Shown: piece by piece, positions 1 to 64,000 of the stretch | Layout of the letters: each line of letters opens with the position of its first letter | Position numbering within the stretch: the stretch's first letter is position 1 | Translations under genes and position numbers: made by a program | Notes under the pieces: model-generated | Databases searched by the model: none | What the model saw: the letters and a program-made list of their open reading frames with translations, nothing else | What the model was told of the DNA's origin: nothing | NCBI GenBank assembly: GCA_019670725.1 | Contig: AP024629.1 | Location: 2,356,001 to 2,420,000 of the forward strand | Origin: Alphaproteobacteria bacterium SO-S41 | Lineage (GTDB): Bacteria > Pseudomonadota > Alphaproteobacteria > Micropepsales > Micropepsaceae | Reading direction: 5' to 3' | Length of the DNA stretch: 64,000 bases

Positions 1-637
1 TTCGGGCGTAGCGAAGCGTCGCCAAGGCCGCGGACCCGACGAAAGCGACGATGACGATCGCGCCGCCGATCGAGAACCAGCGGAGCCATTGGGCGTTCGC
101 CCGCTGGCCCGCGACGCCCGCGTTCAGGCGGCTCTCGGCGGCGCGGATAAGGCCGGCGAAGAAGACATTGGCCTCATCCATTAACGCCTTGCCGCGGTTT
201 GTCCGGACGACGTCCAGCACCTTCTGGTCTTCGCGCTGCCGCTTGAGCTGAAGCGTCAGGTCCATCTCGGCGAATTTCTCGGCGATCAGGGCCTTGAGGC
301 GCTCCAGGCCTTTCTCCATCTCGGCATACGGTTCGAAGAGGCTTTCGACGACCGCGAGCTGGCGCCCTGCCCGCGCCTTGGCGCGGTCATAGGGCGATAG
401 ATAGATCTCGTTTCCGGTCACCAGAAAGCCGCGGGAGCTGGACTCGGCGGCCAGGAGTTCATTGCGCAGCTCCACGGCCGAACTGCGGGCGTCACGGGCC
501 GCGACGACGGTCTCGAACAGCGTCTGGGCGCGCTCGCCCAGCCAATAGGTGACGCCGACGATCCCCAAAAGCGCCAAAAAGCCCACCACGAGGCGGGCAA
601 AGGCAGCGCTAAAGACGGGCTTGGCGGCGCGGGTCAC
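1..637 (-). CDS. CHASE3-domain sensor protein, N-terminal part (cut by window edge)
   Basis: Open to the left window edge with no stop, so only about 212 N-terminal residues are seen. A membrane helix lies at about residues 8-30, followed by an extracytoplasmic helical region with ELRNELLAAESSSRGFL and a YLSPYDRAKA segment, and a second membrane helix near residues 190-210. Two helices flanking this kind of helical bundle are typical of CHASE3 sensor input domains of histidine kinases, chemoreceptors or diguanylate cyclases; the output domain lies outside. The GTG at 637 is the first start after an in-frame TAG. It is transcribed in the same direction as the NADH dehydrogenase, 85 bases downstream of that stop. 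Confidence 0.7.
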   Translation of the reverse strand, partial: MTRAAKPVFSAAFARLVVGFLALLGIVGVTYWLGERAQTLFETVVAARDARSSAVELRNELLAAESSSRGFLVTGNEIYLSPYDRAKARAGRQLAVVESLFEPYAEMEKGLERLKALIAEKFAEMDLTLQLKRQREDQKVLDVVRTNRGKALMDEANVFFAGLIRAAESRLNAGVAGQRANAQWLRWFSIGGAIVIVAFVGSAALATLRYAR

Positions 638-722
638 TGGCCGGGACTATTAAAGGGTTGACGGGGGATGTCACCTCCACATCGGCGGGGCGACAACCGC
701 CCGTCGGCCGCCGGGGATGCCG

Positions 723-2042
723 TCAAGACGGCTCGGGCGCCTGCCGGTCGCGCGGCAGTGCGTCCGCCGCCGGCATGCCCTGGGTGATCAGCCGGGCGCT
801 GCGCTGGTTGAAGGTGTGGATCCAGAGCCAGCTGAGGGCGACGCTGAGGCGGGCGCGGGCACCTATCAGGAAGTAGATGTGGACGAGGCCCCACAGCCAC
901 CAGGCGAGCGCGCCGCGCAGCTTGGTCCAGCCGAAATCGATGACGGCGCGGCGCTTGCCGATCTGCGCGAGGCTGCCCTGGTGGCGATAGCGGAACGGCG
1001 CGGGCGCGGCCTTGCCGCGCAGGCGGGCCTTGAGGACGGTGGCGACGTAGTGCCCCTCCTGCTTCGCGGCGGGGGCGATGCCGGGGGCGGGTTTGCCGTC
1101 GGGGGCAGCGATGGTCACGGTATCGCCGATGGCGAAGATGTCGGGGTGGTTGGGGACCGAGAGGTCGGGGCTGACCTTCAGGCGGCCGGCGCCGTCTGCC
1201 GGGGCGCCCAGCCATTCGGCGGCCGGCGAGGCACGGACGCCGGCGGCCCAGATGATGGTGCGGGTGGGCAGGCGGCGGTCGCCATAGGTGACGCTGTCGG
1301 CGCGGCAGTCGGAGACCGGCTTGCCGAGTTCGATCTCAACACCGAGCTTTTCGAGGGCCGTGCGGGCGTATTCCGAGAGCGTTTCGGGAAAGCCGCCGAG
1401 GACGCGCGGGCCGGCCTCGATGAGGACGACGCGCGCCGTGCTGGGGTCGATGTTGCGGAACTCGCGCGGCAGCGTGTGCTGGGCCAGCTCCGCAATAGTG
1501 CCCGCGAGTTCGACGCCGGTGGGACCGGCGCCGACGATGACGAAGGTCAGCAGCGCGGTCTGGACGGCGTGATCGGTTTCGCGCTCGGCCTGTTCGAAGG
1601 CGACGAGAATGCGGCGGCGAATGGTGGTGGCGTCCTCGATGGTCTTGAGGCCGAGGGCGAAGGGCTCCCACTCGTCGTGGCCGAAATAGGCGTGGCGGGC
1701 GCCGGTGGCGAGGACGAGCGTGTCGTAGGGAACGGCGGTGCCGTCTTCGAGCATGACCCGGCGCTGGCCGGCATCGACGCCGGTGACGGTGGCGAGCAGG
1801 GTCGTGACGTCCTTGCGGTCGCGGACGAGGGAGCGGATCGGCCAGGCGATCTCCGAGGTTGCCAGTGAGGCCGTGGCGACCTGATAGAGCAGCGGCTGGA
1901 AGAGGTGATGGTTGCGGCGGTCGATGAGGGTGATGGCGACCGGCGCGCCGCGCAGGCCCTTGACGACTTCGAGCCCGCCGAAGCCGCCGCCGACGATTAC
2001 GACGCGATGCAGGCCGTTGGAATGAGCGGACTCAGTGTTCAC
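723..2042 (-). CDS. ndh: Type II NADH dehydrogenase (NAD(P)/FAD-dependent oxidoreductase)
   Basis: Single-subunit, non-proton-pumping NADH:quinone oxidoreductase of the membrane face. The N-terminus has a Rossmann FAD motif (VVIVGGGFGGLEVV) and a second dinucleotide motif (FVIVGAGPTGVELAG) in mid-protein; a FAIGDTV-type segment near residue 300 is the usual FAD-ribityl contact. The C-terminal part contains a hydrophobic/aromatic stretch (ALAWWLWGLVHIYFLIG) that fits membrane attachment. From the GTG at 2042 the protein has 439 residues, normal for the family. An upstream ATG at 2099 would add 19 poorly conserved residues, so GTG is preferred. It is divergent from the peroxiredoxin gene. Confidence 0.88.
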   Translation of the reverse strand: MNTESAHSNGLHRVVIVGGGFGGLEVVKGLRGAPVAITLIDRRNHHLFQPLLYQVATASLATSEIAWPIRSLVRDRKDVTTLLATVTGVDAGQRRVMLEDGTAVPYDTLVLATGARHAYFGHDEWEPFALGLKTIEDATTIRRRILVAFEQAERETDHAVQTALLTFVIVGAGPTGVELAGTIAELAQHTLPREFRNIDPSTARVVLIEAGPRVLGGFPETLSEYARTALEKLGVEIELGKPVSDCRADSVTYGDRRLPTRTIIWAAGVRASPAAEWLGAPADGAGRLKVSPDLSVPNHPDIFAIGDTVTIAAPDGKPAPGIAPAAKQEGHYVATVLKARLRGKAAPAPFRYRHQGSLAQIGKRRAVIDFGWTKLRGALAWWLWGLVHIYFLIGARARLSVALSWLWIHTFNQRSARLITQGMPAADALPRDRQAPEPS

Positions 2043-2206
2043 GATTAGACCGATCCAGCCCCGAGGATGGGGAGCTTTGAGCAGGTCGCGCGCGGGCACT
2101 CAAGCCCATCTATTTGCCGCGCTGAAGTGAGGCTTGAAGCCATTTGCTTTGTCCGCCGCGAAGACGCTTGCGATGCTGCGCCATCGGACAACGAGGACAT
2201 GGCGCG

Positions 2207-2890
2207 ATGGCTGAGGACGGGACGAAATCGCTGGGCGACTTGCTGGGTGCGCTGCACGAGGAACGGGTGCGGAGCTGGGCGCCGGAGTCGCTGAAGGTGA
2301 ATGTCGAGCAGCGCCAGACCCTGGTCGAGCAGGCCCGCACCGCGCGGTTCGTGACGGCGGGCGATGTCGTTACGCCGTTCACGGTGACGGAGGTCGGCGG
2401 CGCGGAGCTGTCGCTTGGCGGGCTGTTGCAGGACGGGCCGGCGGTGCTGGTCTTCTTCCGTTTCGCGACCTGTCCGGCCTGCAATATCGCCCTGCCCTAT
2501 TACGACCGCGCGCTGTGGCCGGGGTTGCAGCGCCTGGGCGCGAGCCTGACGGCGATCAGCCCGCAGGTGTCGGAGCGGCTGGGGGCGATCAAGGCGAAGC
2601 ACGGCTTCCAGTTTAATGTCGCGACGGATGCGGACAATGCATTGGGGCGGCGGTTCGGGATTCTCTACGAGGCCGACGCGGCGTCGAAAGCGGCTGCGCT
2701 GAAGAACGGCAACTTCATCGGCGACGTCACGGGCACGGGGACGTGGGAACTGCCGCAGCCGGCGGTGCTGGTGATCGACCGCGACCGCGTGGTGCGCTTC
2801 GCCGATGTGAGCCCGGACTGGCTGGTGCGGACCGAGGCCGAACCGGTGCTGGCGGCGGTGCGGGCACTTGTGCTTGAAAAGGCCGCATGA
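2207..2890 (+). CDS. AhpC/TSA-family peroxiredoxin-like protein
   Basis: Thioredoxin-fold protein of the AhpC/TSA (Bcp-like) redoxin family, 227 residues. An N-terminal helical extension (about 60 residues) precedes the fold; the active site is [10 protein letters not shown], a CxxC arrangement in place of the single peroxidatic Cys of many Bcp proteins, so it may be a thiol oxidoreductase rather than a true peroxidase. The start chosen is the ATG at 2207, with GAGGA at 2193-2197; an in-frame upstream ATG at 2144 adds arginine-rich residues and is unlikely. Its stop overlaps the ssuD start (ATGA), so the two genes are translationally coupled. This suggests a redox role next to sulfonate oxidation. 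Confidence 0.8.
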
Positions 2891-4068
2891 GCACAGCCGA
2901 CGACGTCATCCACCCCTTCTGGTTCATTCCCGCGCATGGCGACGGGCGCTGGCTCGGCTCGTCCGAAGGGGCGCGGTCGACGGAGATTTCGTACCTGACG
3001 CAGGTGGCGCAGGCCGCCGATCGGTTGGGCTTCGAGGGCGCGCTGATCCCCACGGGGCGGACCTGCGAGGATTCGTGGATCCTGGCGAGCGCCCTGGCGA
3101 TGCAGACGCAGCGGCTGAAATTCCTGGTCGCGGTGCGGCCCGGCGTAACGTCGCCGCTGTTCGCGGCGCGGCAGGCGGCGACGTTGGACCGGATCAGTGG
3201 CGGGCGCGTGCTGATCAATGTCGTGGCGGGCGGTGATGCCAGCGAGGCCGCGGCAGACGGCGTGTTCCTGGATCACGACGGGCGTTACGCCCAGTCGGAC
3301 GAGTATCTGACGATCTGGTCGCGGCTGATGGCGGGGAACGGCAAGGTCGATTTCGAGGGCCAGTATCTGAAGGTTCAGGGCGCCGAGCTATTGTTCCCGC
3401 CGGTGCAGGCGGGCGGGCCGCCGCTTTATCTCGGCGGCTCGTCCGACTCGGCGATCGAGGTGACCGGCAAGCACATCGACTGGTACCTGACCTGGGGCGA
3501 GCCGCCGGCCGCCGTCGCCGAGAAGGTGAAGGCGGTGCGCGACGCGGCCGCGAAGCATGGCCGCACCGTGCGGTTCGGCATCCGCATGCACATGATCGTG
3601 CGCGAAACCGAGGAGGCCGCCTGGGCCGAGGCCGACCGGTTGATCAGCCGGCTGAAGGACAGCGCCATCGAGCGGACGCAGGCAAATCTGTCGAAGTCGG
3701 ACTCCGTGGGGCAGCAGCGGATGCTGGCCCTGCATGGCGGGCAGCGCGACAAGCTGGTCGTCTATCCCAACGTCTGGGCCGGCGTCGGACTGGTGCGCGG
3801 CGGTGCGGGGACGGCGCTGGTCGGGTCGGCGGAGAATGTCGCGGCGCGGATGCGGGAGTATCGCGCGGCGGGGATCGAGACCTTCGTGATGTCGGGCTAT
3901 CCACATCTGGAAGAAGCCTACCGCGTGGCGGAGCTGGTCTTCCCGCTGATCAATCGCGCGACGGCGGAGGCGGCGCGGCCTGTGGTGCAGCCGGGTCGGG
4001 CCGGCGAGACGGGCGCGCACTACCGTTCGGACGGCAGCGGTCCCGTGGCGCTCACCGGTCCATCGTGA
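2887..4068 (+). CDS. ssuD: FMNH2-dependent alkanesulfonate monooxygenase
   Basis: Luciferase-like (LLM) TIM-barrel monooxygenase that uses reduced FMN and O2 to cleave C-S bonds of alkanesulfonates, giving sulfite and an aldehyde. The match to E. coli SsuD as I recall it is close over the whole chain: [14 protein letters not shown] at the start, [54 protein letters not shown] and [12 protein letters not shown]. The 393 residues are close to the E. coli length (381). It overlaps the preceding peroxiredoxin-like gene by four bases and ends convergently, overlapping the flavin reductase end by 17 bases. It lies outside the long minus-strand sulfur operon but surely serves the same purpose. Confidence 0.92.
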
Positions 4069-4570
4069 ATTCGCGATAGCGGCGGTCGAAATAGACCAGC
4101 GGCTCCCCTGCCCGCCGGGCGGCGTGGTGGGCGCGGACGAAGAAGACGGAATGCGTTTCGGCATCGATGGTGCGTTCGATCGTGCCGGTGAGTAAGACGA
4201 GACCGCCGCGATAGAGCGGCGGTTCGTCGGCGGCGAGATCCCAGCGGGCGTCTTGGAAGCGTTGCGCTGATCGGTCGGGGCGCGAGAAGCGTTCAGCTTC
4301 CAGACGATCGTCCGCACCCAGAATAGCGATCGAGCAGGTGGCGGCGCGGAGTAGCACGTCGTGCGTCACCGCTTCCTTGCGGACGCAGAACAGGAGCCGC
4401 GGCGGTTCGACGGAGAGGCCGGTCAGGGAGCTGACGAGGAGGCCGCGCGGGCCGTCGGCGCTTTGGCAGGCAACGATGGCGACGCCGCCGGCCAGGGCCG
4501 CGAGCGCGTCGCGGAAGGTGTGAGGGTGGAGATGACCGCCCTCCTCCGCCGGCGACGCGCTCTGCGACAC
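4052..4570 (-). CDS. Flavin reductase (FMN-binding split-barrel)
   Basis: Small flavin reductase-like protein of the DIM6/HpaC type (about 172 residues), likely supplying FMNH2 to the neighbouring two-component monooxygenases. Visible family features are the [15 protein letters not shown] start, [21 protein letters not shown] (flavin-binding strand-turn) and a C-terminal [11 protein letters not shown]. The GTG at 4570 lies four bases past the stop of the upstream SsuD-like gene; upstream in-frame starts would lie inside that gene. It is the last gene of the minus-strand sulfur cluster. There is no SsuE-type reductase in the window, so this protein probably takes that role (inference). Confidence 0.82.
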
Positions 4571-4574
4571 GGGA

Positions 4575-5669
4575 TCAGGCCGAGGCCTTTTCGGGCCACG
4601 CGTCACGCTGGGCGACACGCTCGCGGACGAGCGGGATGAGATCGCGGCCGTACTGGATGGCGTCGTCATAGGGGTCGAAGCCGCGGATCAGGAAGGTGGT
4701 GACGCCGAGGTCGTAATAGTCGAGCAGCGCATCGGCGACCTGGTCGGGCGTGCCGACAAGGCCGGTGGAATTGCCGGCCGCGCCGGTGATCGCCGCAACC
4801 CCGGTCCACAGGCGCTTGTCGAGGCGCGTGCCGAGCTTGGCGGCGTCGAGCAGGCGCTGCGAGCCGGCATTGGGCGGGGTGTGGCCGGTGGTCGGCAGGC
4901 CGGCCTTCTGGCGGATGGCCTTGGTGCGTTCGACGATCTCGTCGGCGCGCGCCCAGGCCTCTTCCTCGGTCTCGGCGAGCACGGGGCGCAGCGACAGCGA
5001 GAACTTTACCTGGCGGGCGTGGCGCGCGGCGGCGGCGCGGACGCGCGCGATGGTCTCGCGCACCTGCGCCTGCGTTTCCCCCCACAGCGCGAAGATGTCG
5101 GCATGCTTGCCGGCGACCGGAATGGCGGCGTCGGACGAGCCGCCGAAATAGACGGGGATGTGCGGCTTCTGCACCGGCTTCACCGCGCCGAAGGCCTGGG
5201 TGACCTTGTAGTACTTGCCTTCGTAGTCGAAGGGTCTGTCGCTGGTCCATTCTTGGCGGACGATGTCGAGATACTCGTCGGTGCGGGCGTAGCGCTCGTC
5301 CTTGGTGAGATTGTCGCCGTCCTTGGCGAGTTCGGCGTCGGAGCCGCCGGTGATGATGTGGACGGCGATGCGGCCGCCGGTGAACTGGTCGAGCGTCGCG
5401 AGCTGGCGCGCGGCGATGGTCGGCGCCGTGAAGCCGGGGCGATGCGCGATCATGAAGCCGAGGCGTTTCGTCACCGACGCGGCGTGCGCGACGACGAGCT
5501 GGCTTTCCGGGCCGGTCGAGCCGAAGGCGACGAGCGCGCGGTCGAAGCCGCCGTCGTCATGCACTTTCGCGACGCGCTCGACATAGTCGCGATCGACGAC
5601 CGGGCCGGACGCGGGATGGATTTCGGACTGATGCTGGGTGCCGATGTAACCGATGAATTCGACGCTCAT
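4575..5669 (-). CDS. LLM-class flavin-dependent monooxygenase, SsuD-like (copy A)
   Basis: Bacterial-luciferase-fold monooxygenase of 364 residues, related to alkanesulfonate monooxygenases but clearly different from the SsuD at 2887-4068. Shared family segments include HRPGFTAPTIAARQLATLDQ, GGRIAVHIITGGSD, a DERYARTDEYLDI helix and HIPVYFGGSSDAA. It is closely similar to the second copy at 13224-14342 (same MSVEFIGYIGTQ-type start, same NAGSQRLL and TTFLIRGFDP segments). The substrate is probably an organosulfur compound such as a sulfonate or sulfone. The flavin reductase follows within four bases. A 245-base gap with a hairpin repeat separates it from the upstream rhodanese gene. Confidence 0.85.
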   Translation of the reverse strand: MSVEFIGYIGTQHQSEIHPASGPVVDRDYVERVAKVHDDGGFDRALVAFGSTGPESQLVVAHAASVTKRLGFMIAHRPGFTAPTIAARQLATLDQFTGGRIAVHIITGGSDAELAKDGDNLTKDERYARTDEYLDIVRQEWTSDRPFDYEGKYYKVTQAFGAVKPVQKPHIPVYFGGSSDAAIPVAGKHADIFALWGETQAQVRETIARVRAAAARHARQVKFSLSLRPVLAETEEEAWARADEIVERTKAIRQKAGLPTTGHTPPNAGSQRLLDAAKLGTRLDKRLWTGVAAITGAAGNSTGLVGTPDQVADALLDYYDLGVTTFLIRGFDPYDDAIQYGRDLIPLVRERVAQRDAWPEKASA

Positions 5670-5788
5670 GGCTTGCTCCTGTGCGCGCTGCCTGACGTGA
5701 AGACTAGGCGCAACAAAGGCCCTGGATCGAACGAGGAGTTCTAAAGCGTTCGATCAGCGTGGCTTATCGGAGGGGTGGAACCTTTATT

Positions 5789-5900
5789 GTCATCCCGGCC
5801 GGAGCGTAGCGGAGAGCCGGGACCCAGGTGACCGGACACGGTGCTTGTCGCCCCTGGGTCCCGGGTCTCGGACGCCTACGGCGGCCTCGCCCGGGATGAC
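5789..5900. repeat. Hairpin-forming intergenic repeat, copy 1
   Basis: Nested inverted repeats in the gap before the SsuD-like gene. GTCATCCCGG at 5789-5798 pairs with CCGGGATGAC at 5891-5900, and CCGGGACCCAGG at 5817-5828 pairs perfectly with CCTGGGTCCCGG at 5853-5864. A related structure is at 42908-43069: both share the outer GTCATCC/GGATGAC ends and a GACGCCTNCGGCGGC core. This is the layout of REP/BIME-like dispersed repeats and could stabilise or end transcripts inside the sulfur operon. Confidence 0.75.
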
Positions 5901-5914
5901 GGAAAGGTCGGCCA

Positions 5915-7477
5915 TCAGATCACATAAAATCCATGCGTGGCGTCGCGGGCGAGTTGGTCGACGAGGCCGTATTCCCAATCGAGATAGGCCTGCATCGCTT
6001 CGGCGGCGTTGTCGGTGCCTTCGTAGGGGCGTTTGTAGATGTCTTCGGGCAGCGAGAGCGCGTTGTCTAAGCCGGTCTCGAGCGGAAGGCCGGCGGCGCG
6101 CCAGGCGTCGGTGCCGCCGGCGAGAACGTAGACAGGGCGGCCGAGGATCGCAGCGGCTTTGGCGGCGGCGAAGCGGGCGAGGACGCCATCGGGTGAGGTG
6201 AGCACGACCTGGCGATCGGGAAGCTGTTTCGCCGCTTCAGCGAGGCGCGCGCGGATGGCGAAACGGGCGCCGGGGATGTGGCCTTTGCGGTGCGCGGGGC
6301 TGGGTGCGAGGTCGATGATCGTCACCAGTTCAAGCGCGTTGAAGGCATCGATATCGATTTCGTCCGCAGACGGAGCGCTTGGCAGCGTGGGCTTCCACGC
6401 GCCGGTTTCGAGGGCGCCGTCGAAGCCGCCGTCGAGGACGTAGACCTCCCAGCCGAGCTGGGCGAGCCAGGAGGCGGTCATGTCGGCGCGCGGGCCTAGG
6501 TCGTCCGCAAGAAGGATGCGGGCGCCGCGGACGGGGGCGAAGACATCGGTTTCCTGCACGAGTTGGCCGCCCGGCGCGCTTCGGAAGCCGGGGAGATGAC
6601 CGGCGGCGAATTCCTCGGGCGTGCGGACGTCGAAGCGGTAGAGGGTGCGGTCGGTATCTTCGCGGAGGCGCGCGTAGCCGGCGGCATCGACGCGTTTGAC
6701 GCCGGCGCGATAGGCGACATCGCGGGCCTTGGTGCGAGCGTCGTCGAGGGTCTTGTCCGACGCGGGGAGGAAACGGCGGGTCTGGCCGTGTTCGAGCCCC
6801 TGCCCCGCCAGCGTCCAGCCGATTGTGCCGTTGCGCAGGGCGAAGACGGGATTGGGCACGCCGGCATTCACCAGCGACTGTGCGCCGATGAGGCTGCGGG
6901 TGCGGCCGGCGCAATTGACGATGATGGTCGTGGCGGGATCGGGCGCGAGCTCGCGGGCGCGGAGGACCAGTTCGGCGCCGGGCGTGGAAATGCCGCCGGG
7001 AATGCTCATCGTGTTGTATTCCTCGTAGCGGCGGGCATCGAGGATGACGAGGTCGGCTTCTTCGTCGATCAGCGACTTCACCTTGCGGGCCGGGAGCGAA
7101 GGCGTGTGGCGGCGGGCTTCGACGAGTTCACCGAACGCCTTGCTGTAGGAGTTCACGTCCTGGAACAGCTCGTACCCGGCATCGCGCCAGCCGGCGAGGC
7201 CGCCTTCTAGCGCGCTGACATCGGTATAGCCGAGGGCGGTGAGGCGTTCGGCGGCGGGGCGAACAAGGCCCTCGCCGTTGTCATAGAGGACGATCGAGGT
7301 CGCCTTGCGCGGGATCCGGTCGAGGACCTCGATTTCGAGGCGGCTGAGCGGGAGTTGCGAGGCGAAAAGCGGATGCGCCTTCGCGAACGGGTCTTCCTCG
7401 CGCAGGTCGATCAGCGCGAGTTCGCGGCGCGCGATGAGGTCGTCGCGGACCTCGCGCGGGGTGACGGTGGCGGTCAT
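5915..7477 (-). CDS. Four-domain rhodanese-like sulfurtransferase
   Basis: 520-residue protein made of four rhodanese folds (about residues 5-105, 125-230, 260-375 and 390-490). Only domain 2 keeps the catalytic loop cysteine (IIVNCAGRTRS, Cys189). The equivalent loops of domains 1, 3 and 4 read LYDNGEG, LADDLGPRA and LTSPDGVLA, so these are probably inactive or structural. Rhodaneses transfer sulfane sulfur from thiosulfate or persulfides to thiols or cyanide. The ATG at 7477 begins seven bases after the dioxygenase stop and the first rhodanese strand follows directly; an upstream in-frame ATG at 7618 lies inside the dioxygenase gene. Operon context points to handling of sulfur released from organosulfur substrates. 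Confidence 0.85.
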   Translation of the reverse strand: MTATVTPREVRDDLIARRELALIDLREEDPFAKAHPLFASQLPLSRLEIEVLDRIPRKATSIVLYDNGEGLVRPAAERLTALGYTDVSALEGGLAGWRDAGYELFQDVNSYSKAFGELVEARRHTPSLPARKVKSLIDEEADLVILDARRYEEYNTMSIPGGISTPGAELVLRARELAPDPATTIIVNCAGRTRSLIGAQSLVNAGVPNPVFALRNGTIGWTLAGQGLEHGQTRRFLPASDKTLDDARTKARDVAYRAGVKRVDAAGYARLREDTDRTLYRFDVRTPEEFAAGHLPGFRSAPGGQLVQETDVFAPVRGARILLADDLGPRADMTASWLAQLGWEVYVLDGGFDGALETGAWKPTLPSAPSADEIDIDAFNALELVTIIDLAPSPAHRKGHIPGARFAIRARLAEAAKQLPDRQVVLTSPDGVLARFAAAKAAAILGRPVYVLAGGTDAWRAAGLPLETGLDNALSLPEDIYKRPYEGTDNAAEAMQAYLDWEYGLVDQLARDATHGFYVI

Positions 7478-7484
7478 GGAAATC

Positions 7485-8081
7485 TCACGCAGTCGCGGCC
7501 GAGCGGTCCCAGAGGTTGGGAATGACGCTGTTGTTGTAGCCGGAGATGAAGGTTTTCGGCGTGCCGTCCTCGGCAAAGGTCGAGCGGCGGACGGCGCCGA
7601 TATTGGCGCCGTAGACATGGATGCTGACCGAGGCGCGGTCGGGATAAGCGTTGGAGACGCGGTGGATGTCGCCGACGCTGGGGGCGATGGCCTCGACGTC
7701 GCCGGCTTCGAGGCGGTGCGGTTCGCCGGCCGGGCCGAAGCCGAGATCGCCCTGGCGGTAGGGCTGCGAAAACTCAGCGCCGCGGAGGATGCCGACGAGG
7801 CCCCAGACGGTATGGTTGTGGATCGGCGTCGCCTGGCCTGGACCCCAGACGAAGCTGACGACCGAGAAGCGTTCGCGGCCGTCGCAGTGGAGGAGATACT
7901 GGCGATAGCGCTGAGGATCCGGCACCGCGAAGGCGTCGGGCAGCCAGTCGTCTTCGGCGACGAGCGTCTTCAGCAGCGCCCCGCCCTCGCCCAGTAACGC
8001 CGCCTCGTCGTCGGTGCGTTCGACGAGGGCGGCGATGTCGCCGACGAAGTCGCGCAAACGGTCGAGGCGGCGTGGGGGCAT
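7485..8081 (-). CDS. Cysteine dioxygenase-type cupin
   Basis: 198-residue cupin of the cysteine/3-mercaptopropionate dioxygenase family: a mononuclear iron enzyme that adds O2 to a thiol to give a sulfinate. The metal ligands are visible as His88 and His90 in TPIHNHTVWGLVG and His140 in GDIHRVSN; Arg60 in the RYRQYLL segment fits the substrate-carboxylate arginine. The Cys that forms the Cys-Tyr crosslink in mammalian enzymes is absent, as is usual in bacteria. It sits four bases after the TonB receptor stop and seven before the rhodanese start, so it is part of the sulfur operon. Whether cysteine, 3-mercaptopropionate or another thiol is the substrate cannot be told. Confidence 0.85.
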   Translation of the reverse strand: MPPRRLDRLRDFVGDIAALVERTDDEAALLGEGGALLKTLVAEDDWLPDAFAVPDPQRYRQYLLHCDGRERFSVVSFVWGPGQATPIHNHTVWGLVGILRGAEFSQPYRQGDLGFGPAGEPHRLEAGDVEAIAPSVGDIHRVSNAYPDRASVSIHVYGANIGAVRRSTFAEDGTPKTFISGYNNSVIPNLWDRSAATA

Positions 8082-8085
8082 GGCG

Positions 8086-10302
8086 CTACAGCTCGTACTT
8101 GACGGAGACCAGCACAGTACGCGGATCGGGGAAGTTCAGATAGTAGACACCGGTCGATGGCGTGTAGGTCGAGCTGACCGGCTTTTCGGAGTCGAAGAGG
8201 TTCTTGGCCGACAGGCTGATGGTCCAGTGCTCGTCCGGCGCGGTCCAGGCGATGACGGCGTTGACGAAAGCCTGGGGCGGGATTTCGTTCTGCCCCCCCG
8301 CCGCCGGAAGCGCGCTGGTGAAGGTCTTGGTCTGCCAGACCGCGTTGGCCCCGAAGCGCAGACTGCCCTGCTCGCCCAGCGACACGTCGTACGTGAAGCC
8401 GCCCGACAGGTTGAAGCGCGGGGAGTTCACCAAGCGGTTGCCGTCGGCGTCGATTCCGGCGCCGCCCGCGCCCTTGTACTCGTCATAGATCGCGTAGAGG
8501 TAGCCGGCCGCGAATTGGAGCGAGAAATTGTCGCTGAGGCGGGCGTCGGTTTCGAGCTCGACGCCATAGGTGTGCGCCTGGCCGGCATTGCCGCGGCGGC
8601 TGCCGACATAGACGGGATCGAAGAACGAGACCTGGAGGTCGGTGTAGTCGTTGTAGAAGACCGCGAGGTTGGCACGGAGCGCGTGGTCGAAGAACTCGCC
8701 CTTCAGGCCGGTTTCGTAGGTCGAGACGGTTTCGGGCTCGAAGGCCAGGGTTGCGAGGTCGAGCCGCGTGGCACGATTGTCGAAGCCGCCGGATTTGAAG
8801 CCCTGTGAGTACGTCACGTACTGCAGGAGATCGTCCGTCCACTGATATTGGATGGTGAGCTTGGGCGTGAAGGCCGACCAGTCGTCGGTCGCCTCACCCT
8901 TGATCGACTGGGCGATCGGCTGGCCCGCGAGATTGAGGACGCGGTTGTCGAAGGTGAAGGTCTTCTCTTCATACGTCCAGCGCAGGCCCGCGGTGATGCT
9001 GAGCTTCTCGGTCGCCGCCCACGTCGCCTCGCCGAAGATCGCATAGGCATCGGTGTTGGTGATGTTGTGGGCGCGCAGGAAGTTGTAGTTGCCGGGCGTG
9101 ACGACCGGGTCGGTATTGAGCGCATTCCGGCGGCTGTAACCGTCGCGTTCGACGTAGAAACGTTCGTGCAGGTAGAAGACGCCGCCGGTGAACTTTATCG
9201 CGCCGTAGTCGCCGTTTAGCTGAAATTCCTGAGTGTAATACTGATCGTTATAGTGGATCAGATTCTTCTGGATCAGCGCCGCCTCGCCGTCATTGTCGTA
9301 GTTGACGGGGTTGAGGTTGAAGCCGCCATAGGACGAGATCGACTTGAAGTTCAGTCTGTCGTTGATGTCGTACTTGATGCGCAGCGAGCCGGAGATCTGG
9401 TCGAGGTCCTGCGAGGGTTCGACCTCGGAGAATGAGAGGTCAGGATCGAAGCCGCCGCCGGGCTGGCGCACCGGGATGTAGGAGCGGCTGTCGCTGCGGT
9501 CGCGCAGGAGATTGACCGTGAAAAGGATGTCGAGCGCCTCGTTGGGCGTCCAGCGCAGCTTGCCGCGGATGGCGTCGAGGTCGATGCGGTTGACGTCGTG
9601 GTTCAGCGTCGGGTCGAAGGCGGTGCCGTCGCGGGAGTGATGGATGTAGGAGAGGCTGCCGGCGAGCTTGCCCTCGATGATCGGGCCTTCGACCAAAGCG
9701 CGCGCCTCGACGGCGCCGAGATTGCCGAGCGCGATCTCGCCCTTCACACGCAGCTCGTCGCCGGGATCGCGGGTGATGATGCGGAGCGCGCCGGCGCTGG
9801 AGTTGCGGCCGTAGAGCGTACCCTGAGGTCCGCGCAGGACTTCGACGCGTTCGAGGTCGTTGAACTCGCTCATCGAGCCGATCTGGCGCGGCACGTAGAC
9901 ATCGTCGACATAGACCGCGAGCACCGGTTCCTGGATGGGATCGCCCTCGCCCACGCCGCGCAGCGAGTAGGTCTGCGTCGTGTGGCTGATCGTGACGCGA
10001 CTGATCGAGAGGTTCGGAATATAGCCGGCGAGATCGCGGATGTTCGCGATCTTCTTATCTTCCAGAGAAGCGCCGCTGAAGGCCGAGATGGCGATCGCGG
10101 TCTTCTGGAGGTTGGTGGCGCGGCGTTCGGCGGTGACGGTGATTTCCTCGACGGCGGCGCCTGCGCCGGCGGCGGTGCCGGCATCGGCGACCTGGACCTG
10201 TTCACCTTCGACGACGGGTTTTTCCTGAGCGACGGCGGCGCCTGAAACGAGGGCCAAAGATGTGCCGGCAAGTGCGAGACGGCGGAGCAAAAGAAGCGAC
10301 AT
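8086..10302 (-). CDS. TonB-dependent outer membrane receptor
   Basis: 738-residue receptor with a signal peptide (LRRLALAGTSLALVSGAAVAQ), a TonB-box-like EEITVTAERR, a plug domain (about residues 60-170, with NIRDLAGYIPNLS, LRGVG and RVEVLRGPQGTLYGRNSSAG) and a 22-strand barrel-sized remainder ending VKYEL. It imports a scarce or bulky ligand using the proton motive force. The ATG at 10302 has GGGGAA just upstream; the in-frame TTG at 10314 is less likely. The gene follows ssuA after 99 AT-rich bases, which may hold an internal promoter, and is followed four bases later by the dioxygenase. Placement inside an ssu cluster points to an organosulfur ligand (inference). Confidence 0.9.
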   Translation of the reverse strand: MSLLLLRRLALAGTSLALVSGAAVAQEKPVVEGEQVQVADAGTAAGAGAAVEEITVTAERRATNLQKTAIAISAFSGASLEDKKIANIRDLAGYIPNLSISRVTISHTTQTYSLRGVGEGDPIQEPVLAVYVDDVYVPRQIGSMSEFNDLERVEVLRGPQGTLYGRNSSAGALRIITRDPGDELRVKGEIALGNLGAVEARALVEGPIIEGKLAGSLSYIHHSRDGTAFDPTLNHDVNRIDLDAIRGKLRWTPNEALDILFTVNLLRDRSDSRSYIPVRQPGGGFDPDLSFSEVEPSQDLDQISGSLRIKYDINDRLNFKSISSYGGFNLNPVNYDNDGEAALIQKNLIHYNDQYYTQEFQLNGDYGAIKFTGGVFYLHERFYVERDGYSRRNALNTDPVVTPGNYNFLRAHNITNTDAYAIFGEATWAATEKLSITAGLRWTYEEKTFTFDNRVLNLAGQPIAQSIKGEATDDWSAFTPKLTIQYQWTDDLLQYVTYSQGFKSGGFDNRATRLDLATLAFEPETVSTYETGLKGEFFDHALRANLAVFYNDYTDLQVSFFDPVYVGSRRGNAGQAHTYGVELETDARLSDNFSLQFAAGYLYAIYDEYKGAGGAGIDADGNRLVNSPRFNLSGGFTYDVSLGEQGSLRFGANAVWQTKTFTSALPAAGGQNEIPPQAFVNAVIAWTAPDEHWTISLSAKNLFDSEKPVSSTYTPSTGVYYLNFPDPRTVLVSVKYEL

Positions 10303-10412
10303 GTTGTTCCCCAAAGGTGTGGGGCGATATGCGATGCCGCGCGAACTTTATTCAAACCATGGAGGGTTAAGCGTGCACTTAGCTCAACTAATTTTTTGAA
10401 CGCTCATACGTC

Positions 10413-11399
10413 CTATGTTGCGCGATCAACTTTATTTATTTCTGCATTGAGACGCGCATCCCAAAGCGGGCGCACATCGACCTTGGCAGGAATGACGGCG
10501 GCGTCGGCAAAGACGTCCGCGACGAGCTGCTGCGAGGCGATGGCGTCGTCATCGACGCGCGCGAGTTCGGTCTCGCGGCTGCGTTCGGCATGCTGCTGGA
10601 TGAAGACTTCCTTCGGTGCGCCGGTCTTCTCCGCGATCAGGGTCGCCCATTCCTCGACATGGGTGTTCGCCCATTCGTGCGCGCGGGCGGAGCGTTCCAG
10701 GAAGTCGACGATGGCGGCGCGGTGGAGGTCGTCGTTCAGCGCATCGACCGAAGCGGCGTAGACGTAGTTGCCGGAGAGACGCCCGAGCCCGGTCGTGAGC
10801 ACAAGGGCGCCGCGGTTGCGGGCGAGATAGCCCTGGATGCCGTAGATGACCCAGGCGTCGAGCTCGCCCCGCTCGAAGGCGGCGAGGCCGTCCTGCGGCG
10901 AGAGCGCGATGGGCGTGATGTCGTCGACGGTGAGGCCCGCCTCAGTCAGCAGGCGCAGCATGATGTAGTGCGAGGTCGTCGCGCGGACATAGCCGATGCG
11001 CTTGCCCTTGAGGCCGGTGAGATCGGTGATGGCGGAATTGCCCGGGACGAGGACGAGCTGGGCATTGACGTCGCCTTTGCGCACCGCGACGAGGCGCAGG
11101 ACGCGGTTCGAGGGGACGATGAAGACCGGGGGGATCTCGCTCATCGAGCCGACATCGATCGCGCCGGCATTGATGGCTTCGGCGATGAGATTGCCCCCGA
11201 CGAATTCGGCGAAGGCGATCTTGTAGGGTGTGTTCGCGACCCCAGCCGCTTCGAAGGCTGCTTCGATGTTCCCGCGATAGGTTGCAACGCGCAGCGTCAC
11301 GTCGGCCAGCGATTGCGGCTTGGCGGCGGGCGAACAGGCCGCGAGGCCGGCCAGAGAGAGGCCGCCCAGCAGCAGAGTGCGGCGGTCGATCAGCGACAT
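10413..11399 (-). CDS. ssuA: ABC transporter substrate-binding lipoprotein, SsuA-like
   Basis: 328-residue periplasmic binding protein of the SsuA/TauA/NMT1 type. The N-terminus has twin arginines and a lipobox (RRTLLLGGLSLAGLAAC), so it is a probable Tat- or Sec-exported lipoprotein with Cys22 as the lipidated residue. The fold is recognisable in AEAINAGAIDVGSMSEIPPV, LKGKRIGYVRATTSHYIMLR and AFERGELDAWVIY. It would hand an aliphatic sulfonate to the SsuB-SsuC importer encoded upstream in the same operon. Unusually, it is separated from ssuBC by four enzyme genes. It starts ten bases after the aldolase stop. Confidence 0.87.
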   Translation of the reverse strand: MSLIDRRTLLLGGLSLAGLAACSPAAKPQSLADVTLRVATYRGNIEAAFEAAGVANTPYKIAFAEFVGGNLIAEAINAGAIDVGSMSEIPPVFIVPSNRVLRLVAVRKGDVNAQLVLVPGNSAITDLTGLKGKRIGYVRATTSHYIMLRLLTEAGLTVDDITPIALSPQDGLAAFERGELDAWVIYGIQGYLARNRGALVLTTGLGRLSGNYVYAASVDALNDDLHRAAIVDFLERSARAHEWANTHVEEWATLIAEKTGAPKEVFIQQHAERSRETELARVDDDAIASQQLVADVFADAAVIPAKVDVRPLWDARLNAEINKVDRAT

Positions 11400-11409
11400 A
11401 AGGCTACCT

Positions 11410-12258
11410 TCAATCGAAGAGGTCGGGCTCTTCCTCGGTCACCACGTCCCAATAGGGCTGGAAGGCATAGAACCCGCCGACCTCGGTGCCGACCTGGCCG
11501 GCGGTGTGACGCGCGACCTCGGCGGGCATGGGGCGGGTCTGCCCCGCTGCTTCGGCGAGAAGCTGCGTCTGGCAGGCGTTCTCGAGCGCGATGTAGCGCC
11601 AGACCGCGGCCTCGACGGACTGGCCGACGGTGAGGATGCCGTGGTTCTGGAGGATGATCGCCTTACGGTGGCCGAGCGTGGTCGCGATCTTCTCGCCCTC
11701 GCTGGTGTCGAGCACGACGCCGGAGAACTCCTCGAACAGCGCGTGGTCGTCGTAGAACGCGGCGGAGTCCTGCGTCAGCGGATCGAGCAGGCGGCCGAGC
11801 GCCGACCACGCCTTGCCGTAGAGCGAATGCGCATGCGCGGCGGCGACGACATCGGGGCGCGCCTTGTGGAGTTCGGAGTGGATCGCGAAGGCCGCGCGGT
11901 TGAGACGCGCCTTGGTCTTCACCGGCGGCACGACGATTTCGCCGTGATGGCTGACCAGCATGAGGTCGGAGACCTTGATGCGGCTGAAATGAACGCCGAG
12001 CGGATTGACCCAGAAATGATCGGTCAGTTCAGGGTCGCGCGCGGTGATGTGCCCTGCCCCGCCCATGTCGAAGCCGTAGCGGCCGAACAGGCGATAGGAC
12101 GCGGCGAGGCGCTGCTTGCGATAGAGGCGCTCGAGCTCAAGGGTCGGCTGGACCGGCAGGGTCCGCGAGCCGAATTCGGGCAGGAGGGATTCAAGCTTGG
12201 CGGGATGGGGACCGGGTGTGGCCTCGGGCGCAAGGCGTGAGAGAGCGACGACCGTCAT
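11410..12258 (-). CDS. Class II aldolase/adducin family protein
   Basis: 282-residue protein of the class II (zinc) aldolase/adducin fold, which includes fuculose-phosphate aldolase-type enzymes. The metal ligands are suggested by AAHAHSLYGKAW and the later ILQNHGILTVG; the N-terminal helix has a typical LAASYRLFGRYGFDMG with AGHITARDP. The family cleaves or decarboxylates hydroxy-carbonyl compounds. It lies between ssuA and a 2-hydroxyacid dehydrogenase with short gaps (10 and 12 bases), so it is very likely cotranscribed with the sulfonate genes. Aldolases are not part of the standard ssu system, which suggests processing of the carbon skeleton of the sulfur source. The substrate is unknown. 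Confidence 0.85.
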   Translation of the reverse strand: MTVVALSRLAPEATPGPHPAKLESLLPEFGSRTLPVQPTLELERLYRKQRLAASYRLFGRYGFDMGGAGHITARDPELTDHFWVNPLGVHFSRIKVSDLMLVSHHGEIVVPPVKTKARLNRAAFAIHSELHKARPDVVAAAHAHSLYGKAWSALGRLLDPLTQDSAAFYDDHALFEEFSGVVLDTSEGEKIATTLGHRKAIILQNHGILTVGQSVEAAVWRYIALENACQTQLLAEAAGQTRPMPAEVARHTAGQVGTEVGGFYAFQPYWDVVTEEEPDLFD

Positions 12259-12270
12259 GAGGGTTTTCCT

Positions 12271-13221
12271 TCAGTAGCCGCGCGTGAGATCGACGACATC
12301 GGCGAGCGGGACGCCGGTGCGGTAGCGGGCCAGGTTCTCGGCGAAGCGGGCGGCGAGATTGATGCGTGTGTCCGGCGTGTGGACCGAGGTGTGCGGCGAG
12401 AGGCGCACGCGCGGATGCGTGTAGTAGCGGTGGTCGGGCGTCAGCGGCTCGGGATAGGTGACGTCGAGCGTCGCCTGCCCCACACGCCCGTCGTCGAGCG
12501 CTTCGAGCAGCGCGTTGTCATCGATCAGCGCGCCGCGCGCGACGTTGATGAGGTGGAGGCCAGGCTTGGCGCGCGCGAGGGTTTCGCGATTGACGATGTG
12601 GTGCGTGTCATCGGTTGCCGGCGCGGCGAGGACGACGTGATCGGATGCCGCGAAAAGATCGGCAACGCTCTCGGCGCGGGCGACGCCGGGGACCGGGAAC
12701 GGCAGATCGGAGCGGCGGAGCGCAATAACGTTGAGGCCGAGCGCCTGGGCGCGCGGGGCGAGCGCCTCGCCGATCGCGCCGAAGCCGATGAGGCCGAGCG
12801 TCGTGCCCTCGATGAGCTTCAGCGGCTGCGCGGTCCATTTGTCCGCGCTGTCGATCCAGATGTCCGGCAGGCGCTTGGCCGACGCAAGAATGGCGGCCAG
12901 CGCGAACTCGGCGAGCGCGACGGCGGAGGAACCGCGGGCCGAGGTGACGACCGGGCCGTCGAAAAGCCAGTCCGGATAGAAGTCGATGCCGACCGAGACG
13001 AGCTGGATCCATTTCAGATCGAACGGCCAGCCGGCGGGCGGCTTGGGCGTCAGCAATCCCCCGGCTTTGCGGAACGGCGCAGCAACGAGGATTTCGGCGG
13101 CGTCGGGCAGCGCGGCAGGCGGGCCAGCGGGGACCGGCACGATCTCGATGCCGGGCGTGTTGGCGGCGAAGACGGAATTGAACGCCTCGGGCAACTGGCT
13201 GGCGACGCGAAGCCGGCTCAT
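12271..13221 (-). CDS. D-isomer-specific 2-hydroxyacid dehydrogenase
   Basis: 316-residue NAD(P)-dependent dehydrogenase. The NAD-binding domain carries GTTLGLIGFGAIGEALA and an HLINVARGALIDD segment. The catalytic Arg (in NVARGALID), Glu (in TYPEPLTPDHRYY) and His (in VRLSPHTSVHTPD) are all visible. Such enzymes interconvert 2-oxo and 2-hydroxy acids. The gene is two bases from the SsuD-like copy B stop and 12 from the aldolase, so it belongs to the sulfur operon. It might reduce an oxo-acid formed after desulfonation or aldol cleavage; this is inference from position only. Confidence 0.87.
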   Translation of the reverse strand: MSRLRVASQLPEAFNSVFAANTPGIEIVPVPAGPPAALPDAAEILVAAPFRKAGGLLTPKPPAGWPFDLKWIQLVSVGIDFYPDWLFDGPVVTSARGSSAVALAEFALAAILASAKRLPDIWIDSADKWTAQPLKLIEGTTLGLIGFGAIGEALAPRAQALGLNVIALRRSDLPFPVPGVARAESVADLFAASDHVVLAAPATDDTHHIVNRETLARAKPGLHLINVARGALIDDNALLEALDDGRVGQATLDVTYPEPLTPDHRYYTHPRVRLSPHTSVHTPDTRINLAARFAENLARYRTGVPLADVVDLTRGY

Positions 13222-13223
13222 GC

Positions 13224-14342
13224 CTATTCCGCCGCTTCCGAAATGGTCTGGCGCTGGGCCACGGCGGCGCGGACGAGCGGGATGAGATCGCGGCCGTATT
13301 CGAGCGCGTCCTCCAGCGGATCGAAGCCGCGGATGAGGAAGGTCGAGATCCCCAAATCCCAGTATTCCAGCAGCGCCTCGGTCACCTGCTCGGGCGTGCC
13401 GACCAGCGAGGTGGAGTTGCCCTGTGCGCCGGTGAGCGCGGCGAGTTCGGTCCAGAGGCGCTTGTCGACGACCTTGCCCTTGGCGGCTTCGGCAAGGAGG
13501 CGTTGAGAGCCGGCATTCTGCGGCGGGGCATCGGGACGGCGCAGCGGCGACGGGCCGTTTGCGCGGAGGGCCTTGGCGGTTTCGAGGTAGCGGGCCGCCC
13601 TCGCCCAGGCTTCGTCTTCGGTGCGGCCGAGGATGGGGCGGAGCGAGAGGGAGAAGCGGATGTGGCGTTCGCGGCCATGGACGGCGGCGGCGGCGCGGAC
13701 GGCGGCGATGGTCTTGCGCGTCTCGGCGAGGCTCTCGCCCCAGAGCGCGTAGACGTCGGCATGCTTGCCGGCGACGCGAATGGCTTCGGGCGACGAGCCG
13801 CCGAAATAGACCGGGATGTGCGGCGCCTGATCCGAGCGGACGGCGGCGAAGCTGTCCTTCACGCGGTAATACGGGCCGTCATGATCGAAAGGCTTGGTGC
13901 TGGTCCAAGTCTTCTTGACGACGTCGAGATAGTCGTCGGTGCGGGCGTAGCGTTCGTCCTTGGTGAGGAAGTCGCCATCGCGCGCCTGCTCCTCGTCGGA
14001 GCCGCCGGTGATGATGTGGACGGCGAGGCGGCCGTCCGCGAACTGGTCGAGGCTGGCGAGCTGGCGCGCGGCCAGCGTCGGCGCGACGAAGCCCGGACGG
14101 TGGGCGAGCAGGAATTTGAGCGATGTCGTCTGGTGCGCGGCATAGGCCGCGACCTGGAACCCGTCCGGCGCGACGCTGAAATAGCCGATCAGCACGCGGT
14201 CGAAGCCGGCATATTCGTGGGCGCGTGCGGTGGCGCTAACGAAGGACTTGTCGATCACGCCGGGGCCGCCGGGCGCGCGCCTGGTTTCGGACGCGTTCTG
14301 CGTGCCGATCATGCCGATGAATTCAAGCGGGTGATGGGTCAT
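13224..14342 (-). CDS. LLM-class flavin-dependent monooxygenase, SsuD-like (copy B)
   Basis: 372-residue luciferase-fold monooxygenase and a clear paralogue of the protein at 4575-5669. The two share FIGMIGTQ/FIGYIGTQ starts, HRPGFVAPTLAARQLASLDQ, GRLAVHIITGGSDEE, a DERYARTDDYLD helix, PHIPVYFGGSSPEA, NAGSQRLL and STFLIRGFDPLEDA. It is more distant from the canonical SsuD at 2887-4068. It should need FMNH2 from a reductase and probably cleaves or oxygenates a sulfonate, sulfone or related compound. It follows the SfnB/DszC-like gene after 12 bases and precedes the hydroxyacid dehydrogenase by two, inside the minus-strand operon. Confidence 0.86.
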   Translation of the reverse strand: MTHHPLEFIGMIGTQNASETRRAPGGPGVIDKSFVSATARAHEYAGFDRVLIGYFSVAPDGFQVAAYAAHQTTSLKFLLAHRPGFVAPTLAARQLASLDQFADGRLAVHIITGGSDEEQARDGDFLTKDERYARTDDYLDVVKKTWTSTKPFDHDGPYYRVKDSFAAVRSDQAPHIPVYFGGSSPEAIRVAGKHADVYALWGESLAETRKTIAAVRAAAAVHGRERHIRFSLSLRPILGRTEDEAWARAARYLETAKALRANGPSPLRRPDAPPQNAGSQRLLAEAAKGKVVDKRLWTELAALTGAQGNSTSLVGTPEQVTEALLEYWDLGISTFLIRGFDPLEDALEYGRDLIPLVRAAVAQRQTISEAAE

Positions 14343-14354
14343 GGCTGGGATCGC

Positions 14355-15509
14355 TCAGATGGAGAAGTCGGCGAAGGCGGCGCGGCCGGCCGAGGTGAGG
14401 ACGACATCGCTTTGCGGCGTGTGGATGCGGCCGCAGAGGACATCGCGGTGGTGGCGCTCCAGCGGGTTGTGGCGCGTGAGACCGGGATTGCCGGTCAACT
14501 CCAGCGCCTTGTCCACCGCGAGGATCGCGTTCTGGGTGACGAGATGTTTCACCAGCGAGGATTCGACGCCGCCGGTTTCGCCCCGCGCTGCGGTCTGCAG
14601 CAGAACCTTGTTGCTGAACAGCAGGCCGTCGATGACGCCGACCGCTTCCTGGAAACGCGGCAGGGTCGAGAGCGAGGCGCCGAGATTGGTGGGCTTGCGA
14701 TGTATGAGATAGCCGACCAGCCAGTCGCGGGCGGCCTGCGCCACGGCGTCGTAGATGCCGGCGGTGAGTACCGCCGACCAGGCGGCGAAATGCGGCGGGT
14801 AAGGCAGCGCGCTGCCGACGGGCTGGGGATCCAGCGCCTGGTCGAGCGGCACGAGGACGCTGTCGAAGACGACGTCGTGGCTGGCTGAGGCGCGGAGGCC
14901 CAGATGGTCCCAGCTTTCCTCGATGGTGATGCCGGGCGTGTCGGAGCGGACGAGCCAGCCGCCGACCAAGGGTTCGGGATCGTCGGAGCGCGCCCAGACG
15001 ATGAACCATTTGAGCGCGACCGAACCGGTCGAGTAGATCTTGCGCCCCGTGATGCGCCAGCCATCGGGCGTGCGGCGCGCGATGGTCGCGGGCAGACCGC
15101 CGCGGGCGGGCGTGCCGAGTTCGGGCTCGACGCGGAGAGCGTTGACGAGGCCGCCCTCGTCGATCGCGCTGCGGACGACCTTCGACTTCAGCGCTTCGGT
15201 CCAGCCAGAGCGGCCTTCGAGGCCGGCATGGTTGAGATACTGCATGGTGAGGACGAGCGCAGTGGCCGGATCGCCCTTGGCGACCGCCGATACGACGCGG
15301 AGCGCGGTGGGGAGATCGGCCTCCTGCCCGCCCAGGCGGCGCGGCGCGGTGAGGGCGAGCAGGTTTTCCTGGCGCAGGCGTTCGAAGTTCTCGAACGGGA
15401 AGCTGGCGTCGCGGTCATGCGCCCCCGCGGTTGCGGCGAAAGCGGATGTGAGTTGCGGCAGGATGCGGTCGAGATCGGGCGCGGCTGGGCGGAGGACGGT
15501 GACGCTCAC
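14355..15509 (-). CDS. Acyl-CoA dehydrogenase-fold flavoprotein, SfnB/DszC-like
   Basis: 384-residue protein with the three-domain acyl-CoA dehydrogenase fold: N-terminal helical part (FENFERLRQENLLAL, LGGQEADLPTALRVV), middle beta domain (GWRITGRKIYSTG, DHLGLRASASHDVVFD) and C-terminal helical bundle. This subgroup, found with sulfur-starvation genes, includes SfnB and the FMNH2-dependent monooxygenase DszC. It is therefore more likely an oxygenase or desulfurising enzyme than a beta-oxidation enzyme. It begins with GTG at 15509, whose first bases overlap the ssuB stop (GTGA), so translation is coupled to the transporter. Its exact substrate is unknown. Confidence 0.82.
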   Translation of the reverse strand: MSVTVLRPAAPDLDRILPQLTSAFAATAGAHDRDASFPFENFERLRQENLLALTAPRRLGGQEADLPTALRVVSAVAKGDPATALVLTMQYLNHAGLEGRSGWTEALKSKVVRSAIDEGGLVNALRVEPELGTPARGGLPATIARRTPDGWRITGRKIYSTGSVALKWFIVWARSDDPEPLVGGWLVRSDTPGITIEESWDHLGLRASASHDVVFDSVLVPLDQALDPQPVGSALPYPPHFAAWSAVLTAGIYDAVAQAARDWLVGYLIHRKPTNLGASLSTLPRFQEAVGVIDGLLFSNKVLLQTAARGETGGVESSLVKHLVTQNAILAVDKALELTGNPGLTRHNPLERHHRDVLCGRIHTPQSDVVLTSAGRAAFADFSI

Positions 15510-16306
15510 GAGACGACCTCGCCGGTGGGAAATGAGAGGAGCGCGGCATCGCCATGCGCCGTGGCGGGCGTTTCGACGCCGAGATGGGCGAGCAGACGGC
15601 GGCGCAGGCCATGCGAGCGGCCCTCGGCATCGCGCTGGCGCGGGAGGGCGACGCGCTCCTCGGCGGCGATGCGGCCCTTGTCGAGGACGAGAATGCGATC
15701 TGCGAGCGCGATGGCCTCGTCGACATCATGGGTGACGAGAAGCACGGAGGGCCGGTGGGCGCGCCAGAGGTCGAGCACCAGGCCGTGCATCTTGATGCGG
15801 GTCAGCGCGTCGAGCGAGGCGAAGGGCTCGTCGAGCAGGAGGAGTTCGGGCTCGCGGACGAGCGCCCGGGCGAGCGCGGTGCGCTGGGACTCGCCGCCGG
15901 ACAGGGTCAGCGGCCAGGCCTCGAGGCGATGCGCGAGGCCGACTTCGCTCAAGGCAGCCTGCGCCTTGGCCTTGGCGTCGCGGGCGTTGCCGGGAAGGCC
16001 GAGCGCGACATTGCGCCAGACCTTCTTCCACGGCAGCAGGCGGGCGTCCTGAAACACCACGGCGCGCTTGGCCGGGACGCGGACGTCCTGTTCCGCGATG
16101 GCGTCGAGGCCCGCGAGCGTGCGGAGCAGCGTCGTCTTGCCCGAGCCGCTGCGGCCAAGCAGCGCGACGAACTCGCCGGGCGCAATGTCGAGGTCGAGGC
16201 CGTCGAGGACATTGGTGGTCCCAAAGCGGCGCGAGAACTTCCGTAGGCGGACGGATGGCTGAACGGGCGTTTCGGCCGGAAAAGACTGCAGGATCTGCTT
16301 CGACAT
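15506..16306 (-). CDS. ssuB: Sulfonate ABC transporter ATP-binding protein
   Basis: 266-residue ABC ATPase of the nitrate/sulfonate/taurine importer group. Visible motifs are Walker A (LLGRSGSGKTTLLRTLAG), signature (LSGGESQRTALARAL) and Walker B with the following D-loop (LLLLDEPFASLDALTR), and an H-loop in LLVTHDVDEAIAL. VVFQDARLLPW before the signature is the Q-loop segment typical of SsuB/TauB. It energises uptake through SsuC. It begins three bases after the ssuC stop and overlaps the SfnB-like gene by four bases. Confidence 0.92.
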   Translation of the reverse strand: MSKQILQSFPAETPVQPSVRLRKFSRRFGTTNVLDGLDLDIAPGEFVALLGRSGSGKTTLLRTLAGLDAIAEQDVRVPAKRAVVFQDARLLPWKKVWRNVALGLPGNARDAKAKAQAALSEVGLAHRLEAWPLTLSGGESQRTALARALVREPELLLLDEPFASLDALTRIKMHGLVLDLWRAHRPSVLLVTHDVDEAIALADRILVLDKGRIAAEERVALPRQRDAEGRSHGLRRRLLAHLGVETPATAHGDAALLSFPTGEVVS

Positions 16307-16309
16307 GGT

Positions 16310-17131
16310 TCAGCCCTCCACGAAGCTGGGACGCCATGCGAGCGCCCGGCGTTCCAGCGCCCGCACGAACGCATCGCCGGCGAGACCGAGCAGCGCATAG
16401 ACGATGAGGCACACGACGATGATGTCAGTGCGCATGAAATCGCGGGCCGCGTTGATGAGCTGGCCGATGCCCGCCTGGGCGTTGATCTGCTCGGCGACGA
16501 CGAGGACCAGGATGGAGATGCCGATGGCGTAGCGCAGGCCGACGAAGAACGAGGGCAGCGCGCCGGGCAGGATGACGTGGAAGATCAGCGATGGACCCTT
16601 GAGGCCGAGGCTGCGGGCCGCTTCGACCAGGCGCTTGTCGACACCGCGTACGCCCGCGAAGGTGTTGAGATAGACCGGGAAGACGGTGGCGATCGCGATC
16701 AGCACGATCTTGGGCGTTTCGCCGATGCCGAACCACACGATGAAGAGCGGTGCCAGCGCGAGCGAGGGAATGGTGCGCTTGATCTGCATCAGCGGATCGA
16801 TCGCGGCTTCGCCGGTTTTGGTGAGGCCCGCGGTGAGACCGAGAATAACGCCGAAAGTCAGGCCGATCGCGAGACCGGCAGCGGCGCGGCCGAGGGAAAC
16901 GGCGACGTTCGACGGCAACTCGCCGCTGATCGTCATCGCCCACATCGTCGCAAGCACGTCGGACGGCGCCGCGAGCACGCGCGGCGGAATAAGGCCGGAG
17001 CGCACGCCCAATTCCCAGAGCAGAAGCAGTACGAGTGGCGAGACCCAGCGGCCCAGCGTCGGCCATGTGGCGCGCGGGAAGCGCAGCGCCGGCGCGCGGT
17101 CAGCACCAGTGATGGTTTCGGCGAGCGCCAC
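16310..17131 (-). CDS. ssuC: Sulfonate ABC transporter permease
   Basis: 273-residue inner membrane permease with about six hydrophobic segments (for example VLLLLWELGVRSG, LAIGLTFGVILGL, LALAPLFIVWFGIGETPK, IVVCLIVYALLGLAGDAF). The EAA-type loop that contacts SsuB appears as LVEAARSLGLKGPSL. It carries aliphatic sulfonates or similar anions into the cytoplasm. The start is GTG at 17131. It is the first gene of the minus-strand cluster and faces a divergent LysR regulator across 141 bases, so that gap very probably holds the operon promoter. Confidence 0.9.
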   Translation of the reverse strand: MALAETITGADRAPALRFPRATWPTLGRWVSPLVLLLLWELGVRSGLIPPRVLAAPSDVLATMWAMTISGELPSNVAVSLGRAAAGLAIGLTFGVILGLTAGLTKTGEAAIDPLMQIKRTIPSLALAPLFIVWFGIGETPKIVLIAIATVFPVYLNTFAGVRGVDKRLVEAARSLGLKGPSLIFHVILPGALPSFFVGLRYAIGISILVLVVAEQINAQAGIGQLINAARDFMRTDIIVVCLIVYALLGLAGDAFVRALERRALAWRPSFVEG

Positions 17132-17272
17132 GGGTTCGTCCTTTTTGCGAAGCGGCGTCTGCCGCCGCGTTCAGGAAGGACTCCAATCCCGACAGGATCA
17201 ATCGAGTTTCACTTAACCGGGTCATTAGCCTGCCTCATCGCTCGGCATCGCCCGGCAATGCTAGCTTTCAGC
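17132..17272. promoter_or_regulatory. Divergent control region between ssuC and the LysR gene
   Basis: The 141 bases between the two divergent starts should contain the promoter of the sulfur operon and the site for the LysR protein. This is the standard layout for LysR-controlled operons. I could not fix a convincing T-N11-A operator or -35/-10 pair by eye, so only the region is called. Confidence 0.45.
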
Positions 17273-18148
17273 ATGGCCATGAACATTCCGACCGAACTGC
17301 TGCGCAGCTTCGTTGCGATCATCGATTCCGGATCGATGCTCCGCGCGACGGAGCGAATCTTCGTGACGCAGTCGGCGCTCAGCCTGCAGATGAAGCGGCT
17401 GGAGGACCTGCTGCAGACCAGTCTGTTCCATCGCGACGGGCGCAAGCTGGCGTTGTCGCCGGCGGGCACGCAGTTGCTGGAGATGGCGCGCGACATCCTC
17501 GCGCTCAACGATCGCGCGGTGGCGGCACTGACGGGCGATACGCTGGCGGGACCGGCGCGGATCGGCGTCGTGCAGGATTTCGCGGAGACGCTGTTGTCGG
17601 GCGTGCTCGCGCGGTTTGCGCAACTGCATCCGGAGACACAGCTTCAGGTGCGCGTGGCGGGCTCGCCGGAACTGCTCGAGTTGATGAAGAGCGATCGGCT
17701 GGATGTCGTGTTCTGCATGGGCGCGGAAGACGATCCGGCGGCGGCGCGGATCGTGCCGATGGTGTGGCACGGCGAGGCTGCGCTGGCGGAGGCAGAGGTG
17801 CTGCCGCTCGCCGTGCTGGAAACGCCGTGCCGGTTTCGCGATGCGGCGCTCAGGGTTCTGGAGCAGAGCGGGCGGCGCTATCGCATCGCGCTGGAGACGC
17901 CGAGCCTTTCGGCCTTGCGCGCGGCGGTGCACGCGGGTTTCGCGGTAACATGCCGCACGTCGCTGTTCCGGCCCGATGAGGCGCCGCTGGTGTCGAGCAA
18001 TCTGCCCGACCTGCCCCGCGTGGCCTATGCGCGCCATACACGCGCGTCGCCACATGCGACGGTGCTGCGGCTCGCGGAGCTGATCGAAAGCGCGGCAATC
18101 CGCGAGGATGAGATGGGCTCTGGACAGACGCGGCGTTCCGGCCTTTGA
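17273..18148 (+). CDS. LysR-family transcriptional regulator
   Basis: About 291 residues. The N-terminal winged helix-turn-helix is clear: ELLRSFVAIIDSGSMLRAT, then TQSALSLQMKRLEDLL and LFHRDGRKLALSPAG. The C-terminal half is a periplasmic-binding-like effector domain (ARIGVVQDFAETLLSGVL, RLDVVFCMG, LETPSLSALRAAVHAGFAVTC). Possible starts are ATG at 17258, 17273 and 17279; none has a strong ribosome site. It is divergent from ssuC, so it likely senses sulfur status or the organosulfur inducer and controls the cluster, as Cbl/CysB/SsuR-type regulators do elsewhere. It may also influence the FAD-protein gene downstream. Confidence 0.87.
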   Translation: MAMNIPTELLRSFVAIIDSGSMLRATERIFVTQSALSLQMKRLEDLLQTSLFHRDGRKLALSPAGTQLLEMARDILALNDRAVAALTGDTLAGPARIGVVQDFAETLLSGVLARFAQLHPETQLQVRVAGSPELLELMKSDRLDVVFCMGAEDDPAAARIVPMVWHGEAALAEAEVLPLAVLETPCRFRDAALRVLEQSGRRYRIALETPSLSALRAAVHAGFAVTCRTSLFRPDEAPLVSSNLPDLPRVAYARHTRASPHATVLRLAELIESAAIREDEMGSGQTRRSGL

Positions 18149-18215
18149 TTGGCGCGTCCCTTCCCACGGAGATGACGATGCGCTGTCCAGCCGACCTGAC
18201 TGACGGACGACGGCG

Positions 18216-19610
18216 ATGACGGCCGCGCCGCTCCGCTCTGTCGCCATTGTCGGTGGCGGCGTCAGCGGCGCCCTAACGGCCGTGCATCTCGCACGGCTTG
18301 ATCCGCACAATACTCGCGTGACGCTGTTTGAACGCGCCAGCCGCCAAGCGCGGGGCATTGCCTACGACACCAGCGAGCCCGGCCATCTGCTGAACGTGCG
18401 CGCCGCGAATATGAGCGCGTTTCCCGACCGGCCCGATCATTTCGAAAACTGGCTGCGAGCGCGCACGGACGCCGAGACGCAGATCGCGCGCACGCCGGCG
18501 GGCGACTTCGTGGCGCGCGCGCTCTACGGCGAGTATCTGGCCGACGTGCTGCAGCGGAGCTGTTTGGAGGACGGCGGCGGCTGTATCGCGATCCGCCGCG
18601 CGGATGTCGCGAAGGTGGAGCGCGTAGGCGCACAGTTCGTGCTCACAGGCTCCGATGGGCGGACGCAGACGGCCGACGATGTCGTCTTCGCCATGGGCAA
18701 TGTCACCGAGGGTTTCGACGCCGCCGGGCCGGTCTTCCGCAATCCCTGGGCGCCCAATGCGGTGCGTCACCTCGATCCGCAGCGGCCGGTGCTGATCCAG
18801 GGCACGGGCCTGACGATGATCGATACGGTGATCGCGCTGCGGCGGCATGGCTTTGCCGGGCCGATCTTCGCGCTGTCGCGGCGCGGGCTGCTGCCCCAGG
18901 CGCACGCGGCCGCGGCGCCGCGTGGGCCGATCCAGCTTGGGAGCAAGCCGCTTCGCCTGTCGGAGATCGTGCGGCAGATGCGTGGCGAGGCGCAGGCGGC
19001 GATGGTGGCGGGTGAGAGTTGGCGCTCCGTCGTCGATGCCTTACGGCCGGTGACGCAGGATGTGTGGCGGCAATTGACGCATCGCGACAAAGCACGGTTC
19101 CTGCGCCATATCCGCCCCTTCTGGGATGCGCATCGCCACCGGATCGCGCCGCCGATCGCCGCAGCCATCGAACGCGAACGGCGCGAGGGCGGGCTGACCA
19201 TCCTGACCGGACGACTCTTCGAGTGCCGCGATACGCCGGATGGCGTCGAGGTCTCGTACCATCCACGCGGCGGCGGTGCGGTGCGGACGATTGCGGCGCA
19301 GCGGATGATCGTGGCGACCGGGATTCCCGATCTTGGCTCGACGCGCGATGAACTCGTCAGCGGCTTGGCGGAAAGCGGGTTGGCGCGGTTCGATGCTCTG
19401 GGGCTGGGCCTGGACGTCGATCCAAGGCTGGGACTTCTCGACAAGGACGGTAAGGTGGTCGCGGGTGCGTGGGCGCTTGGGCCGCTGGTGCGGGGCGTTT
19501 TCTGGGAATGCACGGCGTTGCCGGACATTCGGGTTCAGGCGGTGCGTCTGGCGGAGACAATCATCGCCGATGCAGCGCGCCTGTCGGTACCTGAAAGGAT
19601 GGACGCCTAG
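18216..19610 (+). CDS. FAD/NAD(P)-binding protein, YdhS/COG4529-like
   Basis: 464-residue flavoprotein of the FAD-NAD(P)-binding (NAD_binding_9) group. The N-terminal FAD motif is VAIVGGGVSGALTAVHLAR and is followed by GIAYDTSEPGHLLNVRAANM, the segment that defines this family. A second nucleotide-binding motif appears as VLIQGTGLTMIDTVIAL. It ends with an IVATGIPDLG-type loop and a WALGPLVRGVFWE segment. The enzyme activity of this family is not established. It follows the LysR gene in the same direction (67-base gap), so a link with the sulfur cluster is possible but not shown. Confidence 0.75.
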   Translation: MTAAPLRSVAIVGGGVSGALTAVHLARLDPHNTRVTLFERASRQARGIAYDTSEPGHLLNVRAANMSAFPDRPDHFENWLRARTDAETQIARTPAGDFVARALYGEYLADVLQRSCLEDGGGCIAIRRADVAKVERVGAQFVLTGSDGRTQTADDVVFAMGNVTEGFDAAGPVFRNPWAPNAVRHLDPQRPVLIQGTGLTMIDTVIALRRHGFAGPIFALSRRGLLPQAHAAAAPRGPIQLGSKPLRLSEIVRQMRGEAQAAMVAGESWRSVVDALRPVTQDVWRQLTHRDKARFLRHIRPFWDAHRHRIAPPIAAAIERERREGGLTILTGRLFECRDTPDGVEVSYHPRGGGAVRTIAAQRMIVATGIPDLGSTRDELVSGLAESGLARFDALGLGLDVDPRLGLLDKDGKVVAGAWALGPLVRGVFWECTALPDIRVQAVRLAETIIADAARLSVPERMDA

Positions 19611-19633
19611 TCCCTCGTCGCTATTGTCGCGCT

Positions 19634-20143
19634 ATGGCCAATCGCGAGATCATCGTCAACGACCGGATGCAGGCGGATTATCGCTACCGTCTTGTCGCGC
19701 CCGCGGGGCGGGACTTTGATCCCGAGTTTCAGCCCGAACTGACGCCGGCGGAGATGCTCCATCTCGGGGTCTTCGGGGGCAAGTACATGACCGATTGCGC
19801 GGACGAGTTTCCACCCAGTTGGTTCAAAGGCGCCAAGCTGGCCGAGGGAAAACGCGACAAGAAGCTGAACTTCTTCGGCGTCGATGCGAGCAATCCGCTC
19901 TCGACATGGCGCGCCAAGGGATGGATCCACGAGGATGATCCGCGCGGGTGGTTCCAGTGGTATTGCCGATACTATCGCGGGCGCCGGATGCCGCATGAGG
20001 ATGCGCGGCAGATCAAGCGCTGGAAGGCCTTCCGCCGCCACGCTTCGCAGGTGCGCAAGCATTGCGACCCCGGCGATCCGTTCTGCCGCCCGCGCCAGCG
20101 CCAGGCGCTGTTGCAATGGGCCTATGACAGCCGGGTGATATAA
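19634..20143 (+). CDS. Conserved hypothetical protein, basic and aromatic
   Basis: 169 residues with no signal peptide or membrane segment. It is rich in Trp, Tyr, Arg and Lys, especially in the C-terminal half (GWFQWYCRYYRGRRM, IKRWKAFRRHASQV). A central ELTPAEMLHLGVFGGKYM and DCADEFPPSWF look like a folded core, so this is a real gene. I do not recognise a characterised family. It starts 23 bases after the FAD-protein stop and ends four bases before the convergent hybrid kinase stop. Confidence 0.65.
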   Translation: MANREIIVNDRMQADYRYRLVAPAGRDFDPEFQPELTPAEMLHLGVFGGKYMTDCADEFPPSWFKGAKLAEGKRDKKLNFFGVDASNPLSTWRAKGWIHEDDPRGWFQWYCRYYRGRRMPHEDARQIKRWKAFRRHASQVRKHCDPGDPFCRPRQRQALLQWAYDSRVI

Positions 20144-20147
20144 CCCG

Positions 20148-22274
20148 TTACCCCTGCCCGTCCAGCACGAGCCGCAGTTTCGCGGCGAGATCGCGGCGGG
20201 CATAGGGTTTGCGGAGGAGATGGATGCCTGGGTCGAGGCGGCCCTGATGGACAATGGCGTTCTCGGTATAGCCTGAGGTGTAGAGCACCTTCAGGCCGGG
20301 GCGCAGAACCTGCGCCTGTTCCGCGAGCTCGCGGCCGTTCATGCCACCCGCCATCACGATGTCCGTGAAGAGGAGATCGATGCGGGCGGAGGAACGCAAG
20401 ACCTCCAGCGCTTCCTTGCCGCTGCTCGTCTCGATGGCGCGGTAGTCGAGCGCGCGCAGCAGGCCGAGCACGTGTTCGCGCAGAATGTCGGTGTCTTCGA
20501 CCACTAGAATGGTCTCGTTGCCCTGCGGTTCGAAAGACGAGGCCGAGATGCCTTCGTCGGTGGAATCGGCCGGCCCGTAGGCGCGCGGCAGGTACATCTT
20601 GAAGGTCGTGCCGTATCCGATCTCGGAATAAATCTTGATGTGGCCGCCGGACTGCTTGACGAAGCCGAAGACCATGGAGAGCCCGAGACCAGTCCCCTTC
20701 CCCACTTCCTTGGTCGAGAAGAAGGGATCGAAGGCCTTGGCCATCGTCTCGGCCGTCATGCCCGTTCCGGTATCGGTGACGGAGATCAGCACGTAGCGGC
20801 CGGGCGTCACCTCGTCGTGGGCGGCGGCATAGGTTTCGTCGATATGGCTGTTGCAGGTTTCGATCGTGAGCTTGCCGCCGGCGCCCATCGCGTCGCGCGC
20901 GTTGATGGCGAGATTGAGCAGCGCGGATTCCAATTGCGCCGGATCGGCCGTGGCGCTCCAGAGGCCGGCGCCGCGGATGAGCTCGATCTCAATATGCGCC
21001 CCGATCATCCGGCGCATCATCTTGTCCATGCCAGAGATCAGCTTGTTGACGTCGATCGCCTTGGGCTCCAGCGCCTGGCGGCGCGAGAAAGCGAGCAATT
21101 GGCTGGTCAGTTCGGCACCGCGCTCGGCGGCGGTCTGGGTGATCTCGGCGAGGCCGCGCAGTTGCGGGTTGTCGCTTAGTTGTTCGGCGAGGATTTCGGC
21201 GTTGCCTAGGATAACGGTGAGGAGGTTGTTGAAGTCGTGCGCCAGGCCGCCGGTGAGCTGGCCGATCGCCTCCATCTTCACGGCATGATGCAGTTGCTGT
21301 TCGGTCTTGCGCCGCTCGGTGATGTCGAGCGCCATACCGTCCCATTGCAGGCTGCCGTCTTTCAGCAGGGTCGGCGTCGTGTGCAGCCACCACCAGCGGA
21401 TGCCGCCGTCGGGGCGCAGCATCTTGATCTCGGTGACGACGGTCTGACGCTTTTGCCCAGCCACCGTGAAGGCGACGAGCTTTTCCGCGCGCTCGTCGGG
21501 ATGCATGTAGTCGAAAAGGCGGGCGGCACCCGACATCACATGTTCGGCCGTGACGCCGAGGGCCTGGAACAGACCGCCGCTGACATAGGTCTCCCTGTAA
21601 GATTCGTCGGGCGCGGTAACGCCGCGATAGACGATGCCGGGCAGCTTGTCGGCGATGGCCTGGAAGCGGCTCTCTTCGGCCTCCAAAGCGGCGGCGGTTG
21701 CATCCCTCTCGCGTGCGAGGCGTTCGCGCGCTGCGATCTGGCGGGCCAGTTCCTGATTGGCGAGGCGCAGCTGCGCGATCGTGGAATCCTGATGGCGCGC
21801 AAGTTCGCGGCTGCGCTCGTCGGCTTCCGTGAGTTGGGTAAGAGAGGTAGCGTCTTCGACGTAGTGGATGATGTAGGCGAGCTCGCCATCCGTGCCGAGG
21901 ACCGGCAGGTTGACCGGGCGCCAGTAGCGCACCTCGAACCCGCCGCCCTCCTCCTCAGGTCTTTGGATATCGTATTTCTGGATCGCCATGACGTCGGGCC
22001 GTTTAAGCGCGATGACGCGTTCAAGAGAGGCGCGCAGGTTGGCGACACCATCCGCGGCGGGATCGTCGGGATTGTCGGGAAACATCTCAAAGAGCGGTCG
22101 GCCGACCATATCCTCACGCTTGCTCATCGTGGCGACGAGCCGCGCCTCGTTCATCGCGACGATGACAAAGTCGGGCGAAAGGATAAGGTATGGGCCAGGG
22201 GTCGCGTCGAAGATCGCGCGAAAATCAGGCTCTGGAAGAGAGTCTGCCAACATCAGAGGCGGTCGCCCTTTCAC
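20148..22274 (-). CDS. Hybrid sensor histidine kinase with PAS domains and receiver
   Basis: 708 residues, no membrane segments. Two PAS-like sensor regions (about residues 15-145 and 200-320) are joined by a coiled coil. They are followed by a HisKA/HATPase_c kinase core with phosphoacceptor His346 (GGLAHDFNNLLTVILGN), an N-box (LLNLAINARDAM) and G-boxes (DTGTGM, GKGTGLGLSMV). A C-terminal receiver (about 587-708) has the acidic pocket VVEDTD and probable phospho-Asp638. The HDFNN type of H-box is common in cytosolic hybrid kinases of Alphaproteobacteria. The start could be GTG 22274 or ATG 22253. The signal sensed and the downstream partner are not visible. Confidence 0.88.
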   Translation of the reverse strand: MKGRPPLMLADSLPEPDFRAIFDATPGPYLILSPDFVIVAMNEARLVATMSKREDMVGRPLFEMFPDNPDDPAADGVANLRASLERVIALKRPDVMAIQKYDIQRPEEEGGGFEVRYWRPVNLPVLGTDGELAYIIHYVEDATSLTQLTEADERSRELARHQDSTIAQLRLANQELARQIAARERLARERDATAAALEAEESRFQAIADKLPGIVYRGVTAPDESYRETYVSGGLFQALGVTAEHVMSGAARLFDYMHPDERAEKLVAFTVAGQKRQTVVTEIKMLRPDGGIRWWWLHTTPTLLKDGSLQWDGMALDITERRKTEQQLHHAVKMEAIGQLTGGLAHDFNNLLTVILGNAEILAEQLSDNPQLRGLAEITQTAAERGAELTSQLLAFSRRQALEPKAIDVNKLISGMDKMMRRMIGAHIEIELIRGAGLWSATADPAQLESALLNLAINARDAMGAGGKLTIETCNSHIDETYAAAHDEVTPGRYVLISVTDTGTGMTAETMAKAFDPFFSTKEVGKGTGLGLSMVFGFVKQSGGHIKIYSEIGYGTTFKMYLPRAYGPADSTDEGISASSFEPQGNETILVVEDTDILREHVLGLLRALDYRAIETSSGKEALEVLRSSARIDLLFTDIVMAGGMNGRELAEQAQVLRPGLKVLYTSGYTENAIVHQGRLDPGIHLLRKPYARRDLAAKLRLVLDGQG

Positions 22275-22362
22275 CGTCCATTTCGACTCACAAGCCTTAA
22301 CCCGAGATTACGTCAGGTCGGAGCTTCTTATGATGTCGGAGTGAGGGTTCGGGGCGTCTCGC

Positions 22363-22443
22363 CTAACCGCGCCAGCGGCTATAGCCCCAGCCACCGCCGC
22401 CAAGGAGAAGCAGGATGATGACAATAAGAAGCAGAGTGTCCAT
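22363..22443 (-). CDS. 26-residue hydrophobic membrane peptide
   Basis: A short ATG-to-TAG frame between the HerA-like gene and the hybrid kinase, all on the minus strand. The peptide starts MDTLLLIVIILLLLGGGG and ends WGYSRWRG: a single hydrophobic helix, a glycine run and a positively charged aromatic tail. It resembles the first half of small membrane proteins of the DUF3309 kind. The uninterrupted hydrophobic coding pattern with an ATG argues that it is real, but its size makes this uncertain. No function is assigned. Confidence 0.5.
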   Translation of the reverse strand: MDTLLLIVIILLLLGGGGWGYSRWRG

Positions 22444-22504
22444 GACGTCGTCCTCGCTGCGTGTAGCGTGGACAACGCCGGCACCGCCGGTTCGTTCCGC
22501 ATGA

Positions 22505-24217
22505 TCAGCCCGCCGGCTTTTCTCGACCGGTCTGCCGCCAGCGCGCGACGATAGCTTCCAGCGCGGCGCGGTCCATGTTCTCGCTTTTCCACGACTTCGA
22601 GAAGCCCTGGTTCATGTTCTTGGGCGAGCGGCCGCTCTTGCGTACGTCGTCGAAGCGGATGCGCATCGGCATTGAGGTGCCCTGCCCCAGAACGATCGCT
22701 TCGCGGTCGCCGAGCAGCGGCAGGAAGTCGATGAGATCGCTCATGCCTTCATAGGTGCCGCCGCGGATCACCGCCTGATCCTTCTCGCTGGAGAGACGGA
22801 GCGCGATGGCGGTGCTGCATTGCGAAAGGATGGTCGGGTCGAGTTCTGCGGGGCGCTGCGTTACAAGCGCGAGGGAGATGCCGTATTTGCGGCCCTCCTT
22901 CGCGATGCGGCCAAGCGCTTTGCGGGTGGGCACGAACTTCTCGTCGCCGTTCGCCGGCGCATAGCGGTGCGCTTCTTCGCAGACGATGAGCATCGGCAGG
23001 CCGCCTTTGCTCCAGACCGCGAGGTCGAAGGCGAGGCGCGAGATGACCGAGATGACCACGTCGAGGATTTCGTGCGGCACGGTCGAGAGGTCGATGACGC
23101 TGATCGGCTTGCCGTTATTGGGAATGCGGAACAGGCGGCCGAGCACGTCGGACATCGTGTCCTGGACGGAGAGGCTGCCGAACATGAAGTTGTAGCGCTG
23201 GTCCGCCACGAGCGATTCCACGCGGGCCTTCAGGCGGCGATATGGCAGAACCTTGCGCAGGCGCTCGAGCTTGCCGAGTTCGTCGTCAATATAGGCGATG
23301 ACGTCGGAGACGCGGAACGGAGCCGGTGTGTCGACCGTCATGATCTGCGGGTCAGTCGACTTTCGCGCGATGAGTCCGGCCCGGCCCGCCGCGGCGTCGG
23401 CATAGCGGCGCTTCGCGAAGAGGACGGCTTCGTTGAGAATATCGATTTCATCGTCCTGGTGGCCGTCGTCGTGGGTCAATGCGACGCACAACTCGTGGAA
23501 GTTCAGCATCCACAGCGGCAGGTTGAAATTGTCCAGACTTATGGGTTCGACCAGATCGCCAAAGGCGTTTGCGTATTCGTTGTGGATGTCGAGGATGACG
23601 ACGTGGGCGGACTTGTGGCCATCGAGCAGGCGCTGGAGCACACAGGTCAGCGCGCAGGATTTGCCCGCGCCCGTGCTGCCCACGATGATGAAGTGCTTGG
23701 CGAGCAGGTCGTCCGTCAGCAGGCGGGCTGGAACGCCGGGGTCCTGATAGAGCGTGCCGACGGTGATGCTGGCGACGCCTTTGGGCGCGAACACGCGCGT
23801 GAGATCGTGGCGGTCGGCCAGCAGGACGGGATCGCCGAGGCTCGGCAGAGAGGAGACGCCGCGACGGAAGGCCAGCCGGCGGCTTTCGTCGCTGACGCCG
23901 ATCTCGCCGGCGAGATTGATCTCAATGAGGCCGATGTCTTCGCGCTTGCCGGCCATTTCAGGCATCGGGGCCGTGATGGACGAGACAAGGCCGATGACCG
24001 CAGCCCCAGGCGTCTGGATCTGGACGACGGCACCGATCTGGATGCGCGGATCGCTTTGGCGTTGCTCGGCGTCCTCGGAGCGCTCCAGCACGGCGATGGC
24101 GTGTGAGCCGGACACTGAGACGATGTGAGCGATGCGAACGAGCGGCGCGGACGGAACGCCGCGGCGTTCCTTGGCGGACGGCTCGGCGATCTGAAGTTTG
24201 CCGACAGCTTGATTCAT
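22505..24217 (-). CDS. HerA/DUF87-type ATPase
   Basis: 570-residue hexameric-type ATPase of the HerA-FtsK superfamily. An N-terminal beta-rich HAS-barrel-like part (about residues 20-150) is followed by the P-loop (IIVGSTGAGKSCALTCVL), Walker B (MLIVCEEAHRYAP), a sensor region (SLALVTQRPAELDP) and an arginine-bearing SQCSTAIALRLSSEKD segment. Such proteins pump DNA or protein; HerA itself acts with NurA nuclease in archaeal end resection, but no nuclease gene is nearby. The start overlaps the histidine kinase stop (ATGA), so the two are translationally coupled. The biological role is unknown. Confidence 0.85.
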   Translation of the reverse strand: MNQAVGKLQIAEPSAKERRGVPSAPLVRIAHIVSVSGSHAIAVLERSEDAEQRQSDPRIQIGAVVQIQTPGAAVIGLVSSITAPMPEMAGKREDIGLIEINLAGEIGVSDESRRLAFRRGVSSLPSLGDPVLLADRHDLTRVFAPKGVASITVGTLYQDPGVPARLLTDDLLAKHFIIVGSTGAGKSCALTCVLQRLLDGHKSAHVVILDIHNEYANAFGDLVEPISLDNFNLPLWMLNFHELCVALTHDDGHQDDEIDILNEAVLFAKRRYADAAAGRAGLIARKSTDPQIMTVDTPAPFRVSDVIAYIDDELGKLERLRKVLPYRRLKARVESLVADQRYNFMFGSLSVQDTMSDVLGRLFRIPNNGKPISVIDLSTVPHEILDVVISVISRLAFDLAVWSKGGLPMLIVCEEAHRYAPANGDEKFVPTRKALGRIAKEGRKYGISLALVTQRPAELDPTILSQCSTAIALRLSSEKDQAVIRGGTYEGMSDLIDFLPLLGDREAIVLGQGTSMPMRIRFDDVRKSGRSPKNMNQGFSKSWKSENMDRAALEAIVARWRQTGREKPAG

Positions 24218-25230
24218 TTGGGTTCCCCTTTGGGGGTGGGAATCGTGGCGCGGCGGGGCTGGCGTCGTTCGCCGCCGCCCGGCGCGGAAACGGTCACGAC
24301 TCCGACAGGTCCGGCGGCCGGTGGGCGCAAGGTCAGCACCGCCGTCGTGCCGGCGCCGGGTTCGCTTTCGAGATAGAGATCGCCGCCGTGTTGACGGGCG
24401 AGGCCGCGCGCGATCGGAAGGCCAAGGCCGGTGCCCTCCTCCGTGCGCGACAGGTGCGATTGGGTCTGGCCGAAAGGCGTCACCGCCACCGCCATCTGAT
24501 CCGGGGTCATGCCGATGCCGGTGTCGACCACGGCGACCGTGGCGCCGCCTTCCTTGCTGCGCCGGGCCACCAGAAGGATGCGCCCGCCCTCGGGCGTGAA
24601 CTTGTGGGCGTTGGACAGCAGGTTGATGAGGATCTGCCGGATGCGGCGGGCATCGACATCGAGCTCTGGCAGGCGCTTGCCGAGCCGGACTTCGAGCTTC
24701 TGGCCCTTGGCGGCGATCCGTTCACGGACGAACGGCACGCTGTCCTCGATGATCTCGTCGAGCGGATAGGTGTCGATGTTGAGCTGGAACGTGCCGCTCT
24801 CGATCTTGGAGATGTCGAGAATGTCGGAAATGACGTCGAGCATGTGACGGCCGGCCTTGGCGATCTGCTCGGCGTATTCGGACGCCTTCGCGGTCGCGTC
24901 GGCGCCGGGCTTCATCGTGTTGATGAGATCGGAGAAGCCGATGATGGCGTTGAGCGGCGTGCGGAGCTCGTGGCTCATCGTGCCGAGAAACGAGGATTTC
25001 GCGCGGCTGGCGAGTTCGGTTTCCGCCCGGGACGCCATCATCGCAAGCTCTGTCCGCTTGCGCAGCGCGAGTTCGCCGAGGGTTTCGGAATACCGCGACA
25101 GCAGGGAGGGTCTCCCGGCGGATAGCGTACGGCGACCCAGCATTGTCGATGCAGCCCACTTCGCAAATTCAGCCGCGATTATAGGAGTGGTGTCTTGAAC
25201 GCCGGTTAACTCTGCGCATTTTACAGGCAT
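24214..25230 (-). CDS. Sensor histidine kinase without recognisable sensor domain
   Basis: 338 residues. After a roughly 75-residue N-terminal segment with no known domain comes a HisKA domain with phosphoacceptor His87 (FLGTMSHELRTPLNAIIGFS), then HATPase_c with N-box (INLLSNAHKFTPEGG), G1 (VDTGIGM) and G2 (EEGTGLGLPIARGL) motifs. It has no membrane helix, so it is probably cytosolic or recruited by a partner. Start at ATG 25230 is assumed; ATG 25143 would also keep the kinase intact. Its stop overlaps the HerA-like start, an unusual pairing. No response regulator gene is adjacent; the hybrid kinase downstream could supply the receiver (inference). Confidence 0.85.
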   Translation of the reverse strand: MPVKCAELTGVQDTTPIIAAEFAKWAASTMLGRRTLSAGRPSLLSRYSETLGELALRKRTELAMMASRAETELASRAKSSFLGTMSHELRTPLNAIIGFSDLINTMKPGADATAKASEYAEQIAKAGRHMLDVISDILDISKIESGTFQLNIDTYPLDEIIEDSVPFVRERIAAKGQKLEVRLGKRLPELDVDARRIRQILINLLSNAHKFTPEGGRILLVARRSKEGGATVAVVDTGIGMTPDQMAVAVTPFGQTQSHLSRTEEGTGLGLPIARGLARQHGGDLYLESEPGAGTTAVLTLRPPAAGPVGVVTVSAPGGGERRQPRRATIPTPKGEPK

Positions 25231-25286
25231 AAATTTGCCAAGCGCTTGAGTTTTCGACTGTTTTTCTTGTTTGGCACACGCCGTGG

Positions 25287-25314
25287 TTGGCGATTGCTTC
25301 GTGCGCTATGTAAT
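25287..25314 (+). promoter_or_regulatory. Possible sigma-70-type promoter for the 25382 gene
   Basis: In an AT-rich gap between divergent genes, TTGGCG (25287-25292) and TGTAAT (25309-25314) are spaced by 16 bases and lie 68 bases before the ATG at 25382. The fit is reasonable, but it was found by eye. Confidence 0.3.
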
Positions 25315-25381
25315 TTACGCAGTTGTGCACGGTTTCTTAGATGTCCTGCTTTAAAGCCCATCCGCTCGGTGGGACGGTCGG

Positions 25382-26572
25382 ATGCAGATTTTCAAGGGGC
25401 GTGACGCGCAGCATCTGGAGCGCCTTGCAGCAGCCCCTTCCAACTGGCGGGTGCTGAACCTGCATTACGCGACGCGGGCGGTGCGCGACCAGTCGGGTCC
25501 GACGCAGCAGCGCTTCTTCGAATTGCCGCAGCTCAACAGCGCGATCTTCACCAAGCATACCCTGCGCGATCATGAGCGCAGCATGTTTGCGAGCGCGCCG
25601 GCCGTCGCGACCAAGATATTGATCCCGCTCGACCGCACGACCTTCGCCTATGGCGCCATTTCGGTCTTTGTCGGCGAGCGCGCCTATGAAGCCGCGATGC
25701 GCCAATGGCTGGGCCTCAAGACCGCGCCGGATATCGAAACGCCCAAGGTGGCGGCTGATGCGCAGTTGCTGAAGCGGCTGTCGGACATGGCGGCCTTCGA
25801 TCCCTTCCTGCTCTCGGAAATGTTCGGCGATGGAACGCTGGGCGTTTCGCCAGCCTATCTGCGCGTGTCGCTGATCGAGAGCGCTGACATCAAGGCGTTC
25901 ATCCTGCAGGAATTAACGCCGCTGATCCGCATGGCGGCCGGCGACAGCGTGGCCAAGGTCAACAAATTCGTCGATGCCATTTTCGGCCACGACATCGCGC
26001 CGGCGGCGGCCGACTTCCTGCGCTCGCTGGCGCTGCCGGAAGCGCGTTGGAGCCGGATCGTTTCGGCCTGGAAGGCGGCCATCCGCTATGAGGCCGAATT
26101 CGCGGTGACCAAGGCTCGCTTCGCGGTCTTCCTGCGCCAGCTCGCCGAGCTGAATACCTATGGCTATTCGGAACGGGTCTCGCGGGGCCAGGTTGAGGCG
26201 CTGACGGAACGGCTGCGGGATTTCGCGCGGCGGTTGTTCGGCAATGTCGTGACGGGCGCGCAGGGGTTCAACAGTGCGCGCCGTGCGGAGATCATCGAGG
26301 CGGGGCAGATCGGCGAGCTCAAGACCTATCTGCAGGACCTGCCGGAAGTCGTCGCCGACTTCGCGGGGGCGCGGGCACTGGCGCTGCATACCCTCTCCTA
26401 TTGGGAGTACCGCACGCGCGGGCTGGAACATACCTGGATGCCGGCGGACATCTTCTGCCGCATCGCCTCCGACCTGTTCGAGACCGAAACCCAGCTCAAC
26501 GCCGCGCAACAGGCGGCGCTCGGCTATGCCGTGCCTGAGTTCAACATGCGGCAGGCATTGGCGGCGCTGTAG
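25382..26572 (+). CDS. Hypothetical protein, mostly helical
   Basis: 396 residues, no signal peptide or membrane helix. I do not recognise a family. The chain looks all-helical and carries several amphipathic segments (SDMAAFDPFLLSEMFGDG, EAEFAVTKARFAVFLRQLAE, VEALTERLRDFARRLFG). Codon pattern and third-position GC match neighbours, so the gene is credible. The ATG at 25382 follows a GTGGGACGG segment. It is divergent from the histidine kinase and convergent with the Y-family polymerase, four bases from its stop. No function is inferred. Confidence 0.7.
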   Translation: MQIFKGRDAQHLERLAAAPSNWRVLNLHYATRAVRDQSGPTQQRFFELPQLNSAIFTKHTLRDHERSMFASAPAVATKILIPLDRTTFAYGAISVFVGERAYEAAMRQWLGLKTAPDIETPKVAADAQLLKRLSDMAAFDPFLLSEMFGDGTLGVSPAYLRVSLIESADIKAFILQELTPLIRMAAGDSVAKVNKFVDAIFGHDIAPAAADFLRSLALPEARWSRIVSAWKAAIRYEAEFAVTKARFAVFLRQLAELNTYGYSERVSRGQVEALTERLRDFARRLFGNVVTGAQGFNSARRAEIIEAGQIGELKTYLQDLPEVVADFAGARALALHTLSYWEYRTRGLEHTWMPADIFCRIASDLFETETQLNAAQQAALGYAVPEFNMRQALAAL

Positions 26573-26576
26573 CGCC

Positions 26577-27869
26577 CTATTCCAGAAATTCAGCGCGGTC
26601 GGGAATGCGCGTGAAGGCGATCTTCGCGCCGGAGTGATCGCGGCAGTCCGCCGGCAGCGCGCCGAGCTGGACGGTATCTCGGCCGAAGCGGTGGTTGAGC
26701 TTGTCCAGCGCGCGGGACATGCGTTCGGCCTTGGCGCGCTGCTCGCTGTCGGCGCCGGAGGGCGTGTCGAAGAGATCGGCGGCGAGTTCCGAGGCGGCGC
26801 TGAGGCGGTGGACGGTCACCACGACCATCTTGAAGCGCGTGCCGGCCGCCTGGGGCAGAGCGCGGGTCCAGAGCTCATCCAGCTTGTGCAGGAAGGTCAT
26901 GCTGTCCTGGGCGCGCCAGAAGCGTGCGCTTTCCTCGATCCTGCCGCCATTTTCGAGGCGGGCGGAGAACGACAGCGCTGACGCGTAATAGTCCATGCGG
27001 CGAAGGCGGCTGGCGGCCTTGAGCAGCAGGCGGCGCGCGACGTGGCGCGCCTTGATGGGCACGCGCAGGTCGGGGGCGAGGACCTGGCTGTGGTTCAGCG
27101 AACTGCGCTGGGTTTCCATCTCTGGCAGGTCGGCGCCGCGCAGCAGATGCCACATCCGCTCGCCCCAGATGCTGCCCCAGATGTGGCGCATGCGCTCGGC
27201 GCCGAGAGCCCAGAGCGCCGGCAGATCGGCGATCCCCGCGGCGGTCAGGCGGCGCTCCATATTGGGGCCGACGCCGGGGAGATCGCGCAGGTCAAGGGCG
27301 AAGAGACGATGCGGCAAATCGTGGGGATGGATGACCGTGAAGCCGTCCGGCTTCTTCAGGTCGGTCGCGACCTTGGCGAGGTAGCGATTGGGCGCGACGC
27401 CGATGGAGCAGCGGACGTGTTCGCCGACATTTTCAGCGAGGCCGCGCTTGATCGAGGCCGCGATGCGCGCCACCGCGGCGAGCGACGTCTCGTTGCGCAT
27501 GAGGCGGCAGGCGACTTCGTCGATCGAGCAGACGGCGGTGACCGGGATGTGCCGGTCGATCTCCTCAAGGATCTTGTGGTGGAAGTCGACATAGACCTCG
27601 TGCCGCGCGGGCACGCAGATGAGGCCCGGGCACTTGATCTTGGCCTCGCGGACATTGGTGCCGGTACGGATACCGAAGGCCTTGGCCTCGTAGCTGGCGG
27701 CGATGGCGGAGGTCGTGTCGCTGGCGACTGGCACGACGATGATCGGCTTGCCGCGGAGTTCGGGCTGAAGCTGCTGCTCGACGCTGGCGAAGTAGCTGTT
27801 GAAATCGACATAGAGCCATTGGAGGCCGGTGGCCTCGGATGGGTTCGTGGCGGGTAGCGCGCTGGCCAC
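26577..27869 (-). CDS. Y-family DNA polymerase (translesion, DinB/UmuC superfamily)
   Basis: 430-residue error-prone polymerase. The palm carries the first metal Asp in YVDFNSYFASVEQ (Asp22) and the catalytic pair in CSIDEVAC (Asp117-Glu118). The thumb helix-hairpin-helix (LRDLPGVGPNMERRL) and a little-finger region follow. It lacks the ImuB/DnaE2 context and is closer to stand-alone DinP-like proteins. The GTG start at 27869 is preceded 19 bases upstream by a perfect LexA box, so it should be induced by DNA damage. The C-terminal end shows no obvious beta-clamp motif by eye. Confidence 0.87.
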   Translation of the reverse strand: MASALPATNPSEATGLQWLYVDFNSYFASVEQQLQPELRGKPIIVVPVASDTTSAIAASYEAKAFGIRTGTNVREAKIKCPGLICVPARHEVYVDFHHKILEEIDRHIPVTAVCSIDEVACRLMRNETSLAAVARIAASIKRGLAENVGEHVRCSIGVAPNRYLAKVATDLKKPDGFTVIHPHDLPHRLFALDLRDLPGVGPNMERRLTAAGIADLPALWALGAERMRHIWGSIWGERMWHLLRGADLPEMETQRSSLNHSQVLAPDLRVPIKARHVARRLLLKAASRLRRMDYYASALSFSARLENGGRIEESARFWRAQDSMTFLHKLDELWTRALPQAAGTRFKMVVVTVHRLSAASELAADLFDTPSGADSEQRAKAERMSRALDKLNHRFGRDTVQLGALPADCRDHSGAKIAFTRIPDRAEFLE

Positions 27870-27887
27870 GGTGTCGGACCTTCTGAA

Positions 27888-27902
27888 GTTCTCCTTATGT
27901 TC
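27888..27902 (-). promoter_or_regulatory. LexA (SOS) box, GTTC-N7-GTTC
   Basis: GTTC at 27888-27891 and GTTC at 27899-27902 are separated by exactly seven bases. This direct repeat is the known LexA target of Alphaproteobacteria. It lies 19 bases upstream of the Y-family polymerase start, where it could overlap the promoter and repress it. Confidence 0.8.
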
Positions 27903-27935
27903 TAGTCTGAAATGGCGCGCGACGCCAGCCCAAAC

Positions 27936-27965
27936 GAAAAGCGCCGGTCGCGAGGACCGGCGCTT
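27936..27965 (-). terminator. Rho-independent terminator of the 27990 gene
   Basis: A perfect nine-base stem (27941-27949 with 27955-27963, loop GCGAG) is followed on the minus strand by TTTTCGTTT. It lies 26 bases past the stop of the small secreted protein gene. Confidence 0.8.
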
Positions 27966-27989
27966 CCCATCAGTCAGTTGAGCCAGGTG

Positions 27990-28346
27990 TTACTTCGAGC
28001 ACTCGGCCATGGCGGGGCCGGCCTTCTGGGCGCCCTCGCCGAGCAGCTTCTCGTACTCTTCCTGGGTCAGGCCGGCGGCCGCGAGCGCGTCGGCGATGAT
28101 CTTGGCCTTCTCCTCGGGCGTGGCGGCGTTTTCCGCCTTGCCGGTGGCGGCGAGGACGGCCAGCGCCTTGGGATCGACATTGTCGGTCAGCGCCTTGACC
28201 TGGCACTCGCAGCTTTCCGGCTTCTGGTCGCCCGCCTTGCACATGGCGAGCAGCTCGTCGCCGATGGCATCGGCGGCGGCCGAACCGGCCAGCATGAACA
28301 GCGGCAGCGCTGCAGCGAGCGCGAATTTCGCAATGGATGAACGCAT
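27990..28346 (-). CDS. Small secreted cysteine protein (paralogue 1)
   Basis: 118 residues with a clear signal peptide (FALAAALPLFMLAGSAAADA). The mature part contains Cys36, Cys46 and Cys48 (CKAGDQKPESCEC) and Cys116 near the end (MAECSK), which could form two disulfides, and is otherwise helical. It is very similar, and equal in length, to the protein encoded just upstream at 28546-28902. I know no named family; a periplasmic role is likely. The ATG is preceded by AGGGA in CACGAGGGACC. It has its own terminator. Confidence 0.75.
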   Translation of the reverse strand: MRSSIAKFALAAALPLFMLAGSAAADAIGDELLAMCKAGDQKPESCECQVKALTDNVDPKALAVLAATGKAENAATPEEKAKIIADALAAAGLTQEEYEKLLGEGAQKAGPAMAECSK

Positions 28347-28381
28347 GGTGGTCCCTCGTGTCAGGCCGAAGCGAACCCCGA

Positions 28382-28398
28382 GTCGCCCTCGTTTCTGC
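28382..28398. repeat. 17-base leader block shared with 28942-28958
   Basis: The same 17 bases occur upstream of both paralogous secreted-protein genes, 36 and 40 bases from their starts. Conservation outside the coding region suggests a shared promoter or leader element, or a recent duplication that includes the upstream region. Confidence 0.6.
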
Positions 28399-28490
28399 AG
28401 GAGCGCCCGTCGGCGCCCTGCCCGGCCTGAATCCGAACTACCAGTCCAGGCGGGAAGCGTCGAGGCGCAATTGAGCGCATTTTACCAATG

Positions 28491-28524
28491 AAAACGCCGG
28501 CCGGGAGGTCCCGGCCGGCGCTTC
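28491..28524 (-). terminator. Rho-independent terminator of the 28546 gene
   Basis: A perfect 11-base GC stem (28495-28505 with 28510-28520, loop AGGT) is followed on the minus strand by TTTTC. It lies about 25 bases beyond the stop of paralogue 2. Confidence 0.8.
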
Positions 28525-28545
28525 AAGAGGCGCGTTTGGCTGCGC

Positions 28546-28902
28546 TTACTTCGGGCAGGCGGCCATGGCGGGGCCGGCCTTCTCGGAGCCTTCGGCCATC
28601 AGCTTCTGGAACTCGTCGTTGGTGATGCCGGCCGCGGCCAGGGCGTCGTTGATGATCTTCTGCTTCTCTTCCGGCGTCGCGGCCTTTTCGGCGTCGGCCG
28701 AGGCAACGAGCACGGCGACCGCACGGGGATCGACGTTGTCGACAATCGCCTTCACCTGGCATTCGCAGGCCGGGGCGGATTCGCCGCTGGCGGTGCACAT
28801 CGCAACCAGCTTGTCGGTGGTCTCATCGGCGGCGGCGGTGCCGGCCAGCAGGAACAGGGGGAGCGAGGCGGCGAGCGCCAGCTTTGCAACGATCGAACGC
28901 AT
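28546..28902 (-). CDS. Small secreted cysteine protein (paralogue 2)
   Basis: 118 residues, same length and plan as the protein at 27990-28346. The signal peptide is LALAASLPLFLLAGTAAADE, and the cysteines follow the same spacing (Cys36 in VAMCTASG, then Cys46 and Cys48 in PACECQVKAIVDNVDP, and a Cys near the C-terminus in MAACPK). The central TPEEKQKIINDALAAAG helix is nearly identical in both. The start is the ATG at 28902, where the signal peptide begins, not the in-frame upstream codon at 28968. It probably arose by tandem duplication and has separate control, since each copy has its own terminator. Confidence 0.75.
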   Translation of the reverse strand: MRSIVAKLALAASLPLFLLAGTAAADETTDKLVAMCTASGESAPACECQVKAIVDNVDPRAVAVLVASADAEKAATPEEKQKIINDALAAAGITNDEFQKLMAEGSEKAGPAMAACPK

Positions 28903-28941
28903 GAGTAATCCCTCGTCTTGAAAGGCTCGAGCGATCCAGGC

Positions 28942-28958
28942 GTCGCCCTCGTTTCTGC
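28942..28958. repeat. 17-base leader block shared with 28382-28398
   Basis: Second copy of the conserved upstream block, 40 bases from the start of paralogue 2; see the copy at 28382. Confidence 0.6.
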
Positions 28959-29076
28959 GGCAACGCATCGTGCGTGCCGCCTAGCCGAGGGCGCAAATAT
29001 CAGCCTCCGGCACGGGCGTCGAGGCGGAAGTTTTTACGCGATAAGCCCGGTGTTCAGGGTCCGTTCAGCCGACGCG

Positions 29077-29484
29077 TTAGGGGTCGGAAGCAGGCGTTGC
29101 GCGCTGCAGGAGATCCCAGGCATTGCCGTAGAGATCCTCGAAGACCGCTACGGTGCCGTAAGGCTCGTGGCGCGGGGCTTCACGGAAGCGGACGCCACGG
29201 GCGGTCATGGCCGCGAAATCGCGGGCGAAGTCGGTGGTTTCCAGGAAGAGGAAGACCCGGCCACCGGTCTGATTGCCGATGGCCGCGCGCTGGGCGTCAC
29301 CATCGGGGCGGGCGAGGAGAAGGCGCGTTTGCGGCGCGCCCGGCGGGGCGACGACGACCCAGCGCTTCCCCTGCCCCATCTGCGTGTCCTCGACGAGGTC
29401 GAAGCCGAGGACATCGCGATACCAGGCGATCGCCTCGTCATAGTCGCGCACGACGAGGGCGATGGCGCCGATATGCTGGGTCAC
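29077..29484 (-). CDS. VOC (glyoxalase/bleomycin-resistance fold) protein
   Basis: 135-residue protein of the vicinal oxygen chelate fold with the usual paired beta-alpha-beta-beta-beta modules: IGAIALVVRDYDEAIAWYRD VLGF at the N-terminus and GTVAVFEDLYGNAWDLLQ at the C-terminus. Metal-ligand positions (the first His is in QHIGAIAL, the Glu in VFED) suggest a metal-binding member, but the reaction is unknown. The GTG at 29484 overlaps the DUF885 stop (GTGA), so the two are translationally coupled. A longer reading upstream would run antisense-like through the DUF885 gene and is rejected. Confidence 0.8.
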   Translation of the reverse strand: MTQHIGAIALVVRDYDEAIAWYRDVLGFDLVEDTQMGQGKRWVVVAPPGAPQTRLLLARPDGDAQRAAIGNQTGGRVFLFLETTDFARDFAAMTARGVRFREAPRHEPYGTVAVFEDLYGNAWDLLQRATPASDP

Positions 29485-31250
29485 GGACGATTGGCCTGCT
29501 GGTCGGCGATCCAGGCATCGATGCGGCCTTCCAGCATGGCGAGCGGCATCGGGCCGGAGAGCAGCACGGCGTCGTGGAACTTGCGGACGTCGAACGAGGC
29601 GCCGAGCGCGGTCGTGGCGCGGGCGCGGAGTTCCTTCAGCTTCATCTCGCCGATCTTGTAGGCGAGCGCCTGGCCCGGCCAGGAGATGTAGCGCTCCAGC
29701 TCGGTCTGGATGTTGTGCGGGGAGAGCGCGGAGTTGTCGGTGAAGCAGGCGCGCGCCTGTTCGATGTCCCAGCGCTTCCAATGGATGCCGGTATCGGCGA
29801 CGAGGCGGCAGGCGCGCCACATCTCGTAGGAGAGGCGGCCGAACTTCTCATAGGCGTTGCGGTACATGCCCATCTCTTCGCCGAGATATTCGGCGTAGAG
29901 GCCCCAGCCTTCGACGAAGGCGGTGAAGTCGGCGTTGCGGCGGTAATACGGGAGATCGTCCAGTTCCTGCTGGAGCGCGATCTGGAGGTGATGGCCGGGG
30001 ACCGCCTCATGCACCGTCAACGCAGGCAGTTCGTAGAGCGGGCGCTGGTCGAGCTTGCCGGTATTGACCATGTAGCCGCCGGCGATGCCGAGCTTGGGCG
30101 AACCGGGGAAGTAGCGGCCGGTGGTGTAGCCCTCCTCCTGGTCCAGCGGCACGGGGCGGACGCCATAGGTGAGGCGCGGCAGGGTGCCGAAGAGACCGGG
30201 CAGCTTGTCGTCGGAGCGCTTGGCGATCTCGGACGCCTTCTCCAGCAATTGCTCGCGGCTGGTCGCGTAGAATTGCGGATCGGTGCGGAGGAAGGTCAGG
30301 AACTCCGCGAAGGTGCCGGTGAAGCCGGCTTCGGCCATGACGCCGTCCATCAGGCCGCGGATGCGTGCGACCTCGGCGAGGCCGATATCGTGGATCGCGT
30401 CGGGGGTGAGGGTCGTCGTGGTGTGATGGCGGGCCTGGTATTCGTACCAGTCCTCGCCGCCGGGCATGTCGATGACGGCGAGACTGGCGCGCGCCTTGGG
30501 CAGGTATTCGCTTTCGAGGAAGGCGACGAACTGCTCCTGGCGGGGGCGGATCTGTTCCTTCACCAGCAGTTCGGCCTGGGCGCGTATGGCTTCCAGCGTT
30601 GCGGCATCGACGGTGGCGGGCGCGGTCTTGAACGGCGCGAGCAGGATGTCGTCGGCGATGGGCACGGCGATCTGGGCCTTGGCGACTTCCAGCACCCGGT
30701 CGACGACGATCTTGGGCTGGACCCACCCGGTTTCGACGCCGCGGCGCAGGTTTTTGATGTTGGCGTCGTACCAACCGGGCAACGCCGAAAGGCGGGACAT
30801 CCACGCTTCGACATCGGCCATGGTGCGAATCGTCGTGGTGCGGGCGAGATAGTCGCCCATCGTGTGGAAGCCGGAATCGTTCTGGAAGGCGATGCGGGCT
30901 TCGTCGAACGGCACGGCGTCAAGCTTGTCCTGCACCTGATAGGCGAGGAAATCGCGGTCGAAGGCGTCGTGCGCGTCCAGGCGGTTGGCGGGGATGGCGT
31001 CGAGGCGTTTGGCGAAATCCTCAAGCGCGGCCTTGCGGCGGGCGTCGCCTTCAACGCTGGCGTCCGGGAGGCGGGCGAGCGCCTCGGCGTCGTCCTCGAA
31101 ACCCGCGGTGATCGGGTCTTCGGCGCGGAGGAAGGCGATGTAGTCCTTCTCGATCTTCGCGAAGGCGTCGGCTTCGGCCTTGGCGGCGAGCGCGGATGGG
31201 GTCGTGGCGGTCAGGGCCATCAGTAGTGCTCCGAGCAGAACCGGTTTCAT
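29481..31250 (-). CDS. DUF885 family protein, probable secreted metallopeptidase
   Basis: 589 residues with a signal peptide (LLGALLMALTATTPSALA). The DUF885 domain fills the rest. A zinc-type HEAVPGHHLQ motif (HExxxxHH-like) lies at about residue 415 with a downstream EGWGLYAEYLGEEMG that could supply the third ligand; this pair is the hallmark of DUF885 proteins, which are thought to be peptidases. It is probably periplasmic. The VOC gene follows with a four-base overlap. It is divergent from selO. The natural substrate is unknown. Confidence 0.85.
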   Translation of the reverse strand: MKPVLLGALLMALTATTPSALAAKAEADAFAKIEKDYIAFLRAEDPITAGFEDDAEALARLPDASVEGDARRKAALEDFAKRLDAIPANRLDAHDAFDRDFLAYQVQDKLDAVPFDEARIAFQNDSGFHTMGDYLARTTTIRTMADVEAWMSRLSALPGWYDANIKNLRRGVETGWVQPKIVVDRVLEVAKAQIAVPIADDILLAPFKTAPATVDAATLEAIRAQAELLVKEQIRPRQEQFVAFLESEYLPKARASLAVIDMPGGEDWYEYQARHHTTTTLTPDAIHDIGLAEVARIRGLMDGVMAEAGFTGTFAEFLTFLRTDPQFYATSREQLLEKASEIAKRSDDKLPGLFGTLPRLTYGVRPVPLDQEEGYTTGRYFPGSPKLGIAGGYMVNTGKLDQRPLYELPALTVHEAVPGHHLQIALQQELDDLPYYRRNADFTAFVEGWGLYAEYLGEEMGMYRNAYEKFGRLSYEMWRACRLVADTGIHWKRWDIEQARACFTDNSALSPHNIQTELERYISWPGQALAYKIGEMKLKELRARATTALGASFDVRKFHDAVLLSGPMPLAMLEGRIDAWIADQQANRP

Positions 31251-31373
31251 GAAACTTCCTTTCGCCGAACCGCCTCACGATCTTTAGCCGGTTCCGGCCA
31301 GGATGGCATGCGGCCTATCGCGGCGGCCCGCGGACACCCATATTGGTCGTCAGAACGGCAAGAGGCTGATGGC

Positions 31374-32846
31374 GTGGACAATCCGAACGGCGAACTGAAC
31401 CCCGGCTGGGCGCTCGACGATGTGTATCGGCGGCTGCCGGGGCATTTCTATACGACGCAGCCGGCGGAGCGCGTGGGCGAGGAACCGATCCTGGTTCATG
31501 CAAGTGCGTCCGCGGCGGCGTTGATCGACCTGGGGCCGGGCGCGTTCCGGCATCCCGATTTTGCCGGTGTGTTTTCGGGCCATGTGCCGATGGCGGGATT
31601 CCCGCCGTTCGCGAGCGTCTATGCCGGGCATCAGTTCGGCGTTTTCGTGAACCAATTGGGCGATGGGCGGGCGCTGACGATCGCGCAGCTCACGAATGCC
31701 AAGGGCGAGCGCTGGGATGTGCAGCTTAAGGGCGCTGGGCGGACGCCCTACTCCCGTTTCGCCGACGGCCGCGCCGTGCTGCGCTCGAGCATTCGCGAAT
31801 ATCTTTGCAGCGAGGCGATAGCCGCGCTGGGCATTCCGACGACACGCGCGATGGCGGTGATCGCCTCGCGCGAGGGCGTGCAACGCGAGGTGGTCGAGCC
31901 CGGTGCGGTGGTGACGCGCCTGGCACCGAGCTTCATCCGCTTCGGGCATTTCGAATTCTTCCATCATCGCGGCCAGACCGACGACGTGAAGCGTCTGGCC
32001 GACCATGTGATCGAGACCTACTTCCCGGAGCTTGCGGCCCGTGAGGATCGCTACGCTGCGTGGTTCGGCGAGGTGGTGGCGCGTACCGCTGACCTGATGG
32101 CGGCGTGGCAGGCGGTCGGCTTCGCGCATGGCGTGATGAACACCGACAATATGTCGATCCTCGGCCTCACGATCGACTATGGGCCGTTCGGATTCCTGGA
32201 CGCCTACGAGCCCGGCTTCATCTGCAATCACTCGGACGAGGCCGGGCGCTATGCGTTCGAGCGCCAGCCGGGGATCGGGTTGTGGAACCTGCAGGCGCTG
32301 GCGTCGGCGCTGACCTCGCTGGTGCCGGTGGAGACGCTGCGGGCCGTGCTGGAGGGTTATGCCGGGGTTTTCCGCGAGGCGATGGTGACCCGGTTCCGGG
32401 CGAAGCTGGGGCTCAGCGGCGCAGAGGCCGGCGACGCGATGCTGGTCAACACCCTGCTGAAGGCGATGGCCAAGGGTGGCGCGGATTACACGCTGACCTT
32501 CCGGGGGCTCTCGCGGGTTGATGAGGAAGAGGCGGCGTGGCTGGGCCTCTTTGGTGCGGGCGCCGAGGACGCGCGGGGTTGGTTGGAAGCCTATCGCGCG
32601 CGGCTTGGCGAGGACGATCCGGTCGCGCGGCGGGTGCGGATGAACGCGGTCAACCCGAAATACGTGCTGCGCAATTGGGTGGCCGAGACGGCGATCCGGG
32701 CGGTCGAGGATCGGGGCGATGTCGGGACACTGGACCGGATCTTTCGGGCCGTGACGGCACCGTTCGACGAGCATCCAGAGGCGGAGGAATTCGCCGCGCC
32801 GCCGCCGCCGCAATTGTGCGGGCTTGAGGTGTCCTGCTCGTCCTAG
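31374..32846 (+). CDS. selO: Protein adenylyltransferase SelO (YdiU/UPF0061)
   Basis: Pseudokinase-fold enzyme that AMPylates proteins in response to redox stress. Recognisable segments are ASVYAGHQFGVFVNQLGDGRA, QLKGAGRTPYSRFADGRAVL, REYLCSEAIAALGIPTTRA, and the metal/nucleotide site GVMNTDNMSI with LTIDYGPFGFLD. The C-terminus is the conserved VSCSS with Cys in place of the selenocysteine found in animals. The GTG at 31374 with AGAGG at 31361-31365 gives about 490 residues; an in-frame ATG at 31308 adds 22 unlikely residues. It is divergent from DUF885. Confidence 0.9.
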   Translation: MDNPNGELNPGWALDDVYRRLPGHFYTTQPAERVGEEPILVHASASAAALIDLGPGAFRHPDFAGVFSGHVPMAGFPPFASVYAGHQFGVFVNQLGDGRALTIAQLTNAKGERWDVQLKGAGRTPYSRFADGRAVLRSSIREYLCSEAIAALGIPTTRAMAVIASREGVQREVVEPGAVVTRLAPSFIRFGHFEFFHHRGQTDDVKRLADHVIETYFPELAAREDRYAAWFGEVVARTADLMAAWQAVGFAHGVMNTDNMSILGLTIDYGPFGFLDAYEPGFICNHSDEAGRYAFERQPGIGLWNLQALASALTSLVPVETLRAVLEGYAGVFREAMVTRFRAKLGLSGAEAGDAMLVNTLLKAMAKGGADYTLTFRGLSRVDEEEAAWLGLFGAGAEDARGWLEAYRARLGEDDPVARRVRMNAVNPKYVLRNWVAETAIRAVEDRGDVGTLDRIFRAVTAPFDEHPEAEEFAAPPPPQLCGLEVSCSS

Positions 32847-32941
32847 AGATCGCGGTCTTGTGACGGCGAATCGTGGACTTGGCGTCCCGGTTCGGGGAAG
32901 CTGCGCGCCAGAAAAGACTCTGGTTGTGGGGACCTCAAGCC

Positions 32942-34972
32942 ATGTCGAAATCCATTCTGCTGAGCGGCGTTTCCGCCCTCGTCCTGCTGGCCGCCGGTGC
33001 GGCCTTTGCCTTTGCGCCCCTGCCCGGCGCGACCGCCGCTGCGGCAGCGACCACCGAGGCCGGCGCCGCCCCTGAGGCGGCCGCGGCCGATCCGCTGGCG
33101 CGTCACACCGTTGGGAATCTGGTGATCGAGGGGATTCCGGAAATTCCGGCGGCGGTGAACGAGACGCTGCTGAAGTACCAGAACGCGCGCTCGGCGGGCT
33201 TTTCGGGCTGGACGCCGACCGGCGGGATGCTGATCGCGACGCGGTTCGGCGAGACGGCGCAGGTGCATCGCGTGGACATGCCGATGGGCATGCGGCGGCA
33301 GCTCACTTTCTACGCCGAACCGGTGGGCGGCGGGTCGTATCCCGAGATCGCCAATGCGGGCGGCTTCCTGTTTTCGAAGGATACCGGGGGCGACGAGAAC
33401 TATCAGCTCTACCTGCATCAGGACGCGAGCGGCGAGGATGTGCGGATCAGCGAGCCCGGCACGCGCAGCACGGACGGAACCTGGTCGCATGACGGCAAGC
33501 GGGTCGCCTGGACGGTGTCGAGCCAGGAGAATGCGCTCTATCAGATCTTCGTCGCCGACGTCGCCGATCCCGCCAGCCGCAAGAAGATCTTCGAGCGCGA
33601 AGGCTCGTGGGGACCGTCGGACTGGTCGCCGGATGGGAGCAAGCTGCTGCTTGGGAACTACGTGTCGGCGACCGAGGGCTATATCTACCTGTTGGACGTC
33701 GCGTCAGGCGAGCTGACGCAACTGAACAAGCAGGACGGCCAGAAGATCGCGTATGGCGGCGCCGAGTTCTCGCCGGACGGCACGGCGGTCTATTACACTT
33801 CCGATGAAGGCCGCGAGTTCCAGACGCTGACGCGGATCAATATCGCCGATGGCGCCAAGACGCTGGTCTCGGGCGATGTGGCATGGGACGTGGAGTCGTT
33901 CGATCTGTCGCCGGACGGCAGTCTGATCGTCTTTGCCGTGAACGAGAATGGCGCGAGCCGTGTCTATGTGCGGCGCACCGCAGACGGCACCGATGCCCCT
34001 GCCCCGCAACTGCCGCCCGGCGAAATTGCCGGCATTGAATTCTCGCCCGACGGGACAAAGCTCGGCTTCGGCTTCGCCTCGGCGAAATCGGCGGGTGATG
34101 CGTGGTCGTTCGATCTCGGGACCTCGGAACTGGTGCGCTGGACGGAGAGCGAGATCGGCGGGCTGAATGCCGACAGTTTCGTCGATCCGGTCATGTTCTC
34201 GTACAAGAGCTTCGACGACCGGCCGATCCCGGCCTTCATCTACAAGCCCAAGGGTGCGGGGCCGTTTCCGGTCGTCATCAACATTCATGGTGGTCCGGAA
34301 AGCCAGGAGCGACCGAGCTTTGCGCCGATCTGGCAGTACTGGGTGAACCAGTTGGGCATCGCCGTCATCGTGCCGAATGTGCGCGGATCGTCCGGGTACG
34401 GAAAATCGTATCTGGAGCTCGATAACGGCTTCAAGCGCAAGGACAGCGTGAAAGATATCGGCGCGCTGCTGGATTGGGTCGCCGAGCAGCCGGACCTCGC
34501 GAAGGACAAGGTCATGGTCTATGGCGGGTCCTATGGCGGCTACATGGTCAATGCCTCGATGGTCGATTATTCCGACCGTCTGGCCGGCGGCGTTTCGATC
34601 GTCGGCATTTCGAGCTTCGTGACCTTCCTGGAGAACACGTCCGGCTATCGCCAGGATCTGCGCCGTGTCGAGTACGGTGACGAGCGCAACGCCGAGATGC
34701 GCAAGTTCCAGGAGGACATTGCGCCGATCAACCATGTCGACAAGATCACCAAGCCGATGTTCATCATCCACGGCGCCAACGATCCGCGCGTGCCGGTGAC
34801 GGAGGCTGAGGCGCTGTTCGACGCGGTGAAGAAGAATGGCCAGCATCCCTGGTGGCTGCTCGCGACCGACGAGGGTCACGGCTTCCGCAAGAAGACCAAT
34901 CGTGACTTCATGAACGCCGCGGTGACGCTGTTCTTCGAGGAGCGGCTGCTTGGGAAGGCTATCGGGAACTGA
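32942..34972 (+). CDS. S9-family prolyl oligopeptidase-like serine peptidase, exported
   Basis: 676 residues. A signal peptide (LSGVSALVLLAAGAAFAFA) and an Ala-rich linker precede a beta-propeller of WD-like blades (repeated SPDG motifs such as DWSPDGSKLLLG, EFSPDGTAVYY, DLSPDGSLIVF) and a C-terminal alpha/beta hydrolase. The nucleophile Ser is in GGSYGGYM; NIHGGPESQ is the oxyanion segment, ANDPRVPVTEAE holds the Asp and DEGHGF the His. It is likely a periplasmic dipeptidyl/acylaminoacyl peptidase. The ATG at 32942 is chosen because the signal peptide starts there. Confidence 0.88.
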   Translation: MSKSILLSGVSALVLLAAGAAFAFAPLPGATAAAAATTEAGAAPEAAAADPLARHTVGNLVIEGIPEIPAAVNETLLKYQNARSAGFSGWTPTGGMLIATRFGETAQVHRVDMPMGMRRQLTFYAEPVGGGSYPEIANAGGFLFSKDTGGDENYQLYLHQDASGEDVRISEPGTRSTDGTWSHDGKRVAWTVSSQENALYQIFVADVADPASRKKIFEREGSWGPSDWSPDGSKLLLGNYVSATEGYIYLLDVASGELTQLNKQDGQKIAYGGAEFSPDGTAVYYTSDEGREFQTLTRINIADGAKTLVSGDVAWDVESFDLSPDGSLIVFAVNENGASRVYVRRTADGTDAPAPQLPPGEIAGIEFSPDGTKLGFGFASAKSAGDAWSFDLGTSELVRWTESEIGGLNADSFVDPVMFSYKSFDDRPIPAFIYKPKGAGPFPVVINIHGGPESQERPSFAPIWQYWVNQLGIAVIVPNVRGSSGYGKSYLELDNGFKRKDSVKDIGALLDWVAEQPDLAKDKVMVYGGSYGGYMVNASMVDYSDRLAGGVSIVGISSFVTFLENTSGYRQDLRRVEYGDERNAEMRKFQEDIAPINHVDKITKPMFIIHGANDPRVPVTEAEALFDAVKKNGQHPWWLLATDEGHGFRKKTNRDFMNAAVTLFFEERLLGKAIGN

Positions 34973-35063
34973 CGCGCGCCGGTGTGCGCTTCTGTCGCAA
35001 CTGAAAGTGGCTTTCGCTCCTGCGGCACGCCCATAGATTGTGGGCGCGCATGGGGGATGGCCG

Positions 35064-36653
35064 ATGCCGACATGGCTGATCAACTACCTTCTCCTGGCGC
35101 TCGGCCCGCTTGCTGAGCGCTGGAATTGGCTCCACCGCCAGCTAAACCGGCTGATCATCAACCGCGCGGTCACCGGAGCGCGGACCCGGCCGCATCCGTG
35201 GAGCACAGCGCACGCCTACATCTCGTGGACGTCGCTGACCGATCACGCGTGGAGCGCCCGTCATCTGCCCGAGCATCCTCAGGAGGGCCTGCCGGCCCCG
35301 GCTTTGGTGTCGCGACTCTTCGAGCGAGGCGGGAAGCCGCAAGCGCTGTGCGCCAAGTCGACCTGCCTGTTTCCGGCCTTCGCACAGTACCTCACGGACG
35401 GCTTCATCCGGACGCGGATGCCCAATTCGAGCGCGAACGAGACGGAGGAGGTCCGGAAGCAAAACACGTCCAACCACCAGATCGATCTCTGTCCGCTCTA
35501 TGGCCGCACCAAAGCGCAGACCGATGTGTTGCGGCTGAAAAGTCCGGCACAGCGGGGACGATTGAAGAGTCAGCGCATCAACGGCGAAGACTACGCGCCC
35601 TTTCTCTACGAAGACGACGGCGAGACGGTACGGGCAGAGTTCAAGAACTTCCGCGGCGAGGACATCCTCGATACGCCCCTGGGCGTCGAGCACAAAAAGG
35701 ACCCGGGACTGCGCCGCGCGATCTTCGCCTATGGCGGCGACCGGGCGAATGCGACGCCGCAGGTCTCGATGATCAACACGCTCCTGCTGCGCGAACACAA
35801 CCGCGTCGCGGATGCGCTTGCGGCGGACCATCCGGATTGGGACGACGACCGGGTCTTCGAGACGGCGCGCAACATCCTGATCGTCATCTACATCAAGCTG
35901 GTGATCGAGGAGTACATCAACCACATCATGCCCTTGCCGTTCCGCTTGAGGGCCGAGCCGTCCGTCGCGTGGAATGCGCCGTGGAACAAGCCGAACTGGA
36001 TCACCACCGAATTCAGCCTGCTCTATCGCTGGCACTCGCTGATCCCGGACAAGATGGTCTGGGGCGGCACGGCCTATCCGGTCGGCGCGACGGGCATGGA
36101 CAACCGCATCCTGACCACGATCGGCCTGGCGCAGGCGTTCCAGGACATTGCCGGTCAGCCCGCCGGCAAGCTGGGCGCATTTAACACGGCGGACGATCTC
36201 GTCCAGATGGGGATCGAGGCGCGGGCGATCGATCAGAACCGACGGTGCCGGCTGGCCCCTTACACCGCCTATCGCAGATATCTGGACCTCGCCGTCCCTG
36301 AGCGGTTTGAGGACATCTCAAGCGACCCTGCGGTCGTCCGCTTCCTGAGAGAAACCTATGTTGAGGTCGGCAAGATCGACTTCTATGCGGGGCTGTTCGC
36401 CGAAGACACGGTGAAGAACTCGCCCCTTCCCGAACTCATCCTGCGGTTCGTCGCGGTGGACGCCTTCTCGCAGGCGCTGACCAATCCGCTGCTCTCGGAG
36501 CATGTGTGGAAGGAAGGAAGCACCTTCACGGCCTGGGGCCGGGAGCTGATCGCAGGCACGAATACGATGCGCGATATCCTGGCGCGCAACGTGGCGGCGC
36601 CCCTCGGCGATGCGCGCATCGCGATGACGCGCGCGGACTGGCGGCGGGGGTGA
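35064..36653 (+). CDS. Cyclooxygenase-like haem peroxidase with altered distal site
   Basis: 529-residue member of the animal haem peroxidase (prostaglandin-synthase-like) family. Against mammalian COX (from memory) it matches at SNHQIDLCPLYG, INGEDYAPF, LLREHNRVAD, EFSLLYRWHSLIPD, KIDFYAGLFAED and VDAFSQALTNPLL. Tyr321 and His324 match the radical Tyr385 and proximal His388; Ser469 matches Ser530. In FAQYLTDGF, Gln108 matches Gln203 but Asp112 stands where the distal His207 should be, so normal peroxidase chemistry may be lost. An amphipathic N-terminus (residues 1-33) could anchor it to membranes. The ATG at 35064 has a GGGGGA site 7 bases upstream; the GTG at 35040 is an alternative. Confidence 0.82.
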   Translation: MPTWLINYLLLALGPLAERWNWLHRQLNRLIINRAVTGARTRPHPWSTAHAYISWTSLTDHAWSARHLPEHPQEGLPAPALVSRLFERGGKPQALCAKSTCLFPAFAQYLTDGFIRTRMPNSSANETEEVRKQNTSNHQIDLCPLYGRTKAQTDVLRLKSPAQRGRLKSQRINGEDYAPFLYEDDGETVRAEFKNFRGEDILDTPLGVEHKKDPGLRRAIFAYGGDRANATPQVSMINTLLLREHNRVADALAADHPDWDDDRVFETARNILIVIYIKLVIEEYINHIMPLPFRLRAEPSVAWNAPWNKPNWITTEFSLLYRWHSLIPDKMVWGGTAYPVGATGMDNRILTTIGLAQAFQDIAGQPAGKLGAFNTADDLVQMGIEARAIDQNRRCRLAPYTAYRRYLDLAVPERFEDISSDPAVVRFLRETYVEVGKIDFYAGLFAEDTVKNSPLPELILRFVAVDAFSQALTNPLLSEHVWKEGSTFTAWGRELIAGTNTMRDILARNVAAPLGDARIAMTRADWRRG

Positions 36654-36665
36654 GCCTTGGCCGAC

Positions 36666-37463
36666 CTAGGCCGCTTCGCTCATCACGATCGACGTCATGG
36701 AGATCGCGGCAAAGACGGTGTCGTTGAAGAAGCGGATCGTGTCGCCGGGGCGGCGCAGCGCGAGGACATAGAGCAGCGGCAGATAGTGCTCGGCCGAATT
36801 GATGGAGGCCGCGGCTTCCGGGCCGAGGCTTTCATAGCCGGCGAGCGCGGCGTCGTTGCCTTCCAGGATCAGCGCCTTGGCGCGGTCGTTGAAGGCGACG
36901 GCCCAAGCAGGCGTCTCGGCGCGGCGGAAATCGACGCGCAGATTGTGGACGATGTCGCCGCTGCCGATGATGAGCACGCCCTCGTCGCGGAGGGGCGCGA
37001 GCGCCTTGCCGAGTTCCAGATGCTGGTCGGGCGTCAGGCTGCGGTCGAGGCTGAGCTGGACGATGGGGATGTCGGCGGCGGGGTACATCGGGCGCAGGAC
37101 GCTCCAGACGCCGTGGTCGAAGCCCCTGCCCTCGTCGAGCCTAAGGCGGGTGGGTTTGACGCTTGAGGTGCCGAGGAGCGTCTGGGCGCGTTCTGCCAGC
37201 CAGCGGGCGCCAGGCGCGTTGTAGCGGACGTCGAACAGCGCCTTGGGGAAGCCGTAGAAGTCGTGGATGGTCTCAGGCGCCTCGCTGCCGGTGAGGAAGA
37301 CGCCTTCGGTCTCCCAATGGGCGGAGACGATGAGGATGGCGCGGGGGCGCGGCAGCTCGCGGCCGATGGCGGCCCAGCCGCGGCTGAAGGCGTTGTCCTC
37401 GATGGCGTTCATGGGCGAGCCATGGCCGAGGAAGAGAACAGGCATGGATATGGCGTCGGGCAT
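36666..37463 (-). CDS. LigB-type extradiol dioxygenase (4,5-DOPA dioxygenase/YgiD-like)
   Basis: 265-residue non-haem metal dioxygenase of the DODA/LigB fold, ring-opening catechol-like substrates. Metal ligands are suggested by LFLGHGSPMNAI (His) and VSAHWETEGV (His); the later GRGFDHGVWSVL and GSGDIVHNLR supply further conserved His. The length matches E. coli YgiD. A start at ATG 37463 or ATG 37445 (MPVLFLGHG) is possible. A GC-rich double hairpin sits just upstream and covers the AAGGGGG ribosome site. The physiological substrate is unknown. Confidence 0.86.
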   Translation of the reverse strand: MPDAISMPVLFLGHGSPMNAIEDNAFSRGWAAIGRELPRPRAILIVSAHWETEGVFLTGSEAPETIHDFYGFPKALFDVRYNAPGARWLAERAQTLLGTSSVKPTRLRLDEGRGFDHGVWSVLRPMYPAADIPIVQLSLDRSLTPDQHLELGKALAPLRDEGVLIIGSGDIVHNLRVDFRRAETPAWAVAFNDRAKALILEGNDAALAGYESLGPEAAASINSAEHYLPLLYVLALRRPGDTIRFFNDTVFAAISMTSIVMSEAA

Positions 37464-37466
37464 AAC

Positions 37467-37515
37467 GTGCCCCCTTCGCCCCTGCGGGGCACTTCCCCCG
37501 TAAGCACGGGGGAAG
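37467..37515. repeat. Adjacent GC-rich inverted repeats upstream of the dioxygenase
   Basis: GTGCCCC (37467-37473) pairs with GGGGCAC (37486-37492). Next to it CTTCCCCCGT (37492-37501) pairs perfectly with ACGGGGGAAG (37506-37515). No T-tract follows on either strand, so it is not a classical terminator. It lies between the HMA gene stop and the dioxygenase start and could hide the dioxygenase ribosome site. Confidence 0.6.
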
Positions 37516-37526
37516 ATGAGTGCGAA

Positions 37527-37736
37527 CTAGGCGGCGGCCTGGAAGCCGGCGCGGGTGATGGTTTCGGCGATGGCCGCGGGGGTCACGACGCCGTCGTCAT
37601 AGACGACGGTTGCGTTGTTCGCGGCGAGGTCGGCCTTCACCGAGGTGACGCCGGGGAGGTGGCCGACGGCGCGTTCGACGGCCTTGACGCAGCCGCCGCA
37701 GTCCATGCCGGCGACGGGAATGACGAGTTCGGCCAT
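37527..37736 (-). CDS. Heavy-metal-associated (HMA) domain protein, CopZ-like
   Basis: 69 residues forming a single ferredoxin-like HMA fold. The metal motif is GMDCGGCVKAVE (CxxC, Cys13 and Cys16), followed by the standard GVTSVKADLAANNATVVYDD strand. Such proteins carry Cu(I) or Zn/Hg between transporters and other proteins. The two CxxC cysteines and the Met before them fit a copper chaperone. No P-type ATPase is in the window, so its partner must lie elsewhere. Confidence 0.87.
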   Translation of the reverse strand: MAELVIPVAGMDCGGCVKAVERAVGHLPGVTSVKADLAANNATVVYDDGVVTPAAIAETITRAGFQAAA

Positions 37737-37841
37737 GGGAGGCTCCTTCGGGTTTCGTAACTGACGATGTGGCGAACCAGGGCCGCAGCGTCAAGGTGCG
37801 GTGGGGAGACGGAGTGTTTCCGAAAGCGTGCAGCTCGGCCT

Positions 37842-38597
37842 CTAGCCCTCTTCGTCCGGGCGTTCCTCGTAGCGTTCGAAGATGAACTCCAGCGCGGTCA
37901 GGTTCATGCCGTGTTTGACGTAGTTGTACGGCGTCAGGTTGACGGCCTTGATGATCCGGCGGGCGACTTCGGTGCCCTCGCCGCTGGCGGCCGGGACGAG
38001 GTCGAAGTCGAGGACGTCGATGCAGGCGAGGTCCTGCTCGAAGGTCTGGACGGCGCCGAGGCCGTTGCCGGTCATCCAGCTCAGGATGATGCGGTTGATA
38101 AACTCGTGGGCGACGACGAGCGCGGTCGACCAGCTAGGCCGGGCCAGCAGGCGCAGGATGCCGCGTTCGGCGCGGGCGAGCGCTTCGGTGAAGACCTCGC
38201 CCCCTTCAAACATGCGGGCTTCGGGCTGGGCGGCGGAGTCGAACTGGAACGCCATCAGGGCGGCGAGTTCGCGACGGCTCTTGGCGCCCTGCATCCGGCC
38301 GGTGTGGAGTTCGACGAGGTCGGTATCGTGCTCGTGCGGCGGGTGGGCATGCTCATTCGCCGCAAGGACGTGATCGAGCGTGTCGTGGGTGCGCGGGTAC
38401 CCGGACGAAATCGCGACGTCGAATACGACGTGAGCCAGCGCCGCGCCGGCCGCTTTGGCCTGGTCGCGGCCGAGCCTCGTCAGCGGCACAGACTTCGTGT
38501 CTCCGGTGGCGGCGACACGCGGGTGCAGATAATCGACATGGCCGTGGCGCATCAGATAGATGCGCCGCCGGCCCGTCGTGCCCGGAAGAGCGGACAT
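37842..38597 (-). CDS. Histidine phosphatase family protein
   Basis: 251 residues of the phosphoglycerate-mutase-like phosphatase fold. The catalytic RHG motif is in IYLMRHGHVDYLHP (His18), and a second His is in STALVVAHEFINR. It has an acidic His-rich segment in the middle (LAANEHAHPPHEHDTD). It probably hydrolyses a small phosphate ester; the true substrate is unknown. It ends five bases after the CoA-transferase stop in the same direction, so the two may be cotranscribed. Confidence 0.85.
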   Translation of the reverse strand: MSALPGTTGRRRIYLMRHGHVDYLHPRVAATGDTKSVPLTRLGRDQAKAAGAALAHVVFDVAISSGYPRTHDTLDHVLAANEHAHPPHEHDTDLVELHTGRMQGAKSRRELAALMAFQFDSAAQPEARMFEGGEVFTEALARAERGILRLLARPSWSTALVVAHEFINRIILSWMTGNGLGAVQTFEQDLACIDVLDFDLVPAASGEGTEVARRIIKAVNLTPYNYVKHGMNLTALEFIFERYEERPDEEG

Positions 38598-38602
38598 GAA
38601 GG

Positions 38603-39730
38603 CTAGAGCGCGCCGCTCTTCTGCAGCGACGCGACCTCGTCGGCCGAGAAGCCCCAGTCCTTGAGGGCCGCCTCGTTATGCTCGCCGCCTGCGGGGATGC
38701 CACCAGCAACCTTCGACACGGTACGGCTGAAGCGCGGTGCGGGGGCCGGCTGGACGACGCCGTCGATGGTGAGGAAGGTATCGCGCGACTTGTTGTGGGC
38801 GTGGTTCGGCGCCTCGTCGAGCGAGAGGATCGGCGCGTAGCAGACATCGGTGCCGAGCATCAGCGCGTCCCATTCGTCACGCGTCTTGGTCTTGATGACG
38901 GCCGCGAGCTTCGTCTTCAGCGATGGCCACTTGGACTTGTCGTGCTGGTGGTCGAATTCGGGATCCGTGAGACCCGCCTTCTCGCGCAGCAGGGCGTAGA
39001 ACTGCGGCTCGATAGAGCCGAGGCCGACATACTTGCCGTCGGAGGTTTCATAGGTGTCGTAGAACGGAGCGCCGCCGTCGAGCATGTTGTCGTAGCGCTT
39101 CTCGCTCCAGACGCCCGAGGCGCGCATCGAATAGAACATGGTCATCAGCGAGGCGGCGCCGTCGGACATCGCGACGTCGATGACCTGGCCCTTGCCGGAC
39201 TTGCCCGCTTCGACCAGCGCCGCGCAGACGCCCATCGCGAGATAGAGCGCGCCGCCGCCGAAATCGCCGACCAGATTCAGTGGGATGGGCGGCTTCTCGC
39301 CCTGCTTGCCCATGGAGCCGACCGCGCCGGTGATGGAGATGTAGTTGAGGTCATGGCCGGCGGCCTGGGCCAGCGTGCCGGTCTGGCCCCAGCCGGTCAT
39401 ACGGCCATAGACGAGCTTCGGGTTGCGCTTCAGCACGACATCTGGGCCGAGGCCGAGGCGTTCCATGACGCCCGGGCGGAAGCCCTCGATCAGCGCGTCG
39501 GCGCCGTCCAGCAGCTTCAGCACGGCTTCGATGGCGGCGGGGTTCTTGAGGTCGAAGGCGACCGAGCGCTTGCCGCGCGAGGCGACGTCGGTCTTCGCGC
39601 CGCCTTTGGTGCCCTTGCGGTCAACGCGGACGAGATCGGCGCCCATGTCGGCGAACAGCATGCCGCAGAACGGTCCGGGGCCGATGCCGGCGAATTCGAC
39701 GATTTTGACGCCTGTCAGGGGGCCGCTCAT
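38603..39730 (-). CDS. CaiB/BaiF CoA-transferase family, alpha-methylacyl-CoA racemase-like
   Basis: 375 residues of the family III CoA-transferase fold. The N-terminus ([31 protein letters not shown]) is characteristic of AMACR-type enzymes. The catalytic pair of racemases fits His in [13 protein letters not shown] and Asp in [15 protein letters not shown]. The usual product is an epimerised 2-methylacyl-CoA, in the breakdown of branched or sterol side-chain acids. The ATG at 39730 is the only strong start. It probably precedes the phosphatase gene in the same transcript. Confidence 0.88.
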
Positions 39731-39824
39731 GGAAGTTCCTCCGTAAAAGTCTTGTTTAACGCGTTTGCCGCTAGATTGGGTTTAGCGGGCCGTATCAGCG
39801 GCGTCCACAAAGCGGGGTTGCCCC

Positions 39825-40265
39825 TTGCGTAAGCTTGTTCTGGCCGGGGTCCTGGCGCTTGGCGGCTGCACCACGGCGTTCAACGAGATCGACGAAGGCA
39901 CGCGCGTGGTGCCGCTGGTTTCGGCCCAGCCATCTAAGCCCAATGCGATCCGCCCCGGCTATGCGCCTCTTATGACGATCGACCAACTTTATGCCTGGTG
40001 CGAGTACGACACGCTGAAGCTCCAGGTGACGGCGACGGCCATGTCGGGCGGCTGGCGCGATGCGCGGCTGAACCGGATCACCACGCAGAGCGATGCGCTG
40101 ACCTATGAAGCCGTAGCGGTGCGGCCGAAGGGATCGGTCTCGCAGACGCTGCAGCGCTTTACGATGACCTATCAGGACCCGATGACGCGCGGCGTGGCGC
40201 GCGTGCGCGTGGTCGGCCAGTCCAACGAGATGTCGGCGACCATCTTCATCGGCAAGGGCTGCTAG
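39825..40265 (+). CDS. Hypothetical lipoprotein
   Basis: 146 residues. The N-terminus RKLVLAGVLALGGC is a lipoprotein signal with Cys15 as the lipidated residue. The mature part (about 130 residues) has a mixed beta pattern with YAWCEYDTLKLQVTAT and a C-terminal GKGC. No known family is recognised. The start is TTG at 39825. It ends overlapping the convergent acyltransferase stop by four bases. It is probably attached to an inner or outer membrane leaflet. Confidence 0.7.
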   Translation: MRKLVLAGVLALGGCTTAFNEIDEGTRVVPLVSAQPSKPNAIRPGYAPLMTIDQLYAWCEYDTLKLQVTATAMSGGWRDARLNRITTQSDALTYEAVAVRPKGSVSQTLQRFTMTYQDPMTRGVARVRVVGQSNEMSATIFIGKGC

Positions 40266-40981
40266 TCGCCCTTGCGGGGGAAGAGCAGCGTACGCCAGTA
40301 GCCGAGCAGTGTGTTCGGTTTCGAGATCGCGCGGTCGAGGCGGTCGAGATTGGTCAGCGCCCCAAGATCGGCAAAGAAATCGGCGCGGGTGCGCATGGGC
40401 TGCGTTGGGTCTAACTCGCGCACGACGCCGCAGGGATTGCCGGCGGCGATGACATTGTCGGGAATGTCGCGGGTAACGACGCTGCCCGCGCCGACGATGG
40501 AATTGCGCCCGATGGTGACGCCCTTCCCGACGATCGCGCCAAGACCGAGCCAGGCGTTCTCCTTGATCGTGATGGGCTTGGCCTGCCCCGCCTCAGACGT
40601 GCGATCATAAATGCCGTGCCAGTCGCTGTCTGAAATGTAGACGTCGCTGGCGATCATGACGTTCGAGGCGATCTCGATGCCGAAGGACGAGATGATGCGG
40701 ACGCCGGGGCTGACCAGGACATGGTCGCCGAGCGTGATGCGCCCCACCCGCTCGCCGGCGAACCAGACGCAGAGCCGGGTGGCGCGGGTCGTCTCCGCAT
40801 TGATGTGGCAGGTGCGCCCGACCTTGATGTTCGGGCCGATGATCTCGATCTGACGGGGGTTGATGAAGGCGGTGCCCTCGCCGATCGCGTCGAACTGGGG
40901 ATGCAGCCATTTGCGCGCCCAGGCGGTGGAGCGTCGGGCGTGAAGCTGCTTCAGCCAGTACGGACGATGGTCACGCCGCAT
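40262..40981 (-). CDS. Hexapeptide-repeat acyltransferase
   Basis: 239 residues of the left-handed beta-helix (LbH) acetyltransferase fold. Hexapeptide runs are clear (ITLGDHVLVSPGVRI, ASNVMIASDVYIS, ENAWLGLGAIVGKGVTIG, NSIVGAGSVVTRDIPDN). The acceptor-binding HG is seen in DSDWHGIYDR. An N-terminal helical part (WLKQLHARRSTAWARKW) precedes the helix. It probably O-acetylates a sugar or lipid acceptor. The start at 40981 lies one base after the SDR gene stop, so it is the second gene of a two-gene unit. Confidence 0.85.
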   Translation of the reverse strand: MRRDHRPYWLKQLHARRSTAWARKWLHPQFDAIGEGTAFINPRQIEIIGPNIKVGRTCHINAETTRATRLCVWFAGERVGRITLGDHVLVSPGVRIISSFGIEIASNVMIASDVYISDSDWHGIYDRTSEAGQAKPITIKENAWLGLGAIVGKGVTIGRNSIVGAGSVVTRDIPDNVIAAGNPCGVVRELDPTQPMRTRADFFADLGALTNLDRLDRAISKPNTLLGYWRTLLFPRKGD

Positions 40982-40982
40982 G

Positions 40983-41747
40983 TCAGGCGTATTGGCCGTC
41001 GTCGACGACGAGGAGCGAGCCGGTGATGCCCTTGACCGTGTCGGAGCTGAACAGGAGCACCGCGCCGTCGAGGTCACTTTCGACGCCGAGGCGGCGGCGG
41101 GGATAGCTCATGACCTGCTTGCGGCCACCTTCGGTCGCGAACCATTCCGCGTTCAGTTCGGTTTCGATGAAGCCGGGGCAGATCGCGTTGACGGCGATGT
41201 CGTGCCGCGCCCATTCGCGCGCCATGGTGCGGGTCATGATCGCGACCGCGGCCTTGGACATGTTGTAGGCGACCGCGCCGGGCAGCGTTTCGAACGCCAT
41301 GACCGAGGCGATGTTGACGATGCGGCCCTTCACCTGGCCGGCGATCATCCGCTTGCCGGCCTGCTGGGCCATCAGGAAGGCGCCCTTGGCGTTAGTGTCC
41401 ATGACGCGGTCGTATTCGGTTTCGCTGAACTCGGTGGTGCGGCCTTCGGTGCTCATGCCGGCATTGTTGATGAGCACGTCCACCGGGCCGAGCGCGGCCT
41501 CGGTCGCTTCAAAGGCATCGACGACCGAGCGGACATTGGTGACGTCGAGGGCGATGGAGATCGCCTTGCCGCCCTCGGCCTCGATCTCCTTCTCGATCGC
41601 CCTGAGGCGGTCGGTACGGCGGGCGGCCAGGGCGATCGAGGCGCCTGCCTTGGACAGCAGCTTGGCGAAGTGCAGGCCAAGGCCGCTGGAGGCGCCGGTC
41701 ACAAGCGCGACCTTGCCGTCGAGGCGGAAGCTGGGAAGGTCGGTCAT
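40983..41747 (-). CDS. Short-chain dehydrogenase/reductase
   Basis: 254-residue Rossmann-fold SDR of classical type. The NAD(P)-binding motif is ALVTGASSGLGLHFA, the NNAG motif is in VLINNAGMS, and the catalytic Tyr-Lys is YNMSKAAVAI, with Ser in VNIASVMAFE. The substrate is unknown; related enzymes reduce 3-oxo or keto groups. The true start is the ATG at 41747 (MTDLPSFRLDGK). A much longer in-frame reading beginning at 42650 would run through the antisense of the DsbA-like gene and is not real. Confidence 0.88.
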   Translation of the reverse strand: MTDLPSFRLDGKVALVTGASSGLGLHFAKLLSKAGASIALAARRTDRLRAIEKEIEAEGGKAISIALDVTNVRSVVDAFEATEAALGPVDVLINNAGMSTEGRTTEFSETEYDRVMDTNAKGAFLMAQQAGKRMIAGQVKGRIVNIASVMAFETLPGAVAYNMSKAAVAIMTRTMAREWARHDIAVNAICPGFIETELNAEWFATEGGRKQVMSYPRRRLGVESDLDGAVLLFSSDTVKGITGSLLVVDDGQYA

Positions 41748-41846
41748 GGTGCGCTCCGTTTGCTGTGCGGACGGGACCGTTAAGGCTGATCGCCGGGCGG
41801 GGCAAGGCGGCTTTGCGGGCGGCGGCGGCGGCGCTAAAGTGGCGCC

Positions 41847-42491
41847 ATGCAGATCGACATCATCTCCGACACCGTGTGCCCCTGGTGCTTCATCGGAAAG
41901 CGCCGCCTGGAAGAGGCATTGGCGCAGCGTCCCGACCTCGAGGTCGAGATCAACTGGCGGCCCTATCAGCTCGATCCGAACGTGCCGCGCGAGGGCGTGG
42001 ACCGGAAGGACTACATGCGCGCGAAGTTCGGCGACCAGCCGCGTGTGAAAGGCATGAGCGAGACGATCAAGGAATTCGGCGCCCAGCTGGGCATCGCCTT
42101 CGATTTCGACAAGCAGACCCGGCGGCCGAACACGATCGACAGCCACCGGCTGATCAAATGGGCGGCCGGGGTCGGCGTGCAGGACGCGGTCGTCGAGGCG
42201 CTGTTCAAGGCCTATTTCGAGGACGGCAAGGACGTCGGCGATGCCGCCGTGCTGATCGAGATCGCCGCCGCCTGCGGGATGGACGGCGAGCTGGTCGAGG
42301 AGCTGCTGGCCTCTGACGCTGACCGCGAGATGGTGCTGAGCGAAGCCGCCCGCGCCGGTGAAATGGGCGTGCAGGGCGTACCGGCCTATGTGTTCGAGGG
42401 GCGCTACATCATCACCGGGGCGCAGGACGCGGCGGTGCTGGTGCGGGTGATCGACAAGGTGCTGGAGAAGCGGGCCGAGGCGGCGGGCTGA
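41847..42491 (+). CDS. DsbA-family oxidoreductase, FrnE-like
   Basis: 214 residues of the DsbA/FrnE thioredoxin fold with inserted helices. The active site is TVCPWCFIGKRRL (CPWC), and the cis-Pro loop appears as GVQGVPAYVFEG. No signal peptide is present, so it acts in the cytosol, as FrnE-type proteins do. It is likely a thiol-disulfide or protein-folding oxidoreductase; the partner is unknown. It is followed eight bases later by a small secreted protein. Confidence 0.87.
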   Translation: MQIDIISDTVCPWCFIGKRRLEEALAQRPDLEVEINWRPYQLDPNVPREGVDRKDYMRAKFGDQPRVKGMSETIKEFGAQLGIAFDFDKQTRRPNTIDSHRLIKWAAGVGVQDAVVEALFKAYFEDGKDVGDAAVLIEIAAACGMDGELVEELLASDADREMVLSEAARAGEMGVQGVPAYVFEGRYIITGAQDAAVLVRVIDKVLEKRAEAAG

Positions 42492-42499
42492 TCTGCGCC

Positions 42500-42877
42500 A
42501 TGCAGGTGTTTTCAAAGGGCCGCGCCGTCTTATTCGCGGCCATTGGGTTGATTGCCACCGCCGTTGCGCAAGACACCTCCCCTCAGCAGACCTTTTGGGA
42601 CGGCAACAAGCAGGTCGTGACGGAGCGATTGCTTCACCCCACGGCCGCACCGGCGTTTCGCAAGGTGCGCGTGACCGTCAGCCCTGATCTTGCCTGCGGC
42701 GAGGTGAATGCCGCGCACGGGTTTGCAGGCAATGACGGGTTCGAGAAGTTCGTGCTGTATCGCGCCGAGGACGAAGGTCTGGTCGTCGTTCTGGAATCCG
42801 ATCCGAACGATCTCTACGCGACCAATGCGGACGAGTTGTGCACGCGGATCGGCCTTCTCGGGAAGGCCGTGAACTGA
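42500..42877 (+). CDS. Small secreted hypothetical protein
   Basis: 125 residues with a probable signal peptide (VLFAAIGLIATAVAQ). The mature part (about 100 residues) has two cysteines (LACGEVNA, DELCTRIG) that could form one disulfide. No family is recognised. It starts eight bases after the DsbA-like stop and could be cotranscribed with it. Periplasmic location is inferred. Confidence 0.65.
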   Translation: MQVFSKGRAVLFAAIGLIATAVAQDTSPQQTFWDGNKQVVTERLLHPTAAPAFRKVRVTVSPDLACGEVNAAHGFAGNDGFEKFVLYRAEDEGLVVVLESDPNDLYATNADELCTRIGLLGKAVN

Positions 42878-42907
42878 GTTCTTAGGCGGTCAACCATCCC
42901 CATGATT

Positions 42908-43069
42908 GTCATCCTTGGGGCACACGTAGCGCGAACCCGATGACCCATGCCGTGAAGTCAAAAACGGCAAAAGTGGTGGAGATTGCGGTCCGACCCACCG
43001 GTGCGCCTGCAATCAGCACGGCATGGGTCCTCGGGTTCCGACGCCTCCGGCGGCGGCCCCGAGGATGAC
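42908..43069. repeat. Hairpin-forming intergenic repeat, copy 2
   Basis: Outer arms GTCATCCTTGGGG (42908-42920) and CCCCGAGGATGAC (43057-43069) pair with one mismatch region. Inner arms GACCCATGCCGTG (42942-42954) and CACGGCATGGGTC (43017-43029) pair perfectly. The ends and the GACGCCTCCGGCGGC core match copy 1 at 5789-5900, so they are related dispersed elements. This copy lies between the secreted protein gene and the mfd stop, where it could act as a transcript barrier for converging genes. Confidence 0.75.
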
Positions 43070-43080
43070 GAAGAAGGGAG

Positions 43081-46000
43081 TTAAGCGGCCGCCAGATCGG
43101 CCAGGCGGCGCAGGACCTGGGCGGCGCCTTTTAGGCGGTCGTCGGTGCCGGTCCAGTCGCGGATGACGACGACTTTTTGATCCGGGCGGACCTTCAGCGT
43201 TTTGGGGCTGTCGGTGATGAGTTTCATCAGGCCGGCGGGGTTGGCGAAGGTGTTGTTGCGGAAGGTGATGACCGCGCCCTTCGGACCGGCATCGATCTTC
43301 TCCACGGCAGCTAGGCGGCAGAGGCGCTTGATCGAGACGATCTGGAGGAGCTGTTCGACTTCGTCGGGCAGCTTGCCGAAGCGGTCGACCAGTTCGGCGG
43401 CGAAGGCGTTGATCTCGGCCTGGTCCTCGATGCCGGAGAGGCGGCGGTAGAGCGACATGCGAGTGTCGAGGTCGGGCACGTAGGCCTCGGGGATGAGGAC
43501 CGAGGCGCCGAGATTGATCTGGGGCGACCACTCGCCGGTATCGGCTTCCTCGCCGCGGCCGGCGCGCAGATTGGCGACCGCCTCCTCCAGCATCTCCTGG
43601 TAAAGCTCCATGCCGACTTCGCGGATGTGGCCGGATTGTTCGTCGCCGAGGAGATTGCCGGCGCCGCGGATGTCGAGGTCGTGGCTGGCGAGCGTGAAGC
43701 CGGCGCCGAGGGCGTCGAGCGACTGCAGGACGCGCAGACGCCGCTCGGCAGTTTCATTCAACAGGCGGCCGGCGGGTGTCGTGAGATAGGCGTAGGCGCG
43801 GACCTTGGAGCGGCCGATACGGCCGCGGAGCTGGTAGAGCTGCGCGAGGCCGAACATGTCGGCGCGGTGGACGACCATGGTGTTGGCGGTCGGGATATCG
43901 AGACCGGATTCGACGATCGTGGTGGATAGCAGCACGTCGAACTTGCGGTCGTAGAAGGCGTTCATGACGTCGTCGAGCTGGCCCGGCGGGAGCTGGCCGT
44001 GCGCGGTGGTGACACGGACTTCGGGGACCGTCTCCTTCAGGAATTCCAGTGTCTCGGCGAGATCGGCGATGCGCGGGACGACATAGAAGCTCTGGCCGCC
44101 GCGATAGTGTTCGCGCAGCAGCGCCTCGCGGATGGTGACGGGGTCGAGCGGGCCGACATAGGTGCGGACCGCGAGGCGATCGACCGGCGGCGAGGCGATC
44201 AGCGACATGTCGCGCACGCCCGAAAGCGCGAGCTGCAGCGTCCGCGGGATCGGCGTCGCAGTGAGCGTCAGGACGTGGACGTCGGTTTTGAGGTTTTTCA
44301 GGCGCTCTTTGTGGACGACGCCGAAATGCTGCTCCTCGTCGACGATGACGAGGCCTAGCGACTTGAAGCTGATCGATTTCGCCAGCAGCGCGTGGGTGCC
44401 GACGACGATGTCGATCTTGCCCTCGGCCAGTTCTTTTTTCGTCTCGGTTGCTTCTTTCGCTGTCACGAGGCGCGAGAGCTGGCGCACCTGGAGCGGCCAG
44501 CCGGCGAAGCGGGTGGAGAACGTCTTGTAGTGCTGGCGGGCCAGCAGCGTGGTCGGCACGACGACCGCGACCTGCTTGCCCGACATGGCGGCGACGAAAG
44601 CGGCGCGGAGGGCGACTTCGGTCTTGCCGAAGCCGACATCGCCGCAGACCAGGCGGTCCATCGGCTGGCCGCGGGCGAAATCCTCCATCGTGTCGGAGAT
44701 GGCGCGGGCCTGGTCCTCGGTTTCGTCGAAGGGGAAGCGCGCGGCGAATTCGTCATAGAGGCCCTGTGGCACGTCGAGCGTCGGAGCCTTCTTCATCGCG
44801 CGTTCGGCGGCGATGCGGATGAGGTCCGCGGCGATCTCGCGGATGCGGTTCTTGAGCTTCGCCTTGCGGCTCTGCCAGCCGGCGCCGCCGAGGCGGTCGA
44901 GCTGGATGCCTTCAGCGTCGGAGCCGAAGCGCGTCAGCAGTTCGATGTTCTCGACGGGCAGGAACAGCTTGCCGCCGTCATATTGCAGCTCAAGGCAGTC
45001 GTGCGGGGCGCCGAGGACCTCGATCGTTTGCAGGCCGAGATAGCGGCCGATGCCGTGATCGACGTGGACGACAAGATCGCCGACCGTCAACGCGGCAGCT
45101 TCGGCGAGGAAATTGGCGGCGCGCTTGGTCTTGCGCTGGGTGCGGATCAGGCGGTCGCCAAGAATGTCCTGCTCGCCGATGACCGCGAAGCCGCGGGCTT
45201 CGAAGCCACGCTCCAGCGGCAGAATGGCGAGCGCGCTGGCGGCGGCGGGCAGTGTGTTGATTTCCGACAGCGACGCCACGGCCGAGAGCTTCGCTAGGCC
45301 ATGGTCGGCGAGGACCGTGCCGAGGCGGTCGGCGGAGCCTTCGGTCCAACCGGCGAGCACAACGCGCTTCTTTGCCTTGGCGAGCGTTTGGATGTGGCCG
45401 ACGACGGCATCGAAGACGGTGCCTTCGGACTGGGTGCGTTCGGGGGCGAAGTCCCTGCCCGGCCGCCCACCGGCGTCGATGCCGTCGGGCACGTCGAAGG
45501 CGGAGAAGAACAGTGCGTCGCGGCCTTCCAGATGCTCGGCCCAGTTGTCGCGCGAGAGGTAGAGGCGGTCGGGCGGCAGCGGCTTGTAGTCGGCGACCTG
45601 CAGGCCCGGCGACTTGGCGGCGAGGTCGCGGGCGGAGACGCGGGCGTCGTAATATTCGTCGATCTGTTCCAGCCGCGCGATGATCGACTCTTCGACCTGG
45701 CTGTCGAAGGTGAGCCGCGCGTCGGGGACGTAGTCCAGGATCGTCTCCATGCGAGCGTGGAAGAGCGGCAGCCAGTGTTCCATGCCCTGATAGCGGCGGC
45801 GGGCACTGACGCTTTCGTAGAGCGGATCGTTGGCGTTGTTCTGGGCGCCGAAGGCCTGGATGTAGCCGGTACGGAAGCGGCTGACGGAGTCCGGGTCCAG
45901 CGGCGCTTCGCTGACCGGCAGGAGTTCGAGGCCGGCGAGGCGTCCGGTCGATTTCTGGCTTTCGGGGTCGAAGGTGCGGAGCGACTCGATCTGGTCGCCG

Positions 46001-46554
46001 AAGAAATCGACGCGGACGGGTTCGGGCAGGCCGGGCGCGAAGAGGTCCACGATGCCGCCGCGGACGGCGTAATCGCCGGCCTCCACCACCGAGCCGGCGC
46101 GCGTGTAGCCCTGCTTGTCGAGCCAGGCGGTCAGGGTCTCGATGCCGATATGGGTGTCGGCCTTTATGGCGAGGCGCGAGGCGTCGATCCATGCGCGCGG
46201 CGGCACGCGCTGCAGCAGCGCGCTGACCGTGGTGACCAGCACCTGCGGCCCGCGCTTGCCCTTGGCGAGTTCGGAGAGGACGGCGATGCGGCGCGCCAGC
46301 AGGTCGGTTCGCGGGCCGAGGCGGTCGTAGGGCAGACAATCCCACGCGGGAAGCGACTGGACTTCGAGGTCCGGCGCGAAGAAGCGCAGGGCGGCTTCGA
46401 AGGCGGCGGCCCGACTCTCATCACGGGCGATGTGGAGGACGGTGCCTTTGCGTGCCGCCGCGAGATCGCCGGCGAGCCAGGCGTCGTAGCCCTCGGGGGC
46501 GCCGCCGACGCGGGTGCGGCCCTTCCGCGCCAGGATGTTGCGGATCAGCTCCAC
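43081..46554 (-). CDS. mfd: Transcription-repair coupling factor
   Basis: 1157-residue Mfd: removes stalled RNA polymerase and recruits UvrA. In order: UvrB-like N-terminal domains (LVTTVSALLQRV, GDYAVRGGIVDLFAPG), RNA-polymerase-interaction/CarD-like domain (GDLVVHVDHGIGRYLGLQ), then RecG-like translocase motor with Walker A (CGDVGFGKTEVALRAAF), DEEQ box (VIVDEEQHFGV), TATPIPRTL and RGRIGRS motifs and a C-terminal TRCF domain. The GTG at 46554 (MELIRNILARKG) overlaps the sdhE end by ten bases. The reading frame stays open far upstream, but only antisense to recG, so it is not coding there. Confidence 0.93.
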   Translation of the reverse strand: MELIRNILARKGRTRVGGAPEGYDAWLAGDLAAARKGTVLHIARDESRAAAFEAALRFFAPDLEVQSLPAWDCLPYDRLGPRTDLLARRIAVLSELAKGKRGPQVLVTTVSALLQRVPPRAWIDASRLAIKADTHIGIETLTAWLDKQGYTRAGSVVEAGDYAVRGGIVDLFAPGLPEPVRVDFFGDQIESLRTFDPESQKSTGRLAGLELLPVSEAPLDPDSVSRFRTGYIQAFGAQNNANDPLYESVSARRRYQGMEHWLPLFHARMETILDYVPDARLTFDSQVEESIIARLEQIDEYYDARVSARDLAAKSPGLQVADYKPLPPDRLYLSRDNWAEHLEGRDALFFSAFDVPDGIDAGGRPGRDFAPERTQSEGTVFDAVVGHIQTLAKAKKRVVLAGWTEGSADRLGTVLADHGLAKLSAVASLSEINTLPAAASALAILPLERGFEARGFAVIGEQDILGDRLIRTQRKTKRAANFLAEAAALTVGDLVVHVDHGIGRYLGLQTIEVLGAPHDCLELQYDGGKLFLPVENIELLTRFGSDAEGIQLDRLGGAGWQSRKAKLKNRIREIAADLIRIAAERAMKKAPTLDVPQGLYDEFAARFPFDETEDQARAISDTMEDFARGQPMDRLVCGDVGFGKTEVALRAAFVAAMSGKQVAVVVPTTLLARQHYKTFSTRFAGWPLQVRQLSRLVTAKEATETKKELAEGKIDIVVGTHALLAKSISFKSLGLVIVDEEQHFGVVHKERLKNLKTDVHVLTLTATPIPRTLQLALSGVRDMSLIASPPVDRLAVRTYVGPLDPVTIREALLREHYRGGQSFYVVPRIADLAETLEFLKETVPEVRVTTAHGQLPPGQLDDVMNAFYDRKFDVLLSTTIVESGLDIPTANTMVVHRADMFGLAQLYQLRGRIGRSKVRAYAYLTTPAGRLLNETAERRLRVLQSLDALGAGFTLASHDLDIRGAGNLLGDEQSGHIREVGMELYQEMLEEAVANLRAGRGEEADTGEWSPQINLGASVLIPEAYVPDLDTRMSLYRRLSGIEDQAEINAFAAELVDRFGKLPDEVEQLLQIVSIKRLCRLAAVEKIDAGPKGAVITFRNNTFANPAGLMKLITDSPKTLKVRPDQKVVVIRDWTGTDDRLKGAAQVLRRLADLAAA

Positions 46555-46817
46555 GAGGCGCGCGGGAAGAAGTCGAACGCCTTGAACAAGGCGAAGACAG
46601 CGGTGTCGTGTTCGGGCGGTACCGGCGCCTTGCCCTGCCACCACTCGTAGATGTCCTGATCCTGTTCCTCGAGCAGCAGTTCGAAGGCGGTGAGCTGGTC
46701 GGGCGACAGCGCAGCCAGATGCGCGTCGGCAAAGCTGCCGATCAGCAGATCGGCCTCCTTGAAGCCGCGATGATGGGCCCGGTAGAGGACCCGCTTGAGG
46801 CGGATAGGGTCTGTCAT
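46545..46817 (-). CDS. sdhE: Succinate dehydrogenase assembly factor SdhE (DUF339)
   Basis: 90-residue helical protein that helps attach FAD to succinate dehydrogenase. The signature RAHHRGFKEADLLIGSFAD matches the RRGxKExDLLLG motif of the family, and a central LLEEQDQDIYEWW helix is also typical. It is upstream of mfd and overlaps its start. Together with recG across the divergent gap, this order is common in Alphaproteobacteria (from general knowledge). The promoter is likely in the 64 bases before recG. Confidence 0.93.
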   Translation of the reverse strand: MTDPIRLKRVLYRAHHRGFKEADLLIGSFADAHLAALSPDQLTAFELLLEEQDQDIYEWWQGKAPVPPEHDTAVFALFKAFDFFPRASWS

Positions 46818-46881
46818 GGTGCGGCGCGGATATAGGCGAGTTTGTCGTGAATCCCAACCCGGGTGCGGCTAGTCTGTTCCG

Positions 46882-48969
46882 ATGCGTCCCGAGATCCTGT
46901 TTTCCCTGTTTGCGCCCGTCACGACCCTGCCCGGGGTCGGGCCGCGCATGGCGGAGAAGTTCGCCAAGGTGGCGGGCGAGCGGGTGCTCGACGTGCTGTG
47001 GCTGCGCCCCGCGGGCTATGTGGACCGGCGGTTGCGACCGTCGATCGTGTCGGTGCCGGAGGGGAGTGTCGCGACGCTGGCGCTGAATGTGCTGGCGCAC
47101 CAGACGCCGCCGCATCCTAAGGTGCCCTACCGGGTGATCTGCAGCGACGATACGAGCGCGATCGAGCTGGTCTTCTTCGGTGGGCGGAATGATTACCTGT
47201 CGCGGCTGCTGCCGGAGGGCTCGCGGCGGATCGTCAGCGGGCGGGTCGAGCGCCATGACGGCCGGCTGCAGATGGCGCATCCCGACTACGCCGTCGCGCC
47301 GGACCAGGCCGACCAGATCCCCGAGATCGAGCCGGTCTATCCGCTGACCGAGGGACTGACCAACAAGGCGGTCGCCAAGGCGGCGCGTGGCGGGCTGCTG
47401 AACGCCCCTGATCTGCCGGAGTGGCAGGATGCCGCCTGGCTGGCGAAACAGCGCTGGGCGAGCTGGCGGAGCAGCCTGACGGCCATTCACGCGCCGCCGC
47501 ATGTCGACGAAGCGGCGCTGGAGGTGGCGCGGCGGCGCCTCGCCTATGACGAGGTGCTGGCGAACCAGCTGGCGCTGATGCTTATCAGGGCGCGGATGAA
47601 GAAGGCGGCGGGCCGGGTCGTGGACGGCAGCGGGGCGCTGCGGGCGAAGCTGCTGGCCGCCCTGCCCTTCAAGCCGACCGGCGCGCAGACGCGGGCCGTC
47701 CGCGAGATCGCGGCGGACCTCAAGACCGGCGAGCGTATGCTGCGGCTGCTGCAGGGCGATGTCGGCGCGGGCAAGACGCTGGTCGCGCTGATGGCCATGT
47801 TGATCGCGGTGGAGACCGGGGCGCAGGCGGCGCTGATGGCGCCGACGGAAATCCTGGCGCGGCAGCATATGGCGACGATCGGGCCGCTGGCGGCGCAGAT
47901 CGGCATTCGCGCGGAGGTGCTGACCGGGCGTGAGAAAGGCAAGGCGCGGACCGCGCTGCTGGCCGATCTCGCGGCGGGGAAGATCCAGATCCTGATCGGC
48001 ACCCATGCGCTGTTCACAGAGGACGTGGCGTTCGAGGACCTCGCGCTCGCCGTGGTGGACGAGCAGCACAAGTTCGGCGTGTCGCAGCGCATGAGCCTCA
48101 GCGGCCGCGGTGGACGGCCGACCCATGTGCTGGTTATGACGGCAACGCCGATCCCGCGGACGCTTTCTATGACGATCTATGGCGACATGGACGTCTCCAA
48201 GCTGGACGAGAAGCCGCCGGGGCGGCAGCCGATCGCCACTCGTGCGGTACCGCTGAACCGGCTGGAGGAGGTCGAGAACGCGGTGGCGCGGGCGATCCAG
48301 TCCGGCGACCGCGTGTTCTGGGTCTGCCCGCTGGTCGAGCAGAACGAGAAGCTGGATGTGACGGCGGTCGAAAGCCGCTTCCGCGAGCTGGAACGGCGCT
48401 TTGGCGACAAGGTCGCCCTCGCCCACGGCAAGATGAAAGCCGCGCAGAAGGACGAGGCGATGGAGCGCTTCCGCTCCGGCGCGGCTTCGGTGCTGGTGGC
48501 GACGACGGTGATCGAGGTCGGCGTCGATGTGCCGGAGGCGACGGTCATGATCGTGGAACATGCCGAGCGCTTCGGGCTCGCGCAGTTGCATCAGCTGCGC
48601 GGACGCGTCGGGCGCGGTAGCCGGGCGAGTTCGTGCCTGCTGCTCTATCAGGACGATCCGCCGCTGGGCGAAACCGCAAAGGCGCGGCTGAAGATCATGC
48701 GCGAGACCGAGGACGGCTTCGTCATCGCCGAGGAAGATCTGAAGCTGCGCGGAGCCGGCGAATTGCTGGGGACCAAGCAGGCGGGCACGCCGGATCTCCA
48801 TTATGCCGACCTTTTCCGCGATGCCGACCTGCTTTCCGTAGCGCGAGATGACGCCATGCTGGCGGTCGGGCGCGATGCTGAGTTGACGTCCACGAGAGGT
48901 GAGGCGTTGCGCGCCCTGCTCTATCTCTTTGAACGGGACGAAGCGGTGCGCTATCTGCGGTCCGGGTAG
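46882..48969 (+). CDS. recG: ATP-dependent DNA helicase RecG
   Basis: 695 residues. An N-terminal wedge/OB domain (LPGVGPRMAEKFAKV) is followed by a superfamily 2 helicase core: Walker A (LQGDVGAGKTLVAL), DEQH box (VVDEQHKFG), TATPIPRTL, and the C-terminal TVIEVGVDVPEATVM and QLRGRVGRG motifs. It remodels stalled replication forks and Holliday junctions. Length matches E. coli RecG (693). It is divergent from sdhE-mfd and followed 13 bases later by the phosphotransferase gene. Confidence 0.94.
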   Translation: MRPEILFSLFAPVTTLPGVGPRMAEKFAKVAGERVLDVLWLRPAGYVDRRLRPSIVSVPEGSVATLALNVLAHQTPPHPKVPYRVICSDDTSAIELVFFGGRNDYLSRLLPEGSRRIVSGRVERHDGRLQMAHPDYAVAPDQADQIPEIEPVYPLTEGLTNKAVAKAARGGLLNAPDLPEWQDAAWLAKQRWASWRSSLTAIHAPPHVDEAALEVARRRLAYDEVLANQLALMLIRARMKKAAGRVVDGSGALRAKLLAALPFKPTGAQTRAVREIAADLKTGERMLRLLQGDVGAGKTLVALMAMLIAVETGAQAALMAPTEILARQHMATIGPLAAQIGIRAEVLTGREKGKARTALLADLAAGKIQILIGTHALFTEDVAFEDLALAVVDEQHKFGVSQRMSLSGRGGRPTHVLVMTATPIPRTLSMTIYGDMDVSKLDEKPPGRQPIATRAVPLNRLEEVENAVARAIQSGDRVFWVCPLVEQNEKLDVTAVESRFRELERRFGDKVALAHGKMKAAQKDEAMERFRSGAASVLVATTVIEVGVDVPEATVMIVEHAERFGLAQLHQLRGRVGRGSRASSCLLLYQDDPPLGETAKARLKIMRETEDGFVIAEEDLKLRGAGELLGTKQAGTPDLHYADLFRDADLLSVARDDAMLAVGRDAELTSTRGEALRALLYLFERDEAVRYLRSG

Positions 48970-48982
48970 GAAACGAGGCACA

Positions 48983-49990
48983 ATGTCCGATCAACCGGAT
49001 TTCAAAGACGCGCTGTTCCAGGCGCTGCGCAATCACCTCGACGGCGTGCAGGGAATGAGCGAGCTGAAACGCCTGTCGGGCGGCGCGAGTCAGGAGACCT
49101 GGGCATTCGAACTGGCGACTGCCAAAGGTCCGCAAAAGCTGATCCTGCGGCGGGCGCCAGGGGGCGGCGGCCGCGAGGGCACGAGCGGGACCGGCACCGC
49201 GGTCGGTCTCGACAACGAGGCCAAGGTGATCGAGGCGGCGCGCACGAACGGCGTCGCCGCCCCGGCGGTCGAATATGTGCTGAAGCCGGAAGACGGCGTC
49301 GGCGAAGGCTATGTGATGGCGCGGATCGCCGGCGAGACCTTGGCGCGGCGCATCCTGCGCGATGCCGAGTTCGATGCGGTGCGGCCGAAGCTTGCCCGCC
49401 AGTGCGGTGCGGCGATGGCCGGCATCCATCAGACCAACGTGTCGGGGATCGACGCGCTGAAGGTGGTCGATGGTCCCGCGCAACTCGCGCAGTATTACGA
49501 GCGCTACAAGACCTATGATCAGCCGAAGCCCGTCTTCGAGCTCGCCTTCGCCTGGCTGCGCGAGCGGCTGAAGGCCCCGCGGCAGGTGACGTTGGTCCAT
49601 GCGGATTTCCGCAACGGCAATCTGATGTTCCATCCGGAGATCGGTCTGGCGGCGGTGCTGGACTGGGAGCTTGCCCATCTCGGCGATCCGCTGGAGGACC
49701 TCGCCTGGATCTGCATCAACTCGTGGCGCTTCGGCATGACCGGCAAGACGGTGGGCGGGTTCGGGTCGGTCGAGGAGATGTTGGCCGGCTATGTCGCGGC
49801 CGGCGGTCATGCCTATACGCCCGATGAGGTGAAGGTCTGGGAGGTCTTCGGCTCGCTGAAATGGGGCATCATGTGCATGTCGATGTATGAGGCTTTCCGC
49901 ACCGGCTACGACCGCTCCGTCGAACGCGCGGCGATCGGCCGGCGGTCGTCGGAGACCGAAATCGATCTCGTCAATCTGTTGCTCGGGTAA
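48983..49990 (+). CDS. Phosphotransferase family protein (APH/ACAD10-like)
   Basis: 335-residue kinase-like fold of the aminoglycoside phosphotransferase group, close to proteins linked with acyl-CoA dehydrogenases. Visible are the glycine-rich GGASQETWAFEL, catalytic loop LVHADFRNGNLMFHPE (Asp, Asn) and LDWELAHLGDPLEDLAW (metal-binding D). It may phosphorylate hydroxylated acyl or fatty compounds (family-level inference). The ATG at 48983 is preceded by an AAACGAGG region; the in-frame start at 48899 lies in recG and is unlikely. It is followed four bases later by the DUF6285 gene. Confidence 0.85.
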   Translation: MSDQPDFKDALFQALRNHLDGVQGMSELKRLSGGASQETWAFELATAKGPQKLILRRAPGGGGREGTSGTGTAVGLDNEAKVIEAARTNGVAAPAVEYVLKPEDGVGEGYVMARIAGETLARRILRDAEFDAVRPKLARQCGAAMAGIHQTNVSGIDALKVVDGPAQLAQYYERYKTYDQPKPVFELAFAWLRERLKAPRQVTLVHADFRNGNLMFHPEIGLAAVLDWELAHLGDPLEDLAWICINSWRFGMTGKTVGGFGSVEEMLAGYVAAGGHAYTPDEVKVWEVFGSLKWGIMCMSMYEAFRTGYDRSVERAAIGRRSSETEIDLVNLLLG

Positions 49991-49994
49991 CGCC

Positions 49995-50387
49995 ATGATG
50001 GACAAACCGACCCTGCTGGAAATCGTGACCGCGGCGCGCGAGTTCATTGAGCAAAAGGCGATCCCCGAACTGACCGGGCACACGGCGTTTCACGCACGCG
50101 TGGCGGCGAATGCGCTGGCGATCGCGGAGCGCGAGATTCAGACGGGCGCGCCGGCGGCAGAGCGCGAGAAGGCACGGTTGACCGCTCTACTCGGCCGCTC
50201 CGGCACGTTGGATGAGCTGAACCGGGCGCTGTGCGTCAGGATCGGCGCGGGCGAGATCAATCTGGAGACGCCGGGCCTTGCTGAGCATCTGAAGCTGACC
50301 ACGCTCGACAAGGTAGCGATCGATCAGCCGTCCTATTCGGGCTTCAAGTCGGCGGCCGCTCGCGCAGATCGCGGCGCCGAAGTATGA
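49995..50387 (+). CDS. DUF6285 domain protein
   Basis: 130 residues of the DUF6285 type, often found beside phosphotransferase and acyl-CoA dehydrogenase genes. It is all-helical by pattern (LLEIVTAAREFIEQKAIPEL, HARVAANALAIAEREIQT). It starts four bases after the phosphotransferase stop (ATG at 49995 or 49998) and its 3' end overlaps the convergent permease gene by 44 bases. Function is unknown; a joint role with the phosphotransferase is likely. Confidence 0.75.
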   Translation: MMDKPTLLEIVTAAREFIEQKAIPELTGHTAFHARVAANALAIAEREIQTGAPAAEREKARLTALLGRSGTLDELNRALCVRIGAGEINLETPGLAEHLKLTTLDKVAIDQPSYSGFKSAAARADRGAEV

Positions 50388-51714
50388 ACGCCCAGGCGAA
50401 GAGCGCCTGAAGCCAGGCGATCAACGGGTTCGCCCAGGCCGGCTCATGTAGTGACGGGTAGAAGAACAGCGACGCGCCGTCGGCCCGGATGAACATGCCG
50501 GGCAGGAAGATATAGGCGACCGCGATGACCGCGAGCGCGGCGATGTCGGAGCGCTTGCCGGTCTGGCCGAGGCCGAAGGCGACGAAGATGCCGCAATCGC
50601 GTAATACGAAGCCGAGGGCGGCGATCACCAGCACAGCGGCGTCCAACTGTGTCGTACCGGCGGCGCGCAGGTCGCCCCACGGCGTGACGAGAAGCGCGAT
50701 CACGCCCGCCGCGAAGGTGCCGAGATAGGCATAGAGCCAGCCCGGGCAGCGCGAGAAGAACGCGATGAAGCGGCCCTGACGGAAGCGATCCATCAGCCAG
50801 CGATAGGCGACGATCTCCTTGGGCTCGACCAACGCCATCACATAGGTGACGACGCCAAGCGCGATGCCGGCCTGGATGGTCCTGAGGCCGAGGGCCGCGT
50901 GCTCGGCGGCGGCGTCATCGCGCCAGGGGTCGAAGCCACCGGCGTAAAGCGCCACGAAGGCGAGGAACGAGAGCCACACCACCGGCCCGTTCTGGACCTG
51001 CAACTCGGTGCGCATCACGCGGTAGTTGGCCGTGAGGGTCCACGCGGCGAAGATGGCGAGCGAGACGACGTAGAAGAGACCGGTGTCGTAGTCGGAGCCC
51101 CACCACGACACATGAGCCAGCGCGAACGGATCGATCGAACCCGTCCAGCGATTGTAGAGCGAGTTCGGGTCCGCGGTCTGCCAGACGCGCCAGACCACAA
51201 CCGCCGCGATGAGACCGAACAGCTGATAGATGAAGACATCGAAGCGCGAATGGCTGAGCCGCCGGCGCACGGCGACAAGGCTGGCCAGCATGGCAACTGC
51301 CTGCGACAGCAGGCCGATGCCGATGTAATAGGCCGCTTCGCTGGCCAGCAGTTCAACGCCGCCGCGGGCGAGCGCCGCGTAGAGAATGACGGCGAGGCAC
51401 ATCGCGCCGCCGAGCCAGGCGAGCAGCGTCGAGCCAAGGAGCTTGCCCCAGACCATGGTCCATGGCCGGATGGATGAGAGGCGCTGGGCGTCCCAGGTCT
51501 TGCCGGAGATTTCCTCGACCACGCTCTGCGCAGCGCAGCGCGTGCCCCACAGCACGACGACGGCGTAGAAGGCGAGTTCGGCAGTCGAAACCGCGCCCGA
51601 AAGCGAGCCGGGCGTGATGGCGACCAGCAGGATGCAGCCGACAACGACGGCCATCAGCGTCACGCGGCGCTCGGTCAGTTCGGTCCAGGCGTTGCGCAGG
51701 AGTTCGGGGTTCAT
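50344..51714 (-). CDS. ABC exporter-type membrane protein (multi-span permease)
   Basis: 456 residues with about ten to twelve hydrophobic segments (for example VTLMAVVVGCILLVAITPG, LAFYAVVVLWGTRC, IGIGLLSQAVAMLASLVAV, LGFVLRDCGIFVAFGLG, ALAVIAVAYIFLPGMF). It is the partner of the ATPase encoded immediately upstream (overlap ATGA), so the two form an ABC-2-type system. The substrate is not clear. It ends convergently with DUF6285. Confidence 0.8.
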   Translation of the reverse strand: MNPELLRNAWTELTERRVTLMAVVVGCILLVAITPGSLSGAVSTAELAFYAVVVLWGTRCAAQSVVEEISGKTWDAQRLSSIRPWTMVWGKLLGSTLLAWLGGAMCLAVILYAALARGGVELLASEAAYYIGIGLLSQAVAMLASLVAVRRRLSHSRFDVFIYQLFGLIAAVVVWRVWQTADPNSLYNRWTGSIDPFALAHVSWWGSDYDTGLFYVVSLAIFAAWTLTANYRVMRTELQVQNGPVVWLSFLAFVALYAGGFDPWRDDAAAEHAALGLRTIQAGIALGVVTYVMALVEPKEIVAYRWLMDRFRQGRFIAFFSRCPGWLYAYLGTFAAGVIALLVTPWGDLRAAGTTQLDAAVLVIAALGFVLRDCGIFVAFGLGQTGKRSDIAALAVIAVAYIFLPGMFIRADGASLFFYPSLHEPAWANPLIAWLQALFAWAFILRRRDLRERPPT

Positions 51715-52622
51715 GGCGCGGCCTTCCGGGTCTCTTCCAGATAGGTCTGTTCAAGCGTGCGCTTGACCTCGGAGAAGCCGACGAGCGGGTAGTTGTGGTC
51801 GAGCACCGCGCGGATGACGGGCGTCCGGTGCGCGGGGCCGTCGAGCACGATCTGCGTCCCCTTGCCTTGATCCACCGCACTGCGCACGCCGGGGAGCTTC
51901 AGGAGGAAATCGGCGAAACCGGCGGCAGGCGCTTCCAGTTCGATCGTGTAGGCGGTGCGGTCGACGGTGAGAGAGACCGCCTGTCCGCTGACCAGCTTGC
52001 CGTCCTGCACGATCAGCATCGAGCTGGAATAGTCCTCAAGCTCCGACAGAATGTGCGACGAGACGATCAGCGTGATGCCGGAGGCTTTCAGCTCCAGGAA
52101 GAGTTCCGAGAGGCTGCGGCGGGCGTCGGGGTCAAGGCCTGAGGCGGGTTCGTCGAGCAGGATGACCTTGGGCTCGTGCACGATCGCCTGGCCGATGGCG
52201 AGCCGCTGGCGCAGGCCGCGCGACAGCTCGGCGGCCTTTTGCGACATGCGCTCCGTGAGGCCGACGCGGGCGGCGGCTTTTTCGACCGCCTGTGCGACGC
52301 GGCGGCCCGTGAGGCCATGCGCGCGCGCGGCGAAGGTGAGGCAGCGGGCGACTGAGAGCTGGTCGTAGAGGCCAAAGAAATCGGGGAGGAAGCTGAGGTC
52401 CTCGTGAATCCGGCGCGGTTCTTCCCGCGTGTCGCGGCCGTCGATGAGGACACGGCCGCTATAGGGCATTTCGAGCGCCGCGATGCAGCGCATCAGCGTC
52501 GTCTTGCCTGCCCCGTTCGGGCCGACGAGCGCGGTGATCGTGCCGGCCTCGATGCGAAGGCTGACGCCATCCAGCGCGCGCTTCGTCGGGTATTCGTAGA
52601 CGAGGTTCTGAACCTCGATCAT
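51711..52622 (-). CDS. ABC transporter ATP-binding protein
   Basis: 303 residues with Walker A (ALVGPNGAGKTTLMRCI), signature-like ELSRGLRQRLAIGQAI, Walker B (VILLDEPASGLDPDARR) and H-loop (LIVSSHILSELED). The signature reads SRGLRQ in place of the usual SGGQRQ, as in CcmA/DRA-type exporters. A C-terminal extension (about 75 residues) has a small regulatory-type fold. The start is ATG at 52622 (MIEVQNLVYEYP). It forms a pair with the permease at 50344. Confidence 0.87.
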   Translation of the reverse strand: MIEVQNLVYEYPTKRALDGVSLRIEAGTITALVGPNGAGKTTLMRCIAALEMPYSGRVLIDGRDTREEPRRIHEDLSFLPDFFGLYDQLSVARCLTFAARAHGLTGRRVAQAVEKAAARVGLTERMSQKAAELSRGLRQRLAIGQAIVHEPKVILLDEPASGLDPDARRSLSELFLELKASGITLIVSSHILSELEDYSSSMLIVQDGKLVSGQAVSLTVDRTAYTIELEAPAAGFADFLLKLPGVRSAVDQGKGTQIVLDGPAHRTPVIRAVLDHNYPLVGFSEVKRTLEQTYLEETRKAAP

Positions 52623-52701
52623 GGCAGCCTGCAGCAAAGGGCCGGATCGGGTCCGACAGCGCCACTATGCCTGATTCAGCCCGGGTCGCCAGCAGCGTTG
52701 G

Positions 52702-53370
52702 TCACGAAGCTGTGGCAGGCCCGGCGAGCTGCGCGGTGCAGGCGGCGAGGAGTTCGTCCGGCGACTGGATGAGGCGGCGGGCGCCGGCGCCGATGAGTTC
52801 GGCCTCGCCGCCATAACCCCAGAGCACGCCGATACAGGCGACCCCGTTTCGCTTTGCCGCGAGCACATCGTTGTCACGGTCGCCGACCATGCAGACCTTT
52901 GCGGGATCGAGGCCATGTGTTTCGAGGATGTGGCCGATCAGCTCGCCCTTGTCGTCGAACCGTCCGTCGAACTCGGCGCCGTAGATGCCCTTGAGATGCG
53001 GCGCGAAGCCGAAGTGTTCGACAATCCGCTCCGCGAAGACGCGCGCCTTGGCGGTGCAGAGCAGAAGGTCGAGGCCGGCGGCGCGCAGGTTCGCCATGGC
53101 ATCGATGATGCCGGGATAGGCATGGGCTTCGAAAATACCGCCGGCGGCGTAGTGCTGGCGGTAGATTTCGACGGCCTCTTCGGCGTCATGCTTGCCGGCA
53201 AACAGTTGCGCGAACGAACGGCGCAGCGGCGGGCCGATGATCCAGCGCAGATTGTCGGCGGGATCGTGCGCGAACCCCATGCGTTGGAGCGCGTGGCGAT
53301 AGCTGCCGAGAATACCGATTTCGGGATCGATCAGCGTGCCGTCGAGGTCGAGCAGGATGGTGCCGGTCAT
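52702..53370 (-). CDS. HAD-family hydrolase, phosphoglycolate-phosphatase-like
   Basis: 222 residues of the haloacid dehalogenase fold. Motif I is LLDLDGTLIDPE (nucleophile Asp8), motif II is LLCTAKARV (Thr), and motifs III/IV are the Lys in PAKVCMVGDRDNDVLAAK. A helical cap (about residues 16-80) is of the Gph type. It probably dephosphorylates a small sugar phosphate or phosphoglycolate. The start is ATG at 53370. It is near the terminator of the thiolase gene and in the same direction. Confidence 0.86.
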   Translation of the reverse strand: MTGTILLDLDGTLIDPEIGILGSYRHALQRMGFAHDPADNLRWIIGPPLRRSFAQLFAGKHDAEEAVEIYRQHYAAGGIFEAHAYPGIIDAMANLRAAGLDLLLCTAKARVFAERIVEHFGFAPHLKGIYGAEFDGRFDDKGELIGHILETHGLDPAKVCMVGDRDNDVLAAKRNGVACIGVLWGYGGEAELIGAGARRLIQSPDELLAACTAQLAGPATAS

Positions 53371-53408
53371 GGCGTCCCCTACCCCGGCTCAATGTGCGCG
53401 CGCAAATG

Positions 53409-53438
53409 AAAAGGGCCGGCGCAACGGCCGGCCCTTTT
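53409..53438. terminator. Rho-independent terminator after the thiolase gene
   Basis: GGGCCGGC (53413-53420) pairs perfectly with GCCGGCCC (53427-53434), flanked by AAAA/TTTT on both sides. It can therefore act in both directions. It lies 22 bases past the thiolase stop. Confidence 0.8.
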
Positions 53439-53460
53439 TAAGGTCTCGTCTCAGGAAAGA

Positions 53461-54663
53461 TCAGGCGCCCATCGCGCCGATGATCGCGACCGAGCAGACA
53501 TTCGACGACGGCGCGCCGCCGAGATTATGGGTCATGCCGATCTTGGGGTCTTTGAGCTGGCGTGCGCCGGCGCGGCCCTGGAGCTGCAGATACATCTCGT
53601 AGAGCATGCGCAGGCCCGAAGCGCCGATCGGGTGGCCGAAGCACTTGAGGCCGCCGTCGATCTGGCACGGGACCTGGCCGTCGGCGTCGTAGAAGCCGTT
53701 CAGCACGTCCTTCCAGCCTTCGCCCTCGCGGGAGATGTGGAGGTCTTCCATGGTCACCAGTTCGGTGATCGAGAAGCAGTCGTGGACTTCCATCATCGAG
53801 ACCTGATTGCGCGGGTCGGTGATGCCGGCTTCCTCATACGCCTTCTTCGACGCGATGCGGGCGGTGTGGAAGTACGAGCCGTCCCACGAATTGTGCTGGC
53901 TCTCGAGGCCGTTCGAGACGGAGAGCTGAAGCGCCTTGACCGTGATGAGGTCCTTCTTGCCGAGCGCGCGGGCGATCTCGGGCGTCGTGACGATCGCGGC
54001 GGCCGCGCCGTCCGACACGCCGCAGCAGTCGAAGAGGCCGAGCGGTTCGGCGATCATCGGGGCGTTGAAGCACATCTCTTCGGTGATGGGCTTCTGGAGG
54101 TGGGCCTTGGGGTTCTTCGCGCCATTGGCGTGGCTCTTCACCGAGACGTGGGCGATGGCGCGCTTCAGGTCGTCCTTCGAGACGCCGTGCTTGGTGCGGT
54201 AGGCGGAGGCGAGCTGGGCGAAGTTGCCGGGGGCCGAGCCGTTCGCCATCCACAGCGGGTTCAGCGTGCCGGGCTGGCCGGTGGGCAGGCCGCCATAGCC
54301 GGTGTCCTTCAGCTTCTCGACGCCGATCGCCAGCGCGATGTCGTAGGCGCCCGAAGCGACGCCGTAGACCGCGCCGCGAAAGGCTTCCGAACCGCCGGCG
54401 CAGAAATTTTCGACGCGGGTGACGGCGACGTTGGGGAGACGCAATGCGATCGAGGCGGGCGTGCCGCCCTTGCCGACGCCGACTTCGTCGATGTGGGTGG
54501 AGTGCCAGGCGGCCTGGATCATCGAGGTGTCGATGCCGGCGTCCTTCACGGACTCGAGATAGGCCTCGACCATCAGTTCTTCCGCGCCGACGTCCCAACG
54601 TTCGCCGAACTTTGAACATCCCATACCGAGAATGGCGACTTTATCTCTGATGCCGGTGGCCAT
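53461..54663 (-). CDS. Thiolase (SCP2/acetyl-CoA acetyltransferase-like)
   Basis: 400 residues of the non-decarboxylating thiolase fold, close to the SCP-x group. The nucleophile Cys88 is in VENFCAGGSEAFRGAVY, the second Cys is in VHDCFSITE, and the catalytic His is in KCFGHPIGASG. Such enzymes cleave 3-oxoacyl-CoA, often of branched or sterol origin, and frequently act with a DUF35-type OB-fold partner. Such a partner fused to an HMG-CoA-synthase-like domain is at 56448-57905. The gene is followed by a terminator and faces a divergent toxin-antitoxin unit. Confidence 0.88.
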   Translation of the reverse strand: MATGIRDKVAILGMGCSKFGERWDVGAEELMVEAYLESVKDAGIDTSMIQAAWHSTHIDEVGVGKGGTPASIALRLPNVAVTRVENFCAGGSEAFRGAVYGVASGAYDIALAIGVEKLKDTGYGGLPTGQPGTLNPLWMANGSAPGNFAQLASAYRTKHGVSKDDLKRAIAHVSVKSHANGAKNPKAHLQKPITEEMCFNAPMIAEPLGLFDCCGVSDGAAAAIVTTPEIARALGKKDLITVKALQLSVSNGLESQHNSWDGSYFHTARIASKKAYEEAGITDPRNQVSMMEVHDCFSITELVTMEDLHISREGEGWKDVLNGFYDADGQVPCQIDGGLKCFGHPIGASGLRMLYEMYLQLQGRAGARQLKDPKIGMTHNLGGAPSSNVCSVAIIGAMGA

Positions 54664-54758
54664 GTTGGCTCTCCTCCTGAATATGACGGCGGGACGCTAC
54701 GCCTGCGACCGCGATTGTTGAAGCTGGAAAGCGCCCGAAATCCGGGGTAAACTGGAAT

Positions 54759-54780
54759 TGACTAGTCAGATGACTAGTCA
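54759..54780 (+). promoter_or_regulatory. Twin palindromic operator upstream of the antitoxin gene
   Basis: TGACTAGTCA occurs twice (54759-54768 and 54771-54780). Each copy is a perfect palindrome and they are spaced 12 bases centre to centre. The pair lies 14-35 bases before the antitoxin ATG. Phd/YefM-type antitoxins repress their own operon from tandem palindromes, so this is a probable autoregulation site. Confidence 0.75.
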
Positions 54781-54793
54781 TTTGGAGACAGTG

Positions 54794-55063
54794 ATGGCCG
54801 GAAAAACGCGGGATTGGCCGCTTGCCGAGGCCAAGGCGAAGTTCAGCGAGCTCATCGGGTTCGCGGAAGAAAATGGCCCGCAATACGTAACGAAGCGCGG
54901 CAAGCGCACCGCCGTACTTGTGCCGATTGAGGAATACGAGAAGCAGCAGGGCAAGAAGCCCGCGTATACGATCAAGGACTGGCTGCTCGACCCTGTCGGC
55001 CGCGGCGACATGATCCTGCCTGATCGCAAAAGCTTCCGCTTGCGAAAGCCGCCGAAGCTCTGA
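54794..55063 (+). CDS. Type II antitoxin, Phd/YefM family
   Basis: 89 residues. The N-terminal half (DWPLAEAKAKFSELI, followed by YVTKRGKRTAVLVPIEEYE) is the DNA-binding Phd fold, and the Pro/Lys-rich C-terminal tail neutralises the toxin. The ATG at 54794 has GGAGA at 54784-54788; an in-frame TTG at 54758 would put coding sequence over the operator. The stop overlaps the toxin ATG by one base, so synthesis is coupled. Confidence 0.86.
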   Translation: MAGKTRDWPLAEAKAKFSELIGFAEENGPQYVTKRGKRTAVLVPIEEYEKQQGKKPAYTIKDWLLDPVGRGDMILPDRKSFRLRKPPKL

Positions 55064-55473
55064 TGTTCCTGCTCGACACGAATGTCATATCCGAGCTGCG
55101 CCGCGCGAAACCGCATGGCGGTGTTCTGGCGTGGTTTGATGGATTGCGGCCGGACGAGATTTCGATCCCCGCCGTCGTCATCGGCGAGATCGCGCGGGGC
55201 ATTGAGCTGACGCGCCGGGGCGACGCTGTATACGCCGATTATTTATCGGAGTGGCTGGACAAGATCAGCAGCCAGTTCCCGATCTTGCCCGCGACTGGAC
55301 CGATCTACCGCATATGGGGGCGTCTTGTTTCAGACAAGCGGCCGGATCTGTCGAATGATGCGCTCATCGCCGCCACGGCCATACATCACCAACTGACTGT
55401 GGTGACGCGCAACGTGAAGGACTTCACGCCGTTTGGAGTGCTGGTCGCCAATCCGTTCGGGCGCGCGCGCTAG
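55063..55473 (+). CDS. PIN-domain toxin, VapC/FitB-like
   Basis: 136-residue PIN ribonuclease. The first acidic site is in FLLDTNVISELRR (Asp5), a conserved Glu lies in VVIGEIARGIE, and the C-terminal acids are in LSNDALIAATA and TRNVKDF, which together bind Mg2+. It probably cleaves tRNA or rRNA when free of antitoxin. It is coupled to the antitoxin and its stop overlaps that of the convergent epimerase gene. The unit sits between two related CoA-metabolism genes. Confidence 0.87.
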   Translation: MFLLDTNVISELRRAKPHGGVLAWFDGLRPDEISIPAVVIGEIARGIELTRRGDAVYADYLSEWLDKISSQFPILPATGPIYRIWGRLVSDKRPDLSNDALIAATAIHHQLTVVTRNVKDFTPFGVLVANPFGRAR

Positions 55474-56438
55474 ACGCCGTTCCAGCCGCGATACCATTCG
55501 ACGAACTGAGCCAGACCTTCGGCGAGCGGCGTCGCGGGGCGGAAGCCGGTGTCGCGTTCCAGTGCGCTGATGTCGGCGTGGGTGGCGCGGACATCGCCGG
55601 GCTGCATGGGGAGTTCGTTGCGCCGGGCGGTCTTGCCGGTCAGGCGTTCCAGCGTCGCGATGAAGTCGTTTACGGTGATCGGGTTCGAATTGCCGATATT
55701 GTAGAGGCGGCTCGTGCCAGCGACGGGCGGCGCGTCGAGCACTTTCAGCACGCCGGTGACGATGTCGTCGATATAGGTGAAGTCGCGTAGCAGGTGGCCG
55801 CCGGCGAAGACGTTGATCGGCTGGTCTGCGAGCAGCGCTTTGGTGAACAGCCAAGGCGCCATGTCGGGCCGGCCCCACGGGCCATAGACCGTGAAGAAGC
55901 GCAGGCCCGTCTGCGAGAGGCCGTAGAGGTGGCTGTAGGTGGCGCTCATCAGCTCATCGGCGCGCTTGGTGGCGGCATAGAGCGACACAGGGTTATCGAC
56001 CGGGTCCGTTTCGGCGAACGGTGCCTTGTCGTTGCCGCCATAGACCGAGCTGGATGAGGCGTAGACGAGGTGCTTGAGGTCCGGACCGAGGCCGCGGGCG
56101 AACTCCAGCACGTTCAGGTGGCCCATGACATTGGAGCGGACATAGGCGCGGGGGTTTTCGAGGCTGTAGCGGACGCCGGCCTGGGCGGCGAGATGCAGGA
56201 TGCGGTCGATGGCACCCTGCCCGCCTGCATCGTCCAGCGTCGCCTCCTCGGCGATGTCGCCCTTCACAAAGCGAAAGCCCGGCTGGACCGCGAGACGGTC
56301 GAGCCGGGCCTGTTTCAGCCTTGGGTCGTAGTAGGCGTTCAGGTCATCGACGCCGATGACGTCCTCGCCCCGCTTCAGCAGTGCTTCGGCGGCATGGTAG
56401 CCGACAAAGCCCGCAGCGCCCGTGACGAGGACGGCCAT
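55470..56438 (-). CDS. NAD-dependent epimerase, UDP-glucuronate 4-epimerase-like
   Basis: 322-residue extended SDR. The NAD motif is VLVTGAAGFVGYHAAEALL, and the catalytic Tyr-Lys is YAATKRADELM with SSSSVYGG. TVYGPWGRPDMAPW and AQAGVRYSLENP are typical of UDP-glucuronate 4-epimerases (about 335 residues). It would make UDP-galacturonate for surface polysaccharide, which fits the yjbF/yjbH region just downstream. The start is ATG at 56438. Confidence 0.83.
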   Translation of the reverse strand: MAVLVTGAAGFVGYHAAEALLKRGEDVIGVDDLNAYYDPRLKQARLDRLAVQPGFRFVKGDIAEEATLDDAGGQGAIDRILHLAAQAGVRYSLENPRAYVRSNVMGHLNVLEFARGLGPDLKHLVYASSSSVYGGNDKAPFAETDPVDNPVSLYAATKRADELMSATYSHLYGLSQTGLRFFTVYGPWGRPDMAPWLFTKALLADQPINVFAGGHLLRDFTYIDDIVTGVLKVLDAPPVAGTSRLYNIGNSNPITVNDFIATLERLTGKTARRNELPMQPGDVRATHADISALERDTGFRPATPLAEGLAQFVEWYRGWNGV

Positions 56439-56447
56439 GATGTTTCC

Positions 56448-57905
56448 CTAGACCTGCGGAACGGCCTTCCAGAAGTAGCGGCGGAAGCCGCGCTTCTCGT
56501 CGAAGTCCTTGATGCGGAAGACCATGCGGACCTCGGCGCCGGAATCGAACGAGCCGCGATCGACGTCGGTGAAGTCGGAGAGGAAGCGGCCGCCCTCGGC
56601 GAAGGTCACCATGCCGTAATGCTGCGGCGGGTCCATCGAGTAGGTGAGAAAGTCGGCCGACCAGGACAGCACCTTGGCGGGGAGTTCGGCGAAGCAATAC
56701 GGCTCCTGCGTATCAACCGCGCCGCAGTTCGGGTTCACGCAGATGCGCGAGCGGGGGAACTGCGCGGTGCCGCACTTCGTGCACTTGCCGCCGGTCAGGC
56801 CAAACAGCATGTCGCGGCGGCGATAGGCGGTGGTCTGCGCGGTCTTGTTGTCCTTCTCGGCGCGCATGCCCTTTTCGAGTTCCACGAGGCCGTTGAAGGC
56901 GAGGAACTTCAGGTAGTTCGTCTCTTCCTTGCGCTTGGCGAGCGAGCCGGAGATGCCGTTGCGCTTGAGCGACGCGAGCGCTTCAGTGGTTTCGAAGATC
57001 AGTGCGTCGCAGCCCTGACCGAAGGCGGCGAGCAGGATCTTCTGGCCGGGCTTTGCCTGCTCCAGCGCGTGCACGAGCATGACGAGCGGATGGGCGGCGC
57101 CGGTGTCGCCGACGGTGCCAGCGAGATTGTCGCGAACCTTCTCGGGCGCGATGCCGAGTTGCTTGGCGATCGTCTGGTCGAGCTTCGCGAAGGGGCACGG
57201 CAGGACGAAGTGGTCGATGGCCGAGGCTTCGATGCCGGCTTTGGCGAGCGCCGCCTTGACCGCGCGCGGCACGATCTTCGAATAGCCCTCGTCGCGGATC
57301 CAGCGCTCTTCCCAGTTGTAGTCGAAGTCTTCGCCGTCGCCGCGGAAGTGGTCGACGAAATCGACCGTCACGGCGGCGGAGCCGAGGAGATTGGCGATGA
57401 CGTTTTCCGAACCGATCTCGACGGCGGCGGCGCCGTCCCCGAAGGAGAGTTCCTGAGACGAGGCGGCCTTGGCCTTGCGCTTCTCGGACGACAGCACGAG
57501 GGCGTGCTTCGAGGTGCCCGCCTTCACCGCGTTGAGCGCGGCGATGAGCGCGGATGTCGCTGCGCGCTGCGAGCCGCCGATATCCGTCGCGCCACTGGTT
57601 TCGGGCAGCGACAGCGCGGCGGCGATGACGCCAGCGTTCTGGCGATCCGCGAAGGGCGCGGTGGTGGAGGCAAAGAAGATCGCGTCGATATGCGCGCGGG
57701 CGGTCAGCGGGTCGGCGCCCGGCAGGCAGTCGCGGCCGGCTTCGACGGCCATGGTGATGGGATCCTCGTCCCAGTTCGCCATGGAGCGTTCGCCCTTGGC
57801 GGCGCCCATGAGGTTAGGGGCGAACCAGGCATTGGCGGTCGCGGCGGCTTTGCGCTGAAGCCGCAGGCGCGGCACGTAGCCCCCGAAGCTGACGATCCCT
57901 GTCAT
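56448..57905 (-). CDS. HMG-CoA synthase-like protein fused to a DUF35 OB-fold/zinc ribbon
   Basis: 485 residues. The N-terminal two-thirds is a thiolase-fold (3-oxoacyl synthase III/HMG-CoA synthase type) domain. The C-terminal part has a zinc ribbon (Cys375, Cys378, Cys389, Cys394 in CTKCGTAQFPRSRIC and CVNPNC) followed by an OB fold. Where such enzymes have the catalytic Cys, this one reads DIGGSQRAATSAL, with Gln113 by my alignment to FabH and archaeal HMG-CoA synthase. It may therefore be non-condensing or a scaffold for the thiolase at 53461. The start is ATG at 57905; the in-frame 57923 start adds six residues. Confidence 0.78.
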   Translation of the reverse strand: MTGIVSFGGYVPRLRLQRKAAATANAWFAPNLMGAAKGERSMANWDEDPITMAVEAGRDCLPGADPLTARAHIDAIFFASTTAPFADRQNAGVIAAALSLPETSGATDIGGSQRAATSALIAALNAVKAGTSKHALVLSSEKRKAKAASSQELSFGDGAAAVEIGSENVIANLLGSAAVTVDFVDHFRGDGEDFDYNWEERWIRDEGYSKIVPRAVKAALAKAGIEASAIDHFVLPCPFAKLDQTIAKQLGIAPEKVRDNLAGTVGDTGAAHPLVMLVHALEQAKPGQKILLAAFGQGCDALIFETTEALASLKRNGISGSLAKRKEETNYLKFLAFNGLVELEKGMRAEKDNKTAQTTAYRRRDMLFGLTGGKCTKCGTAQFPRSRICVNPNCGAVDTQEPYCFAELPAKVLSWSADFLTYSMDPPQHYGMVTFAEGGRFLSDFTDVDRGSFDSGAEVRMVFRIKDFDEKRGFRRYFWKAVPQV

Positions 57906-58012
57906 GACGTTGTCTCTCCCCACGCGTTTTTGTTGCCGTACCGGATCGGCCTAGCAAATCGTTTCGGGCGGCTCAATCTAACGCCCGCGGAAGGCGGCCG
58001 CGCGTCGCCACG

Positions 58013-58711
58013 TCAACTTGCGGGACGGAAGGTCTCGATCAGCAGCGGGTTGATGCGCGGGTGGACGTGCTGAAGCGACAGCCAGATCTGGCCGGTCGTC
58101 GGCGCGATCCAGAATTCGTTCCGGAACTTCCACTTCAGATCGTCGACCTTGCACTCTTCGCTGACGTGATGGGTCGCGATAGGTGTGCCTAGAACGGTGA
58201 CCGTTTCCTCGCCGAAATCCTGCGCGGTGCAGACGGCTTCGTGCGTGACGATGCCGCGCTCGGAGGTTTCGAACCAGCGCACACCGGTGACTGGCCCCGG
58301 TGCCGTCAGCGCGGTACGGACGAGGTCCTGCCCTTCCCAGCGGCCGCCGAGCACGTCGCGTGACAGTCCCTGCGTGCGGATCAGCCGGCCGTCGCGCAGC
58401 ACGATGCTGACCTGGTAGCCGAGTGTGTAGAGCTCGTCGCGATCCGTGCGGTTAGCGAGCAGAAACAGGAATTGCGGGTTGTCGTCGATGGTCACGCCGA
58501 CGCTGGCGAAGGGATAGTTCGCCGCCATCTTGCGGTCGATCTTGGCGGGGGCCGCGGGGGTGTCGCTGTCGGAGAAAATGCCTTCGGCGACGCCCTGAAG
58601 CATGGCGCCGGCCTGGCTGAAGCCGCCACCATCGGAGGAGCAGGCGGACAGCATGGCGGCGCCGAGCAGCAACGGCAGGAGGCGGCGGAGCGGGCTGGAG
58701 CGGGTCATCAT
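58013..58711 (-). CDS. yjbF: YjbF/GfcB-family lipoprotein
   Basis: 232 residues with a lipobox (LLLGAAMLSACSS). The mature part has the DUF2886-like beta pattern with NRTDRDELYTLG, GLSRDVLGG, GPVTGVRWFE and WIAPTTGQIWLSLQHVHP. In E. coli the yjbEFGH and gfcABCD operons serve exopolysaccharide or group 4 capsule export. The ATG at 58711 overlaps the yjbH stop by one base, so the two are cotranslated. The YjbG/GfcC component is not present here. Confidence 0.82.
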   Translation of the reverse strand: MMTRSSPLRRLLPLLLGAAMLSACSSDGGGFSQAGAMLQGVAEGIFSDSDTPAAPAKIDRKMAANYPFASVGVTIDDNPQFLFLLANRTDRDELYTLGYQVSIVLRDGRLIRTQGLSRDVLGGRWEGQDLVRTALTAPGPVTGVRWFETSERGIVTHEAVCTAQDFGEETVTVLGTPIATHHVSEECKVDDLKWKFRNEFWIAPTTGQIWLSLQHVHPRINPLLIETFRPAS

Positions 58712-61047
58712 CAAAGCCCCGGCGTCACGTCGAGCGGCCAGGTCCGGCGGATCTCCGCCTCGCTGGTATCGCGCAGTTCATTCCAGAGCGGATTGACGTC
58801 GTAGAGACGCTGGCCGCCGTCACGCACGAGCGAGCTGAGATAGGTCGACGTTTCATACTTGGTGTTGAACGGCGCGAGCCAGCCGAACGGCACGCGGATG
58901 ATCAGGCCCTTGTCGAAGCTGCCTTCGCCGAAATCCTCGAACGGCACATCGGTGAGCGTCGCAAAGGCGCCGATCTCGATGCCGGAATCGAACTTGCGCG
59001 TGATTTCGATCGTCGCACCATAGTCGCCGGCCAGATAGCGGCCGACATGCAGGTTCACGTTCAAACCGCGCCAGCCGACATTCTGCCAGTAGAGGCTGAC
59101 ATGGCCGGTGACGACATCGTAGTCGCGGAAGCCGAGCTGGCGATTGAAGTCGCGCTGCTTGAGATAATAGAGATCGGCACCGAGCGCCCAGTCCTTGCCC
59201 TGCGGCCGCCACACGACCTCGCCGCCGACACCGCCGAACATGTCTTCGATATAGCCAGCCTTCACCTGGTAGAAGGTCTCGGGCGAGAGCTTGCCGGTCT
59301 TCTGGACGATCAGCGATTCCAGGCCGTACTGACCCTCGTCGCGGTAGAGACGGAAATCCGTGCGGACATGCGGCAGGACCGATTTGCCGGGTTCCGGGTT
59401 CTTGACGGTGTCGATGAGGTCGCCGCTGACGGCGCCCTGCACCATCCAGCCATCGCCGAAGCGGACGGTCGCTTCTGCCTTGATGGCAAGACCGAAGCGG
59501 AACGGCTCGTCCGGGTCGAACACAAGCGTACGCGGCTGGGGCGTGATCGACCAATCGAACTTGGGATAATTGTCGTCGAAGCGAACCGCGTCGGCGGGAA
59601 TATCCATGCCGCCGGGGGCGATGCGGACGTATTCCAGGAGATCGTCGGTGGCAGCGAATTGCTGGACTGCGCGTTCATAGGCGGTGCGCGAGACGAGAAC
59701 CTCAGTGGACGGATAACCCTCCACCATGCTGGTCAGGTAGAAATACTCGACGCTGGGCGGCAGCGTGGTCAGCACGCGCAGCATGCGGTGAATGGCGTCG
59801 GTCTCGCGAACGTAGCGGTCGTTCTCGTAGTAAACGGAGACGTAGTTCGCCTTGAGGTCGATTGCCTGGAGACCCAGCGACTGATCGTTGGCGAGGTTCT
59901 TGAGGCCGCCGATGATCTGTTCACGAATGGCCGGCACATCGTACCAGCGGCCGCTGGTCATGATGTCCTGCATCGAGTTCGACGCGGGCGCGTCGGCGGC
60001 CTGCGCCACCAGGGCATTGCCCGCGGCGGCATAGTCGGTGAGCGACCATTCCGAGCTCGCCGAGGCGTAGCGGATGCCGCGCAGGCCAGTGAGATCGACC
60101 ACCGGGACGTCCTTGCCGGGTACGCCGCGCACCGCAGTACGGGGGCGCTGATCTTCGGGGCGTACGGAGGGCGGGATTGGCGGCTTGTCGAAGACCTTCA
60201 TCATTTCGGTCGTCGGATCGAAACGGACGGTCAGGCGGAAGCTGAACGTGTTGCCATAAAGGTAGGAGGCGCTGGCCTCGAGCAGCGTGTCGAAACGATA
60301 GGCCAGACCGAAATTGAATTGCGATTCCGGCGTGAACACGCCCCGCTCGCTTTCGTCGATATACTTGTCGCCGCTGTATTCGACGATCGCCTGCAGCCCG
60401 TCGATCGGGGTCTGCCAGACGACACCGCCGAACAAAGCGACGTTCTCGCCGCGGAAGATCGAGTTGAAGAGCGGGCGGCCGCCCTTGTCGTTGCCGGGAT
60501 CGAAGCGCGGGCGGTCCTTGAAGCGATCGCTGATCAACGAGAAGGGATTCTCGAACGTGCCCGCCGAGCCAAGCCGGCCCCAGCCAAGGCCCAGTGTGAC
60601 GTCGAAATCGCCGAAGGCCTTGGAGGCGACGATGTATTCGCCGCCGTAAATGCCGGTGCCGATGAGGTCCTGGAAACCAAGCGAGATGGCGGGAATATAT
60701 TCAGATTCTTCAACAAGATGCAGCTTCAGGCTGAAGCTGCGGTCGAGCAGATCCTTGTCGCCCTCGGACGGCAGGAAGTAGCTGTCGATCCGCGAATACC
60801 GGAACGCCGCTTCGAGCCAGGGAAAGACCTGAAAGCTGAGCGCAGTACGAAACGCGTGCGGACCTTGCGCAACCGTCAGGGCGAACTCGCCGTCCTGCAT
60901 CATGCGCGCCGACGGCATTTCGAGCAGGCCGGTATGACCATAGGTGTTCAGCGGCTGGGGCGCTGGCCAGTCGGTGGCGGTGGCGGTCGTCGCAAGCAGC
61001 GCTGCCGCCGCGCCGCCAGCCATCAAGCCGCTGAGAAAGGAACGCAT
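58711..61047 (-). CDS. yjbH: YjbH/GfcD-family outer membrane protein
   Basis: 778 residues. A signal peptide (GGAAAALLATTATAT) is followed by YGHTGLLEMPSARMMQDGEFAL and beta-rich repeats such as FQVFPWLEAAFRYSRIDSY, SLGFQDLIGTGIYGGEYIVASK and LYYLKQRDFNRQLGFRDYDV. These match YjbH-type proteins: beta-barrel-like, in the outer membrane, linked with polysaccharide secretion. It overlaps yjbF. Three small secreted protein genes lie upstream in the same direction. Confidence 0.84.
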   Translation of the reverse strand: MRSFLSGLMAGGAAAALLATTATATDWPAPQPLNTYGHTGLLEMPSARMMQDGEFALTVAQGPHAFRTALSFQVFPWLEAAFRYSRIDSYFLPSEGDKDLLDRSFSLKLHLVEESEYIPAISLGFQDLIGTGIYGGEYIVASKAFGDFDVTLGLGWGRLGSAGTFENPFSLISDRFKDRPRFDPGNDKGGRPLFNSIFRGENVALFGGVVWQTPIDGLQAIVEYSGDKYIDESERGVFTPESQFNFGLAYRFDTLLEASASYLYGNTFSFRLTVRFDPTTEMMKVFDKPPIPPSVRPEDQRPRTAVRGVPGKDVPVVDLTGLRGIRYASASSEWSLTDYAAAGNALVAQAADAPASNSMQDIMTSGRWYDVPAIREQIIGGLKNLANDQSLGLQAIDLKANYVSVYYENDRYVRETDAIHRMLRVLTTLPPSVEYFYLTSMVEGYPSTEVLVSRTAYERAVQQFAATDDLLEYVRIAPGGMDIPADAVRFDDNYPKFDWSITPQPRTLVFDPDEPFRFGLAIKAEATVRFGDGWMVQGAVSGDLIDTVKNPEPGKSVLPHVRTDFRLYRDEGQYGLESLIVQKTGKLSPETFYQVKAGYIEDMFGGVGGEVVWRPQGKDWALGADLYYLKQRDFNRQLGFRDYDVVTGHVSLYWQNVGWRGLNVNLHVGRYLAGDYGATIEITRKFDSGIEIGAFATLTDVPFEDFGEGSFDKGLIIRVPFGWLAPFNTKYETSTYLSSLVRDGGQRLYDVNPLWNELRDTSEAEIRRTWPLDVTPGL

Positions 61048-61292
61048 CGGCCGCTACCTAAACTTGCCTTTGGGATGTCGCCACACCCGCGTGGAAGAGC
61101 CGTAAGCTAGAAAACGCCAGCGTGCGGCGCAAACGAAAAGGGACTCCCCGGGGGCGCCCCTTTGCCCCTTCCGTCTAACGGCGATTCCGCTGCCGGGCTA
61201 TGGCGATGATCGCAATTGGCGCGATATGCGGCTTACAAAATGACAAAGGGACGCTCGCGCGTCCCTTTGCAGAAATCGGTGGATGTCAGGCT
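61048..61292. other. Intergenic region upstream of yjbH
   Basis: 245 bases with a terminator (61245-61268) for the upstream small gene and a GC-rich run near 61137-61170 that could fold but has no clear partner pairing. The yjbH promoter probably lies here. No gene is seen. Confidence 0.5.
61245..61268 (-). terminator. Rho-independent terminator of small paralogue 1
   Basis: AAAGGGACGC (61245-61254) pairs perfectly with GCGTCCCTTT (61259-61268), loop TCGC. On the minus strand it is followed by a GTCATTTTG tail. It lies about 24 bases past the stop. Confidence 0.75.
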
Positions 61293-61553
61293 CTAGTTCG
61301 AGCTGTCGTCGTCGTCGTCGGCAACGGCGATGATGATACCGATGGCGATCGCCGCGGCGAGCGCGATGAGCCACCAGTTCTGGCTGGATGACGCTTCCTG
61401 GACGGTGGCGGCAGGCGCGGGGCCGGCGGGCTCAAGAACCGGCGCGGGCTGCGGAGCAGGCTCGATCGGCGTGCCCTGGCCGTTCGCCAGTGCACCAGTG
61501 GTCAGAGAGGCAGCGAGAGTCGCAGCCGTTGCGAGCGATACAAAATGCTTCAT
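61293..61553 (-). CDS. Small secreted protein, GfcA/YjbE-position paralogue 1
   Basis: 86 residues. A signal peptide (MKHFVSLATAATLAASLTTG) is followed by a Pro/Ala-rich linker (GTPIEPAPQPAPVLEPAG), a short Ser/Gln link, a hydrophobic helix (NWWLIALAAAIAIGIIIAV) and a run of Asp (DDDDDSSN). It differs from the two paralogues upstream at only a few positions in the mature part. E. coli GfcA/YjbE are also small, secreted, low-complexity proteins with a hydrophobic segment at the head of the operon, so a matching role is inferred. The longer in-frame start at 61580 is unlikely. Confidence 0.75.
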   Translation of the reverse strand: MKHFVSLATAATLAASLTTGALANGQGTPIEPAPQPAPVLEPAGPAPAATVQEASSSQNWWLIALAAAIAIGIIIAVADDDDDSSN

Positions 61554-61646
61554 CGGTAGTCCTCCTTGCTTGGCCATCAATTGATCTCAGTCGACCAAAG
61601 CTTAGTCGCGTGACTAGCATCTGCCAATCACAGGATTACGACAAAA

Positions 61647-61675
61647 CAAAAAAGGACGCCCGAGGGCGTCCTTTT
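61647..61675 (-). terminator. Rho-independent terminator of small paralogue 2
   Basis: AAAAGGACGCC (61650-61660) pairs with GGCGTCCTTTT (61665-61675). On the minus strand it is followed by TTTTGTTTTG. It lies about 30 bases past the stop. Confidence 0.8.
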
Positions 61676-61704
61676 CCGCATTCGACTAAAAGCCGAATTA
61701 ATTC

Positions 61705-61962
61705 TTAGTTCGAGTCGTCGTCGTCATCCGAGACGGCGATGATGATGCCGATGGCGATGGCGGCGGCCAGCGCGATCAGCCACCAGTTCTGGCTGGACGA
61801 CGCTTCCTGGACGGTCGCGGCGGGCGCCGGGCCGGCCGGCTCAAGCGCCGGGGCGGGCTGGGGGGCGGGCTCGATCGGCGTGCCCTGGCCGTTGGCGAAG
61901 GCGCCGGTCGTCAGAGAGGCCGCCATGGCCGCAGCGGTGGCAAGGGAAAGAATACGCTTCAC
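61705..61962 (-). CDS. Small secreted protein, paralogue 2
   Basis: 85 residues: signal peptide (MKRILSLATAAAMAASLTTG), Pro/Ala linker, hydrophobic helix (NWWLIALAAAIAIGIII) and Asp-rich end (SDDDDDSN). From the FANGQG cleavage region on it is identical in protein sequence to paralogue 3, although the DNA differs at several silent positions. This suggests selection on the protein. It has its own terminator and is likely expressed on its own or as part of a small array. Function is unknown. Confidence 0.75.
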   Translation of the reverse strand: MKRILSLATAAAMAASLTTGAFANGQGTPIEPAPQPAPALEPAGPAPAATVQEASSSQNWWLIALAAAIAIGIIIAVSDDDDDSN

Positions 61963-62093
61963 GAAACAATCCTCCTAATTGGTCCCCGCCACAGCGGCGG
62001 GAGGCAGTGCTCCAAACACTCGACTCGAAAGGTACGGGAGTCGTGACGGGAAAACAATCCGGTGCGACAACACGTTCCATGACATTTAAAACA

Positions 62094-62121
62094 AAAAGGA
62101 CGCCCAAAAGGGCGTCCTTTT
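62094..62121 (-). terminator. Rho-independent terminator of small paralogue 3
   Basis: AAAAGGACGCCC (62094-62105) pairs perfectly with GGGCGTCCTTTT (62110-62121), loop AAAA. On the minus strand it is followed by TGTTTT. It is nearly the same as the terminator at 61647-61675. Confidence 0.82.
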
Positions 62122-62148
62122 CGCATCCGGCAGATGCCGAATTAATTC

Positions 62149-62406
62149 TTAGTTCGAGTCGTCGTCGTCATCCGAGACGGCGATGATGATGCCGATGGCG
62201 ATAGCAGCGGCCAGGGCGATCAGCCACCAATTCTGGCTGGACGAGGCTTCCTGGACGGTCGCGGCAGGGGCCGGGCCGGCAGGCTCGAGCGCCGGAGCGG
62301 GCTGGGGGGCCGGTTCGATCGGCGTGCCCTGACCGTTCGCGAACGCCGCGGTCGACAACGTGGTGGCGAGGGCCGCCGCAGTGGCGAGCGAAAGGATACG
62401 CTTCAT
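62149..62406 (-). CDS. Small secreted protein, paralogue 3
   Basis: 85 residues: MKRILSLATAAALATTLSTA signal peptide, then the same mature part as paralogue 2 (Pro/Ala linker, NWWLIALAAAIAIG helix, SDDDDDSN end). The start at 62406 is the methionine of the signal peptide; the in-frame 62451 start adds 15 unconserved residues. It is the first of three tandem copies upstream of yjbH-yjbF. It may end up as a single-span membrane protein with an acidic tail. Confidence 0.75.
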   Translation of the reverse strand: MKRILSLATAAALATTLSTAAFANGQGTPIEPAPQPAPALEPAGPAPAATVQEASSSQNWWLIALAAAIAIGIIIAVSDDDDDSN

Positions 62407-62594
62407 GTGATTTAGTCCTCCAAACAACAATGTGATTTTTAGGCGCGCCATTTCGGTCCGTCAACGCGTACTTTGCTGCGCCGCAAGACAAATTCACCGA
62501 AATCGCGGATGGGCTCCAATCTGTTGCGCAAATGACGCAGAAATCGACGTCAGATCGCGGCACGCAGTCCAACGCAGCACAGCTAAGAATAGAT
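62407..62594. other. Intergenic region between the small paralogues and tRNA-Lys
   Basis: 188 bases, more AT-rich near 62407-62445, with no hairpin or gene by eye. It is likely to hold the promoter for paralogue 3. Confidence 0.45.
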
Positions 62595-62669
62595 TGGTGA
62601 GCCCAGATGGATTCGAACCATCGACCCCCTGATTAAAAGTCAGATGCTCTACCGCTGAGCTATGGGCCC
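62595..62669 (-). tRNA. tRNA-Lys (anticodon TTT), CCA encoded
   Basis: A full cloverleaf on the minus strand. The acceptor stem is GGGCCCA with TGGGCTC, then discriminator A and an encoded CCA. The D-arm is GCTC-AGCGGTA-GAGC, the anticodon arm is TCTGA-CTTTTAA-TCAGG (anticodon TTT), and the T-arm is GATGG-TTCGAAT-CCATC. All stems pair (two G-U). It lies 67 bases downstream of tgt in the same direction. Confidence 0.95.
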
Positions 62670-62736
62670 ACTCAGGGGCGCTCTTATACGAATTCGCGCC
62701 CAAGCCTAAGGGAAAATCGCGGGCCCGCCGCCTGCC

Positions 62737-64000
<1,264 letters not shown>

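Follow-up and report, generated by a model that had tools for sequence, protein, structure and literature searches.

GfcA and YjbE are the small first components of polysaccharide export loci of the gfcABCD/yjbEFGH type. YjbE (PF11106), which heads the yjbF...yjbH operon (yjbEFGH) of E. coli, is small, exported and of low complexity. In GfcA, a product of gfcABCDE-etp-etk, the operon for the group 4 capsule of E. coli, the order of parts is signal peptide, Thr-rich stretch, GGVAAGAVGTATVVGVATAVGVATLAVVAAND, SGDGG and Thr tail. Published work shows that the capsule phenotype is disrupted when any one gfc gene is missing, that the fold of GfcB resembles LolA and that GfcD is located in the outer membrane (PMC8592465). 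The same work reports gfcA as being without known function and speculates that GfcA may carry O-antigen as a modification and be directed to GfcD. A later paper (PMC11494523) also lists GfcA as uncharacterised; in its model, GfcD exports polysaccharide that carries a lipid anchor. A literature search found no paper on such peptides in Alphaproteobacteria. Here we describe three tandem genes which, with moderate confidence, we regard as the counterparts of GfcA/YjbE in this genus, amplified in tandem and serving as an accessory of YjbF-YjbH export.

The array and its neighbours

The window, meaning the whole 64,000 nucleotide stretch of DNA analysed, contains three small open reading frames on the minus strand, with 3' ends at 61293, 61705 and 62149. 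The first of the array after the tRNA-Lys gene, copy 3, spans 62149..62406 (start ATG at 62406, 85 aa). Copy 2 spans 61705..61962 (start GTG at 61962, 85 aa) and encodes the same mature protein, and copy 1, the last of the array, spans 61293..61553 (start ATG at 61553, 86 aa). The start codons are the likely ones, picked for matching signal peptides, and signal peptides and helices were called by a simple hydropathy scan. All three ORFs agree with the first-pass annotation in encoding a signal peptide, a Pro/Ala linker, a single strong hydrophobic helix and an Asp tail. Within copy 3 the signal peptide ends in AFA and is followed by the NGQGTPIEPAPQPAP linker, the QNWWLIALAAAIAIGIIIAV helix and a DDDDDSN tail. 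Across the copies, AFA or ALA precedes NGQG, which is a fitting signal-peptidase site; the common linker is NGQGTPIEPAPQPAP(A/V)LEPAGPAPAATVQEASSSQ, the common helix NWWLIALAAAIAIGIIIAV and the common tail (S/A)DDDDDS(S)N. The helix has a Kyte-Doolittle mean of 3.1 over 16 residues. A helix of this hydrophobicity is unusual in a freely secreted protein, so the products are probably membrane-anchored rather than free, which leaves their earlier description as secreted uncertain.

No Pfam or NCBIfam family was matched above cut-off by the small proteins. Weak matches to SteA-like_C, BatA and two_anch were confined to the hydrophobic helix and were set aside. Sorting signals of the exosortase/rhombosortase type are expected to carry a basic segment after the helix; this candidate was dropped, the segment here being acidic rather than basic.

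At the DNA level the array is one family of 270-nt direct repeats, with 78-89% identity to the middle copy and spacings of 409 and 444 nt. It is bordered by tRNA-Lys(ttt) (62595..62669, minus strand), as it is in the sister species G011 and in G014. Each copy is followed by a terminator of its own, as had been proposed, consisting of a GC-rich hairpin and a T-run with folding energies of -22 to -27 kcal/mol. These lie on the minus strand at 62088..62122 (copy 3; a 12-bp perfect stem with a 4-nt loop), 61646..61679 (copy 2) and 61243..61270 (copy 1). Separate terminators imply separate promoters, which are predicted for the three copies; a scan for the sigma-70 consensus was uninformative (1 found versus 0.9 expected). 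A fourth member of the terminator repeat, an orphan terminator-like hairpin on the minus strand (61120..61190), lies between copy 1 and yjbH and corresponds to the terminator of a further small-gene copy in G011. This match suggests that a fourth small gene has probably been lost from the window genome, with the orphan hairpin as its relic.

The array lies directly upstream of yjbH-yjbF, the position held by GfcA/YjbE, as the first-pass annotation had also noted. The near full-length Pfam matches bear out the names given to both neighbours. The yjbH gene (GfcD/YjbH family, PF06082; 58711..61047, minus strand) scores 646.9 bits over profile positions 2-657 of 658, and yjbF (GfcB/YjbF lipoprotein, PF11102; 58013..58714, minus strand) scores 100.4 bits and encodes a lipoprotein-like N-terminus (...LGAAMLSACSSDGG). 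Unlike the gfcABCD/yjbEFGH operon, there is no GfcC/YjbG gene between yjbH and yjbF, where yjbF overlaps the end of yjbH by 4 nt. No polysaccharide synthesis cluster surrounds the pair in the neighbourhood checked, which contains an epimerase gene, thiolase-like genes, an ABC transporter and Mfd. The polysaccharide export (OPX) loci elsewhere in the window genome, G000, and in its sister genomes contain no small gene of the array type.

GfcA resembles the window proteins in its small size, in the order of its parts and in an Asp-containing tail (NDSGDGG), and like the window genes it is encoded beside homologues of GfcB/YjbF and GfcD/YjbH. However, the GfcA linker is Thr-rich whereas that of the window proteins is Pro/Ala-rich, and the GfcA tail ends in Thr repeats. 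GfcA is also present as a single copy within one transcript, while the window has three copies each with a terminator. Neither GfcA nor the window proteins match any Pfam family, and there is no significant match between them. PF11106 recovers E. coli YjbE at 5e-33 (113.6 bits) yet gives no match to the window proteins at E up to 1. The likeness drawn earlier to the E. coli proteins holds for the build, and no significant sequence match speaks against the earlier remark on unrelated sequences. By position and architecture the window proteins are most likely counterparts of GfcA/YjbE, given the shared build beside yjbF/gfcB and yjbH/gfcD homologues.

Age and maintenance of the copies

Copies 2 and 3 encode identical 62-residue mature proteins and differ there by 13 synonymous and 0 non-synonymous changes; the probability that all 13 would be silent if changes were random is ~2e-8. 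In G011, tgt and tRNA-Lys are followed by three copies that close one contig, and the yjbH contig opens with a further copy. By its upstream and signal-peptide sequence, window copy 3 is orthologous to G011 copy 1: the upstream 90 nt are 72% identical to G011 copy 1 versus 53% to window copy 2, and the signal-peptide region is 93% versus 74% identical. In the mature region the relationship is reversed, with 88% identity to G011 copy 1 versus 93% to window copy 2 (Fisher p=0.0035 for the contrast). The linker is likewise genome-specific, reading PAPQPAP(A/V)LEP in all window copies and PAPAPAPLEP in all G011 copies. Orthologous promoter and signal-peptide regions, together with mature parts and linkers that are alike within each genome, show that the array predates the species split and that its mature part has been homogenised. 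These patterns indicate that gene conversion under purifying selection keeps the mature regions alike. The earlier claim that selection acts on the protein is supported by the silent changes but has to be qualified, as gene conversion also keeps the copies alike.

High identity and tandem layout are what would be seen if a non-functional small ORF had recently been duplicated by accident. We hold this to be exceedingly improbable in view of the 13:0 ratio of silent to replacement changes, the terminator attached to each copy, the orthologous array in the sister species and a mature domain conserved in four species. A recent accident, which had been named as a way in which the proposal could fail, is therefore not borne out.

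Distribution in the genus, family and class

Among 96 genomes of the family, close whole-length relatives of the small protein were found only in the same genus (G000, G011, G013 and G014), and G012 has neither the small protein nor yjbH. One protein-based scan of genome contigs gave a single relative, also of this genus. In G014 the gene directly upstream of yjbH is a diverged member (LWLIGLGVAAVVGVGALIIDDEAGDSSS), and a tgt-linked contig has two copies. Small genes lie at both contig ends in G014, and in G011 at the contig ends of the tgt-array and array-yjbH portions. The G014 form upstream of yjbH (locus L030) is a bridging one and, with the Ser/Asp/Thr-tailed protein of locus L029, links the Asp-tailed and Thr-tailed types. 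Additional copies in G013 and G014 lie away from yjbH, next to genes for a multicopper oxidase and a ferritin-like (Dps-type) protein, and the family is thus not confined to yjbH.

The arm of the small proteins starts NGQG(T/S)P(I/V)EPAP, and the same core occurs in two other envelope proteins. It opens the mature part of a beta-barrel porin in G000, G013 and G014, and of the G012 porin as the variant NGMGTPVEPPP. In each of the five genus genomes it also forms an insert in a DUF4139 protein (EPPP for EPAP in G014). The motif is thus present in the porin and DUF4139 protein of G012, a genome without yjbH. A paralogue of the DUF4139 protein lacks the core, and a degenerate DNA pattern for it was found in 0 of 384 other alphaproteobacterial genomes sampled. 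Since these ten or so residues are retained in exported proteins unrelated to one another, the core is likely either recognised by some factor or spread by DNA exchange.

The wider class is beyond the reach of sequence search alone, so neighbourhood and architecture were scanned instead, in genomes where YjbH was present in 41/96 of the family and 30/241 of the class. The architecture comprised a signal peptide, low-complexity linker, single hydrophobic helix and acidic or Thr-rich tail, all of which the window proteins possess. A first scan gave false matches (OPX fragments and antisense frames) and was replaced by a strict version, requiring signal peptide, helix and acidic tail, with matched control stretches from the same genomes. 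At class level this gave 14 matches in 279 kb of yjbH loci versus 1, evidently false, in 300 kb of control (p=3e-4). After by-eye removal of two false matches (L074 and L083), a small gene of this architecture lies directly beside yjbF in 25 of the 46 loci with detectable yjbF, nearly always convergent. Thirteen of these belong to the same family and the other 12 are spread over nine more; in a locus of a further family (L121), the small gene is directly upstream of yjbH. The expected co-occurrence with yjbF/yjbH in other genomes is therefore found, along with the copies away from yjbH. Loci read in detail have a glycosyltransferase gene nearby and also an OPX/SLBB gene, in one case with a GfcC domain; in L118 the small gene is followed by yjbF (reverse), an OPX gene whose product combines SLBB and GfcC domains, yjbH and a glycosyltransferase gene.

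The large sister genus g5 of the family encodes a small protein with a GKPAGVKxAQ linker and a Thr-rich tail. It shares with the window type the signal peptide, linker, polar tail and yjbF adjacency, and in some members a WWL(V/I)-type helix. It differs in its linker (GKPAGVKxAQ versus NGQGTPIEPAP), its Thr-rich tail, its many dispersed paralogues and its orientation, being convergent with yjbF whereas the window array is upstream of yjbH. A profile of the g5 type has members in 45 of 96 genomes, with up to 12 per genome. Within g5, presence of the small protein is associated with that of yjbH: 29 genomes have both, 5 yjbH only, 14 the small protein only and 21 neither (Fisher p=1.5e-4, with genomes treated as independent and relatedness and incomplete assemblies ignored). 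Comparison by hhalign gave a probability of 91% for window type against g5 type and 38% for window type against GfcA-like, both over helix and tail only, and 95% for g5 type against GfcA-like over the signal peptide. In such low-complexity sequences these figures are compatible with common descent or convergence and do not decide between them.

The dispersed g5 paralogues, the genus copies beside ferritin-like and multicopper oxidase genes and the linker motif of the porin and DUF4139 protein would all suit a general family of small membrane peptides that act in the envelope or in stress and came to lie by yjbH, as in other places, through chance or history. We regard this as somewhat unlikely: adjacency to yjbF/yjbH recurs in at least 10 families in varied orders and orientations, which a chance location does not explain, and most of the best-scoring g5 copies are those at the yjbH locus.

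Multiple copies also recur independently, with two or three small genes per locus in L120, L124 and L129 and pairs in G028 and G055, and Thr/Ser-rich tails are common among the class-level relatives. Pro/Ala/Ser-rich low-complexity stretches are compatible with O-glycan acceptor sites. The small proteins might then be cargo, modified with polymer in the periplasm at Ser/Thr residues (as in AATVQEASSSQ), which YjbF/YjbH would then bring to the outer membrane to anchor surface polysaccharide, and their stoichiometric consumption would call for multiple copies. The same was proposed for E. coli GfcA by Larson et al. (PMC8592465). For the window proteins we consider this unlikely, as they have few Ser/Thr and their helix should keep them in the inner membrane.

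A proposed role in YjbF-YjbH export

In the accessory reading that we prefer, each small protein would be translated from a separate short transcript, enter the Sec pathway and be processed after AFA/ALA. It would then stay in the inner membrane as a bitopic protein by its single hydrophobic helix, with the Pro/Ala arm beginning NGQGTPIEPAP extending on the periplasmic side and the short acidic tail remaining in the cytoplasm. The arm could serve as an accessory for YjbF, a periplasmic lipoprotein, and YjbH, an outer-membrane double barrel, either as their docking partner or as a presenter or carrier of polymer. Tandem copies would raise dosage, with gene conversion and purifying selection keeping them alike. 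We infer this topology, binding partner and export role from the predicted parts and the gene company; the frequent company of small gene, yjbF and yjbH in differing gene orders and orientations suggests that all three act in the same export step. Several observations count against the accessory reading. Similarity to GfcA/YjbE is not significant: PF11106 is unmatched and the profile comparison reaches only 38% probability. The window pair lies outside a polysaccharide cluster, extra copies in G013 and G014 are remote from yjbH, as many as 12 copies are dispersed in a g5 genome, the linker motif recurs in the porin and the DUF4139 protein, and no yjbH was detected in 14 genomes with the small protein. 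An acidic cytoplasmic tail is, furthermore, unusual for a bitopic protein.

GfcA/YjbE was left without an assigned function in studies of the E. coli group 4 capsule and was treated as an enterobacterial operon detail. The presence of peptides of the same build by yjbF in many alphaproteobacterial families, often in multiple copies, makes them a likely overlooked part of this export machinery and suggests that what is conserved is the architecture of the component and not its sequence; family models would then be expected to miss it. A bolder extension, which we hold to be decidedly improbable, is that YjbF-YjbH export in Alphaproteobacteria has small membrane peptides of the GfcA kind as a general component that has escaped notice, acting as multi-copy, consumable polymer carriers or anchors, and that in this genus the NGQGTPIEPAP arm is a tag read by one envelope factor on three unrelated proteins. 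With near-identical copies that have their own terminators and are open to deletion and tagging, the role of this component would be directly testable in this genus.

Recurrence of the linker core motif in other exported proteins

The core motif of the small proteins encoded upstream of yjbH-yjbF, NGQG(T/S)P(I/V)EP, is also found as an internal insert within a DUF4139 protein in all five genomes of the genus (5/5), and an OMP_b-brl porin likewise carries it at its mature N-terminus. In the SO-S41 genome these recurrences are located at G000:C1:2460072-2460097 (stretches L005 and L184) and G000:C1:871153-871178 (L004 and L036). The paralogue of this DUF4139 protein does not contain the motif, and a DNA pattern for it gave no match in the 384 other genomes sampled.

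Copies and paralogues at other loci

Within the genus, a further small-gene copy was located at about 7826-8083 of L027 (G013:C157), and two more, one of them with a Ser/Asp/Thr tail, at 3660-4617 of L029 (G014:C149); all lie next to genes for a ferritin-like protein and a multicopper oxidase, not next to yjbH. In the sister genus g5, the similarly laid out GKPAGVKxAQ small protein has up to 12 scattered paralogues per genome (e.g. G024, G053 and G068), some arranged as tandem pairs.

Other features of the window

A 1966-aa open frame (43081-48981) matches TRCF/Mfd only from residue ~937 onward. No family was matched by its first ~900 residues, which are probably an over-extended start. At 61120-61190 a terminator-like hairpin stands without a gene, and in the sister species G011 its ortholog serves as terminator for one further copy in the array; the orphan hairpin is a probable relic of a lost small-gene copy.
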